This document shows, one piece after another, positions 1 through 43,929 of a stretch of 43,929 nucleotides of DNA (position 1 is the first letter of the stretch; every line of letters begins with the position of its first letter). Under the pieces are notes generated by a model, which saw only the letters and a program-made list of their open reading frames with translations, was not told where the DNA came from and made no database searches. The DNA is from Nitrospiria bacterium. Its GTDB lineage: Bacteria; Nitrospirota; RBG-16-64-22. The DNA lies in assembly GCA_919903025.1 (NCBI GenBank), contig CAKKSE010000031.1, positions 1,680 to 45,608 on the forward strand, in the 5' to 3' direction. A program made the translations under genes and the position numbers.

Positions 1-123
1 GCGACCCGCCCTACGAAAAGCCCTCGTAGGGCAGCACACCGTGCCTGCCCTGCACTTAGGCGGGTTCGGCGACCCGCCCTACGAAAAGCCCTCGTAGGGC
101 AGCACACCGTGCCTGCCCTGCAC
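1..123. repeat. 68-bp direct tandem repeat with internal hairpins
   Basis: Bases 1-55 recur exactly at 69-123, giving a period of 68; the second copy diverges after 123. Each copy holds a 9-bp inverted repeat (GCCCTACGA / TCGTAGGGC) with a 7-nt loop. It also holds a second, bulged stem built on GGGCAGCAC and GTGCCTGCCC. The array may continue to the left of the window. No gene is visible in 1-172. It looks like a dispersed, hairpin-forming intergenic repeat. Confidence 0.85.
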
Positions 124-172
124 CCGCCGCGGTCCGCGTTCAACCCTCTTCCTCTGCAAGTGTCAAACGGGC

Positions 173-1813
173 ATGAAACGGAATCGTGACCGCTTCACCG
201 TCCCTGTTCTGATCCTGTTCCTCCTCCTGGCCCTAACCTTCTCTTTTGCCCATGCGGCGGAAACCCCGCGGAACGACGTCCTTCCCTCCGACGACGCCGC
301 GATCGTCCACTTGCTGAACCGGCTCGGGTACGGCCCCCGCCCGGGAGACGTGGCCAAGGTCCGAGAGATTGGCATCGAGACATTCATCGATAACCAGCTC
401 TCGCCGAATGCGATCCCCGACCCGGACATCGAGCGACGTCTCACCGGCTTCAAGACCCTCACAATGAGCACCACCGAGCTCATAGAGGCATTCCCGCCGC
501 CCGATCCTAAGAACCGGAAAGAGAACGCCCAGCCCCGAGGGCGCCGCCCCGGTCACGAGATCATCCTCGAGCTTTCCAAGGCGAAGCTCCTTCGGGCCGT
601 CTACTCGGAGCGACAGCTTCAGGAAGTCATGACCGATTTCTGGTTCAACCACTTCAACGTTTTCACAGCCAAGGGAATCCTTCCATGGGTCGTCCCGTCG
701 TACGAGCGGGACGTCATCCGCCCCCGCGCCCTGGGGAAGTTCCGCGATCTCCTGGGCGCCGTCGCCGAGTCGCCTGCAATGCTCTTCTACCTGGACAACT
801 GGATGAGCGCGGGGGACTCACCGAACGCGAACGCTGACGATCCAGGCCGCCGGGCCCTCCGGGCGCGCCATCCGCGCTGGTTCCGGGACCTCCCCCCGCC
901 ACGCCCGCAAGCCCGTCCGGCGAAACGCCGGGGGATCAACGAAAACTACGCCCGCGAGCTCCTCGAGCTCCATACGCTCGGCGTAGACGGAGGATACACC
1001 CAGGAAGACGTCCGCCAGGTCGCTTTGGCCTTCACGGGCTGGACGATCGCCGAACCGCGCAGAAATCCGCGCGCCGTCTTCAACGGCCGGATGCACGACG
1101 GGAGCCAGAAGACCGTTTTGGGACGGACCATTCCGCCCGTCGGCGGCGCCCATGAGGGCGACTTCCTCCTCGACCTCCTGGCCCGGCATCCCAAGACGGC
1201 TGAACACGTCAGCCGGAAGCTCGCCCTCCGGTTCGTCTCGGACGATCCGCCGCCCGCTCTCGTGGCCCGGCTCGCGGACACGTTTCGGCGGACAGATGGA
1301 GACGTCCGTGCGATCCTTGCGGCGCTTTTCCGTTCGCCCGAGTTCTGGTCCGAAGAAGCCCGCCGGGCGAAGATCAAGACGCCGCTCCAACTCGTCGTAT
1401 CGTCGCTTCGCGCGACGGGCGCGGAGACCGACGCGGGCCTCCCGCTCCTGCGCGTCCTCAAGGAGATGGGCCAGCCCCTCTACCTCTGCCAGCCGCCGAC
1501 CGGATACAAGGAGACGGCGGAGACGTGGTCCGGGACAAACGCGATCGTTCAACGCGCCAGTCTCGCCGCGGGCCTCGCCGCCAATCGGTTCCCCGGAACG
1601 AAGACGGACGCTCGCTTCCGGGCGGACGCGCCGAGGGATGCCCCCACCGAGCAAGCCATCGAGGAAATCGGCCGCGCCCTCCTGGGGATTCCTGTCTCGA
1701 AGGAAAGCGTCCAGAGGACGGCGCTCGCCGCCGGCAGGCAGGGGACCTCCCCCGGCGATGTTTCGGCCCTCACCGCCCTCCTTCTGGGCTCCCCCGAGTT
1801 CCAGAGGCGGTAG
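173..1813 (+). CDS. DUF1800 family exported protein
   Basis: This 546-residue protein starts with a Sec signal peptide (basic MKRNRDRF, a hydrophobic stretch, then SFAHA before AE). The family signature follows: a helical start with LLNRLGYGPRPGD, the segment FWFNHFNVF, NYARELLELHTLGV, and VALAFTGWTI. DUF1800 proteins have no settled biochemical role. They are almost always encoded beside a DUF1501 protein, as here (next gene, same strand, 87 bp on). The ATG at 173 has no obvious Shine-Dalgarno sequence, but the signal peptide supports it. The pair is probably co-transcribed and acts outside the cytoplasm. Family assignment is firm; function is unknown. Confidence 0.9.
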   Translation: MKRNRDRFTVPVLILFLLLALTFSFAHAAETPRNDVLPSDDAAIVHLLNRLGYGPRPGDVAKVREIGIETFIDNQLSPNAIPDPDIERRLTGFKTLTMSTTELIEAFPPPDPKNRKENAQPRGRRPGHEIILELSKAKLLRAVYSERQLQEVMTDFWFNHFNVFTAKGILPWVVPSYERDVIRPRALGKFRDLLGAVAESPAMLFYLDNWMSAGDSPNANADDPGRRALRARHPRWFRDLPPPRPQARPAKRRGINENYARELLELHTLGVDGGYTQEDVRQVALAFTGWTIAEPRRNPRAVFNGRMHDGSQKTVLGRTIPPVGGAHEGDFLLDLLARHPKTAEHVSRKLALRFVSDDPPPALVARLADTFRRTDGDVRAILAALFRSPEFWSEEARRAKIKTPLQLVVSSLRATGAETDAGLPLLRVLKEMGQPLYLCQPPTGYKETAETWSGTNAIVQRASLAAGLAANRFPGTKTDARFRADAPRDAPTEQAIEEIGRALLGIPVSKESVQRTALAAGRQGTSPGDVSALTALLLGSPEFQRR

Positions 1814-1847
1814 GCCTTGAGTCCGAAGAGCGCTTGGCATTGAATTC

Positions 1848-1890
1848 CCCTCTCCCCCTTCTTGGGGGAGAGGGCCAGGGTGAGGGGGAA
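1848..1890. repeat. GC-rich palindromic repeat, copy 1
   Basis: An 11-bp perfect stem (CCCTCTCCCCC at 1848-1858, GGGGGAGAGGG at 1864-1874) is followed by AGGGTGAGGGGG. It sits between the DUF1800 and DUF1501 genes. The same CCTCTCCCC/GGGGAGAGG core with a GGTGAGGGGG flank recurs in at least six other intergenic spots in this window. Confidence 0.8.
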
Positions 1891-1900
1891 AGGATCAGGC

Positions 1901-3133
1901 ATGATCAGTCGAAGACGTCTCTTGAAGATCTCCCTCGCGGCGGGCGGCATCTTCGCCTCCCGCTGGTCCGGCACCGTTCCCCCTTCCTTCGCGTCCACTG
2001 AAACACCCCGCCGCGGCAAGACGCTCGTCGTCGTCTTCCAGCGCGGCGGCGCGGACGGCCTGTCGATGGTCGTCCCCCACGGCGATCCGGCGTACGCAGG
2101 ACTTCGCCCCGGGATCGGAATCCCTCCCCCTGGACGGCCGGATGGCTCGGTCGATCTCGATGGTTTCTTCGGCCTGCATCCGTCGCTCGAACCCCTCCAT
2201 CTCTACTGGAAGGAGAAACGGCTCGCCGCGATCCACGCCGTCGGCTCGCATGACCCCACGCGGTCGCACTTCGACGCCCAGGACCACATGGAAACCGGCA
2301 CGCCAGGGAACAAGCAGACATCCGATGGCTGGCTCGGACGCATGCTCCGGGCGTATGACCCTCAGACCCCGCCAGGGCTCAGGAGCCTTGCCATCGGATC
2401 GACGATGCCGCGAATCCTGCGGGGCGACCCCAGCGCCCTCGCTCTGCCCTCCGTCACTTCCCCCCGCGCCAAGGCGCTCTTCGGCTCGGCACTGGCCTTC
2501 GAACCGCTCTATGCTGGCGCCCCTTCATCTTCCGGAGAAGGCGACTACGCCTTCCGCCTCTTCGACCGGCTTCGCCGGTTCGATTTCTCCTCTCTTCCCC
2601 TCGCAAGTAACGCGAATTATCCCAGGTCGCCCTTCGGCCAGGCCATGCGGGAAATGGCAACGGTCATCAAAGCGAATCTGGGACTCGTCGCTGGCTTCGC
2701 CGATTCCGGCGGATGGGACACGCATGTGAACCAGGGCGGCTCGATCGGCCAGCTTGCCACGCGCCTTTCGGACCTTGCCGCCGGGATTGCCGCGTTCTCG
2801 AAGGACCTCGGACGCAAGCTCGACGACGTCGTCCTTCTCACGATGACGGAGTTCGGACGGACGGCCCGGGAGAACGGGAACCGCGGAACCGATCACGGCC
2901 ACGGGAGTGCGTTTTTCGTCCTGGGCGGGAGCGTGCGCGGAGGGAAGGTCTACGGGAAGTGGCCCGGCCTTCGGCCGGAGACCCTTTACGAAGGCCGCGA
3001 CCTCGCCGTCACCTCGGACTTCCGCGACGTGGTCTCTCGGATCCTTTCCGGCCACTTGGGGCTTCAGCGGCTCGACGGCGTCTTCCCCCAGCATCCCCCC
3101 GCCCAGGAAGAACTCAGGCATCTCCTGAACTGA
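1901..3133 (+). CDS. DUF1501 family Tat-exported protein
   Basis: The ATG at 1901 is chosen because AAAGGA lies 8 nt upstream and the protein then opens with a twin-arginine signal (MISRRRLLKISLAAGG), giving 410 residues. DUF1501 proteins resemble the alkaline phosphatase/sulfatase fold. Visible family features are VVFQRGGADGLSMVVPHGD near the N-terminus, HDPTRSHFDAQDHMETG, DSGGWDTH, and MTEFGRTARENGNRGTDHGHG near the C-terminus. The His/Asp-rich motifs suggest metal binding, but no substrate is known. It partners the DUF1800 gene upstream. Its 3' end overlaps the convergent LysR gene by 20 bp, with no terminator visible. Confidence 0.9.
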   Translation: MISRRRLLKISLAAGGIFASRWSGTVPPSFASTETPRRGKTLVVVFQRGGADGLSMVVPHGDPAYAGLRPGIGIPPPGRPDGSVDLDGFFGLHPSLEPLHLYWKEKRLAAIHAVGSHDPTRSHFDAQDHMETGTPGNKQTSDGWLGRMLRAYDPQTPPGLRSLAIGSTMPRILRGDPSALALPSVTSPRAKALFGSALAFEPLYAGAPSSSGEGDYAFRLFDRLRRFDFSSLPLASNANYPRSPFGQAMREMATVIKANLGLVAGFADSGGWDTHVNQGGSIGQLATRLSDLAAGIAAFSKDLGRKLDDVVLLTMTEFGRTARENGNRGTDHGHGSAFFVLGGSVRGGKVYGKWPGLRPETLYEGRDLAVTSDFRDVVSRILSGHLGLQRLDGVFPQHPPAQEELRHLLN

Positions 3134-4043
3134 ACGAAGAGCGGGCGGGGGGAGTCTGCTCCGGGGTGGAAGTCAGTCGGTCTCGGAGCCGACGGGCCTC
3201 CGCGTCGTGGCGGTCTGTTTTCCGGAACGCCAGCCAGATTTCGTTGACCACGCGTTGGGGTGGTTCCCAGAGAACACGCGCGCTCTTCGCCTTCAGGGCA
3301 GCCCTGCACAAGTAGTCGGGCAACAGACTGATCCCGATGCCCAGCTCAACCGCCCTCAGAATGGCGTGGAGATTCGGTATCACAAGCACGGGCCGGATAT
3401 CCGGCCGTCGACCGAAGCACTCCTGCCAGAATCGGCGAATGATCGGCAACTCCGTGCCATAGCTGATCCACTCCTGGGCCGCAAGCCATTTCTCCGCCTG
3501 GCTCAGGTTCCCGCGGCCTGGCCCGCCTCGCGGACTCTTGCCGGGAGGCCCGACCAGAATGAACCGCTCGTCCGCTAGCTTGCTGTATTCAATCCCGCTC
3601 GTGGATAGGCGCTGCGTGGCGATGACCATGTCAAGGTCACCGCGATCCAGCTTTTCCAGCAGGTCGCGCGCGTGACCGAACCCCACCCAGTAGCGAAACT
3701 GCAGGCCGAACAGCCGATCCATCACCCTTTCGACGAAGTACTCGACTGGAGAGCCGATCCGGAAGACGCGGTCTTCTGACGGCGCCTGAAGCTTTGTTCC
3801 TCGCAACGCTTGCCCCAACCTGTCAACGGCCTGGGCCACTTCGCTGTAGAGCGCCTTGCCGGGCTCGGTCGGAACCATCCGACGGGGCGTCCGGAGAAAA
3901 AGCGGATGGCCCGCTTTCGCTTCCAGGGCCAGGATATGCTGGCTCACGGCCGGCTGCGTGAGGAACCGCACCCTCGCGGCGGCCGAGACCGTCCCTGAGC
4001 GGTAGACCGCGACAAAACTACGGAACCATTCGAGGTCAACCAT
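3114..4043 (-). CDS. LysR-family transcriptional regulator
   Basis: This 309-residue protein has a LysR winged helix-turn-helix in residues 1-60 (VDLEWFRSFVAVYRSGTVSAAA, then TQPAVSQHILALEAKAG) and a periplasmic-binding-protein-like effector domain after about residue 90. It is divergent from the DJ-1/PfpI gene at 4190, the usual arrangement for a LysR protein and its target. The ATG at 4041-4043 is embedded in an AT-rich palindrome (4042-4055), so autoregulation by occlusion is plausible. The effector cannot be read from sequence. Confidence 0.92.
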   Translation of the reverse strand: MVDLEWFRSFVAVYRSGTVSAAARVRFLTQPAVSQHILALEAKAGHPLFLRTPRRMVPTEPGKALYSEVAQAVDRLGQALRGTKLQAPSEDRVFRIGSPVEYFVERVMDRLFGLQFRYWVGFGHARDLLEKLDRGDLDMVIATQRLSTSGIEYSKLADERFILVGPPGKSPRGGPGRGNLSQAEKWLAAQEWISYGTELPIIRRFWQECFGRRPDIRPVLVIPNLHAILRAVELGIGISLLPDYLCRAALKAKSARVLWEPPQRVVNEIWLAFRKTDRHDAEARRLRDRLTSTPEQTPPARSSFSSGDA

Positions 4044-4055
4044 AATTATAATTAT
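4042..4055. promoter_or_regulatory. AT-rich palindrome over the LysR start codon (candidate operator)
   Basis: ATAATTATAATTAT is a perfect 14-bp palindrome in an otherwise GC-rich genome. It overlaps the first codon of the LysR gene and lies in the 146-bp divergent region shared with the PfpI gene. LysR proteins commonly bind AT-rich inverted repeats of the T-N11-A type, so an operator role is inferred. Confidence 0.5.
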
Positions 4056-4189
4056 ACATGATCCGATGATTTTTTATTTTCCTTATGCCTCGCCAATGTT
4101 TATCGTCACGTCCATACAAGGCGCAGCCGCCGGGTGTCCATGACGGACGCCCGGGAATCGACTCGACGTCAACTTGAGGAGGAGACGCC

Positions 4190-4864
4190 ATGAACAAGCG
4201 AAAAGGAAGCAGGATCCTGATCATCGTGACCAGCCATGACCGCATTGACGCGGACCGCCCGACTGGCCTGTGGTTCGAGGAGTTCGCCGTGCCTTACAGC
4301 AGGTTCAGGTCCAGCGGCTTCGATGTCACGGTGGCCAGCCCTCTCGGCGGGAATGCCCCCGTTGATCCTCGCAGCGAGCCGAAAGAGGACGCAGGCAAAA
4401 TCTGGCCGGACGCGTGTCGGGTCCTCCAGAGCACCGTCCCGATCGCGACGGTCAACGCCGCGGACTTCGATGCGCTGTTCCTGCCCGGCGGACATGGGAC
4501 GATGTTCGACCTGCCTCAGAATACCGTTCTGCGCGAGCTGATCGGCGAGATGGCAGACGCGGGCAAGGTCATCTCGGCGGTGTGCCACGGTCCCGCCGCG
4601 TTTGCCGGCGTCACGCTGCGGGATGGAACCCCCATGGTCGCGGGAAAAACGATGACATCTTTCACGGACGACGAGGAGCGCGCGGCGGGACTCGATGGGA
4701 AAATGCCCTTCATGCTTGAGACGCGGATGCGCGAGTTGGGCGCCCGGTTCGTCCCCCGCCCGAACTGGTCCGATCACGTTGAGTGCGACGGAAAGCTCAT
4801 CACGGGACAGAACCCGCAGTCCAGCGAAAGCGTGGCCGCCGCCGTCATGAAAGCACTCGGGTAG
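4190..4864 (+). CDS. DJ-1/PfpI family protein (Hsp31-like, type 1 glutamine amidotransferase fold)
   Basis: This 224-residue protein has the family nucleophile elbow AVCHGPAAF, with Cys132 and His133, and the acidic partner Glu30 in LWFEEFAVPY. LFLPGGHGTMFDLPQ at about 97-110 is typical of the Hsp31-like glyoxalase III/deglycase/chaperone branch rather than of archaeal PfpI protease. The ATG at 4190 follows GAGGAGGAGACGCC, a strong ribosome binding site. It is probably a cytoplasmic stress protein acting on reactive carbonyls, and is likely controlled by the divergent LysR regulator. The exact activity (methylglyoxal, chaperone or peptidase) is not resolved. Confidence 0.88.
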   Translation: MNKRKGSRILIIVTSHDRIDADRPTGLWFEEFAVPYSRFRSSGFDVTVASPLGGNAPVDPRSEPKEDAGKIWPDACRVLQSTVPIATVNAADFDALFLPGGHGTMFDLPQNTVLRELIGEMADAGKVISAVCHGPAAFAGVTLRDGTPMVAGKTMTSFTDDEERAAGLDGKMPFMLETRMRELGARFVPRPNWSDHVECDGKLITGQNPQSSESVAAAVMKALG

Positions 4865-4913
4865 CCCGCCGGCCGAAACCTCCGCCCGCCCCTGCCGGGC
4901 GCACCAACAAGAA

Positions 4914-4945
4914 GGGCGAGAGGGGAACTCACGCCCCTCTCGCCC
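4914..4945. terminator. Bidirectional intrinsic terminator
   Basis: A 12-bp perfect stem (GGGCGAGAGGGG at 4914-4925, CCCCTCTCGCCC at 4934-4945) has an 8-nt loop. It is flanked by CAACAAGAA on the left and CTTGTTCTT on the right, giving short U-rich tails on both strands. It lies between the convergent PfpI and nirS genes and can serve both. Confidence 0.82.
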
Positions 4946-4978
4946 CTTGTTCTTAGGCCGCCCAGCCGTACGGTCGGC

Positions 4979-6637
4979 TTAGTAGATGTCCTTCATCGTG
5001 TTGTAGACGTTGAACTTGCCCGTCGGCGTGACGAGCCGCGGGTCCTTGAGCCGGGCCACTTCCTTGAGCGTCTTGTCGTCGTAGACGACGATCTCGCTCT
5101 GCTTGTCCTTTCTGTCCCAGATCGAGACCCAGACCTCCGTCCCCTCCTTGTTGTACTCGAAGTGGACGGCGCGCCCGTGATCGGCCGCTTCCCAGCATTT
5201 GGCCGTCTTGTCGCCCGTCTTCTTGTTGATGACGCAGATGCTTCGCTGGACCTTGGGATCCGGATTCAGGGCGTGGTCCACCCAGATCCAGTCGCTCTTC
5301 GGATGGGTCTTCATGAAGAGACTGCCGCCCCCCAGGAGCGTCACGTCACGGACGACCTTCCAGGCGTACTGGGGATGCTTCTGCGGGTCGGTCCCCCATA
5401 CGGAGAGCTTCCCCTCGCCCAGGTGGACCGTCCCGTTCACCGGACCGTACTTCGGGTCGAGCCAGTTGCCGCCCCGGCCGGGATGAGGCTTCGCGCCGAC
5501 GTTGATGACCGCCGCGAGCTGTTTGGTCTGCGAATCGACGACGACCATCTTGTCCCGCATGTTGGCCGCGACCATGAAGTACCGCTTCGTCGCGTCCCAG
5601 CCCCCGTCGTGCAGGAACGGAACGCCTTCGATCTGCGTGATCTTGAGGTTGATGAGGTCGGCGTAGTCCACGATCCAGATCTGTCCCGTCTCCTTCACGT
5701 TCACGATCCATGATGGATCCCGGTGGGAGGCCACGATCGAGGCCACGCGCGGCTCGGGATGGTACTCGTGCGTGTCGACCGTGTATCCGCGGGTCGAAAC
5801 GATCTTGAGCGGCTCGAGCGTCTCGCCGTCGAGGATCGAGAAGTTCGGCGGCCAGTAACAGCCGACGATGGCGTACTTGTCCATGAAGTTGCCCTTTGGC
5901 CCCTTGTACTTGCTCGTGTCGATCGACCGGGCGTCGGCGCACGCCTTGATCTCGGCGACCTTGTCGGGCTTCTTCAACCAGAGATCGATGACCGTCGCCT
6001 TGCCGTCGCGGCCGATCGTGTAGACGTACCGGCCCGAGCCGGACATCCGGGAGATATGGACGGCGAAGCCCGTGTCGACGACGCTCACGATCTCCTTGGA
6101 CTTCGAGTCGATGATCGCCACCTGCCCCGCGTCACGGAGCGTGACCGAGAAGAAGTTCTGCCAGTCCAGGTTGTGCTCGGGCTTTTTGGGGCGCTGGGCG
6201 GGCGGAACGATCAGCTTCCACGATTTCTTCATGTCGCCCAGCGACATCTCCGGCGGCTGGGGCGCGTCGATCTGAATATAGCGGGCCATCAGGTCGCTCT
6301 CCGCCTCCGTCAGGATTCCCTGCTGTCCCCAGTTCGGCATCCCGCCCGGCGTCCCGTAGGTGATGAACGCCTTGAGCGTCTCCGTCCCCATCTTCCGGGT
6401 CTTGTCCGGAAGAAGGCTCGGGCCCGTCGCTCCCTTGCGGAGCGTGCCGTGGCATCCGGCGCAGCGGTCGAAGTAGATCTGTTTGGCCTTTTCGAATTCC
6501 TGGGGTGCGACTGTGGGGACGGCCGGGGCCGGGGCCGGGGCCTGGGCCCCGGCGGGGACGGACGGCATCAGGGCAAGCAAAGCGGCCCCCAGCACCCCTC
6601 CCATTACCGCGGACATCCGCTTTCCTCTGCGATCCAT
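4979..6637 (-). CDS. nirS: Cytochrome cd1 nitrite reductase
   Basis: NirS reduces nitrite to nitric oxide in the periplasm. The ATG at 6637 is preceded by AGGAGG and a signal peptide (MDRRGKRM...PAGAQA), giving 552 residues. A cytochrome c domain carries CAGCH at residues 59-63. The eight-bladed heme d1 propeller carries the d1 ligand His194 (FAVHISRMSGSGRY) and the two catalytic histidines His343 (FLHDGGWD) and His385 (KPHPGRGG). The C-terminus GKFNVYNTMKDIY is the classic NirS ending. Having both catalytic histidines argues for NirS over NirN or NirF. No heme d1 synthesis genes (nirF, nirD, nirJ) or nirM are in the window, so d1 must be made from elsewhere in the genome. An upstream 14-bp palindrome may be an operator. 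Confidence 0.93.
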   Translation of the reverse strand: MDRRGKRMSAVMGGVLGAALLALMPSVPAGAQAPAPAPAVPTVAPQEFEKAKQIYFDRCAGCHGTLRKGATGPSLLPDKTRKMGTETLKAFITYGTPGGMPNWGQQGILTEAESDLMARYIQIDAPQPPEMSLGDMKKSWKLIVPPAQRPKKPEHNLDWQNFFSVTLRDAGQVAIIDSKSKEIVSVVDTGFAVHISRMSGSGRYVYTIGRDGKATVIDLWLKKPDKVAEIKACADARSIDTSKYKGPKGNFMDKYAIVGCYWPPNFSILDGETLEPLKIVSTRGYTVDTHEYHPEPRVASIVASHRDPSWIVNVKETGQIWIVDYADLINLKITQIEGVPFLHDGGWDATKRYFMVAANMRDKMVVVDSQTKQLAAVINVGAKPHPGRGGNWLDPKYGPVNGTVHLGEGKLSVWGTDPQKHPQYAWKVVRDVTLLGGGSLFMKTHPKSDWIWVDHALNPDPKVQRSICVINKKTGDKTAKCWEAADHGRAVHFEYNKEGTEVWVSIWDRKDKQSEIVVYDDKTLKEVARLKDPRLVTPTGKFNVYNTMKDIY

Positions 6638-6699
6638 GGACGTTCCTCCTCTGCCTGGGGCGGCGGCCGCGCTACGGCGGGCGACAGACACCGGGTTAG

Positions 6700-6713
6700 T
6701 CATCACGTGATGA
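6700..6713. promoter_or_regulatory. Perfect palindrome upstream of nirS (candidate operator)
   Basis: TCATCACGTGATGA is a 14-bp perfect palindrome about 63 bp upstream of the nirS start codon. It is where a nitrogen-oxide or oxygen regulator would be expected to bind. It does not match the FNR/DNR consensus TTGAT-N4-ATCAA, so the regulator is unknown. Confidence 0.4.
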
Positions 6714-6790
6714 TGATGGCGCATGGGGGGAAGCAATCGTCCCCTCTTTTCGCAGAAAGCCCGTGAGATCGCCATGACACAGATCATAAC

Positions 6791-8062
6791 TCAGAAACGC
6801 GACAATCGGATCGACGCGGACGACATCCCGTCGTCGCGCCGCCATCGTCCTTCAAGATTCTTCCCATCGGCCGCGACGATCATGTAGCCCGAACCCGAGA
6901 CCCCGTCCGCGTCACGCCCCTGGAAGTCGACCCGGTTCCCCTTGTACGACCCCGTCATCACCGATCGGAATCCCGGTCCGTAGCGGAAAACGATCTTTCC
7001 CTGCGTCTGCGAAACGTGCGCCGGACCGCGCCTCTCGTCCGCGGACTGCTCGTTCCGGATCGTGATCGCCCACGTCCCCGAAAGATCGAACGCGGGCTTC
7101 TCCTCCACCGCCTTCCGGGGGGCCGCCCGGACCAGATCGAGCGACCACCGGAGGCCCGAGGCCTCCACCTCGATCTTGTCGTCGTCCACGACGAAGTTCG
7201 CCGCGCGCCATTCCTCCTCGGAGCGGCCGATCCTCATTCGGTGGCCGCCCGCGAACCCGTGCGATTTCCCCGTCGGCCACATCCGGAAGATCAGCTCGCC
7301 CGGCGCGAACGCGAACTTCCCTCGTCCCGGCGCAGGAGCGCTCATGACGCCCTGGAACATCCCGCCCTTCTCGTGCGACACGTCCACCTCGTATGGAACG
7401 TCTGTACCTTTGGACCGGTAGCGCCCCGCCGTCACGGCGTGCTCCGGAACGACCGATGGATCGAGGACGAATCCGGCCGGCTGTGTCTCGACCGTCCGTT
7501 GCCGGGCGTCGCCTCCTTCGGGAACGACCCACGCCGTCGTGGTGAAACGGAACGGGATCTCGCTCAGCCACTCTCCCCGAACGGAGCAAAGACCTTCTGT
7601 CATCCCGCTCCTCGTCCGGAACGCCATCCCCGTCCCCCGGATCGTGACAGCGAGCTCTCCGTCCCGCGAGACGGCATCGGTTTCGGTCGACGGGACGCCC
7701 GGAAGACGCTTGCGGACGCGGACCTGAACCTCGCCATTCTTCAAACCCTTCGAAGTGACTTGAATGATCGACCGGCCGCGAACCATCTTTGTCGGCGGAA
7801 ACAGGTTGCCCGCCACCTCGTAGGCGCATTCGGGAACGGCGGGATCCAGGATGATCGAATACGTCCCCTCGGGAAGAATGCGAACCTGAACGGTCAAGGT
7901 GCCCGTCCCGCCCGTTTCGATCGGGAGAACGCTTTCGAGGATCTGGCCTGGACTGAGGCGGACGCCGGCGGGGGCTTTCGCCTCTCCAAAGACTGGAGCG
8001 ACGGCCGCAAAAGGGAGACCGGCGGCAATAATGACGGCAAGTCGGGAAGCGCTGAGATTCAT
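6791..8062 (-). CDS. Exported protein of unknown function upstream of nirS
   Basis: I do not recognise this 423-residue protein. It begins with a Sec signal peptide (MNLSASRLAVIIAAGLPFAAVAPVFGEA). Most of it is predicted beta-strand: a middle section of alternating hydrophobic strands, and a last segment of about 90 residues opening with FDLSGTWAIT and ending with GRWRRDDGMSSASIRLSRF. That end has the LSGTW look of small lipid- or ligand-binding barrels, but nothing firm. The stop codon is 154 bp upstream of the nirS start and the gene at 8074 lies 11 bp upstream, so it is probably in one operon with that gene and possibly with nirS. It is predicted to be periplasmic. Confidence 0.75.
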   Translation of the reverse strand: MNLSASRLAVIIAAGLPFAAVAPVFGEAKAPAGVRLSPGQILESVLPIETGGTGTLTVQVRILPEGTYSIILDPAVPECAYEVAGNLFPPTKMVRGRSIIQVTSKGLKNGEVQVRVRKRLPGVPSTETDAVSRDGELAVTIRGTGMAFRTRSGMTEGLCSVRGEWLSEIPFRFTTTAWVVPEGGDARQRTVETQPAGFVLDPSVVPEHAVTAGRYRSKGTDVPYEVDVSHEKGGMFQGVMSAPAPGRGKFAFAPGELIFRMWPTGKSHGFAGGHRMRIGRSEEEWRAANFVVDDDKIEVEASGLRWSLDLVRAAPRKAVEEKPAFDLSGTWAITIRNEQSADERRGPAHVSQTQGKIVFRYGPGFRSVMTGSYKGNRVDFQGRDADGVSGSGYMIVAADGKNLEGRWRRDDGMSSASIRLSRF

Positions 8063-8073
8063 GGGAAGGGCTC

Positions 8074-8730
8074 TCAGGATTTCGACGCAGACGGACGGAC
8101 GACCTCTCCCTCGGGGATGTCGCGCATCGCGGCTTGCGGAACGCTTGGAAATGGACCCGGAACCGGCCGGCCGGCTCCCCGGCAGGCGTCATGGACGACG
8201 GCCTCGAGATGCGCTAGCGCCTTGTCCAGGACACGGGCGTGGATCGGGGGAAGGAAGAAGACCAGATCCAACCCCGGAACCAGCCCCATCCCTTCTTCAA
8301 GGATCCTCTTGAGGACCGTTCCGGACACCTCGTCGAAGCCTTCTTCAGCCAGCCGGGCGAACTCTTTTTTCTTGTCGCGCGTCAGGACGGCGACGCACGG
8401 AACGATCCCGACCCGAAAGTCCGCCGGCGATGCGTTTCCCTCGGGAATCGGGATAGATCTCGCTTCCCCGTGCGTGTTCACGACCTCCGAGGGCCGGTTC
8501 TTGAGATCCCACGCCGCGTAGTCTCGAACGTCCATCGCGCGATTCCCAGCCAGGATCGAAAGGCCGAAATGCTCGTCAAAGAAATCCGTCAACCGCCAGG
8601 ATGGCGAAACCGAACCGAACGGCGCGGCCTTCCTGCCTTCCCCCGCCACAACGGCCAATGGAAGAACCATGGGAAAAGCCATGAGCGTCTCGGACGTTAT
8701 CTCGACTCTGCGGCGGATCTTCTTGACCAC
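8074..8730 (-). CDS. Conserved-looking hypothetical protein (218 aa)
   Basis: No family was recognised. The GTG at 8730 follows GGGAGGTCGA. The N-terminus (VKKIRRRVEITSETLMAFPMVLPLAVVAGEG) could be a weak membrane anchor. The middle is rich in charged residues and short helices (KKKEFARLAEEGFDEVSGTVLKRILEEG). Only two cysteines are visible, in VPCVAV and HDACRG, and there is no known metal motif. It sits 48 bp downstream of the HemW-like gene and 11 bp upstream of the exported unknown, all on one strand, which suggests a shared role with nirS or heme handling. That is inference from position only. Confidence 0.65.
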   Translation of the reverse strand: MVKKIRRRVEITSETLMAFPMVLPLAVVAGEGRKAAPFGSVSPSWRLTDFFDEHFGLSILAGNRAMDVRDYAAWDLKNRPSEVVNTHGEARSIPIPEGNASPADFRVGIVPCVAVLTRDKKKEFARLAEEGFDEVSGTVLKRILEEGMGLVPGLDLVFFLPPIHARVLDKALAHLEAVVHDACRGAGRPVPGPFPSVPQAAMRDIPEGEVVRPSASKS

Positions 8731-8778
8731 TCGACCTCCCGGAAGGACTCGAAGTGTAAAGGAATGTCAGGTTCCCGG

Positions 8779-9954
8779 TCAACCGGTCTGCGGGGCGAGC
8801 GCGGCCGCGACTTCCAGGATCACGCTGTCGGCGACCGGCCGCCCCCGTGAACCCAGCCGAATCATTCCCCCCGCGGCCTCAAGAAACTCGTCGGCCACGA
8901 GGGTGCGGATCGATTCCGCAAGCCGCTCGTCCCCGTCCGGAAGGATCGAGAGCGGAATCCCCTCGTCAAGCCTCAACCCGCGGAGCAGGCGCTCCAGGAG
9001 CTCTCCTTCCTCGTCCACACGATGGGTTCCGACGGCCCCCGATTCTGTCTCCTCGACGGCTTTCATGTACGAATCAACATCCGCAACGTTCCGCCACCGC
9101 CACCCGGAAACGAGCGAATGCGCCGCCGCGCCAAGACCCAGGACGTCCCCTCCCCGCCAGATCCGAAGGTTGTGCAGACAAGCGGCTCCGGGGCGCGCGG
9201 CGTTGGATATCTCGTAGTACTCGTATCCGGCCGCCGCCAGCCTTTCCCTCGCGGCCTCATCCATGGCGAGGAGTGCCTCCTCCCCAGGCAGACCCAGCCG
9301 GCCATCCCGGACCGCGCCGTCAAAATACGTCCCCGGCTCCCGCGAAAAAGCGTAAATGGAGAAATGGTCGGGCTCGATCGAAAGAGCGCGGTCAAGCGTT
9401 CGGCGCCACCGGCCCATCGTATGACCCGGAAAACCGTAGATCAAATCGAGGCCAGCTTGCCGGAATCCCGCCGACCTCGCCCATTCGACGGCACAGCCAG
9501 CCTCGTCTGATGTATGGATCCGTCCAAGAAACGAAAGCTCCTCGTCATCGAGGGACTGGACGCCAAGACTCAGCCGGTTGAAACCCGCGGCCGCGAGACG
9601 TTCCAGATCCCCGCGGATCAGGACGCCGGGATTGGCCTCCAGGGTGGCCTCCACGCCGTCTTCGAACGAGAAGATCCCCCGCATGTCTTCCAGGATCCTA
9701 CCGAGGACCGCCGCCGAGAGCGTGAGGGGCGTTCCCCCGCCGAAATAGATCGATCCGAGACTGGAAGGCGGCCGGCGGGCGGCGGCCGCTTCGCGCCGGA
9801 GCGCGTCCCGATACCGTTCCGCCGGAGGAATGGCCGTCACGCGCGTGGGAATCGCGCAATACCGGCACTTCCCTCTGCAAAACGGAATGGAAACGTACAA
9901 GCCGGGGATTTCGGGTTGACACTCTTTGATCTCATCCATAAGATTGCGCGCCAT
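8779..9954 (-). CDS. hemW: HemW-like radical SAM protein (coproporphyrinogen III oxidase-like)
   Basis: This radical SAM enzyme has the cluster motif CRGKCRYC (Cys26, Cys30, Cys33 from the start used) after GLYVSIPF, then YFGGGTPLTL (SAM contact) and the HemN/HemW continuation EANPG, GFNRLSLGVQSLDDEELSFLGRIH and GLDLIYGFPG. At 391 residues it fits HemW (about 380-400) better than HemN (about 450). HemW binds heme and is thought to deliver it to respiratory enzymes, which suits a neighbour of nirS. The CAIPTR after the third Cys differs from the usual CDF. Start choice is uncertain: ATG at 9954 overlaps the divergent gene's ATG, and ATG at 9939 is the alternative. A heme d1 role is possible but unproven. 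Confidence 0.82.
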   Translation of the reverse strand: MARNLMDEIKECQPEIPGLYVSIPFCRGKCRYCAIPTRVTAIPPAERYRDALRREAAAARRPPSSLGSIYFGGGTPLTLSAAVLGRILEDMRGIFSFEDGVEATLEANPGVLIRGDLERLAAAGFNRLSLGVQSLDDEELSFLGRIHTSDEAGCAVEWARSAGFRQAGLDLIYGFPGHTMGRWRRTLDRALSIEPDHFSIYAFSREPGTYFDGAVRDGRLGLPGEEALLAMDEAARERLAAAGYEYYEISNAARPGAACLHNLRIWRGGDVLGLGAAAHSLVSGWRWRNVADVDSYMKAVEETESGAVGTHRVDEEGELLERLLRGLRLDEGIPLSILPDGDERLAESIRTLVADEFLEAAGGMIRLGSRGRPVADSVILEVAAALAPQTG

Positions 9955-10258
9955 GGAAAAGGATCCCGACACGCCCTCGCCCGACGAGCGGCTCAAGTCC
10001 CTCGTTCATGACCTTGCCATGACGCTCAACGAGGTCTTTTCGGAAAGCGACGCCGTGCGCGAGGCGATCTCCCGGATCGAGCAGGAGGGATACGAAGTCG
10101 AGCTCATCATGGCCTCTATCACCCGCATTCTGCGGAAGAACAAGGAAACCGGCGAATCGTTCCTCGCCTACGAATTCAACGCCTTCGACCACGATTTCCT
10201 GAGGGAAATGAAAATCCTTCCACCGGAAGAAAAAGGCGGCCAGCCTGGCGGAGAATAA
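9953..10258 (+). CDS. Small hypothetical protein, divergent from hemW
   Basis: This 101-residue acidic protein has predicted helices (LKSLVHDLAMTLNEVFSESDAVREAIS, then GYEVELIMASITRILRK) and an aromatic-rich segment FLAYEFNAFDHDFLREM. No family was recognised. The ATG at 9953 lies in CCATGG, whose other strand carries the possible hemW ATG at 9954, so the genes may overlap by 2 bp head to head. A TTG at 9926 in the same frame is an alternative start but also has no clear ribosome binding site. The sensible amphipathic pattern and codon use support a real protein. It is followed by an octamer repeat tract. Confidence 0.7.
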   Translation: MEKDPDTPSPDERLKSLVHDLAMTLNEVFSESDAVREAISRIEQEGYEVELIMASITRILRKNKETGESFLAYEFNAFDHDFLREMKILPPEEKGGQPGGE

Positions 10259-10277
10259 GCCGCCCGCCGCCACCCCC

Positions 10278-10317
10278 ATTCACCGCTTCACCCATTCACC
10301 CATTCACCGATTCACCT
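10278..10317. repeat. Octamer tandem repeat ATTCACCN, locus a (5 units)
   Basis: The units are ATTCACCG, CTTCACCC, ATTCACCC, ATTCACCG and ATTCACCT, contiguous with period 8. On the minus strand the tract reads NGGTGAAT and supplies the last three codons and the stop of the GNAT gene (GTG AAT CGG TGA). Confidence 0.9.
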
Positions 10318-10768
10318 GTTTTTCCCAAATCATCGCCGCCTCGTCGCAATCCGGGAACTTCACGCACTTCACGCAATCGCCCCAGACCTTGTGAGGCAGC
10401 TCCGACTTGTCGGCGATCCTGAACCCGAGCTTACGGAAGAACTCCGGCACGTACGTCAGGACGAAAACCATCTGGATTCCCATCCGGTCGGCGTCGGCCA
10501 GGCAAGTGCCGGCGAGAGTCCGGCCGATGCCCCGGCCCGTGAATCCCTCAGCCACGGCGAGCGATCGGAGTTCGGCCAGCCCTTCCCACGTCACGTGGAG
10601 GGCCGCCGTCCCGATGACTTGCCCCTCTTCCTCGGCCACGAGGAAGTCCCGGACGGAGTCGTACAGCTCGCTGAAAGAGCGCGGAAGGAGGAGCTCCTTC
10701 TCGGCATACCCCCTGAGAAGGCTGTAGATGGCGGGAATGTCCCGGGGCAGGGCAGGGCGAATGGACAT
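10304..10768 (-). CDS. GNAT N-acetyltransferase, short N-acetylglutamate synthase-like
   Basis: This 154-residue GNAT protein starts from MSIRPALPRD. The acetyl-CoA loop is GFTGRGIGRTLAG after LRSLAVAE. The C-terminal block LPHKVWGDCVKCVKFPDCDEAAM is the signature of the short, stand-alone ArgA-like N-acetyltransferases that start arginine synthesis in several bacteria lacking a full ArgA. Its three cysteines (DCVKC, PDC) could bind metal. An in-frame upstream start at 10783 is possible. The final residues QVNR and the stop are encoded by the octamer repeat. Arginine genes are not nearby, so the pathway role rests on family membership alone. Confidence 0.85.
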   Translation of the reverse strand: MSIRPALPRDIPAIYSLLRGYAEKELLLPRSFSELYDSVRDFLVAEEEGQVIGTAALHVTWEGLAELRSLAVAEGFTGRGIGRTLAGTCLADADRMGIQMVFVLTYVPEFFRKLGFRIADKSELPHKVWGDCVKCVKFPDCDEAAMIWEKQVNR

Positions 10769-10847
10769 ACGGTAGGATACCACAAAAACGAGGGGGCACG
10801 GCAGACCGTGCCCCCTCGAATGAGTTGATGCAAACAGACGCCGACGC

Positions 10848-10957
10848 TTTCCCCCTCACCCCATCCCTCTCCCCACAGGGGAGAGGGGGAACCAACGAAT
10901 CGTCCTATCCTTTTCTCCTCGCCCCCTTTAGGGGGAGAGGACAAAGGTGAGGGGGTT
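10848..10957. repeat. GC-rich palindromic repeats, copies 2 and 3
   Basis: Two tandem copies fill the 198-bp gap between the GNAT start and the stop of the first FadL gene. One is centred near 10875 (CCTCTCCCC-ACA-GGGGAGAGG with a CCCCCTCACC flank). The other is centred near 10930 (CCCCCTTTAGGGGG with GAGAGG and GGTGAGGGGG flanks). They could terminate or insulate transcription; no U-rich tail is obvious. Confidence 0.75.
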
Positions 10958-10966
10958 TGAGACCAG

Positions 10967-12199
10967 CTAGAACTTGTAGATTCCCTGAACGTGAAGCCCG
11001 TGCTGGTGCATGCTCGTCGTCGTGTTCGATCCGAACATGCCCGTCGTATTCGTGTACGTGACCTCTTTCTCGAGGCCGTAGGCGTATCCCACGTCCACCG
11101 TGTAGGGCCCCGTCGTCCAGCCGAACCCGAGCGTCAGGTGCTGTTCCTGGATCGCCGGGAAGAGCGGGTTCATCGAATCGTTCGGAACCGGGTTCTTTCC
11201 GTAGTTGTACCCGGCCCGGACATTGTAGTTCATGATATTGTAGTCGAGACCCAGCGCGTAAACGGTCTGGTTCTTCCAGTTCAGGTTGAAGGCGTATCCG
11301 TCGTTCGTAAACCCCGGAGCGCTCTTGGGAACCACGTTGACCGTCTTCACGGCGTTCTTCCAGTTCATCCGTGAAACATCCACGGCGACCGTCAGGTTGT
11401 CGATCGGCTTGACGCCCACGCCCACGCCGTACTCGCTCGGCCAGCCGAAGCCCCTGACCTCCGCGTCGTACTCCCCGAGCCCCTTGACGGCGATCTTCCC
11501 GCCGTCGTACGTGAACTTCGTGGCCGACGTGTACTGCGCGCCGATGGACACCATTTTGTTGACCTGGTAGTTCACGCCGACCTTGCCGTTGTATCCCATG
11601 TCATCGACCGTCTTCAGGTCGAATCCCATGAACCCCGCGGCCATGACGACCGTGTTTGGAAACAGCTTCGCTTGGAGGCGGGAGTATCCGATCCCGACCG
11701 AAGCGCCGACCGAGAGCTCCGGCGTCGCCCGGTAGGCCACGGCCGGGACGAGCTTTCCGAACTCGATCTTGGAGTAGGTCTCGTCCGTCGTGCCGAAGAC
11801 TGTCTTGATATCCTTGAAATGCGCCCCCATGCCGCCTTGGGCGAATATCCCGACGCCATACACAAGCGGGGATTTCTTGTCGTTCTTCACGTACCCGACG
11901 TTTGCCATGTAGTAGTTGATCGACTCCGCGTCCTTGTCGTTCCCGAGCTGGTCCTTGTGGTGGAGCCGCGGCATCAGGATGGCGAAGTCGAGGCCCGCCT
12001 GCGTGCCCGTGAGCGTGAGGTTCGCCGGGTTCTTGTTCATGGCGTTGAAGTCATCGAGCGTCGCGACGCCCGCGCCGCCCATTCCCTCATTCTTGGCGCC
12101 CACGCCGATCATGTTGACGCCGTTCGTCGCGAACGCCGGCGCGCCCGCGAGCGAGAGCCCCAGGAACAGAACCACACACCCCCCGATCCTTCTCTTCAT
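10967..12199 (-). CDS. FadL/OmpP1/TodX-type outer membrane transport protein (1)
   Basis: FadL-type barrels let hydrophobic molecules such as fatty acids, alkanes and aromatics cross the outer membrane. The ATG at 12199 follows AGGAGGCCGTGT and a Sec signal peptide (MKRRIGGCVVLFLGLSLAGAPAFA). The mature start TNGVNMIGVGAKNEGMGGAGVATLDDFNAMNKNPAN carries the NPA(N/A/T) hatch signature. The rest is alternating beta strands, including repeated NWKN loops, and it ends with aromatic HGLHVQGIYKF as a barrel insertion signal. At 410 residues it is typical. A paralogue lies at 13839, with an SCP2-like protein and a DsrE2 protein between them. Substrate is unknown. Confidence 0.92.
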   Translation of the reverse strand: MKRRIGGCVVLFLGLSLAGAPAFATNGVNMIGVGAKNEGMGGAGVATLDDFNAMNKNPANLTLTGTQAGLDFAILMPRLHHKDQLGNDKDAESINYYMANVGYVKNDKKSPLVYGVGIFAQGGMGAHFKDIKTVFGTTDETYSKIEFGKLVPAVAYRATPELSVGASVGIGYSRLQAKLFPNTVVMAAGFMGFDLKTVDDMGYNGKVGVNYQVNKMVSIGAQYTSATKFTYDGGKIAVKGLGEYDAEVRGFGWPSEYGVGVGVKPIDNLTVAVDVSRMNWKNAVKTVNVVPKSAPGFTNDGYAFNLNWKNQTVYALGLDYNIMNYNVRAGYNYGKNPVPNDSMNPLFPAIQEQHLTLGFGWTTGPYTVDVGYAYGLEKEVTYTNTTGMFGSNTTTSMHQHGLHVQGIYKF

Positions 12200-12310
12200 A
12201 CACGGCCTCCTATGCAAAAAGGTGGACGAAACTCTTCCAAACCCCGTTTGTGGGCGATAAGAATACCAGACCTCGCGGGAATTCCCACTGTTTTTTTCAG
12301 GAGAGAGAGA

Positions 12311-12343
12311 CGGTCCGGCTCCCCGGGGGGAGGAGCCGGACCG
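12311..12343 (-). terminator. Hairpin downstream of the DsrE2 gene
   Basis: A 12-bp perfect stem (CGGTCCGGCTCC at 12311-12322, GGAGCCGGACCG at 12332-12343) has a 9-nt loop. Read along the minus strand it lies just after the DsrE2 stop and is followed by TCTCTCTCTCC. That is pyrimidine-rich but not a clean U-run, so it is a probable terminator or mRNA stabiliser. Confidence 0.6.
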
Positions 12344-12356
12344 CGGAAGGAAAGGC

Positions 12357-12830
12357 CTAAACAAACAAGGAGATGTTCGCGTCCACCGCGTACTCGAGGA
12401 ACGCCGCCGCGCCGCAGACTTCGACGCCGGGGACGAGATCGGTCTTTTTGACGCCCATCACGTCCAGCGTCATCTGGCAGCCGAAGAGCCGCACGCCGCC
12501 TTCCCGGCAGATGTCGAGGAGTTCGGGGATCGTCGGGACTTTCTGCTTGCCCATCCACGACTTCATCATCATCGTGGCCATCGCAGTCATCCCCGGAAGC
12601 ATCCCCATGATGTTCGGCATGGGAACGGGCATCGCCGGGTTGGCGATCGGCGGCACCTTGAGCGACCGGTACTTGTTCTTGTTGATGATGTCCAGGCCGT
12701 AGAACGTGAAGAAGATCCCGGCCTCCATGTCCATGGAAATGGCCGTGGACGCCAGGATCAACGGCGGGTAGGCCATGTCCATTGTCCCTTTCGAGGCGAT
12801 GATCGCAAGACGTTTCTTCTTTTCTGTCAT
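12357..12830 (-). CDS. DsrE2-type (DsrE/DsrF/DrsH-like) family protein
   Basis: This 157-residue protein opens with KKKRLAIIASKGTMDMAYPPLILASTA, has a Met-rich middle (MPNIMGMLPGMTAMATMMMKSWMG) and ends with VRLFGCQMTLDVMGVKKTDLVPGVEVCGAAAFLEYA. That is the DsrE2 pattern, with its conserved Cys in GCQMTLD. DsrE relatives carry sulfur atoms between proteins or act on membrane-linked thiols. The ATG at 12830 follows AAAGGAGAATCTCA. No other sulfur-trafficking gene is in the window, so its placement between FadL and SCP2 genes is unexplained. Confidence 0.87.
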   Translation of the reverse strand: MTEKKKRLAIIASKGTMDMAYPPLILASTAISMDMEAGIFFTFYGLDIINKNKYRSLKVPPIANPAMPVPMPNIMGMLPGMTAMATMMMKSWMGKQKVPTIPELLDICREGGVRLFGCQMTLDVMGVKKTDLVPGVEVCGAAAFLEYAVDANISLFV

Positions 12831-12930
12831 TGAGATTCTCCTTTGTTAACCCGAGGGCAGGGTACGCTCCCGGATCGGTTGTCGTCCTCTGATCGAATCG
12901 CTCATCCGCTCAGACAGCCGGCAAAAAAGG

Positions 12931-12965
12931 GGTCTTTCCCCCATCAGAGCCGTGGGGGAAAGACC
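12931..12965 (-). terminator. Intrinsic terminator after the SCP2-like gene
   Basis: A perfect 12-bp stem (GGTCTTTCCCCC at 12931-12942, GGGGGAAAGACC at 12954-12965) with an 11-nt loop is followed on the minus strand by CCTTTTTTGCC. It lies in the 212-bp gap between the SCP2-like and DsrE2 genes, so these are probably separate transcripts. Confidence 0.85.
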
Positions 12966-13042
12966 AGAGCGTTCTCCGGAGGGTGCTGCCTGGGAGAACA
13001 TGCGAGCCGCCTGCTTACTTCAAACCGGAATCCCCAGCTTGT

Positions 13043-13603
13043 TTACTTATTGCACTTCTTCATGTCGGAAGGCACCTTCCCCACGAGCTTGAGGAAGTTC
13101 TCGAACGGCCCCATGTTGTTCATCGCTTCCCACTTGGGACCGTCGAATTTCAGCCGCCCGAACATCATCGCCCTCATCGGGCCGTATTCGCCCTTTCCCA
13201 TCTGCTCCCAGCGATACGTTTCCGCGTGCATAATGTAGTCGACGGACGTATCAGGCGTGACCGTGGTCGCGCCGCCGGCGGTGCAGATCGCCTTCTTGTC
13301 CTTGCTCTGGATCTTGAGCTCTACGCGCGGATCGTTGGGGCAGTTCGTCCGGTAGATGTGGAGCGCCTTGTACCCGCGCCCCTTGTCGTTCTTGATCCAC
13401 CCGCCCTTCTCGAGATCCTCGGTGAGGACCTTGTCCTTGTTCCACGCCTCGCAAGCCTGCGCCGCCCACTCGGCGGACATCAGGACAGGCGGCCCCGCCG
13501 GAGCGGGAGCGGCAGGCGCCTGCTGTGCCTCGACCTGCCCGGCCACGAAGCTTAGAGCGAGCCCCGCGGCCAATCCTGCCATTGCTGCTCTCTTTCTCGT
13601 CAT
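13043..13603 (-). CDS. Exported SCP2 sterol-binding-domain-like protein
   Basis: This 186-residue protein begins with a Sec signal peptide (MTRKRAAMAGLAAGLALSFVAGQVEA) and an Ala/Pro linker. The ATG at 13603 follows GGAGGAGAGTG. The body matches the SCP2 fold, a small lipid-binding domain: ALHIYRTNCPNDPRVELKIQ, VDYIMHAETYRWEQMGKGEYGPMRAMMFGRLKFDG, and MGPFENFLKLVGKV. In the cytoplasm such domains carry lipids or acyl-CoA. An exported version between two FadL genes suggests a periplasmic lipid carrier, which is inferred. Four cysteines may form disulfides. Confidence 0.8.
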   Translation of the reverse strand: MTRKRAAMAGLAAGLALSFVAGQVEAQQAPAAPAPAGPPVLMSAEWAAQACEAWNKDKVLTEDLEKGGWIKNDKGRGYKALHIYRTNCPNDPRVELKIQSKDKKAICTAGGATTVTPDTSVDYIMHAETYRWEQMGKGEYGPMRAMMFGRLKFDGPKWEAMNNMGPFENFLKLVGKVPSDMKKCNK

Positions 13604-13687
13604 CACTCTCCTCCATCCGCGGGCAAGCAACCCGCCTTCCTAGTTCGAGGAAAAGTCACAAGGTGATGCAACGGTATCGGCAAACCG

Positions 13688-13799
13688 CCCCCCTCACCCA
13701 GCCCTCTCCCCCGCACCGGGGGAGAGGGGAAAAAACAGGGTCCCCCTCCTTCATCTCTCCTCTCCCCCTCTGGGGGGAGAGGATCAAAAGGTGAGGGGG
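13688..13799. repeat. GC-rich palindromic repeats, copies 4 and 5
   Basis: Two copies lie back to back in the 235-bp gap between the second FadL gene and the SCP2-like gene: CCCTCTCCCCC/GGGGGAGAGG near 13700-13730 and CCTCTCCCCC/GGGGGGAGAGG near 13759-13782, the latter followed by AAAAGGTGAGGGGG. Their sequence and order resemble copies 2 and 3. Confidence 0.75.
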
Positions 13800-13838
13800 T
13801 TGATGAGGATGTCATGGATACCATGCTTCCAGCAGCAG

Positions 13839-15239
13839 CTAGAACCGGTAGCTGTACATCAACTGCGCGCTGGTCTGGCTGTGCGTGTTCGTCACGCCCG
13901 AGCCGGCCGTCGCCTTCACCTCCGGCGCGTAGATCACGGCCGCGTCGACGCCGGAGGCCTTGTCGATGGCGAATCCCGCGCCGACCGTGTAGTGGTTCTT
14001 CACGATCGCCGGGAATAGCGCGTTCAAGTACGTGTCCGGAATCGGGTTGTTGCCGATGTTCGCCCCCACCCGCACGGTGATCGGATCGGACACCTTATAC
14101 CCGAGACCAAGCATGAAGACGTTCTGGTCCTTCCAGTTCTGATACATGGTCGCGTCCACGGCGGCGCCGGCGAAGCCCGCCGCCGCGGCGTTCGACTGCG
14201 TCGAGTCGGCCGTGAACGTCATCGCGAAATTCTTCATCGTGTTCTTCCAGTTGATCCACTTATAGTCGGCCACGACGAGGAGTTCCTTCGTCGCCTGGTA
14301 CGCGGCGCCCAGGCCGATCATCTGCGGCCACTCGAAGTTCTTCACGGCGATCTTCCCGGTTACGGGGATCGTCATCGTCGCGCCGCCCATGACCACGTTG
14401 AACGTGGCGCTCGCCTTGTCGCTCTCCAGGTCGGAAAGCGCCGTCTTACTGTGGTAAGCCGCGCCGAGCGTGAGCTGGTCGTTAACCTTGTGGACCCCGC
14501 CGACCTTCGCGGCCACCCCGTACCCGCGGGCCTCGCCGGTGAAGTCGCTGGAATTGGAGAAGTCGAACCGGCCCCAGTTGAGTCCCGTGATGATTCCGCC
14601 CGCCATGTAGCTCTGGAAGCCGCTGATCATCGTCCCGGAGACGGTCCCGAAGGTATTGCTCTGTCCCGGCATCATGTTCATGAACTGCGACCCGCTCATG
14701 GGCATCTTGAGATCCATCCCGGCCCAGACGCCCTCGAGGCTCACCCCAACCTTAGTCTTCTTGTCCACTTCCATGACGAACGGAATGACGAGGCGCCCGA
14801 CGGAGAGCTCCGATCGGGCCTTGTCGCCCGAACCGGCCGCCATGAACGAATCGGCCGCGTACTCGGTCCCCATGCCGCCCTGGGCGAAGATCCCGACGCC
14901 GTAGGCCATCATCCCGACGTTCTTCACGTAGCCGAGCCCCGGCATGATGAAGAGATCGGCTGAGGACTTGGCGTCCGGCATCCCGGTCATCTTGGACGTT
15001 ACGTTGGGCCCGAGAAACGACAGGGCGATGTCGAGCCGGTCGCCCTGTGCCCCGAGGCCGAGCGTGGCGGGATTGTTCATCATGCCGAACGTCCCGTTGT
15101 CGTAGGCCATGGATGCACCGCCCGCGCCCGTCGCGATGGGGCCGTACCCTTCGAGGTTCATGCCGTTCGTCGCGAAGGCCGGCGGTGCGACGATCATGAT
15201 TCCAAGTACCGCGAACCCTAACCACTTCATCGTCTTCAT
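13839..15239 (-). CDS. FadL/OmpP1/TodX-type outer membrane transport protein (2)
   Basis: This is the second FadL-type barrel, 466 residues. The ATG at 15239 follows GGGGAGGGGAAA. It has a signal peptide (MKTMKWLGFAVLGIMIVAPPAFA), then TNGMNLEGYGPIATGAGGASMAYDNGTFGMMNNPATL, with the NPAT hatch signature. It ends with the barrel-terminal aromatic QLMYSYRF. Both FadL copies share YGVGIFAQGGMG and GxNIGNNPIPD-like segments, so they are related by duplication, but they have diverged well beyond a recent copy. It is transcribed from a good sigma-70 promoter at 15492-15519 through a leader of about 245 nt with an attenuator-like hairpin. Substrate is unknown. Confidence 0.92.
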   Translation of the reverse strand: MKTMKWLGFAVLGIMIVAPPAFATNGMNLEGYGPIATGAGGASMAYDNGTFGMMNNPATLGLGAQGDRLDIALSFLGPNVTSKMTGMPDAKSSADLFIMPGLGYVKNVGMMAYGVGIFAQGGMGTEYAADSFMAAGSGDKARSELSVGRLVIPFVMEVDKKTKVGVSLEGVWAGMDLKMPMSGSQFMNMMPGQSNTFGTVSGTMISGFQSYMAGGIITGLNWGRFDFSNSSDFTGEARGYGVAAKVGGVHKVNDQLTLGAAYHSKTALSDLESDKASATFNVVMGGATMTIPVTGKIAVKNFEWPQMIGLGAAYQATKELLVVADYKWINWKNTMKNFAMTFTADSTQSNAAAAGFAGAAVDATMYQNWKDQNVFMLGLGYKVSDPITVRVGANIGNNPIPDTYLNALFPAIVKNHYTVGAGFAIDKASGVDAAVIYAPEVKATAGSGVTNTHSQTSAQLMYSYRF

Positions 15240-15330
15240 TTTCCCCTCCCCGCTTGTGATGTCTTCAACATCCCCTGGGAAACTACTCCCCAGGGACACT
15301 GGAATACTGAGCCGATTGTCCTTCCCGCCG

Positions 15331-15391
15331 CGCCAGAAAAACAAAACGCCCTCCCGAACGGACCTGCTAGAGGTCCGGACAGGAAGGCGTT
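15331..15391 (-). terminator. Terminator or attenuator in the leader of FadL gene 2
   Basis: On the minus strand an outer stem (AACGCC at 15391-15386 with GGCGTT at 15350-15345) encloses an inner 7-bp stem (CGGACCT / AGGTCCG, loop CTAGC). TTTTGTTTTTCTGG follows at once. It lies between the promoter at 15492-15519 and the start codon at 15239. It could therefore end transcription from the upstream GGDEF gene, attenuate the FadL transcript, or both. Confidence 0.65.
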
Positions 15392-15491
15392 CATGACCTT
15401 CCACCGAGAATCACCGCCAGCCATGAGCGGTGAGAGATATAGCGTTGGACGCTTCAACGGCCCGCCCAAAGGCCGCGTAGAGTGGGAGGCT

Positions 15492-15519
15492 TTTATCAGT
15501 GTGGGACGGCGTTTGTCAA
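15492..15519 (-). promoter_or_regulatory. Sigma-70-type promoter for FadL gene 2
   Basis: On the minus strand the -35 is TTGACA (perfect) at 15519-15514 and the -10 is GATAAA at 15497-15492, with a 16-bp spacer. Predicted transcription start is near 15485, leaving a leader of about 245 nt before the ATG at 15239. Confidence 0.65.
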
Positions 15520-15546
15520 GAGGATTTTTCGGGAACTTCGGGAGGT

Positions 15547-16575
15547 CTAGCCACCCTCGTCGAAGCCTCGGACCCCTCCCCCTTCGGCTCTGGCCAGGGA
15601 CAGCGCTTCGTCAGCCCTCCGAATGAGCGAGGACGTGGTCGCGGCGTCGTCCGGGAGGGTCGCGATCCCGAAGCTCACGACCAGCCTGTTCTTCTTCCGC
15701 CCGAAGGCCGGGTCCTCGGCGATCAGCCCCGAGAGCTTCTTCGCCGCCCGGAGAGCGGTGGCCTTGTCGGCTTCGGGGAGGAAGAGGCGGAAGACGCCGT
15801 TCCCGCCCGAGCACGCGACATCGTACTCCCGGAGATTCGCCTCGACCAGACGGGCCAGGGCGCGGATCACACCCTCCGACGATTGCTCCCCGAGAACGGC
15901 CAGGAATGATTCCTCGTTGTCCGGGGCCGCTACGATGACGGAAAGCGTCCTCTTGTACCGCATCGCCCGCTTCACCTCCCGGCGAAGGACGTCCCGGAAG
16001 ACTGCATCGTCGAAGAGCTGGCTCGTCGGATCGCGCCGCGCCAGGAGACGGATTGAGAGACCCAGGGCGATCACCCGCCCTGCGAGGCGGAGGTACCCCT
16101 CATCGGCCGCCGAGGGGCTCGATCCCGCCGCGCCCTTTCGTCCCGATCCCGGGGACAGATCGAAGACGAGAAGCCCTCTGAGATTTCCCTCCCAATGAAG
16201 GGGAAGCAGAACAAGGCCGCCCGAGGGCGAAGAGGACCCCAAAGAGGGAGCGAGCTGGAGAAAGCCCTCCACGCCGTTGCCCGAGACCGCCGGCCCCCGA
16301 TGCAGAAGCTGAAATTCCGGACGCAGGAGAAATGCTCTTGTCTCGTCATCCAGCCTGATCGGGGCGAACAATTCGACTCGCGCGCTTCCGGCGGCCGCTG
16401 TCGGAACCATTCCCTCGTCCGTCCTGTCCGACAGAAATCCGACGGCGGCCTGGGCCTTGAGGACCCGCGAGAGGATGTCGAGCGATGACCGGACGGCCTT
16501 TTCGGGACTCGCCGGCCACTCCAAGCCTCCCATGATTTCCCGGATGGCTCCGAACCAGTCAGGAGTCTTTGGCAT
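15547..16575 (-). CDS. GAF/GGDEF-like protein with a degenerate GGDEF motif
   Basis: The ATG at 16575 (after GGGCGGGAAAG) gives 342 residues; a TTG at 16608 is possible. Residues from about 20 to 180 look like a GAF-type sensory domain (LDILSRVLKAQAAVGFLSDRTDEGMVPTAAAGSARVELFAPI). The C-terminal 160 residues follow the diguanylate cyclase fold: DPTSQLFDDAVFRDVLRREVKRAMRYKRTLSVIV, then VSFGIATLPDDAATTSSLIRRADEALSLARAEGGG. Where GGDEF should stand, the protein reads SGGNGVFRLFLPEAD, so the catalytic acidic residues are missing. Expect no cyclase activity; a binding or regulatory role is likely. Confidence 0.8.
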   Translation of the reverse strand: MPKTPDWFGAIREIMGGLEWPASPEKAVRSSLDILSRVLKAQAAVGFLSDRTDEGMVPTAAAGSARVELFAPIRLDDETRAFLLRPEFQLLHRGPAVSGNGVEGFLQLAPSLGSSSPSGGLVLLPLHWEGNLRGLLVFDLSPGSGRKGAAGSSPSAADEGYLRLAGRVIALGLSIRLLARRDPTSQLFDDAVFRDVLRREVKRAMRYKRTLSVIVAAPDNEESFLAVLGEQSSEGVIRALARLVEANLREYDVACSGGNGVFRLFLPEADKATALRAAKKLSGLIAEDPAFGRKKNRLVVSFGIATLPDDAATTSSLIRRADEALSLARAEGGGVRGFDEGG

Positions 16576-16665
16576 CTTTCCCGCCCTTGTTTTGCCTTGG
16601 CGATTCAAATCCGTCAGAAAAAGTATAGGCCGCCGGCCGGATCGTGTAAAGCCGGCGGCTTCAGA

Positions 16666-17520
16666 CTACCTTCCCGGAAACGCGGGCAGACCGCTCTTGG
16701 CCGGATGCCGGTGGCGATGAACAGTGAGGATTTCGCTCGCGACTTCCTCCACCGCCTTTCGCGTAACGTCCAGGCGCGTCCAGCCGCCGTGCTTCCTCAA
16801 AACGTCTTCATAATGAGCCAAATCGCCATCGATCGATTCGGCGTCGGCGTATCCTCCCAAGCCGGACCGCCCGAACCGGTCCAGGCGCTCGCGCCTCAGG
16901 TCGGCCAGGCGGACCGGTTCGATCATCAGCGCATAGACCCGCGAGGGATCGATGGTGTCCAGCATGGCCGGAGGCTCTATTCCCCTCACGATCGGGACGT
17001 TCCCGACCTTGAGGCCCGCCTGATTGGCCAGATAGATCGACAGCGGCGTCTTGGAGGTGCGTGACACGCCGACGAGCACGACGTCGGCCGAGCCGAGCGT
17101 CGCGGTATTCCTGCCGTCATCGTGCTGGACCGTGAATTCGATCGCCTCGATCCAGCGGAAGTACGAGGAGTTGACCCTGTGCAGAAGCCCCGGGACCCCG
17201 CCGGGGACCGTCTCCAGGTATTCCGAAAGACCGAAAAGGAGGGAGCCGATGACGTCGACCGCCGGCACGCCCGCCGCCGCCGCTTCGCGCGAGATCTCCT
17301 CGCGCAATTCCATCGAGACGATCGTGTGGACGATCATCCCTCCTTCCTCGCGCGCGCGCCGGGCCACGTCCCGGATCCCTTCGGCGGTCCGCACGTTCGC
17401 CACGCGCTCCAGCGCGACCCGCCTCCCGGGAAACTGCTGAAGGGCCGCCCGTGTCACCCTCTCGACCGTCTCCCCAGTGGCATCCGATACGACGAAGACC
17501 ATGTACTCGCGTTCGCTCAT
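16666..17520 (-). CDS. ppsR: Pyruvate,phosphate dikinase / PEP synthase regulatory protein
   Basis: This DUF299-family protein is a bifunctional Ser/Thr kinase and Pi-dependent pyrophosphorylase. It switches off (ADP) and on (Pi) pyruvate phosphate dikinase or PEP synthase, setting pyruvate-to-PEP flux. At 284 residues it has the family start YMVFVVSDATGETVERVTRAALQQF and the nucleotide loop VGVSRTSKTPLSIYLANQAGLKVGNVP. It ends AVEEVASEI. The ATG at 17520 lies 6 bp after the stop of the small barrel protein, so it is translated from the same transcript. The biotin-dependent carboxylase pair at 34179-37536 acts on the same node. Whether the partner is PPDK or PEP synthase cannot be told here. 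Confidence 0.93.
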   Translation of the reverse strand: MSEREYMVFVVSDATGETVERVTRAALQQFPGRRVALERVANVRTAEGIRDVARRAREEGGMIVHTIVSMELREEISREAAAAGVPAVDVIGSLLFGLSEYLETVPGGVPGLLHRVNSSYFRWIEAIEFTVQHDDGRNTATLGSADVVLVGVSRTSKTPLSIYLANQAGLKVGNVPIVRGIEPPAMLDTIDPSRVYALMIEPVRLADLRRERLDRFGRSGLGGYADAESIDGDLAHYEDVLRKHGGWTRLDVTRKAVEEVASEILTVHRHRHPAKSGLPAFPGR

Positions 17521-17526
17521 ATTTAT

Positions 17527-17775
17527 CTAGCTCCCCTTCAAATCGTCGTCATTGAAATAGAACGATGAATCGACGAACTTTTCGACGGAGGAAGCAGGCG
17601 CCTCATCCACGCCCCGGATCTCGCTGACGGCCGCGACCGGGACCGAGACCCACTGCATCTCCGTCTTCAAGTGCACGGTCTCCTCCGACACCTCGATCAG
17701 GACGCCCCGATACGTGACGCCCGAAGCCACCACCTCGACTTCCTTTCCCTGAAGAGCGTAGATCTTGTCGATCAT
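17527..17775 (-). CDS. Small Sm/SH3-barrel-like protein
   Basis: This 82-residue protein starts at an ATG overlapping the MATE stop codon (ATGA) with GGGAGGGGAGAG just upstream. Its strand pattern (KIYALQGKEVEVVASGVTYRGVLIEVSEETVHLKTEMQWVSVPVAAVSEIRGV) matches the five-stranded small barrel of LSm/Hfq or SH3-like folds. A short acidic tail with FYFNDDD follows. I do not know a named family for it. It lies 6 bp before ppsR and is translationally coupled on both sides. It may bind RNA or a partner protein; that is inference from fold alone. Confidence 0.75.
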   Translation of the reverse strand: MIDKIYALQGKEVEVVASGVTYRGVLIEVSEETVHLKTEMQWVSVPVAAVSEIRGVDEAPASSVEKFVDSSFYFNDDDLKGS

Positions 17776-19151
17776 CTCTCCCCTCCCTGGCTTGGAAAGC
17801 CCAGCGAAACCTTCGTGACCAGGCCGCGCCGCGAAAGCCGACGAACGATGAGAGCGGTCCGGACGATCCAGTCGACGATCATCGCGCTCCAGACGGCGGC
17901 GATCGGCGCTCCCGCGAAGGCGGCCGCAACCGCGGCCGGAATCCGGACGCCCCACATCCCCCAAATGGTGACAAATAGATTATACCTTGTATCTCCCGAT
18001 CCGCGAAGGGCCGCGGCCAGAAGAAGGGTCAGGGCCAGCGGAACCTGGAGCAGAGCCACGATCCGAAGATAGAGGATGCCTGGTTCAAGGACGCCTGGAT
18101 CGTCCGTGAACGCGCGGATCAGGGGGCCGGGAACGGCGAAGAAGATCACTCCCATCAAGGCCATGAATACCACGGCCAGCCTTGCCCCTTCCCTCATGAC
18201 GGCGTTCGCCCGCCTCGCGCGGCCCCCGCCCAACGCCTGGCCCACGAGGGTCGTGACGGCGAGTCCCGCCCCAAGGGCCGGCATGAACGAGAATGCCTCG
18301 ATCGCGAGACCGACTTGGTGGGCGGCGTATACCGACGTCCCGTAAAGGAGGACGATCTTCGCGTACGTCATCTGGCCCGCCTGCTGGAGGAGACGGTCGA
18401 AGAAGACCGGCAGGCCGACTCGTAACGCCTCCAGAATCATTCCTCCCGATCCGCCGCGCCACCGGATGAGCCCTCCCTTGAGAGCCAGGACGAAGAGGAA
18501 CGCGACGGCCGCGCCGTCCGAGACAACGACCGCCAGGGCGGCGCCCCGGACGCCCATCGGTTCGACAGTTCCGACGCCGTAGATGAGAGGGATGGCGAGA
18601 GCGACGTGAAGGAGATTCGCCCCGGCGTACGCGATCAGCGGAACGCGCGTGTTCCCGGCGCCGTGGAAGACCGCCGCGAGGACGGACAGGGCGGCTGTGA
18701 CGGGGAAGAAGAGGAACAGGAGGCCCAGATAAGCCGCGGCAAGGTCGACGACGTCGGGAGCGGCCCCCATCAGCCGGGCGACCCACGTCCTCCCCAAGAG
18801 TCCCAGGACGGCCAGGACCGCCGCGATCCCGATCCCCGCGGCGAAAAGACGGCCCGCGACGCCAGCCGCCCGCTCCGGGTCCTTCGCGCCGCGCAGGTGC
18901 GCCGTGACGACGGTCGTCCCCGCCGAGATTCCCCAGAGGGCCGTCGTCCAGAGAAAGACGTGGAGCTGTCCGACGCCCACGCCCGCGATCGCCGCCGCCC
19001 CGAGGCGGCCGACAAGAAAGACATCAAGGATCCCGCCCAGCCGGAGGAGAAGGTGAGAAAGGACGGCCGGCCACGCCAGGGCCGCGATGTGGCGGCGAAC
19101 ACGGCCGGTGTAAAAGAGGTGGGAAAGGAAGGACCCGCGGCGCCGGCTCAC
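17772..19151 (-). CDS. MATE family efflux transporter
   Basis: This 459-residue integral membrane protein has about 12 predicted helices. Its N-terminus IAALAWPAVLSHLLLRLGGILDVFLVGRLGAAAIAGVGVGQ is the typical MATE start. The repeat half begins near LRVGLPVFFDRLLQQAGQMTYAKIVLLYGTSVYAAHQVGLAIEAF. MATE proteins export cationic drugs or metabolites using Na+ or H+. The GTG at 19151 overlaps the anti-sigma stop (GTGA), and the TGA at 17774-17772 overlaps the next gene's ATG (ATGA). It is thus tightly coupled in the ECF sigma operon and may be a member of that stress response. Confidence 0.9.
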   Translation of the reverse strand: MSRRRGSFLSHLFYTGRVRRHIAALAWPAVLSHLLLRLGGILDVFLVGRLGAAAIAGVGVGQLHVFLWTTALWGISAGTTVVTAHLRGAKDPERAAGVAGRLFAAGIGIAAVLAVLGLLGRTWVARLMGAAPDVVDLAAAYLGLLFLFFPVTAALSVLAAVFHGAGNTRVPLIAYAGANLLHVALAIPLIYGVGTVEPMGVRGAALAVVVSDGAAVAFLFVLALKGGLIRWRGGSGGMILEALRVGLPVFFDRLLQQAGQMTYAKIVLLYGTSVYAAHQVGLAIEAFSFMPALGAGLAVTTLVGQALGGGRARRANAVMREGARLAVVFMALMGVIFFAVPGPLIRAFTDDPGVLEPGILYLRIVALLQVPLALTLLLAAALRGSGDTRYNLFVTIWGMWGVRIPAAVAAAFAGAPIAAVWSAMIVDWIVRTALIVRRLSRRGLVTKVSLGFPSQGGER

Positions 19152-19972
19152 CGGCCGGCCGCGGCAACCGTGAAGATCTCGCGCATGCGTGCGTGAGGAA
19201 GATCGGAGACGGCCCAGCAGATCCCGCCGCGGGCGTCTTTCCACGCGACGGCGTTCCGGCCCTTGACGCGGACGGACTTCCATCCCTCGCGCCCGATTCC
19301 GTCGGCGCCCGGCTCGATCATCCCCGACGGGGGGATGAAGAGCGTGACCGGCTGGCCCTCGACGTCGTAAACGACGGCCCCGTGCCCCTGGGTCAAAAGC
19401 CGGCACATCTGGGCGCCCACCATGCGGGCTCCCTTCGGGCGAAGGTCGGGAACGGGAACGGGAGAGCCGGCGGCCGCGGAAAGCCACGCCGCCGCGGATT
19501 TCGGATCGGACTCGCGGATCGCAAGGTCCAATCCCTGGGCGAATCGGGCATGCTCATCCACGAGCGCCTCCGCCAGGACCGGCTCGACTCCCGGCCTGAA
19601 CCAAACGAGAGTCCCCGCCACCGCGAGAAGTCCCACTGCCGCCGCCAGCCAGCGGCTGTATGCCCGGGGGGCTCCTCCCTCCCGCCAGGACGGGACTCGC
19701 CGAACGGCCCTCGGCGCCGGACGGGACGCCGGCACGGGACGCGCGGCGTCATCACCCGGCAGGGAGGCCCGTACGCGCTCGGCGAACCCGTACGGGAGCG
19801 CCATGTCCGCGCATCGTTGTCGGACGAGCCTCTTGAGGTCCCGTTCTCTCTCTTCCGCCGCTCTGCAGGACGGGCACGCGCGAAGATGCTCGAAAAGGCG
19901 GACCGATTCTTCCCCGTCCACTTCGCAATCGACAATTGCAGTGATGCGTTCCTGGATTTCGCGGCAGTCCAT
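19148..19972 (-). CDS. Zinc-finger anti-sigma factor
   Basis: The ATG at 19972 lies 8 bp after the sigma factor stop and gives 274 residues. The N-terminal anti-sigma domain has the HX3CX2C zinc motif (EHLRACPSCRA) after MDCREIQERITAIVDCEVDGEES. A single membrane helix follows at about residues 112-130 (WLAAAVGLLAVAGTLVWF). The outer domain of about 140 residues is DUF-like and ends with GGICWAVSDLPHARMREIF. By family it binds the ECF sigma factor at the inner membrane and releases it on a signal. The signal is unknown; zinc-cysteine anti-sigmas often sense redox or envelope stress. Confidence 0.88.
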   Translation of the reverse strand: MDCREIQERITAIVDCEVDGEESVRLFEHLRACPSCRAAEERERDLKRLVRQRCADMALPYGFAERVRASLPGDDAARPVPASRPAPRAVRRVPSWREGGAPRAYSRWLAAAVGLLAVAGTLVWFRPGVEPVLAEALVDEHARFAQGLDLAIRESDPKSAAAWLSAAAGSPVPVPDLRPKGARMVGAQMCRLLTQGHGAVVYDVEGQPVTLFIPPSGMIEPGADGIGREGWKSVRVKGRNAVAWKDARGGICWAVSDLPHARMREIFTVAAAGR

Positions 19973-19980
19973 CCCCAACC

Positions 19981-20562
19981 TCACGCGCCCGCCGAAAGAA
20001 CGCGAACCGGCTTCGCCCGCCTGAGAAGAAACTCGCGCAGGGCGCGCCGGCCCCGGTGAATCCGGGACATGACCGTCCCGACCGGGACCTGCGTCATCTC
20101 CGCGATCTCCTTGTACGAAAACTCCTCCACGTCGCACAGAAGAACGGCGGCCCGGAACTCCAGCGGCAGAGCGCGGAGCCCTTCCATGAGATCGCCGTCC
20201 AGCATCCCGGCGAAGACCACTTCCTCCGGCGTAGGCGGAAGAGCCGCGATCGTCGGGTCCGCCCGGCCTTCCAGCGTGCTCATCGTCTCGTCCAACTCCA
20301 TCATCTGCGGTCCCCGGACGCGTTTCCGATACTCGTTCACAAACGTGTTCATGAGAATTCGGAAGAGCCAGGCCCGGCAGTTCGTCCCCGGCTCGAAAGA
20401 ATCGAAGAAGCGGTACGCCCGGAGGACCGTCTCCTGAACGAGATCCTGGGCGTCGGCCTCGTTCCTCGTGAGGTGAAGCGCCGTGCGGTAGAGCGGACCC
20501 AGGTGAACCAGGGCCTCGGCCTCAAACCGCTCGGAGCGCGATGGAGAGGCGGACGGGTTCAT
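19981..20562 (-). CDS. ECF-type RNA polymerase sigma factor
   Basis: This RpoE-like sigma-70 factor has 193 residues from the ATG at 20562. Region 2 is LVHLGPLYRTALHLTRNEADAQDLVQETVLRAYRFFDSFEPGTNCRAWLFRILMNTFVNEYRKR. Region 4 is ALPLEFRAAVLLCDVEEFSYKEIAEMTQVPVGTVMSRIHRGRRALREFL, with a clear helix-turn-helix. An anti-sigma gene follows directly. A weak ECF-like promoter (20599-20628) upstream would fit autoregulation. The operon continues through a MATE exporter, a small barrel protein and ppsR. Region 1.1 is absent, as expected for this group. Confidence 0.93.
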   Translation of the reverse strand: MNPSASPSRSERFEAEALVHLGPLYRTALHLTRNEADAQDLVQETVLRAYRFFDSFEPGTNCRAWLFRILMNTFVNEYRKRVRGPQMMELDETMSTLEGRADPTIAALPPTPEEVVFAGMLDGDLMEGLRALPLEFRAAVLLCDVEEFSYKEIAEMTQVPVGTVMSRIHRGRRALREFLLRRAKPVRVLSAGA

Positions 20563-20598
20563 CGAATGAAAACCCCCTCGACCGTCCGCCCACAAATC

Positions 20599-20628
20599 CT
20601 AGAACCGGACGGCCGGCGGAAAAATTCC
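20599..20628 (-). promoter_or_regulatory. Possible ECF-type promoter for the sigma operon
   Basis: On the minus strand GGAATTT (20628-20622) and TCTAG (20603-20599) are separated by 18 bp, resembling the GGAACTT / TCTAA elements of ECF promoters with a slightly long spacer. It lies about 40 bp upstream of the sigma start codon. This is a weak call. Confidence 0.3.
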
Positions 20629-20642
20629 CTCTTGTCGACATT

Positions 20643-21071
20643 TCAGGCGGGACGGGTCTCGACCTGGATCTCGATCGGGACGGCCTTCTTGAGCATCCCG
20701 CCCACCGAACAGTATTTCTCCTGCGAAAGCTCGACCGACCGCCTCGCGGCTTCCTCGGACAGATCGCGGCCGTAGAAGACGAATCGGACCTCGATCTTCG
20801 AGTATACCTTCGGATGGTCCGCGACCCGCGTCCCCTTGAGGTGAATCGAGAACCGCGCCACGTCTTGTCTCTTCTTCCGCATGATCGAGACCGCGTCCAT
20901 GGCCGTGCACGTCCCGAAAGAAATCAAAAGGAGCGCCATCGGTTTGAAGCCCGCCCCTTCCCCGCCGTGCTCGGGGGCCGCGTCCATGACGACCTCGTGA
21001 CCGTCGGCGTCTCGCCCGATGAATTTCATCCCGGAATCGAGGCTCACGTCGACTTCGACGATCTCGTCCAT
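20643..21071 (-). CDS. OsmC/Ohr family protein
   Basis: This 142-residue protein has the family arrangement with two redox cysteines, one in SFGTCTAMDAVSIMRKKRQ and one in SQEKYCSVGGML. GMKFIGRDADGHEVVMDA lies near the N-terminus and the segment VYSKIEVRFVFYGRDL between the cysteines. OsmC proteins reduce organic or lipid hydroperoxides in the cytoplasm. The ATG at 21071 follows GGAGGAGAC. Downstream lies the ECF sigma operon; upstream on the same strand is the DoxX gene, separated by a palindromic repeat. Confidence 0.9.
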   Translation of the reverse strand: MDEIVEVDVSLDSGMKFIGRDADGHEVVMDAAPEHGGEGAGFKPMALLLISFGTCTAMDAVSIMRKKRQDVARFSIHLKGTRVADHPKVYSKIEVRFVFYGRDLSEEAARRSVELSQEKYCSVGGMLKKAVPIEIQVETRPA

Positions 21072-21154
21072 GTCTCCTCCGCTCCCATTGCTCCACTCTC
21101 TCCCCCTGGTCCGAAGGACTCCGACATCCTTCGAAGGAGAGCGCCTCTTCTCTT

Positions 21155-21194
21155 TTTCCCCTCTCCCCTGGCGGGAGAGGGTCAGGGTGAGGGG
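21155..21194. repeat. GC-rich palindromic repeat, copy 6
   Basis: TTTTCCCCTCTCCC-CTGGC-GGGAGAGGG with a GTCAGGGTGAGGGGG flank lies between the OsmC and DoxX genes. It has the same core as the other copies and a short stem of about 8-9 bp. Confidence 0.7.
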
Positions 21195-21204
21195 GATCTC
21201 TCGC

Positions 21205-21696
21205 CTACCACAAGACGCTCTTCGGCGCGGCCTTCTTCAGAAACGCGTCCACGCCAAGAGCCCGTCCCGCGCCGGTCAACAGCAGGACAGCCTGGCAGAC
21301 GATGAAGAGGCGGTTGATCCCCGACGACGCCGGGGCGGTCCAGCCGCTGGCGAAGTAGAAATTGAGGTTCATGAATATCCCGGCCAGCGCCGCCGCGCGC
21401 GTCATCAATCCGGCGATCAGCAGGCCGCCCACGGCGATCTCTCCCGTCACGACAAGGTACGAAAACAGGTCGGCGTTGGGGATCGCCGTCTCGATGAGGA
21501 AATCCTTGTACCACCCGTGCGGGTTCTTCTCCGCCCATCCCTTCAGAATGCCCGCCAGGATCGGCTTCGAGAGAAACCCGCCCGAGAGCTTGTTGATCCC
21601 CGCCGCGAGGAAGTAGTACCCGATGTATATCCGAAGGAAGGCGAGGTAGATCATCGACGTCTTCTCGCCCGTCAGCTCCTTGAGAAACCCGGCCAT
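21205..21696 (-). CDS. DoxX/DoxD-like membrane protein
   Basis: This 163-residue protein has four predicted membrane helices: LRIYIGYYFLAAGINKLSGG, YLVVTGEIAVGGLLIAGLM, AALAGIFMNLNFYFAS, and LFIVCQAVLLLTGAGRALGVDAFL. The end matches DoxX. Family members accompany thiosulfate:quinone oxidoreductases or other redox systems, often with unclear roles. The ATG at 21696 follows AAAGGAGGCGCG. A fair sigma-70 promoter lies at 21722-21750. The OsmC peroxidase downstream suggests a shared oxidative-stress context. Confidence 0.87.
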   Translation of the reverse strand: MAGFLKELTGEKTSMIYLAFLRIYIGYYFLAAGINKLSGGFLSKPILAGILKGWAEKNPHGWYKDFLIETAIPNADLFSYLVVTGEIAVGGLLIAGLMTRAAALAGIFMNLNFYFASGWTAPASSGINRLFIVCQAVLLLTGAGRALGVDAFLKKAAPKSVLW

Positions 21697-21721
21697 CGCG
21701 CCTCCTTTTCAGACCGGCCTG

Positions 21722-21750
21722 ATCGTAACCGAGCACGCCCCAAAAATCAA
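21722..21750 (-). promoter_or_regulatory. Candidate sigma-70 promoter for DoxX gene
   Basis: On the minus strand TTGATT (21750-21745) and TACGAT (21727-21722) have a 17-bp spacer. The distance to the ATG at 21696 is about 20 nt after the predicted start site. Confidence 0.45.
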
Positions 21751-21795
21751 TCGGACGACGACAATCGCGGCATTCTGGTCTACGGCCTGACAGCC

Positions 21796-21825
21796 TTGAT
21801 TCGCCGTCGCGGGCCGGTGTAGACT
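21796..21825 (+). promoter_or_regulatory. Candidate sigma-70 promoter for the exonuclease gene
   Basis: TTGATT (21796-21801) and TAGACT (21820-21825) have an 18-bp spacer, about 40 bp before the TTG start at 21865. This is a moderate match. Confidence 0.4.
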
Positions 21826-21864
21826 ATCCAACAGTCTTCACTTGGACCTCTTTGGAATTCCCCG

Positions 21865-22683
21865 TTGCTCGAACGGACCTTTATCCATATCCCCAGAATC
21901 GGCGAGAAGCGGGAGACTGCGCTTTGGGCGCGGGGGTACACGAGCTGGGACCGCTTCCGGGAAGCGTATCCCCCGGGGGCCTTCCGAGAGCACGCCGTCA
22001 GCTACCTCGACCGCGATCTCGCCGCCCGCTCATTGCCGCGGGCCCAGGCCTGGCGGCTCTTCCCGGAGTTCGCCGGACGGGTCCTCTACCTCGACATCGA
22101 GACGACGGGGCTTCATCCGGGACCTGATTCCGTCACCTGTATCGGGACGTACGACGGGAGGACCGTCCGCGCTTTCGTCGCCGGCGCGGACATCGACGAA
22201 TTCGAGCACACCCTGAACCGCGCCGAACTTCTGGTCACCTACAACGGCGCCTGCTTCGACCTCCCGTTCCTCAAGACCGCTTTCCCCCGTCTCGATCTGG
22301 ACCGCCCGGCCCACATCGACCTCATGTACCCGCTCAGGAAGCTAGGCTTCCGCGGCGGCCTCAAGGGCGTCGAGCGCCAGCTTTGCATCCGGCGGGACGA
22401 ATCAATCTCCGGGGCCGACGGCTATACCGCCGTCCTCCTCTGGCGGGCCCACGAGCGGGGCAACCCGAACGCCGTCGAGACACTTGTGCGCTACTGCCTC
22501 GAGGACGTCGTAAACCTCGAGCCGCTCATGATCGAGGTCTTCAATCGCTTCGTCGGAACGTATCCGCTTGACGTCCCGGGCCTCCCATGTCCGCCCCGCC
22601 CGAAGATCGCGGCCCAGGCGGACGCCGATCTCGTCCGACGCCTCACCGCGCACCGCGAGCCCCCTCCCGGCGCCGTGACGTGA
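21865..22683 (+). CDS. YprB-like ribonuclease H-fold exonuclease (DEDD family)
   Basis: This 272-residue protein has the three exonuclease motifs of the DEDD superfamily: LYLDIETTG (Exo I, Asp and Glu), LVTYNGACFDLPFLK (Exo II, Asp) and YCLEDVVNLEPL (Exo III, Asp). This matches the RNase_H_2/YprB-type family, probably a 3'-5' exonuclease on DNA or RNA. The start used is a TTG at 21865, the only start ahead of the conserved N-terminal helix (FIHIPRIGEKRETALWARGYTSWDRF, which may aid substrate binding). Its ribosome binding site is weak. The gene ends one base before the convergent cytochrome c stop. Confidence 0.82.
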   Translation: MLERTFIHIPRIGEKRETALWARGYTSWDRFREAYPPGAFREHAVSYLDRDLAARSLPRAQAWRLFPEFAGRVLYLDIETTGLHPGPDSVTCIGTYDGRTVRAFVAGADIDEFEHTLNRAELLVTYNGACFDLPFLKTAFPRLDLDRPAHIDLMYPLRKLGFRGGLKGVERQLCIRRDESISGADGYTAVLLWRAHERGNPNAVETLVRYCLEDVVNLEPLMIEVFNRFVGTYPLDVPGLPCPPRPKIAAQADADLVRRLTAHREPPPGAVT

Positions 22684-22684
22684 C

Positions 22685-23482
22685 TCAGGGCTTCCTCTTG
22701 CAGACCTCATCCCTCACCCGGTCGATGACGCTCCCGGCAGGGATCTCGCCTTCCTGCTCCTTGTGCTTGACCATGCCGATCACCTTCCCGTCCTTCGTCA
22801 TGTGCAGCGTTTCCACGAGCTTGAATATGTTCCGGGCGCAGTCGACCTCGTACAAGTCCGCGTTGAACTCGTAGCCCGCGTATTCCTTCCCCAGCTTCTC
22901 GACCGTCTTCCGTCCCTCCTCGGTCGCCTTGCATCCGGGCCCGACGGAAGTCCTGACCCACACCAAGACCCGGCTGGCGGACCCATAGGAGATCCTGTTC
23001 GCGTCGTACTCGAACCGGCACGGGCCCCCGGTCTGGCTGACGGTCTTCCAGTCCTCCTTCGGCGCATAGACCCCTCTCGCCCGCGCGACGTCGGCGAGCA
23101 TGATCAGGCTGGCTTTGTGTCCCCAGGCCCGCCGCTGGTAATTGATGAGATCGACCAACTCCTTGTCGCTGAGGCGGCCGGCCGAACCGATCGGCGGCAT
23201 CGTGCCCGTGTACACCTCCCCTCCCACGACCAGGCCCCCGTGATACCCGAAGATCACCCGGCGCAGATACTCCTCGATCTTCCAAGGGTCCTCCGAGACC
23301 GTAAGCGGGTTCCCCGCGAGAGGAGGGAAGAACCCAGGAATTCCCTGGCCGTTCCACTGGTGGCAGGCCGCGCAGTGCTGGAGGTGCAGGGCCTCTCCGC
23401 GGGGGCTGGCCTGCGCCTCCCCGGCCGACAGGATAACCGCAAGGACCACAGCCGCCGCGCCCCTTCTGCTCACAGATCGCAT
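22685..23482 (-). CDS. Exported cytochrome c with an adhesin-E-like C-terminal domain
   Basis: The ATG at 23482 follows AAAGGAGACGCAAA, giving 265 residues. It has a signal peptide (MRSVSRRGAAAVVLAVILSAGEAQA), then a mono-heme cytochrome c domain with CAACH at 37-41 and a likely axial Met in GTMPPIG. The last 110 residues (DWKTVSQTGGPCRFEYDANRISY ... VLVWVRTSVGPGC ... LYEVDCARNIFKLVE) resemble the surface-adhesin E-like domain common in small exported proteins, with three cysteines. It probably carries electrons in the periplasm. It follows atpD by 118 bp on the same strand but may have its own promoter. It could donate to NirS; that is speculative. Confidence 0.83.
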   Translation of the reverse strand: MRSVSRRGAAAVVLAVILSAGEAQASPRGEALHLQHCAACHQWNGQGIPGFFPPLAGNPLTVSEDPWKIEEYLRRVIFGYHGGLVVGGEVYTGTMPPIGSAGRLSDKELVDLINYQRRAWGHKASLIMLADVARARGVYAPKEDWKTVSQTGGPCRFEYDANRISYGSASRVLVWVRTSVGPGCKATEEGRKTVEKLGKEYAGYEFNADLYEVDCARNIFKLVETLHMTKDGKVIGMVKHKEQEGEIPAGSVIDRVRDEVCKRKP

Positions 23483-23600
23483 TTTGCGTCTCCTTTCGAG
23501 AGTGATGACAGCCCGCGCAGGGCCGGCGTTCGTCAAATCGCGGATTCCCGCGTCTCGGGTCCGCGAAAATCCGGGCTTCCAATTCTCGCACATCAAGACA

Positions 23601-24263
23601 TCACCTGCAAACCTGACCACGGTCCTCCCGTCTCGACTTTCTCTCCCTCCCGCGCTTCAAGTGCTTCAACCGAAAGAGGTCTTCGCGCTCCCGTTCCTCC
23701 AGCGTCTGCCGGATGAAGCGAGCGTCGGCTTGGAGCCCGGGAATCACCCGCTCCGAGAGGGCGTTCACGCGCCGCGTGACCCGCTTGATCTCGTCTCCCA
23801 CCCGCTTCAGGCGCATCTCCCGCGACGTCATCTTCACGAGCGTCTCCACGGCCTTCTCGAAGTCGGTCACCGTCTCGTCAGCCGCGACGGGAACGCCCAG
23901 CGGGGAGTACCCCCGCGCCCACGATTCCCGCACGATCGGCTTGACCGTCTCTATCTCCGGAAACCTCGTGCCCCAGATGTTCCTCTCCGTCACGCTGATC
24001 TCGCCCTCCCGTCCCGTCCCCAGGGCCAGGGCCTTGAGCCTCTCGGGACCGAGCAATGACGAAGCCGTATCGAGCGAGAGGCCGGCCCTCTTGAGATCGC
24101 CCGTGAGCGACTCGCGGGCCGCGATGGCGTGCTCCATGATCCGGAAGAATTCCTTCATGAGCGCCTCGCGCTTGGCGCGGAGAAGAACCAGCCCCTCCGC
24201 GGCGGCCTGGATCTCCCGCCTCCTCGCGAGGAGGTTCATCCGGGTAGGACTCACGCGGGACAC
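23601..24263 (-). CDS. atpD: A/V-type ATP synthase subunit D
   Basis: Subunit D is the central rotor shaft of the A/V-type ATPase. It has 220 residues from a GTG at 24263 that shares one base with the atpB stop codon (TAGTG). The family start VSPTRMNLLARRREIQAAAEG is present and both long coiled-coil helices are visible (AEGLVLLRAKREALMKEFFRIMEHA near the N-terminus; MRLKRVGDEIKRVTRRVNALSERVIPGLQADARFIRQTLEEREREDLFRLKHLK near the end). It is the last gene of the ATPase operon. The C-terminus is strongly basic. Confidence 0.93.
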   Translation of the reverse strand: MSRVSPTRMNLLARRREIQAAAEGLVLLRAKREALMKEFFRIMEHAIAARESLTGDLKRAGLSLDTASSLLGPERLKALALGTGREGEISVTERNIWGTRFPEIETVKPIVRESWARGYSPLGVPVAADETVTDFEKAVETLVKMTSREMRLKRVGDEIKRVTRRVNALSERVIPGLQADARFIRQTLEEREREDLFRLKHLKRGRERKSRREDRGQVCR

Positions 24264-25656
24264 TATTCCTGCCTGCCGCCGTACCGATCGATCAGCGCGT
24301 CGGAGAGACGAACCAGGCGTTCGCGCTGGACCGTTTGAAGAAGCCGCCATCCGATGGCGAGCGACTCCTCCACCGTCCGGTTCGCTCCCCCTTGCCCCAC
24401 GAACTCCCGCTCGAACGCCTCCGCGAACCCCAAGACCTGCCGGTCCTCCTCCGACAAGCCCGCTTCTCCCACGATCGCCTCCAGCCGCCGGAGTTCCCTT
24501 CCCCGCGCGTACAGGGCGTACAGCTGATCGGCCACGGGACCGTGGTCTTCACGGGTTTTTCCCGGACCGATCCCCCGTTTCATCAGGCGCGAGAGGGACG
24601 GAAGAACATCGATGGGAGGGAACACCCCCCGCCGATGGAGCTCCCGCGAAAGAACGATCTGACCTTCCGTGATGTACCCCGTCAGGTCGGCGATGGGGTG
24701 CGTCATGTCGTCGTCGGGCATCGTCAGGATTGGAAGCTGGGTCACGGACCCGGGCCTCCCGGCGATTCGTCCGGCCCGTTCGTAGATCGTCGCGAGGTCC
24801 GTGTAAAGGTAGCCGGGATACCCCCGCCGGCCGGGGACTTCTTCACGGGCCGCCGCGATCTCGCGGAGCACCTCGCAGTAGTTCGTCATGTCCGTGAGGA
24901 TCACGAGGACGTTCATTCCCCGGTCGAACGCGAGATACTCGGCCGCCGTCAGGGCAACCCTCGGCGTGAGCAGGCGCTCGATCGTCGGATCGTCGGCCAG
25001 GTTCAGGTAGACCACGGCGTTCGAGAGAGCGCCCGTCTCCTCGATGACCTCTTCGTAGTAGGCGGCGTCGCGGTGCGTGATTCCAATCGCCGCGAAGACG
25101 ACCGCGAACTTTTCGGACTCGCCCGCCACGGTCGCGTGCCGGAGGACCTGGGCGGCGATCTCCTTCGCCGGAAGGCCGGCCCCCGAAAAGATGGGGAGCT
25201 TCTGTCCCCGCACAAGCGTGTTCATCACGTCGATCGCGGACATCCCCGTCTGGATGCAGGCCGTGGGCACGTCGCGCCGGACCGGATTGATCGGGACGCC
25301 GGTAACCGGGACTCGTTTCTCCGGAACGGGCGCGGGGATTCCGTCGATGGGATCTCCCGTCCCGCTGAACCGCCGGCCGAGAATTCCGGGGGCCAGCGAA
25401 ACGCGGGCCACGTCCTCCGAGAAATGGACGACCGTGTCCCGGTTGTCGAGGCCCGCCGTGCTCTCCAGGACCTGGACGACGACGTACCGCTCCGAGATCT
25501 CGATCACCTGGCCGCGCCGCCGCTCCCCGCCCGGGGCTTCGATCGAAACCCGTTCTCCGAGGACGACATGGGGCGCCCTCTCAAGAAAGACGAGCGGCCC
25601 CATGACGCGCGTCACGGCGGCGGAAGAGCGGAGCAAGAGGTCTTTGAGCCCGGGGA

Positions 25657-25660
<4 letters not shown>
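24263..25660 (-). CDS. atpB: A/V-type ATP synthase subunit B
   Basis: Subunit B is the non-catalytic nucleotide-binding subunit of the V1/A1 hexamer. It starts at a GTG that overlaps the atpA stop (GTGA), giving 465 residues. The altered P-loop [19 protein letters not shown] is typical of B subunits, and [69 protein letters not shown] and [19 protein letters not shown] are family blocks. The [12 protein letters not shown] block distinguishes it from F-type alpha/beta. Overlapping reading frames imply translational coupling with atpA. Confidence 0.95.
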
Positions 25661-27423
<1,763 letters not shown>

Positions 27424-27429
<6 letters not shown>

Positions 27430-27493
27430 CTATTCACCGATTCACCCAATCCCCCCTCCCCCCCCCTTTGTCAAAGGGGGGGGAGGGGGGATT
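27424..27493. repeat. Octamer repeat locus b (3 units) plus GC-rich palindrome 7
   Basis: ATTCACCT, ATTCACCG and ATTCACCC occupy 27424-27447 and overlap the possible atpA start codon. Directly beyond, 27448-27493 is a near-perfect stem of about 20 bp (C6-T-C9-TTTG pairing with CAAA-G8-A-G6) with one bulged base. The whole 80-bp gap between atpF and atpA is repeat. Confidence 0.85.
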
Positions 27494-27509
27494 CTGCGCA
27501 ATTGCGGAT

Positions 27510-27839
27510 TCACCGCCTGATTCGAAGCTGGTACCCGACCGCCCGCCGGATCATCCGGATAATGTAGTCCTCGCGGCCCGAGACCCGCTCCCAGCCGAAT
27601 AGAGAGGGGATCGGCACAACGGCGGGACGGTTCGATCCTTCCGCCTTCTTCTGGAGACGTTCCGGGAGCGATTGGAAGATCCCCTCGTCGATCGCGATGA
27701 GCCCCACGGCTGGATCGCGCATCAAAGATTCCACGGCCTGTTGGGCGCCGGGACCTGCCTCCGCGACGACGCATGGATACCCCGCGAGCCGGAACCCGAG
27801 AGACTCGTCGGGAGGGGAGAGAAAGACGAGGCGAGGCAT
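27510..27839 (-). CDS. atpF: A/V-type ATP synthase subunit F
   Basis: Subunit F is a small rotor protein bound to subunit D. It has 109 residues. The family pattern is visible: LVFLSPPDESLGFRLAGYPCVVAE near the start, VGLIAIDEGIFQSLPERL in the middle, and VVPIPSLFGWERVSGREDYIIRMIRRAVGYQLR at the end. The ATG at 27839 shares its last base with the atpC stop (TGATG). Confidence 0.93.
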   Translation of the reverse strand: MPRLVFLSPPDESLGFRLAGYPCVVAEAGPGAQQAVESLMRDPAVGLIAIDEGIFQSLPERLQKKAEGSNRPAVVPIPSLFGWERVSGREDYIIRMIRRAVGYQLRIRR

Positions 27840-28918
27840 CAGGCGATCCCCAGGGCGAGCGCTTCGATCTGAACGCCCTTGGGCATTCCGTGTTCCTTCG
27901 ATCTGGCCAGGGCGCGGATCCGGGCCGCCTCGTGGATCTTTGAATGAACGAACGACGCAGTGAGAAACGCCGACAGCGGATCGCGGCGGGCCGCCGCATC
28001 GACGAACCGGGCGCGCCAGAGGGCCGCCAGGCGCTCCACCTCCGCCGCGGGACGCGGGTGATCGGGGCGAAGGCCGCGAGCCACGAACCCCGGAAGCCCC
28101 AACCGGTTCTTGAGCCCGTCGATCGCTTCTTGAAGCGTCGGGGCGTTTCTGACAAACAGGAGATCGGCCGCCCTCAACCGCCCGCCGGAAATCGGCGCGA
28201 CTTCCGCCTCCGTCCCCCGGGACCGAAAAGCCGAAACAAGGCCGAGTCCGTCGGCCACCATCGAAAGGTACGCCGCCAGGCCCTTCCCGTCCCCCTCGAT
28301 CGAATCGAGACGCGACATGACGGAGGCGAGACTTTCTCGCGTCAGGACCTCCTCCATCACGATGGGATCCCCCGTCCGGGCGTATCCTTCCAGTCCTCGC
28401 CGGAAGGGGAGAGAGAAGGGATCTTTCCAGAGGGAAAGAACGGCGGAAATCGCGTCAAGGTCGGCCAGCCCCGCGAGATGCGCGAGAACGGCTTCGGAGA
28501 ACCTGGGAGTGGGAACAGCGCCATCGAGGACTTCGGCGGCCGGACGTCCGTGATGAATCCCCCGAATCACGCCCAAAAGAGAAGCCAGGTCCCACTCGAA
28601 GAAGAGCGCCTCGACCATCTCCCCCGCCCGGCCGCGCGCCGCCCGCCCCAGAGCGTCCCATGTCCGCCCCAGGTGTCGCCGGACGGCCTCGTCGATCCGG
28701 GGGATGCTCGGCGCGTCCTGTTTCACCGCGGCTATCTCGCTCCCATAGTCCGACGCCTGCAATGCCTGGACGAATCTCGCGAGATCCGCCGACTCGATCA
28801 GCCGCCCGAAGTCGGAGGCCGAGAGAAGCCTGGACATCATGCCTCGCACGCGCGCGGCGAGATAGGGGTACGCGGGATCCGGGTCCGCCTCTTTGAGTCG
28901 GGCCTTCAACGCGTTCAT
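27839..28918 (-). CDS. atpC: A/V-type ATP synthase subunit C (d-like)
   Basis: Subunit C sits between the rotor shaft and the membrane ring. The 359-residue, largely helical protein opens with ARVRGMMSRLLSASDFGRLIESADLARFVQALQASDYGSEI, which is the family N-terminus, and has RRHLGRTWDALGRAARGRAGEMVEALFFEWDLASLLGVIRGIHHG. Start at 28918 (ATG). It is separated from atpE by a 96-bp gap holding a degenerate octamer tract and a perfect 25-bp hairpin. Divergence within this subunit family is normal. Confidence 0.88.
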   Translation of the reverse strand: MNALKARLKEADPDPAYPYLAARVRGMMSRLLSASDFGRLIESADLARFVQALQASDYGSEIAAVKQDAPSIPRIDEAVRRHLGRTWDALGRAARGRAGEMVEALFFEWDLASLLGVIRGIHHGRPAAEVLDGAVPTPRFSEAVLAHLAGLADLDAISAVLSLWKDPFSLPFRRGLEGYARTGDPIVMEEVLTRESLASVMSRLDSIEGDGKGLAAYLSMVADGLGLVSAFRSRGTEAEVAPISGGRLRAADLLFVRNAPTLQEAIDGLKNRLGLPGFVARGLRPDHPRPAAEVERLAALWRARFVDAAARRDPLSAFLTASFVHSKIHEAARIRALARSKEHGMPKGVQIEALALGIA

Positions 28919-28922
28919 GCTT

Positions 28923-28954
28923 CTTCACCCATTCTCGGATTCAACCATTCCCGT
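28923..28954. repeat. Degenerate octamer repeat, locus c
   Basis: The units CTTCACCC, ATTCTCGG, ATTCAACC and ATTCCCGT keep the 8-bp period but have decayed. They lie directly upstream of the atpC start codon. Confidence 0.6.
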
Positions 28955-28956
28955 AG

Positions 28957-29011
28957 ACCCCCTCACCCTCCCCTCTCCCCCTTTGAGGGGGAGAGGGGAG
29001 GGTGAGGGGGT
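28957..29011. repeat. Perfect 25-bp hairpin between atpE and atpC (palindrome 8)
   Basis: Two perfectly complementary 25-nt arms (28957-28981 and 28987-29011) enclose the loop TTTGA. The arms combine the CCTCTCCCC core and the CCCCCTCACCC flank found in the other copies. It lies in the ATPase mRNA just after the atpE stop codon. It could protect mRNA ends, set relative expression, or stall ribosomes. No U-run follows, so it is not a standard terminator. Confidence 0.92.
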
Positions 29012-29012
29012 G

Positions 29013-29028
29013 ATTCACCTATTCGCCG
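29013..29028. repeat. Octamer repeat, locus d (2 units)
   Basis: ATTCACCT and ATTCGCCG overlap the 3' end of atpE. Read on the minus strand they encode its last codons (GCG AAT AGG TGA). Confidence 0.75.
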
Positions 29029-29599
29029 CCTCTTCCAGTTCCCGGACGATCTCGGGAACCAGGTGGATCCAGGCCTTCTCCAGGCGGCCCTCGGCCGTGT
29101 TCCGGACAATCAGACGGCCGCCCTCAACGCGAATCTCGACGCCGGCCTCGGACACCGCCTCCGGCACGACCCGGGCCGTCCGCTTCCACCGCGCGAGAAG
29201 ATGTTCGCACTCCTTCGCTTTGGAAGGAGGCACGCGGACCTCAACCTCGGCCGCGGAAACCGCATCAACGGCCTCCCGAAGAAGCGCCTCAAAGGCTTCC
29301 TGAGAGCCGGCCCTCTCGACGAGAAGTCTTTCCGTCTCCCGACGGAGCGAGGCCAGAACCTCTTCGAGGACCAGCAGGCGGACCTTCTCCGATTCCCGCC
29401 GAGCATGGCCGAGGACGCGCTCGCGCGTTTCCTCCGCCTCCCGCGCCATTCTCGATCGCGATTCTTCGCGCAGGGCCGCGGCACGCCGGCGCGCCTCCTC
29501 CCGGATCCGCGCCGCCTCGCTCTCGGCGTCCGCGAGGCGTTCCCGGCGCCGGGCTTCCCCTTCCGCGCAAAGGGCCGCGATCAACTCCTGATATCCCAT
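29015..29599 (-). CDS. atpE: A/V-type ATP synthase subunit E (peripheral stalk)
   Basis: This 194-residue protein is a long Glu/Arg/Ala-rich helix (about 1-110, e.g. RRERLADAESEAARIREEARRRAAALREE) followed by a compact C-terminal domain. That is the layout of the E subunit, which pairs with the small H/G subunit to form the peripheral stalk. The end (GGRLIVRNTAEGRLEKAWIHLVPEIVRELEEAANR) matches the family. Its last residues ANR and stop are encoded by an octamer repeat. Upstream of its ATG is a short heptamer-like repeat. Confidence 0.92.
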   Translation of the reverse strand: MGYQELIAALCAEGEARRRERLADAESEAARIREEARRRAAALREESRSRMAREAEETRERVLGHARRESEKVRLLVLEEVLASLRRETERLLVERAGSQEAFEALLREAVDAVSAAEVEVRVPPSKAKECEHLLARWKRTARVVPEAVSEAGVEIRVEGGRLIVRNTAEGRLEKAWIHLVPEIVRELEEAANR

Positions 29600-29603
29600 A
29601 TCC

Positions 29604-29632
29604 CCGCTCTCGGCTCTCGGCTGTCAGCCATC
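29604..29632. repeat. Heptamer-like repeat upstream of atpE
   Basis: On the plus strand the bases run TCGGCTC, TCGGCTG, TCAGCCA, TCGGCCC with period about 7. This resembles the TCAGCNN heptamers that build the 112-bp inverted repeat at 38660 and 41457. It may be an eroded copy. Confidence 0.5.
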
Positions 29633-29678
29633 GGCCCCTGTTAGCGCAGGCCCGCGCTGAATGCCGGCCACCCGCCGC

Positions 29679-29891
29679 TCACAAGAACAGGATCAGGATC
29701 GCCACGACGAAACCGAGGATGACCAGCGTCTCCGGAATCGCCAGCAGGATGATGACCGTCCCCGCCGATTCCGGCTTCTCGGCGATGACGCCGGCCCCCG
29801 CCGCGCCGATCTTCGACTGGGCCCATCCCGTCGCCAGGGCCGAGAGACCGACGGCCAGCGCCGCCGCGAGTGCAATCAGTGCCTTTTCCAT
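29679..29891 (-). CDS. atpK: A/V-type ATP synthase subunit K (proteolipid ring)
   Basis: This 70-residue, two-helix proteolipid forms the rotor ring. The ATG at 29891 follows GGAGGGACAAT. Helix 1 ends ATGWAQSKIGAAGAG, the loop is VIAEKPESAG, and helix 2 carries the ion-binding Glu in LAIPETLVILGF. The AQxxIGAAG and PETLVI pattern is that of Thermus-like A/V ATPases. The single-hairpin form predicts one ion site per 70 residues. Helix 1 has a Gln, also seen in Na+-type rings, so ion choice (H+ or Na+) is open. Confidence 0.92.
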   Translation of the reverse strand: MEKALIALAAALAVGLSALATGWAQSKIGAAGAGVIAEKPESAGTVIILLAIPETLVILGFVVAILILFL

Positions 29892-29916
29892 ATTGTCCCT
29901 CCTCGCTTTTGAAAAC

Positions 29917-30000
29917 CCCTCCTTTGTAAGGAGGGGCAAGGGGAGGTAGAGATAACCAAGGCATCTACCCCTCCCTACCTCCCCTTACAAAGGGGAGGAG
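29917..30000. repeat. Inverted repeat between atpI and atpK (palindrome 9)
   Basis: CTCCTTTGTAAGGAGGGG near 29925 and its inverted relative (CCCCTTACAAAGGGGAGGAG, 29981-30000) flank a 20-bp core containing GGTAGAG...CTACC. It can form an imperfect hairpin of about 30 bp. It is related in composition, but not identical, to the other GC-rich palindromes. Confidence 0.75.
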
Positions 30001-30010
30001 TTCTTTTCCT

Positions 30011-30050
30011 ATTCACCTATTCACCTATTCACCGATTCACCGGCTCACCG
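30011..30050. repeat. Octamer repeat, locus e (5 units)
   Basis: ATTCACCT (twice), ATTCACCG (twice) and GCTCACCG are contiguous. The tract overlaps the 3' end of atpI and encodes its final GEPVNR and stop on the minus strand. Confidence 0.9.
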
Positions 30051-31954
30051 GCCCGCCTGAGCGGCGCGAACGGGCGGCCGCCGGGTTGATAGAACTTTCC
30101 GAAGAACTCCACATAATGAAGACGAAGCGATTGGATCGCGGGGTCCACGATCCCCACGACGAGCCCGAGCGTGTGAAAGAGAAACCCGACGAGAACGCCG
30201 AGCGCCGCGTACTCGATCCTCGCCGCCAGTGTGTTCGCCACGAAGGCGATGTACACGGAGGCGACGCCGAACGCCATGATCCGGGCGTACGAAAGAACGT
30301 TGCTCAGAAGCCCAAGCAGTTCGATTGGGGCGACGAACCCGGCCGACAGAACGAGAACGACGAGAAGAACGAGCGATCCCGCCGCGCCCGCCTGGAAAGC
30401 CCACTGAGACCATATCCGCAGGTCGTACCCGGCGGCGATCACGCCCCACATGACCACGAACAGGATCTTCGCGCCCCTGCCGACCGCCTCAGCCCTATCG
30501 CCCTCCCGGACCGACGCCACGAAACCCAGCGAAAGCCCCAAGACCAAGTGAACGACTCCGATGACGATCGAGACCTTGAGAAAGAGCAGGATCGCTTTCG
30601 ACCGGTCGAACAAGACGGGCTCCAGCCCCGCCCGGCGGCCCAGCTCGCCGAAGAACTCTCCGAACAGGAGGCCGAAGACAGCCGCGGAAACGGCGCAGAC
30701 GGCGAGGACGAAGAAGGCGTCCCGGGCCAGGGCGCTCTTCCTGTAGCGGCGCCGAAGGACCAAGGCAAGGGCAAAGGCGAGGAGGCCGTGGCCGATGTCG
30801 CCCAGGATCAGGCCGAAGAAGACGGGAAAGAATACGGCGAGAAAAGGCGTCGGGTCGATCCCGCGATACCGCGGAAGCGGGAGAATCGAGAGGAGGACCT
30901 GGAAAGGCCGGATCATCCGCGGATTCCTGAGGAGCACCGGCGCCCGAATCGAGTCCCCGCGGACGAACGGAAGGGTTTCGAGGACGACCCGCCCTCCGAA
31001 CGCGGCGGCCAGCGCGCGCCGAAGCGGCTCGACCGATTCCGAAGGGACCCATCCGTTCGCCACGAAAGCGCTCCGCGTCTCGAGGAACGAAGCCTCGGCC
31101 CTCAGCATTTCCAACGCGTTCTCCACTTCCCGGCGGAGGGCCGACACCCACCCTCGATGCCGCTCGCCGATAAGCCGGATCTCGCCCTCGACCCCCGCCA
31201 GCATCGCGGGAAGCTCCGCCTGCCGGACGGCGAGGTATTGGAGCGCCTCCACCAGAGGCTTGTCCGCCACCGTCCCCGGGAGCCTTAGCTCCGGAATGCT
31301 CTCTTCGAGCAGAAACCCGCGAATCTTCGCGACGTCGCTCTTCGAGACGACGATCAGGACGGCGGCCGTGCCCGCGTCCAGATCCACGGTGAACATCTCG
31401 TATTCGCCCCGCGTGAGGCGCCCGAGCCTTTCCTCGATGAGATCCAGCACCGCGGCCTGATCGCGCCGGACCGTGAGGCCGACGTACGCCACGTCGCGGG
31501 GAGCGCTCAGCGCGGAAAGGATGGGACCGAGGGCCGTGAGGATCGCCTGGTATCGGGCCAGGATCTCCATCTCGTCGCGGTACGCGGTTCGGAGGTTGGA
31601 GAGCGAGACGGCCTCTTCAAGGAGGTCTTCGGCCGATCGGACGAGCGGCTCCAGATCGGCCGCGAGGTCCAGCAATTCTTCGGCCCTTCGGAGCGGCGGG
31701 CCCAACTCTCCACGCGACAGGGAGGGGAGCAGGAGCGAGAGCCGGCGAAGGGTGTCGCCCAGCCGCTCGAGCTGGACCCGGCGGTTTCGGGCCTTCTCGT
31801 CCGGCTCGGCCGGCACGAGGTGCCGGTCCTCCGGCGAAAAACGAAAGGAGGGGGATTCCAGGTGGACGATTCCCGCCGCCTGGAGGAAAGCCGCGGCATG
31901 GTCCCTGAGCGACTTTGGCCCGATGACTCGCGTCTTTGCCATGGGAACGATCAT
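30029..31954 (-). CDS. atpI: A/V-type ATP synthase subunit I (a-subunit)
   Basis: Subunit I forms the stator ion channel facing the K ring. It has 641 residues. The cytoplasmic half (1-330) starts MIVPMAKTRVIGPKSLRDHAAAFLQAAGIVHLE. The membrane half has about seven or eight helices, including FLAVFFPVFFGLILGDIGHGLLAF and LLSNVLSYARIMAFGVASVYIAF, where the Arg in SYARIM is the essential channel arginine. The ATG at 31954 overlaps the atpH stop (ATGA). Its C-terminus PVNR comes from the octamer repeat. Confidence 0.94.
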   Translation of the reverse strand: MIVPMAKTRVIGPKSLRDHAAAFLQAAGIVHLESPSFRFSPEDRHLVPAEPDEKARNRRVQLERLGDTLRRLSLLLPSLSRGELGPPLRRAEELLDLAADLEPLVRSAEDLLEEAVSLSNLRTAYRDEMEILARYQAILTALGPILSALSAPRDVAYVGLTVRRDQAAVLDLIEERLGRLTRGEYEMFTVDLDAGTAAVLIVVSKSDVAKIRGFLLEESIPELRLPGTVADKPLVEALQYLAVRQAELPAMLAGVEGEIRLIGERHRGWVSALRREVENALEMLRAEASFLETRSAFVANGWVPSESVEPLRRALAAAFGGRVVLETLPFVRGDSIRAPVLLRNPRMIRPFQVLLSILPLPRYRGIDPTPFLAVFFPVFFGLILGDIGHGLLAFALALVLRRRYRKSALARDAFFVLAVCAVSAAVFGLLFGEFFGELGRRAGLEPVLFDRSKAILLFLKVSIVIGVVHLVLGLSLGFVASVREGDRAEAVGRGAKILFVVMWGVIAAGYDLRIWSQWAFQAGAAGSLVLLVVLVLSAGFVAPIELLGLLSNVLSYARIMAFGVASVYIAFVANTLAARIEYAALGVLVGFLFHTLGLVVGIVDPAIQSLRLHYVEFFGKFYQPGGRPFAPLRRAGEPVNR

Positions 31955-32322
31955 CGCTTCTTACCCGGGGAGAGGTGGGAGCTGGAACTGGGGGAAATAG
32001 GAGGGAGAATGCGATCGGCGAGCCGCGCCGCGAGATCGGGGATGAGGCTCCGCGCCCGGTCGCGGAACGCCGACGCCTCGGCCTCCGCGCGCGCGACCTC
32101 TTCGGCCGCCGCCTCCCCGGCGCCGCGCGCCGCCTCCTCACGGGCCCGCGCCTCTTCGCCGCTCGCGATCTCGCGCGCTCGGGAGAATTCACGCGCCGCC
32201 TCGGTCCGAGCGGTCTCGATCAGCAGGCCGGCCTCGGCCTCCGCGCGCTTCAGATCTTCCTCGACCTGGCGCTCGGCTTCGCGGATCTTCCGGATGATCT
32301 CGCCTTCGGGTGTCTCGGTCAT
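31951..32322 (-). CDS. atpH: A/V-type ATP synthase subunit H/G (peripheral stalk)
   Basis: This 123-residue protein is almost entirely a Glu/Ala/Arg-rich coiled coil (EGEIIRKIREAERQVEEDLKRAEAEAG, then repeated AREEAARGAGEAAAEEVARAEAEA). It is the partner of subunit E in the peripheral stalk and the first gene of the ATPase operon. The Ser/Pro-rich tail (PPISPSSSSHLSPGKKR) is unusual. The start at 32322 lacks a strong ribosome binding site. The gene order H-I-K-E-C-F-A-B-D is the same as in Thermus. Confidence 0.88.
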   Translation of the reverse strand: MTETPEGEIIRKIREAERQVEEDLKRAEAEAGLLIETARTEAAREFSRAREIASGEEARAREEAARGAGEAAAEEVARAEAEASAFRDRARSLIPDLAARLADRILPPISPSSSSHLSPGKKR

Positions 32323-32345
32323 CGAAGAAGCCCAGAATGGGACAT

Positions 32346-32377
32346 GGGTGAATAGGTGAATCGGTGAATGGGTGAAT
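32346..32377. repeat. Octamer repeat, locus f (4 units, inverted)
   Basis: GGGTGAAT, AGGTGAAT, CGGTGAAT and GGGTGAAT on the plus strand, the opposite orientation to the other loci. With locus g it forms an inverted pair spanning the trpS-atpH gap. Confidence 0.9.
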
Positions 32378-32419
32378 AGGGAAGGACAGGAAAAGAGCGA
32401 GTCCTCGTCTTGTCTTCCG

Positions 32420-32483
32420 ATTCACCGATCGACCGATTCACCGATCGACCTATTCACCGATTCACCGTTTCCCCGATTCAGCT
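32420..32483. repeat. Octamer repeat, locus g (8 units)
   Basis: Eight units, ATTCACCG alternating with ATCGACCG-type variants, then TTTCCCCG and ATTCAGCT. It lies just after the trpS stop codon. The two-unit alternation (ATTCACCG-ATCGACCN) suggests duplication of a 16-bp unit. Confidence 0.88.
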
Positions 32484-32485
32484 TT

Positions 32486-33481
32486 TCATGTCAGTCCCAT
32501 CGCCTCCCGCACTTCGCGCATCGTCTCCCGGGCGACGCCGCGAGCCCGATCCGTCCCGGCCCGAGCCGCTTCCTCCACGTCGGACCAGCGAGAGGCGAGC
32601 GACCGGCGGCGCTCCACAAGGGGCCCGATCCCGCGCTCGATGCCTTGAATCAGGATCTTCTTGCAGTCGACGCACCCGATCCCCGCGCGCCGGCATTCCT
32701 TGTCGATCACGGCGCGATCCTCTTCACCCGTGAAGATCAGGTGGAGGCCGAACGCGGGACAGACATTCGGGTCTCCCGGATCGTTTCGCCGCTTCCGGGC
32801 CGGATCGGTCACCATGACCTTGATCTTCGCGCCCATCTCCTCGACCGTCTCGGAGAGGTAGATCGCGTTGTCGTAACTCTTGCTCATCTTGCGCCCGTCA
32901 AGACCCGGCACCTTGGGGTACGCCGTGAGCAGCGCCTCCGGCTCCGGGAAGACGGGCCGGTAGAGGTGGTTGAACCGGCGGGCGACTTCCCGCGTGAGCT
33001 CCAAGTGCGGAAGCTGGTCGATCCCGACAGGGACGGCGTCGGCTTTGTAGATCAGGATGTCCGCGGCTTGGAGCAGGGGATACCCGAGAAAGCCATAAGT
33101 CGTCAGGTCGCGGTCGGCAAGCGCTTCCTGCTTCTCTTTGTACGAGGGAACACGCTCCAGCCAGGGCGTGGGCGTGAACATCGAGAAGAGAAGATGAAGC
33201 TCGGCGTGCTCTAGGATCCGGGACTGGACGAAGATCGTGCACCGGCCGGGATCGAGACCCGCCGCGAGGAAATCGATCAGGATCTCGCGCGTCGCCGCCG
33301 GAATGTCGGACGGGTTCTCGTACGCGGTGGTGAGAGCGTGCCAGTCGGCCACGAAGAAGAAAGAATCGTACTCATCCTGGAGCCGGACCCAATTCTGGAG
33401 CGCGCCCAGGTAGTTCCCCAAGTGGAGCCGGCCCGTGGCCTGCATTCCGGAGAGAATCCGGCGGCGGGACGCGCCGCTCAT
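32486..33481 (-). CDS. trpS: Tryptophan--tRNA ligase, with Fe-S-type cysteine motif
   Basis: This class I synthetase charges tRNA-Trp. It has 331 residues from an ATG overlapping the M50 stop (ATGA). The HIGH-type motif is HLGN at 20-23 (TGRLHLGNYLGA) and the KMSKS at 198-202. The C-terminal half has four cysteines at 241, 263, 270 and 273, i.e. C-x21-C-x6-C-x2-C. That nearly matches the C-x22-C-x6-C-x2-C motif that binds a [4Fe-4S] cluster in the Thermotoga-type TrpRS. It is the last gene of the carboxylase/protease run. Its 3' end is followed by octamer repeats. Confidence 0.95.
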   Translation of the reverse strand: MSGASRRRILSGMQATGRLHLGNYLGALQNWVRLQDEYDSFFFVADWHALTTAYENPSDIPAATREILIDFLAAGLDPGRCTIFVQSRILEHAELHLLFSMFTPTPWLERVPSYKEKQEALADRDLTTYGFLGYPLLQAADILIYKADAVPVGIDQLPHLELTREVARRFNHLYRPVFPEPEALLTAYPKVPGLDGRKMSKSYDNAIYLSETVEEMGAKIKVMVTDPARKRRNDPGDPNVCPAFGLHLIFTGEEDRAVIDKECRRAGIGCVDCKKILIQGIERGIGPLVERRRSLASRWSDVEEAARAGTDRARGVARETMREVREAMGLT

Positions 33482-34182
33482 CCCAAGACCGCCCAAACGA
33501 CGATATGGACCGCCATGCCCAGAATCCCGATGGATCGGTCGAGGTAGATGATGCCGATGAGAACGAAGATCCCGTACGGCTCGACCCGGGCCAGGGTCTC
33601 CGCCGGGCCCGGAGGGAGAAGACCGACCGCGATCCGGCCGCCGTCCACTGGAGGAATGGGAATCAAGTTGATGACCAGCAGGATCGCATTCACCACCACG
33701 GAAGCCTTGAGCATCAGAAGAACGGGGATGAGAACGGCCGAGACCGGGTCTCCCCCTTCGAAAAGCGCCGGGGCCGGTCCGATCCCCACGGCCGCGGGAA
33801 GGAGGTCGGGACGGACAGCCAGGATCCCCTTGAAAACGAGGCCGCAGGCGACGGCGAGCGCCAGGTTCGTGGCCGGTCCCGCTCCGGCCACGATGGCCAT
33901 GTCGACCTTCGGCCGGCGCAGATTGCTGAAGTTGACCGGCACGGGTCTGGCCCACCCGAAGACGAACCCCGTCGTCACGTAGAGAAAGAGCGGAAGAAGA
34001 ACGGTCCCGATCGGATCGATGTGAGAGAAGGGGTTGAGGGTGATCCGCCCGAGAGCCCGGGCCGTCGGATCGCCGAGCTTGTCCGCCACCCAGCCGTGTG
34101 CCGCCTCGTGGAACGTGATCGCCACGAGGATCGGAAGCGCCCCGATCGCCACCTGCTGGATGATGCCGCTCATCTCCATCAT
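33478..34182 (-). CDS. Site-2 protease family (M50) membrane peptidase
   Basis: The ATG at 34182 overlaps the carboxyltransferase stop (ATGA), giving 234 residues. The zinc motif is HEAAHGWVAD (HExxH), with the second motif NLIPIPPVDGGRI (NxxPxxxxDGG) supplying the third ligand Asp. About five to six membrane helices. This is the short M50B/YwhC-like form without PDZ or CBS domains. It cleaves within membranes; substrates are unknown. Frequent neighbour of trpS in many genomes, as here. The start codon triplet ATG ATG GAG ATG leaves a choice of starts. Confidence 0.92.
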   Translation of the reverse strand: MMEMSGIIQQVAIGALPILVAITFHEAAHGWVADKLGDPTARALGRITLNPFSHIDPIGTVLLPLFLYVTTGFVFGWARPVPVNFSNLRRPKVDMAIVAGAGPATNLALAVACGLVFKGILAVRPDLLPAAVGIGPAPALFEGGDPVSAVLIPVLLMLKASVVVNAILLVINLIPIPPVDGGRIAVGLLPPGPAETLARVEPYGIFVLIGIIYLDRSIGILGMAVHIVVWAVLG

Positions 34183-36023
34183 CGGACGACCACCAGAACC
34201 TCGTCCGGATTGACGCTCTCCCCTTCCTTGGCGTGGACCGCCTTCACCTCCCCGTCGATCGGCGTGTGGATCTCGTTTTCCATCTTCATCGCCTCGACGA
34301 TCAGGACGGTGTCCCCCCGCTTCACCCTGTCCCCCGGCTTGACCTTGACGGAGACGACCGTTCCCGGCATCGCCGTCGTCACGTCTCCCTCCTCCATCGC
34401 GCGGGGCCGGCGCGAGACGCCGCCCACGCTGCCGTCGATCCGGCCGGCAACGCTCGGGACGATCTCCACGAGGGATTCGACGAGGACTTCCTCCAGGTGG
34501 TCGTCGACGTAGAGGAAGTACGGCCGTCTTCCCCCGACCGGATGGCCCGCTCCGCCCACCTTCACGTGATACGTCTCGCCGTGGACGTGGATGTTGAACT
34601 CCGAGGGCGCCAGGAGGGGCCCCGGCGCGGCGGCGGCTTCGGGGGCGGCCGCCGGAAGAGGCTCGGGGGGAATTCCCTTTTCGCGCGCGTCGAAGAACTC
34701 CAGCGCCACCTTCGGAAAGAGGATATAAGATAGGACGTCTTCCGCTATCCCGCCCCGGGTCCCCATCTCGGCCGCCGCCTTCTCCCACTCCGGCGGAATG
34801 AGATCGGCCGGGCGGACGTCCACGCGCTCCTCGTCGGACACCGCTTTCTTCTGGACGTCGGGGTTGATCGGCGCGGGAGGACGGCCGTACAGGCCCCGCA
34901 GGTAGTTCTTCGTCTCGCTCGTCAGGACCTTGTAGCGCTCCCCGGTCAGGACATTCAGCGTCGCCTGGGTTCCCACGATCTGGGAACTCGGCGTCACGAG
35001 CGGAGGAAAGCCGAAGTCCTCCCGGACGCGCGGCACCTCGGCCAGCACCTCCGGCATCCGGTGGAGGGCGTTCTGCTCCTTGAGCTGGTTCGCCAGGTTG
35101 CTCGTCATGCCCCCCGGCACCTGGTAGAGGATCACGTTCGGGTCGATTCCCGCGTAGTCCGTCTCGAACGCCCTGTACTTCTTCCGGATTTCCCGGAAGT
35201 GTTCGGCGACCTCGGTCAACAGCGGCAGGTCCAGCCCGGTCTCCACACCCGCCGCGCTCAGGATCGCCGCCATCGTCTCCGTGGGAGGATGCGACGTCCC
35301 GCCGGCCATCGAGGAGGCGGCCGTGTCGATGATGTCGACGCCCGCCTCGACCGCCTTGAGGTGCGTGGCCGCGGCCATGCCCGCCGTATCATGGCTGTGC
35401 AGGTGGACCGGCAGGCGGATCGCTTTCTTGAGCTTCTTCACCAGGTCGTACGCCGCCTGAGGAGTCAGCAGGCCGGCCATGTCCTTGACGCAGATCGTGT
35501 CGCACCCCATGTCTTCCAGGCGGCGCGCCAGGTCCACGAACCCGTCGAGCGTGTGAACGGGCGACGTCGTGTAGCAGAAGGCTCCCTCGACCCTGCCGCC
35601 CGCCTTGATCGTCGCCTTGACCGCCGTTTTCAGGTTGCGCAGATCGTTCAGGGCGTCGAAGATCCGAAAGATCTGGATCCCGTTCTCCGCCGCCTTCTCG
35701 ACGAACCGGGTCACCGTGTCGTCCGCGTAGTGGCGGTACCCCACGAGGTTCTGGCCTCGGAGGAGCATTTGGAGCGGCGTGTTGGGAAGCGCCTTTTTGA
35801 GGCGCCGCAGGCGCTCCCAGGGGTCCTCGCGGAGGAAGCGCAGGCAGGTGTCGAACGTGGCCCCGCCCCAGACCTCGAGGGACCAGAACCCCGCCCGGTC
35901 GAGCTTCTCGCAGACGGACAGCATGTCGTCCGTCCGCATCCGGGTCGCGAGGAGGCACTGGTGGGCGTCCCGCAGGGTAAGATCGGTGAACCGGACGGTC
36001 CGCGTCTTGGTCGTCCCCGGCAT
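34179..36023 (-). CDS. pycB: Pyruvate carboxylase subunit B / oxaloacetate decarboxylase alpha-like carboxyltransferase
   Basis: This 614-residue protein holds a carboxyltransferase TIM barrel (VRFTDLTLRDAHQCLLATRMRTDDML ... FEVWGGATFD-like block ... LRGQNLVGYRHYADD ... HSHDTAGMA), a PYC/OADA domain, and a biotinyl domain with the biotinylation motif EAMKMEN near the C-terminus. With the biotin carboxylase next to it, it probably makes oxaloacetate from pyruvate. No decarboxylase membrane subunits (oadB/G) are present in the window, which favours a carboxylase over a Na+ pump. The ATG at 36023 lies 1 bp after the biotin carboxylase stop. Confidence 0.92.
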   Translation of the reverse strand: MPGTTKTRTVRFTDLTLRDAHQCLLATRMRTDDMLSVCEKLDRAGFWSLEVWGGATFDTCLRFLREDPWERLRRLKKALPNTPLQMLLRGQNLVGYRHYADDTVTRFVEKAAENGIQIFRIFDALNDLRNLKTAVKATIKAGGRVEGAFCYTTSPVHTLDGFVDLARRLEDMGCDTICVKDMAGLLTPQAAYDLVKKLKKAIRLPVHLHSHDTAGMAAATHLKAVEAGVDIIDTAASSMAGGTSHPPTETMAAILSAAGVETGLDLPLLTEVAEHFREIRKKYRAFETDYAGIDPNVILYQVPGGMTSNLANQLKEQNALHRMPEVLAEVPRVREDFGFPPLVTPSSQIVGTQATLNVLTGERYKVLTSETKNYLRGLYGRPPAPINPDVQKKAVSDEERVDVRPADLIPPEWEKAAAEMGTRGGIAEDVLSYILFPKVALEFFDAREKGIPPEPLPAAAPEAAAAPGPLLAPSEFNIHVHGETYHVKVGGAGHPVGGRRPYFLYVDDHLEEVLVESLVEIVPSVAGRIDGSVGGVSRRPRAMEEGDVTTAMPGTVVSVKVKPGDRVKRGDTVLIVEAMKMENEIHTPIDGEVKAVHAKEGESVNPDEVLVVVR

Positions 36024-36024
36024 C

Positions 36025-37536
36025 CTACAACCCCGCCCGCGCGACGATCGCGGCGACGATCGCCAGCACGCGGTCAACCTGATGCCGGTCGTCCACGTAG
36101 GAGAGCTCGTTCATCCGTTCGTCGATGTATCGCGTCGTGAACTCACCGCGGCGAAACACGGGGTCCTCCATGACCCTGCGGTGGAAGGGAATCGTCGTCT
36201 TGACGCCCCGAATGACGAATTCGTCGAGACAGCGGATCATCCGGTCGACCGCCTCGTCCCACGTCCGCGCCCGGACGGTCAGCTTGGCGAGCATGGAGTC
36301 GAAGTGCGGCGGGACGGCGTACCCCCTGTAGACGTTCCCGTCGATCCGGACGCCCGGTCCGCCCGGCGAGTAGTAAGCCGTGATCCGGCCTGGCGTCGGG
36401 AGGAAATCGTTATTGGGATCCTCGGCGTTGATCCGGCACTCGATGGCGTACCCGTTCCACCGGACGTCCTCCTGCCGGATCGGGAGGGGCAGGCCGGCGG
36501 CTATACGGATCTGCTCCCGGACGATGTCGACGCCCGTCACCTCCTCGGTCACCGTGTGCTCCACCTGGATCCGGGTGTTCATCTCCATGAAGTAGAAGTT
36601 GCGGTCCTTGTCCACGAGGAACTCGACCGTCCCGGCGTTCGTGTATCCCGCCGCTTTCGCGGCCCGGACGGCGGCCTCGCCCATCCGCCCGCGGAGTTCC
36701 TCGTCCAGAAAGAGGGACGGGGCGATCTCGACGAGCTTCTGGTGCCGGCGCTGGATAGAGCAGTCCCGTTCCCCCAGGTGGATCACGTTGCCGTGGTGGT
36801 CCGCCAGGATCTGGAACTCGATGTGCCGGGGCGCCTCGACGAACTTTTCGATGAACATCTCGTCGTTGCCGAACGCTGTCTTCGCCTCGGACTTGGCGAC
36901 GGGGAAGAGGCGGGCGATCTCCTCGGCGTCACGGCACACGCGAAGGCCTCGGCCGCCTCCGCCCGCGGCCGCCTTGAGCATGACCGGGTACCCGATCCGA
37001 TCGGCCCAGCGCTTGGCCTCTCCCGGCGTCTCGACGATTCCATCGCTTCCCGGAATAATCGGCACGCCTTCGGCCCGCATCAGGTTCCGCGCCTGGGTCT
37101 TGTTCCCCAGGGCCCGGATCGCCTCCGGTCCCGGACCGATGAACGTGATTCCCTGCTCCCTGCAGATCCGGGCGAACTCGGGATTCTCGGCCAGGAAGCC
37201 GTAGCCCGGATGGATGGCGTCCACGCCTTTCTGGAGAGCGAGATCGACGATCAGGTAGGGATTCAGGTAGCCTCGGACGGGGCCGGGGCCGACGAGGCAG
37301 GCTTCATCCGCCTTCTTGACGTACAGGGTCGTAGTATCGGCTTCCGAGTAGATCGCGACGGTCGGAATGCGAAGCTCCTTGCACGCGCGGATGATCCGCG
37401 ACGCGATCTCGCCCCGGTTCGCGATCAGGATCTTGCGGAAGGGAGGCGGCGCGGCCCCCACAGCGGAAAAGGGACGCCGCTCCGCTTGCGCCGCGCCCGG
37501 GTCGGTCCTGGATTCCTTCAAATCCGACTCCTTCAC
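36025..37536 (-). CDS. pycA: Biotin carboxylase (pyruvate carboxylase subunit A / AccC-like)
   Basis: The ATP-grasp biotin carboxylase has 503 residues. FRKILIANRGEIASRIIRACKEL marks the start of the catalytic domain at about residue 33, so the first 30 residues are an extra N-terminal tail. ATP-grasp blocks are VMLKAAAGGGGRGLRV, HIEFQILADHHGNVIHLGERDCSIQRRHQKLVEIAPS, and FYFMEMNTRIQVEHTVTEEVTG. The GTG at 37536 follows GGAGG with 6-nt spacing, which supports this longer start. First gene of the run; promoter at 37665-37693. The carboxyltransferase partner follows directly, giving a two-subunit pyruvate carboxylase. Confidence 0.93.
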   Translation of the reverse strand: MKESDLKESRTDPGAAQAERRPFSAVGAAPPPFRKILIANRGEIASRIIRACKELRIPTVAIYSEADTTTLYVKKADEACLVGPGPVRGYLNPYLIVDLALQKGVDAIHPGYGFLAENPEFARICREQGITFIGPGPEAIRALGNKTQARNLMRAEGVPIIPGSDGIVETPGEAKRWADRIGYPVMLKAAAGGGGRGLRVCRDAEEIARLFPVAKSEAKTAFGNDEMFIEKFVEAPRHIEFQILADHHGNVIHLGERDCSIQRRHQKLVEIAPSLFLDEELRGRMGEAAVRAAKAAGYTNAGTVEFLVDKDRNFYFMEMNTRIQVEHTVTEEVTGVDIVREQIRIAAGLPLPIRQEDVRWNGYAIECRINAEDPNNDFLPTPGRITAYYSPGGPGVRIDGNVYRGYAVPPHFDSMLAKLTVRARTWDEAVDRMIRCLDEFVIRGVKTTIPFHRRVMEDPVFRRGEFTTRYIDERMNELSYVDDRHQVDRVLAIVAAIVARAGL

Positions 37537-37664
37537 TAAGCGCCTCCACGGAACGTCCGATGGAACATATCCTTGGCAAGATGAATTTGCGACTGGGAGA
37601 CCAACCCCGTTTCCGGGCCGGCGTATCCCGCGCTCGACGGAAGGTGATAAAGAAAACCGGCGCT

Positions 37665-37693
37665 ATCTTATGGAAGGGGCAAATTGGAGTCAA
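37665..37693 (-). promoter_or_regulatory. Sigma-70 promoter for the carboxylase operon
   Basis: On the minus strand TTGACT (37693-37688) and TAAGAT (37670-37665) have a 17-bp spacer. The predicted start site near 37657 leaves a leader of about 120 nt before the GTG at 37536. Confidence 0.6.
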
Positions 37694-37702
37694 GAATAAA
37701 CC

Positions 37703-37731
37703 TTGTGAGTCGAGCGAATATTCCGTATATT
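37703..37731 (+). promoter_or_regulatory. Sigma-70 promoter for xerD
   Basis: TTGTGA (37703-37708) and TATATT (37726-37731) have a 17-bp spacer. The start site near 37738 precedes the GTG at 37762 by about 24 nt. It is back to back with the carboxylase promoter. Confidence 0.6.
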
Positions 37732-37761
37732 TTTCCAAAGGATACGGAGGAAACAGGGATC

Positions 37762-38649
37762 GTGGATACCGCCGTCGACGCTTTCCTTTCGTACCTCTCG
37801 GTCGAGAAAGGGCTCTCCCAGTCGACGCTCGACGCCTATTCGCGCGATCTCGTCTCGTACGCGAGGTTCCTCTCGGACGCCGGCGCCCCGATAGATCGAG
37901 GCGTCGAGAGACGGCTCGTCGCCGAGTATGTCGCCAGAGGGCGAAGAGCCGGTCTCTCCTCCGCGACGGTGTCCCGGCGTCTGTCGGCCATCAAGGGCTT
38001 CCACCGATTCCTCGTCCGCGAAGGGCTGGCCGCGAGCGACCCCACGGACCAGGTCGAGAGCGTCCGGCGGCGGCTCCCCCTTCCCAAGGTGCTCTCGCTC
38101 AACGAGGTGGAGCGGCTGCTGAGTGTCCCCGATCCGGCCACGCCCGCCGGCCTCCGGGACCGCGCCATGATCGAGATCCTCTATGCCTCCGGCCTTCGCG
38201 TCAGCGAGCTGGTCGGGCTCGACCAGAGATCGGTCAACCTCGAAGCCGGCTACCTGATGGCCAGGGGAAAAGGCTCCAAGGAACGTGTCGTGCCCCTCGG
38301 GGAACATGCCGTCCGCTGGGTCAAGACCTACCTTGACGAAGCCCGACCGCGGTTCGCCAAGGGGAGGGTCTCGCCCGCCCTCTTCATCACGTCCCGCGGA
38401 AAGCCGATGTCTCGCCAGCGGTTCTGGGGGCTGATCCGTTCCTACGCGCGCCGCGCGGGGCTTAAGCAGGTCCCCTCGCCGCACACCCTCCGACACTCGT
38501 TCGCAACCCACCTCCTGGAGCGGGGATCGGACCTCCGGTCCGTCCAGGCGATGCTGGGTCACGCGGACATCTCGACGACGCAGATCTACACGCACGTGGA
38601 CAGGGAACGGCTGATCGCCATCCATCGGAAACATCATCCGAGGGGATGA
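37762..38649 (+). CDS. xerD: Tyrosine recombinase XerD
   Basis: This 295-residue XerC/D recombinase resolves chromosome dimers at dif with a partner. The GTG at 37762 (GGAGGAAACAGGGATC upstream) matches the family length; in-frame codons continue to 37684. The N-terminal core-binding domain is followed by the catalytic set in family order: Arg146 (GLRVSELVGL), Lys170 (GKGSKE), His241 and Arg244 (HTLRHSFATHLL), His267 (GHADISTTQIY) and Tyr276. The numbering closely tracks E. coli XerD. It ends 11 bp before the left arm of the 112-bp inverted repeat. It is probably a housekeeping gene, though its closeness to the repeat is notable. Confidence 0.93.
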   Translation: MDTAVDAFLSYLSVEKGLSQSTLDAYSRDLVSYARFLSDAGAPIDRGVERRLVAEYVARGRRAGLSSATVSRRLSAIKGFHRFLVREGLAASDPTDQVESVRRRLPLPKVLSLNEVERLLSVPDPATPAGLRDRAMIEILYASGLRVSELVGLDQRSVNLEAGYLMARGKGSKERVVPLGEHAVRWVKTYLDEARPRFAKGRVSPALFITSRGKPMSRQRFWGLIRSYARRAGLKQVPSPHTLRHSFATHLLERGSDLRSVQAMLGHADISTTQIYTHVDRERLIAIHRKHHPRG

Positions 38650-38659
38650 AAGAAAGCGA

Positions 38660-38771
38660 TCAGCGATCAGCAGTCAGCGGTCGGCTTTCAGCTAAAAGAG
38701 CTCTGCATTTCGTTCTTGCTGACTGCTGATCGCTGAGTGCTGAATGCTTCCCTATCTTGCTGACCGCTGAC
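38660..38771. repeat. 112-bp inverted repeat, left arm
   Basis: The arm matches the reverse complement of 41457-41568 at 111 of 112 positions. It is built from heptamers of the TCAGCNN type in both orientations. The outer 19-mers (38660-38678, 38718-38736) are perfect reverse complements, so the arm alone can form a hairpin with a 39-nt loop. It ends 24 bp before the TTG start of the CCA-transferase fusion gene. Confidence 0.97.
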
Positions 38772-38795
38772 GGCTGACCGCTCCGGAGCTGTTCA

Positions 38796-41444
38796 TTGGA
38801 AATCATCACAACCCATACGAACGCCGACTTCGATTCCCTGGCCGGGATGGTGGGGGCCCAGAAGCTCTACCCGGACGCCCGGATCGTCTTCTCCGGATCG
38901 CAGGAGAGGCCGCTTCGCGACTTCTTTCTGCGGTCTCCCGCCGCAAGGGCTGTCTTGCCCGCGCGGCTCAAGGATATCGACTTCTCGGCCGTCACGCGCC
39001 TCGTCCTCGTCGACACCAAGTCCCGGAACCGCATCGGCCGCTTCGCCGAGATGCTGGACCGGCCCGATCTTCTCGTCCACATCTACGACCACCATCCGTA
39101 TCTCGAGGACGACATCCGCGGCGAAGTCGAACGGGTCGAGCCGGTCGGCGCGACGGCCACCTTGATGGCTGAGATACTGGCGGAAAGAGGGATCGGCTTG
39201 ACACCCGACGAGGCGACGATCCTCATGCTGGGAATCTACGAGGAGACCGGCTCGCTCACCTTCGCGTCGACGACCCCGCGCGACCTGGAAGCGGCCGCCC
39301 GGCTCCTTCGCCAGGGGGCCGACCTCAATGTCGTGGCCGACTTCATCATCCACGAACTCGACGCGGAGCAGGTCGACCTGCTGAACGACTTTCTCCACAG
39401 CGCCCGGACGATCGCGGTCGGCGGCGTCCCCATCCTGGTCGCCACGGCCGAGCGGGCCCACTACGTCGGCGACATGGCCCTCGTCGTCCACAAGCTGCGC
39501 GACACGGTGGGGGCGGGCGTCGTGATCGCCATCGCCCAGATGGAGGACCGGGTCCACGTCGTGATCCGGAGCCGGATGCCGGAGGTCGACGCGGGGACAC
39601 TGGCCGCCGTCGTCGGAGGCGGAGGGCATTCAACGGCCGCGTCGGCGACCGTCCGGGACGCCGCGCTCTCCGGCGTCGAGGCCCGTCTCCTGGACCGGCT
39701 CCGGGCCACGGCCCGGCCTCTCATCCGCGCTCATCAGATCATGACCGCCCCGGTCAAGACGATCGAGGCCCATCGGACGCTTGCCGAAGCCAACGATCTC
39801 ATGACCCGGTACGGCGTCAATGTCTTTCCCGTCGTCGAACCCGCCGGGAACGGCGGCCGGCTGATCGGCCTGATCTCGCGCGAGACCGTCCAGAAATCGA
39901 TCTTCCACGCCCTCGGAAACGAGCCCGTCGAGACGTTCATGCGGACGGACGTCCGGACCGCCTCGCCGGACACGCCCCTCTCGGAGATCGAGGAGAGCAT
40001 GATCGAGCACAACCAGCGCTTCATGCCCGTCCTCGGGAACGGACAAGTCATCGGCGCGATCACGCGCACCGATCTCCTTCGAGCCATGCACGATTTCTTC
40101 CTCCGGGCAACGACGCCCGAGGGCCTCCCCTTGGAGGAAGGGTTCCCCTCACGGGCGATCCGGCGGAACGTCGCCTCGCTCATGGCCGAGCGCCTCCCCG
40201 GCCCTCTCTTTCTCTTCCTTCGCTCGATCGCCGCCCTCGCCGACCGCATGGGAACGCGGGTCTACCTCGTCGGCGGGATCGTCCGGGACCTTTTTCTCGG
40301 CATCGAAAACCTCGACGCCGATCTCGTCGTCGAGGGAGACGGAATCGCGTTCGCCGAGGCGATCGTCCGGGAGGTCCCCGGCCGCGTCCGTCCGCACAAG
40401 CCGTTCGGCACGGCCGTCGTCGTCCTCGATTCGGGCCTGAAGATCGACGTCGCGTCCGCCCGGACGGAAGTCTACGAGACGCTCGCCGCTCTTCCGACGG
40501 TCGAGCTCTCGTCCATCAAGAAGGACCTCTACCGCCGCGACTTCACGATCAACACGCTCGCCATCCGGCTGAGCGAGGGCGAATTCGGCCAGCTCCTCGA
40601 CTTCTTCGGCGGACGGCGGGACCTCAAAGAACGGACGATCCGCGTTCTGCACGATCTCTCTTTCGTCGAGGACCCGACGCGCGTCTTCCGGGCGATCCGC
40701 TTCGAACAGCGCTTCGACTTCAAGATCAGCCGCCACACGAAGCGGCTCGTCGAGACGGCCGTCGCGATGGACATGTTTCACCGGCTGTCCGGCCCCCGCC
40801 TTTACGGTGAGCTCTGGCTCATCTTCGAGGAGGCCGACCCGGCGAAGACCGTCCAGCGGCTCAGGGACCTCGATCTCCTGAGGTTCATCCACCCGCGCCT
40901 CGACGTCTCCGCGGAGAAGATTCCCCACCTGGCGCGCGTCAAGGAGGCTCTCGCCTGGTACGCTCTCCTCTTCCAGGAACCGCCCGTCCGGGCTCCCATG
41001 GTCTACATGACCGCTCTCTTGGACCAACTGGAGGAAGCCGACGTTCTGGAAGTCGCGGCCCGGCTCTCCATCTCTCCGACGGACGGGGGAATCCTTCTCC
41101 TGCCCCGGCGAACGGCCCCATCCGTTCTCAGGACGCTCTCGCGCCGTCCTCCGCCCGCCCCGTCCGTGGTTTACGAGGCCCTCTCCCCGGTCCCGATCGA
41201 AGGGCTTCTCTATCTCCTCGCCAGCGCCCGGCCGAAGAGCGCGCAGAAGACGATCTCCGAGTTCATCACGCACGGCCGGTTCGTTCGCCCGCCGATCTCC
41301 GGCGACGATTTGACGGCGATGGGACTCGCGCCCGGACCGATCTACCGACAGATCATGGCCGAACTGCGCGCCGCGGCTCTCGATGGGCAATTGAAAGGGC
41401 GCGACGAGGCAATCGCGTGGGTAAAGGAGAAATACGGTCAATAG
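38796..41444 (+). CDS. DHH phosphoesterase / CBS / CCA-adding nucleotidyltransferase fusion
   Basis: This 882-residue fusion has four parts. A DHH-type phosphoesterase (1-160) has NADFDSLA and DHHPY at 98-102. DHHA1 (about 200-305) has GGGGHSTAASA. A CBS pair spans about 314-435. A class II tRNA nucleotidyltransferase/poly(A) polymerase begins at about 485, with VGGIVRDLFLG and the catalytic LDADL (Asp507, Asp509), then FTINTLAIRL and the RNA-binding part. It probably adds or repairs tRNA CCA ends, with CBS control by adenine nucleotides and a DHH domain that may degrade short RNAs. The TTG at 38796 follows GGAG by 7 nt. The gene is tightly bracketed by the 112-bp inverted repeat. Confidence 0.92.
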   Translation: MEIITTHTNADFDSLAGMVGAQKLYPDARIVFSGSQERPLRDFFLRSPAARAVLPARLKDIDFSAVTRLVLVDTKSRNRIGRFAEMLDRPDLLVHIYDHHPYLEDDIRGEVERVEPVGATATLMAEILAERGIGLTPDEATILMLGIYEETGSLTFASTTPRDLEAAARLLRQGADLNVVADFIIHELDAEQVDLLNDFLHSARTIAVGGVPILVATAERAHYVGDMALVVHKLRDTVGAGVVIAIAQMEDRVHVVIRSRMPEVDAGTLAAVVGGGGHSTAASATVRDAALSGVEARLLDRLRATARPLIRAHQIMTAPVKTIEAHRTLAEANDLMTRYGVNVFPVVEPAGNGGRLIGLISRETVQKSIFHALGNEPVETFMRTDVRTASPDTPLSEIEESMIEHNQRFMPVLGNGQVIGAITRTDLLRAMHDFFLRATTPEGLPLEEGFPSRAIRRNVASLMAERLPGPLFLFLRSIAALADRMGTRVYLVGGIVRDLFLGIENLDADLVVEGDGIAFAEAIVREVPGRVRPHKPFGTAVVVLDSGLKIDVASARTEVYETLAALPTVELSSIKKDLYRRDFTINTLAIRLSEGEFGQLLDFFGGRRDLKERTIRVLHDLSFVEDPTRVFRAIRFEQRFDFKISRHTKRLVETAVAMDMFHRLSGPRLYGELWLIFEEADPAKTVQRLRDLDLLRFIHPRLDVSAEKIPHLARVKEALAWYALLFQEPPVRAPMVYMTALLDQLEEADVLEVAARLSISPTDGGILLLPRRTAPSVLRTLSRRPPPAPSVVYEALSPVPIEGLLYLLASARPKSAQKTISEFITHGRFVRPPISGDDLTAMGLAPGPIYRQIMAELRAAALDGQLKGRDEAIAWVKEKYGQ

Positions 41445-41456
41445 GGAAAGTCAGCG

Positions 41457-41568
41457 GTCAGCGGTCAGCAAGATAGGGAAGCATTCAGCATTCAGCGATC
41501 AGCAGTCAGCAAGAACGAAATGCAGAGCTCTTTTAGCTGAAAGCCGACCGCTGACTGCTGATCGCTGA
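41457..41568. repeat. 112-bp inverted repeat, right arm
   Basis: Reverse complement of 38660-38771 with one mismatch (GCTGAATGCTG versus GCTGAGTGCTG). It begins 12 bp after the stop codon of the CCA-transferase fusion gene. Together the arms enclose 2685 bp holding that one gene. Confidence 0.97.
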
Positions 41569-41589
41569 CAGCTATTTTCAGGGGGGTTG

Positions 41590-41632
41590 GGGTGCGGGCT
41601 AACCGTCCAGGACGAACGGCCCGCCCGCACCC
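41590..41632 (-). terminator. Hairpin after the lipoprotein gene
   Basis: A 10-bp stem (GGGTGCGGGC at 41590-41599, GCCCGCACCC at 41623-41632) encloses a smaller inner stem. On the minus strand it follows the lipoprotein stop and is followed by CCAACCCCCCTGAAAATAG, with no clear U-run. It may be an mRNA 3' end. Confidence 0.5.
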
Positions 41633-41664
41633 GAGGGGGACTTGCGGAGAGGGTTGTCTAGTCT

Positions 41665-42561
41665 TCAACTCTTCTTCTTGTGGTCATCGTCATCGTCATC
41701 GTCATCGTCGTGGTCGTCGTCTTTCTTCGCCGTCTCGCTCTTCTTGACCTCGACCTCCTTCGCGAGGATAGCCGTCGGTCCGGTAAGCGTCCCCTCGACC
41801 TCGACGGTCGCTCCAACGATAGGCGTCCCTTCGAACTTCGTCGATGAATCCGTCGTCACGGTGTACGTCGTTCCGCCCGAAGACACGGTGAGAGGCGAGA
41901 GCGAGGTGATGGTCCCCTTGATCTCGATCTTCCCAGAGCCCGACTTCTTCTCGCCGCTCTTCTCGTGGCAGTCGCTGTACGTCCCCTTCTGGCTGAACGC
42001 CTCCATGTGGAGGATCAGACCGCCCGACGCGCCCGCGACCGTGATCTTTCCTTCCACTTCGAGCTTGCCGTCCTCTTCGGTCGCCGTGACCGGGTTCGAG
42101 AGGAACATCCACGATCCGCTGGACGTCGTCTTCTCGAACTTGAGCTGGTACTGCCCGGCCGCAACTCCCGAGAACTCGAACTTGCCGTTCGGGCCTGTCG
42201 TCGCCGTTCCCGCCAGTGCGCCGCCGGGGTAGCCGAGCAACGTAACGGTGATCCCCGACGCCGGCTGGGACCCGTTCATCTGGACACACCCTTTCTTGTC
42301 GGCGATCGCCTCGCTCGGCGAGAGGAGGCCGCCTACGAACGTTCGGGCAAGCTGGTAGTACCGCTCGGGCGCAGGAGTCAGGCCGGCGACCGATGAATCC
42401 TGCGTGACCGTGCCGCCGATCGCCGCGTTGCCGCCGGACGGACCGGCTGGAGAAGACCCGCCCTTCCCGCCGCAAGCGCCCAAAGCCAGCGCCATCCCGA
42501 CGACCGTAACCGGCATTGCAAACCGCTTCATCATTCCGGAGCTAAACCCACGGTGAGACAT
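41665..42561 (-). CDS. Lipoprotein with carboxypeptidase-like and DUF5666-like domains and an Asp-rich tail
   Basis: The ATG at 42561 (after GGAGGTGGAGGGTCT) gives 298 residues; ATG at 42534 or 42531 is possible. A lipobox LGAC places the lipidated Cys at 30, followed by a Gly/Ser/Pro linker. About 95-150 is a carboxypeptidase regulatory-like beta domain (SGITVTLLGYPGGALAGTATTGPNGKFEFSGVAAGQYQLKF). About 205-270 is DUF5666-like (IKGTITSLSPLTVSSGGTTYTV). The C-terminus is KKDDDHDDDDDDDDDHKKKS, possibly metal binding or a charged surface tag. It is predicted to sit on a membrane surface, outer leaflet unproven. It is probably co-transcribed with the 33-residue peptide. Confidence 0.85.
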   Translation of the reverse strand: MSHRGFSSGMMKRFAMPVTVVGMALALGACGGKGGSSPAGPSGGNAAIGGTVTQDSSVAGLTPAPERYYQLARTFVGGLLSPSEAIADKKGCVQMNGSQPASGITVTLLGYPGGALAGTATTGPNGKFEFSGVAAGQYQLKFEKTTSSGSWMFLSNPVTATEEDGKLEVEGKITVAGASGGLILHMEAFSQKGTYSDCHEKSGEKKSGSGKIEIKGTITSLSPLTVSSGGTTYTVTTDSSTKFEGTPIVGATVEVEGTLTGPTAILAKEVEVKKSETAKKDDDHDDDDDDDDDHKKKS

Positions 42562-42627
42562 AGACCCTCCACCTCCTCGACATGGACAAGGACCAGGGAT
42601 CCCGCGTGGAATCAGTTCCCGCGACCT

Positions 42628-42729
42628 TCAGGTGGCGAGGAACGATCCAAGGATCATCAGCAACGAAACAACTACGATGTAACCGGCTCTCATTTTCTCG
42701 TCCCACCTTCTCATGGGCCATCGCCGCAT
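42628..42729 (-). CDS. Small membrane peptide (33 residues)
   Basis: An open frame of 33 codons starts at ATG 42729, placed 6 nt after AAGGAGG, an ideal ribosome binding site. The basic N-terminus (MRRWPMRRWDEKMRAG) is followed by a hydrophobic helix (YIVVVSLLMILGSFLAT), so it is predicted to be a single-pass membrane peptide. It ends 66 bp before the lipoprotein start on the same strand. A sigma-54-type promoter lies 49 bp upstream. The combination of strong start, membrane helix and context makes a real product likely, but there is no known family. It could be a leader peptide or a small regulator. Confidence 0.55.
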   Translation of the reverse strand: MRRWPMRRWDEKMRAGYIVVVSLLMILGSFLAT

Positions 42730-42777
42730 ACCAAACCTCCTTGTCTCGGTCGGGATGATCGGTTCGATTACTGAAGA

Positions 42778-42793
42778 AGCAATGCAAATGCCA
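42778..42793 (-). promoter_or_regulatory. Candidate sigma-54 promoter for the small peptide/lipoprotein genes
   Basis: On the minus strand TGGCATTTGCATTGCT (42793-42778) matches the -24/-12 consensus (TGGCAC-N5-TTGCW) with GG and GC at the correct distance. The start site would be near 42767, 38 nt before the peptide ATG. No sigma-54 activator gene is in the window. Confidence 0.5.
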
Positions 42794-43039
42794 CGAAGCC
42801 CCGCTGGAGGTTCCGGGCCGAGAATCAAAGCGTTACGAACGCAGGTCATCCTGAAGACTGGCAGAGGAACCCCCAAGGCTGTATGGGGTCCAATACACCC
42901 GCAAACACGGAATGTCGGTCGGATGTCAGGAAAGGCTTGTCATGTGAGCTTGCAAAGGGGAGAAAAGAGGTGAAAGGAGGGGGAGGCCTGTCGGTAAATG
43001 GGTGAACGTAAACGGGTGAACTTGCGGGGAATGAGCCTG
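42794..43039. other. Intergenic stretch with little recognisable content
   Basis: Between the sigma-54 candidate and the ANTAR stop codon I see no gene. Near 42993-43015 a decayed octamer-like tract occurs (GGTAAATG, GGTGAACG, then GGGTGAAC). No clear terminator for the ANTAR gene is visible. Confidence 0.6.
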
Positions 43040-43849
43040 CTAGGATTTGCGTTGGCGGGGAGATGGTCCTCCCGATCTGTCGCGGCTCTGCGGCCGTCCG
43101 CCGGAGGCGGGTTCCTCGGCGCGGTCCGTCTCGGCCTCCCAGGCTTGCAGAAGCGTCCCGCAGAGATCCTTCATGGACATTCTCTCGTCCATGGAGAGGC
43201 GCCTGAGCCTGGCAAACGCCTCGTTCTCCGTCAGCCCCTCGCGCTCCATCATGATCCCCTTGGTCCTCTCGATCGTCTTGCGGGCCGCGAGGGCCTCCTG
43301 GGCCTCGGCAAGCTCTTTTCGAAGACGGGCGATCTCGCGTGTCTGGTTCAAGACCATCTCGATCGCCGCCGAAAGGCAGATGTCGCAGGAGGGGGACTTT
43401 GGCGAAACGAGGTAGCCGGCCGCCTGCGCCTGAAAGGCGTCGTGCAGACCCGCAAGACTCGCCATGTTGCTGTCTGAGAGAACGATAGAGGGCGCGGCCT
43501 GGAGCAGAACGGGATCGGGGTGACGGGTCAACACGACACCGACGTCGAGACCGACAAGGCTGGTCACGGCCTCGGCGGGATTGGAGCATTCTCCCGCAAC
43601 CGAATATCCCAGACGCTCGGCGACGCACCGCAACGGGCCGCTGACGGATTCTTCCTTCGGGTCCTCGACGATGAAGACGGACCTCGGCGGCGCCTCCCCC
43701 GATGAAGCGGCGTGCCGAGGCAAGCCGGTGCGAGCGGCTTGGCCCGATGGTTTCTCCGTATTCGTTTGCCTGGAATCCTTTTCGATTCGGGGGGAAGAAA
43801 AGGAGCCGCGGCGTTGCGGTCGACCCGTGTTCATCATTCTATGTTCCAT
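43040..43849 (-). CDS. ANTAR-domain regulator with a degenerate receiver domain
   Basis: This 269-residue protein has three parts: a disordered basic N-terminus (1-55), a receiver-like domain (about 56-168) and an ANTAR RNA-binding domain (about 186-236: ARKTIERTKGIMMEREGLTENEAFARLRRLSMDERMSMKDLC). ANTAR proteins bind paired hexaloop RNA hairpins and stop termination. The receiver keeps an acidic pocket (VEDPKEE) and a terminal PK (SPKSP), but the phosphoacceptor Asp is replaced (VVLTRHP, Thr108). Phosphorylation is therefore unlikely; another signal may act. The tail is Arg/Ser-rich. Start may be ATG 43849, 43837 or 43834. Promoter at 43886-43913. Confidence 0.88.
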   Translation of the reverse strand: MEHRMMNTGRPQRRGSFSSPRIEKDSRQTNTEKPSGQAARTGLPRHAASSGEAPPRSVFIVEDPKEESVSGPLRCVAERLGYSVAGECSNPAEAVTSLVGLDVGVVLTRHPDPVLLQAAPSIVLSDSNMASLAGLHDAFQAQAAGYLVSPKSPSCDICLSAAIEMVLNQTREIARLRKELAEAQEALAARKTIERTKGIMMEREGLTENEAFARLRRLSMDERMSMKDLCGTLLQAWEAETDRAEEPASGGRPQSRDRSGGPSPRQRKS

Positions 43850-43885
43850 GCCCGGCGGAAACAGCGGCTTCGCTAGCTGAATAAA

Positions 43886-43913
43886 ATCTTATCAGAACGA
43901 TTCCCCCTGTCAA
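43886..43913 (-). promoter_or_regulatory. Sigma-70 promoter for the ANTAR gene
   Basis: On the minus strand TTGACA (43913-43908, perfect) and TAAGAT (43891-43886) have a 16-bp spacer. The start site near 43880 leaves a leader of about 30 nt. Confidence 0.65.
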
Positions 43914-43929
43914 GAACAAACAGGACAGT

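What the first reader, a model, noticed from the sequence alone, without database searches (positions are those of the whole stretch)
38660..41568. One gene cassette precisely bracketed by a 112-bp inverted repeat
Arms at 38660-38771 and 41457-41568 match at 111 of 112 positions in inverted orientation. They enclose a single gene with only 24 bp before its start codon and 12 bp after its stop codon. Such near-identity between arms 2.7 kb apart implies recent duplication, gene conversion or ongoing exchange. The segment could be an invertible cassette: inversion would turn the CCA-transferase fusion gene relative to its upstream region. It could also be a composite of two non-autonomous repeat elements that carry a gene between them. 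A tyrosine recombinase gene ends 11 bp from the left arm, but it looks like housekeeping XerD.
Basis: partly seen in the sequence, partly recalled or inferred. Interest (0 to 1): 0.75.

Follow-up and report, generated by a model that had tools for sequence, protein, structure and literature searches.

The report
Twin mobile hairpins flanking one gene
The mirror-image repeats around this gene are two recent copies of a spreading DNA hairpin built from 7-letter units; the same units form the two ends of elements carrying one small protein gene (S23) in many bacteria, which may explain where a long-puzzling kind of bacterial repeat comes from.

Summary
The inverted repeat is real and slightly longer than reported: 117/119 matches, 38660-38778 vs 41450-41568. 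It is not an invertible or mobile gene cassette. Two same-genus genomes have the same gene order and orientation, and the enclosed gene is found across the phylum. Each arm is a hairpin of NNTCAGC heptads and belongs to a family dispersed through this genome. Family members are absent from, or replaced by other-unit hairpins in, orthologous spacers of sister species, so the family is recently mobile. In those species the two spacers flanking this gene hold GGTGAATN octads instead (one is partly a gap in G002). The unexpected result: genes of the S23/four-helix-bundle family (PF05635) are generally bracketed by inverted arrays of 7-8 bp units. Of 110 tested, 94 exceed the 99th percentile of control positions. 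Related S23 proteins carry the same unit even across phyla; unrelated ones carry different units. The window arms therefore look like gene-less derivatives of the TCAGC-class S23 element. That S23 drives mobility is inferred, not shown. The near-identity of the arms probably reflects recent local copying or gene conversion.

The parts
38660..38778 (-). Left arm: TCAGC-heptad hairpin element (reverse orientation of the family consensus); 117/119 identical to the right arm
41450..41568 (+). Right arm: TCAGC-heptad hairpin element (family orientation AGGGAA..NNTCAGC..core..GCTGANN..AGCTAT)
38660..38692 (+). Heptad array 1 of the left arm (TCAGCGA TCAGCAG TCAGCGG TCGGCTT TCAGC)
   Evidence: sequence
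38693..38717 (.). Hairpin core (reverse complement AAGAACGAAATGCAGAGCTCTTTTA)
38718..38747 (+). Heptad array 2 of the left arm (GCTGACT GCTGATC GCTGAGT GCTGAAT GC), complementary to array 1
38759..38779 (+). Extra heptad array beyond TTCCCTATCTT; the nested junction CAGCAAGATAGGGAAGC is found in both arms
38796..41444 (+). Enclosed gene: DHH/DHHA1 + CBS + CCA-transferase (PolyA_pol) fusion, 882 aa; conserved at this locus in the genus, not part of a mobile unit
37684..38649 (+). xerD-like tyrosine recombinase gene, conserved neighbour in both sister species (94% and 87.5% aa identity)
41665..42561 (-). DUF5666/SdrD_B-like protein gene, conserved downstream neighbour

Best explanation
The two arms are non-autonomous (gene-less) copies of a family of mobile hairpin elements made of NNTCAGC heptads. 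They sit in the two short spacers on either side of a conserved, stationary gene. Their probable parent is an S23-type element: a lone PF05635 four-helix-bundle gene whose two ends are inverted arrays of the same heptad (in this genome at G000:C103:2959-3330). Shown here: the family is dispersed and polymorphic between sister species; S23 genes are bracketed by inverted 7-8 bp arrays; the array unit goes with the S23 protein lineage across phyla; S23 genes are under purifying selection; some S23 elements are absent from orthologous spacers. Inferred: the S23 protein recognises its own unit in hairpin DNA or RNA and promotes copying of any hairpin with that unit into intergenic spacers, using host enzymes. 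Also inferred: the two window arms became near-identical when one was copied from the other, by local transposition or gene conversion, after the split from sister species.
For: Dispersed family in own genome; 71 overlapping palindrome matches versus 0 for the reversed control pattern. Empty sites at L008, L010, L018 (G001) and L011 (G002); other-unit hairpins at the same spacer for L025, L028 and the window spacers. S23 bracketing: 55/80 named relatives of the own S23 have tandem TCAGC upstream and GCTGA downstream; single side 60/80 and 63/80, against 5/466 and 2/474 control windows in the same loci. In the wider set 94/110 exceed the control 99th percentile, and the summed own-pair score of 34 own and phylum loci is 659 against at most 433 in 20000 permutations. 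Each of 8 own S23 genes matches its own other end best. Unit follows lineage: Mantel r 0.44, 0 of 5000 permutations; 3/3 S23 proteins at >=62% identity to the own TCAGC one have TCAG heptads, 0 of 30 at <=50%. The S23 with GGTGAATN ends in G001 has as closest sampled relatives the two S23 with GGTGAAN ends from other families. Genomes with a close S23 relative have TCAGC palindromes in 7/8 cases against 21/140 (Fisher 3e-5). Five own S23 elements have orthologous spacers without them. dN/dS 0.05-0.25 in four pairs.
Against: No catalytic domain is known in S23, and its role in mobility is untested. TCAGC hairpins also occur in genomes with no close S23 relative (G001, G002, G003, G059), so lost parents or another mobiliser must be assumed there. 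Heptad hairpins often sit inside octad arrays at a similar junction, so ordinary recombination between arrays could also spread them. The hairpin core could not be derived convincingly from an S23 gene. No clean target-site duplication was seen. The distance control consists largely of coding sequence, not other intergenic spacers.
Confidence: 0.68

Rival explanations
1. Invertible cassette: recombination between the arms flips the enclosed gene relative to its upstream region.
For: Long, near-identical inverted arms next to a tyrosine recombinase gene.
Against: Same orientation in G000, G001 and G002; XerD is a conserved neighbour in species that lack these arms; the arms belong to a dispersed family, not a dedicated recombination site.
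Confidence: 0.04
2. Composite transposon: two repeat elements moving the gene between them.
For: Gene tightly bracketed by inverted elements.
Against: The gene is at the same syntenic position without these arms in two sister species and is found across the phylum.
Confidence: 0.02
3. The hairpins spread without S23, by slippage and ectopic recombination or gene conversion between short tandem arrays in spacers; S23 genes are only passengers or another array user.
For: Heptad hairpins nested in octad arrays with similar junctions; hairpins present in genomes without a matching S23.
Against: Does not explain why S23 genes have matching inverted arrays at both ends, or why the unit follows S23 protein lineage across phyla.
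Confidence: 0.2
4. REP/RAYT-like hairpins mobilised by a Y1 transposase.
For: Three Y1_Tnp genes in the own genome.
Against: No tandem heptads or octads around the five Y1 loci inspected.
Confidence: 0.06
5. Assembly artefact: one arm duplicated by the assembler.
For: Fragmented draft genome (230 contigs); repeats are hard to assemble.
Against: Two internal mismatches and different outermost units in the two arms; both spacers also hold repeats in G001.
Confidence: 0.04

Closest known systems
23S rRNA intervening sequences (IVS) with an S23 ORF (Leptospira, Coxiella; PMC4990558)
   Same: Lone S23/PF05635 ORF between terminal inverted repeats; sporadic distribution; described as a selfish element; a role of the ORF in mobility was hypothesised.
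   Different: Here the elements lie in intergenic spacers, the ends are arrays of 7-8 bp units specific to the S23 lineage, and gene-less hairpins with the same unit are dispersed in the genome.
Heptad stem-loops in the Nostoc trnL intron P6b (class I TDNGATT, class II NNTGAGT; PMC4476775)
   Same: Hairpins of 7-bp units with fixed and variable positions; one class repeatedly replaces the other at the same site.
   Different: Located in an intron; no S23 link reported; origin stated as unknown.
TAACTGA heptamer repeats of Beggiatoaceae and Cyanobacteria (PMC4679880) and cyanobacterial STRR
   Same: Intergenic heptamer arrays with patchy distribution; horizontal spread suggested with no evident mechanism.
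   Different: Described as direct repeats; S23 is not mentioned in that paper. Only 1 of 80 TCAGC-class S23 loci had two or more TAACTGA units.
MITEs and REP/BIME-RAYT elements
   Same: Short, gene-less, palindromic, dispersed in intergenic regions.
   Different: No transposase-type parent found; the candidate parent encodes a four-helix-bundle protein; no repeat arrays at the Y1 loci inspected.
Avd of diversity-generating retroelements
   Same: Homologous four-helix-bundle fold (PF05635 resembles Avd; PMC10053308).
   Different: No reverse transcriptase found in the own genome.

Membership tests
Invertible cassette / phase-variable inversion | Both orientations of the enclosed DNA exist | tested here: not met
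   Same orientation in three species; reads not available
Composite transposon | Enclosed gene moves with flanking elements | tested here: not met
   Gene syntenic without these arms in G001 and G002
MITE-like element | Short, gene-less, inverted ends, dispersed, insertion polymorphism | tested here: met
MITE-like element | Target-site duplication and a transposase-bearing parent | tested here: inconclusive
   No clean duplication seen in spacer alignments; the parent candidate is an S23 gene, not a transposase
REP/RAYT | Repeats flank a Y1 transposase (TnpA-REP) gene | tested here: not met
   No heptad or octad arrays at five Y1 loci
S23/IVS element | PF05635 ORF | tested here: met
   Candidate parent elements, (the window arms themselves carry no ORF)
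S23/IVS element | Terminal inverted repeats around the ORF | tested here: met
S23/IVS element | Location inside 23S rRNA and removal by RNase III | tested here: not met
   The own S23 loci read here lie between protein-coding or tRNA-like genes; RNA processing not testable
Diversity-generating retroelement | Reverse transcriptase | tested here: not met
   No RVT_1 hit in G000
Known structured RNA family | Rfam match at gathering score | tested here: not met
   Only sub-threshold chance hits

The most novel reading that the evidence does not exclude
S23 elements are an unrecognised, widespread class of bacterial mobile element. The only gene encodes a four-helix-bundle nucleic-acid-binding protein, the ends are inverted arrays of a lineage-specific 7-8 bp unit that the protein recognises, and gene-less hairpins with that unit are mobilised in trans. 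This class would be the source of the heptamer/octamer hairpins and heptamer repeats seen across bacteria.
Probability: 0.45. Interest if true: 0.92.

Novelty: new variant of a known kind. Interest (0 to 1): 0.76.

Why it matters
S23/IVS proteins have no known function although they were found long ago in split 23S rRNAs, and heptamer repeats of Nostoc, Beggiatoaceae and other bacteria have no known origin. The matched evolution of S23 lineage and repeat unit links the two and gives a direct test: does each S23 bind, and move, DNA carrying its own unit? If so, a mobile element without a recognisable transposase or reverse transcriptase gene of its own has been spreading through many bacterial phyla and reshaping intergenic regions, including the flanks of housekeeping genes such as the one here.

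Tried and rejected
Reverse transcriptase and Y1 transposase as mobilisers: no link found. Rfam: nothing at gathering score. Deriving the hairpin core from the S23 leader and start codon: only suggestive resemblance (AACGAAACACGA in L004 vs AACCAAACACGATGCGG upstream of some S23 genes), not claimed. TAACTGA as a TCAGC-class variant: only 1 of 80 loci had two or more. Alignment-based scan of genome contigs failed and was replaced by a single-protein scan. Seven paper searches found no description of S23 genes bracketed by heptad arrays; only open-access PMC full text was searched. Invertible-cassette and composite-transposon readings rejected on synteny.

Full report
Observation. The inverted repeat is real. 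Full alignment gives 119 bp with 117 matches (38660-38778 against 41450-41568), the reported 112-bp stretch lying inside. It encloses one gene of 882 codons with DHH, DHHA1, two CBS and CCA-transferase domains. Each arm is itself palindromic: an array of NNTCAGC heptads, a core of about 25 bp, and an array of GCTGANN heptads, plus a further array beyond TTCCCTATCTT. Both arms share this nested structure, but their outermost units differ.

The gene is not a cassette. In two genomes of the same genus (G001, G002) the order of pyruvate-carboxylase-like genes, xerD, this gene, the DUF5666 gene and the ANTAR gene is identical, with the gene in the same orientation. A match to the protein is found in 41 of 41 genomes of a phylum sample. 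Inversion and composite transposition therefore have no support, although rare inversion within a population cannot be tested here.

What fills the spacers. In G001 both spacers hold hairpins of a different repeat, the octad GGTGAATN; G002 has the octad hairpin at xerD and octads plus an assembly gap at the other spacer. The gene is 93.6% identical in DNA to G001 and 90.0% to G002, while the two arms here are 98.3% identical. The arms were therefore most likely made alike after the species split, by copying one to the other or by gene conversion (inference).

The arms belong to a mobile family. A search of the own genome gives 96 partial or full matches, and a strict palindrome pattern matches 71 times (overlaps counted) against none for the reversed control. 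Outside the window pair the best copies reach only 68-80% identity over about 80-118 bp. Many copies start near AGGGAAGCTNTCAGC, end near GACAGCTATC, and lie inside GGTGAATN arrays. Orthologous spacers in G001/G002 give clear empty sites (L008, L010 and L018 in G001; L011 in G002) and replacements by hairpins with other units (L025: GATTCACC; L028: GGGGAAAC).

The S23 link. One TCAGC array pair in the own genome brackets a PF05635 (S23, four-helix-bundle) gene at C103. All eight own PF05635 genes were then inspected. They are closely bracketed by inverted 7-8 bp repeats, with a different unit at each. In an all-against-all comparison of upstream flanks with reverse-complemented downstream flanks, the own pair scored highest in all eight rows and columns (16-33, off-diagonal mean 11.8). 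Eighty named relatives of the TCAGC-class S23 came from Chloroflexi, Planctomycetes, Cyanobacteria, Deltaproteobacteria, Acidobacteria, Nitrospirae, Actinobacteria and others. Of these, 60 have tandem TCAGC upstream and 63 have tandem GCTGA downstream (55 both). Control windows in the same loci gave 5 of 466 and 2 of 474; the opposite orientation gave 12 and 6. In a wider set, 94 of 110 S23 genes exceed the 99th percentile of control positions; for the 34 own and phylum loci the matched-pair sum (659) lies above all of 20000 permutations (maximum 433).

Unit and protein evolve together. Across 34 own and phylum S23 loci, protein identity and unit similarity correlate (Mantel r = 0.44, 0 of 5000 permutations), the effect appearing above about 55% identity. 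Proteins at 62% identity or more to the own TCAGC-class S23 all have TCAG heptads; none of 30 at 50% or less do. At the very spacer where G000 carries its TCAGC-class S23, G001 and G002 carry an S23 of another lineage (36% identity) bounded by GGTGAATN octads. Its nearest relatives in the sample (59-60%) are the two S23 genes with GGTGAAN ends from other families. Triple octads number 138 in G000, 613 in G001 and 363 in G002, while TCAGC palindromes number 71, 31 and 37. The dominant repeat thus goes with the resident S23 class in these three genomes; three genomes are too few for a test. Over 148 genomes, 7 of 8 with a close relative of the TCAGC-class S23 have such palindromes against 21 of 140 others (Fisher p = 3e-5, without phylogenetic correction).

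Mobility and selection of S23 elements. Five own S23 elements (L031, L033, L034, L035, L038) are missing from the orthologous spacer in G001 and/or G002, which there holds octad arrays, other sequence or almost nothing. dN/dS for four S23 pairs is 0.05-0.25, so the protein is maintained by selection. The own S23 matches PDB 2GSC; PMC4990558 cites the Xanthomonas S23 structure as a pentamer of four-helix bundles. PF05635 resembles the retroelement protein Avd (PMC10053308), but no reverse transcriptase was found in the own genome.

Mechanism. Shown: dispersal, polymorphism, bracketing, matched evolution, selection. Inferred: the S23 protein binds its unit in a hairpin and guides copying into spacers by host enzymes, acting on gene-less hairpins in trans. 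The main rival is that hairpins spread by ordinary recombination between arrays and S23 is incidental. It explains the nested junctions but not the lineage-specific units.

Comparison. The nearest known kind is the 23S rRNA IVS with its S23 ORF and terminal inverted repeats (PMC4990558). The nearest known repeats are the Nostoc trnL P6b heptad hairpins, whose classes replace one another (PMC4476775), and the TAACTGA repeats, for which no mechanism was evident (PMC4679880). None of the papers found links such repeats to S23 genes. The search covered open-access full text only, so prior description elsewhere cannot be excluded.

Caveats. The genomes are drafts; the window arms were not checked with reads. 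The distance control is largely coding sequence; the permutation among S23 loci is the stronger test. The 80 named loci were chosen by similarity to one TCAGC-class protein.

Noticed in passing
window 10259-10333, 27413-27471, 28920-28962, 29992-30066, 32344-32380 and 32401-32499: Further arrays of the GGTGAATN/ATTCACCN octad in this window, some as inverted pairs; the second repeat class of the genus, found as S23-element ends in G001/G002 and other families.
   Followed up: partly
window 1851-1890, 10918-10957, 13762-13801, 21158-21197, 28973-29012: Five copies of a different 40-bp palindromic-looking repeat (CTCTCCCCC..GGGGGAGAGG..GGTGAGGGGG).
   Followed up: no
window 1-55 and 69-123: Perfect 55-bp direct repeat at the start of the window.
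   Followed up: no
L216 and L217 against L032: The same intergenic site holds S23 elements of two different lineages with different repeat units in sister species, suggesting preferred sites or replacement.
   Followed up: yes
G001:C107:6640-11110 (L186), orthologous to L011: About 3.6 kb of extra sequence between the flanks of the orthologous hairpin site in G001.
   Followed up: no
L037: An own S23 element lies between two tRNA-like genes with GTTGC-type repeats; the weakest end match of the eight.
   Followed up: no
L005, L014, L036: Additional repeat units (GGTCAAT, ATTGAAA) near heptad hairpins or S23 genes, hinting at still more unit classes.
   Followed up: no
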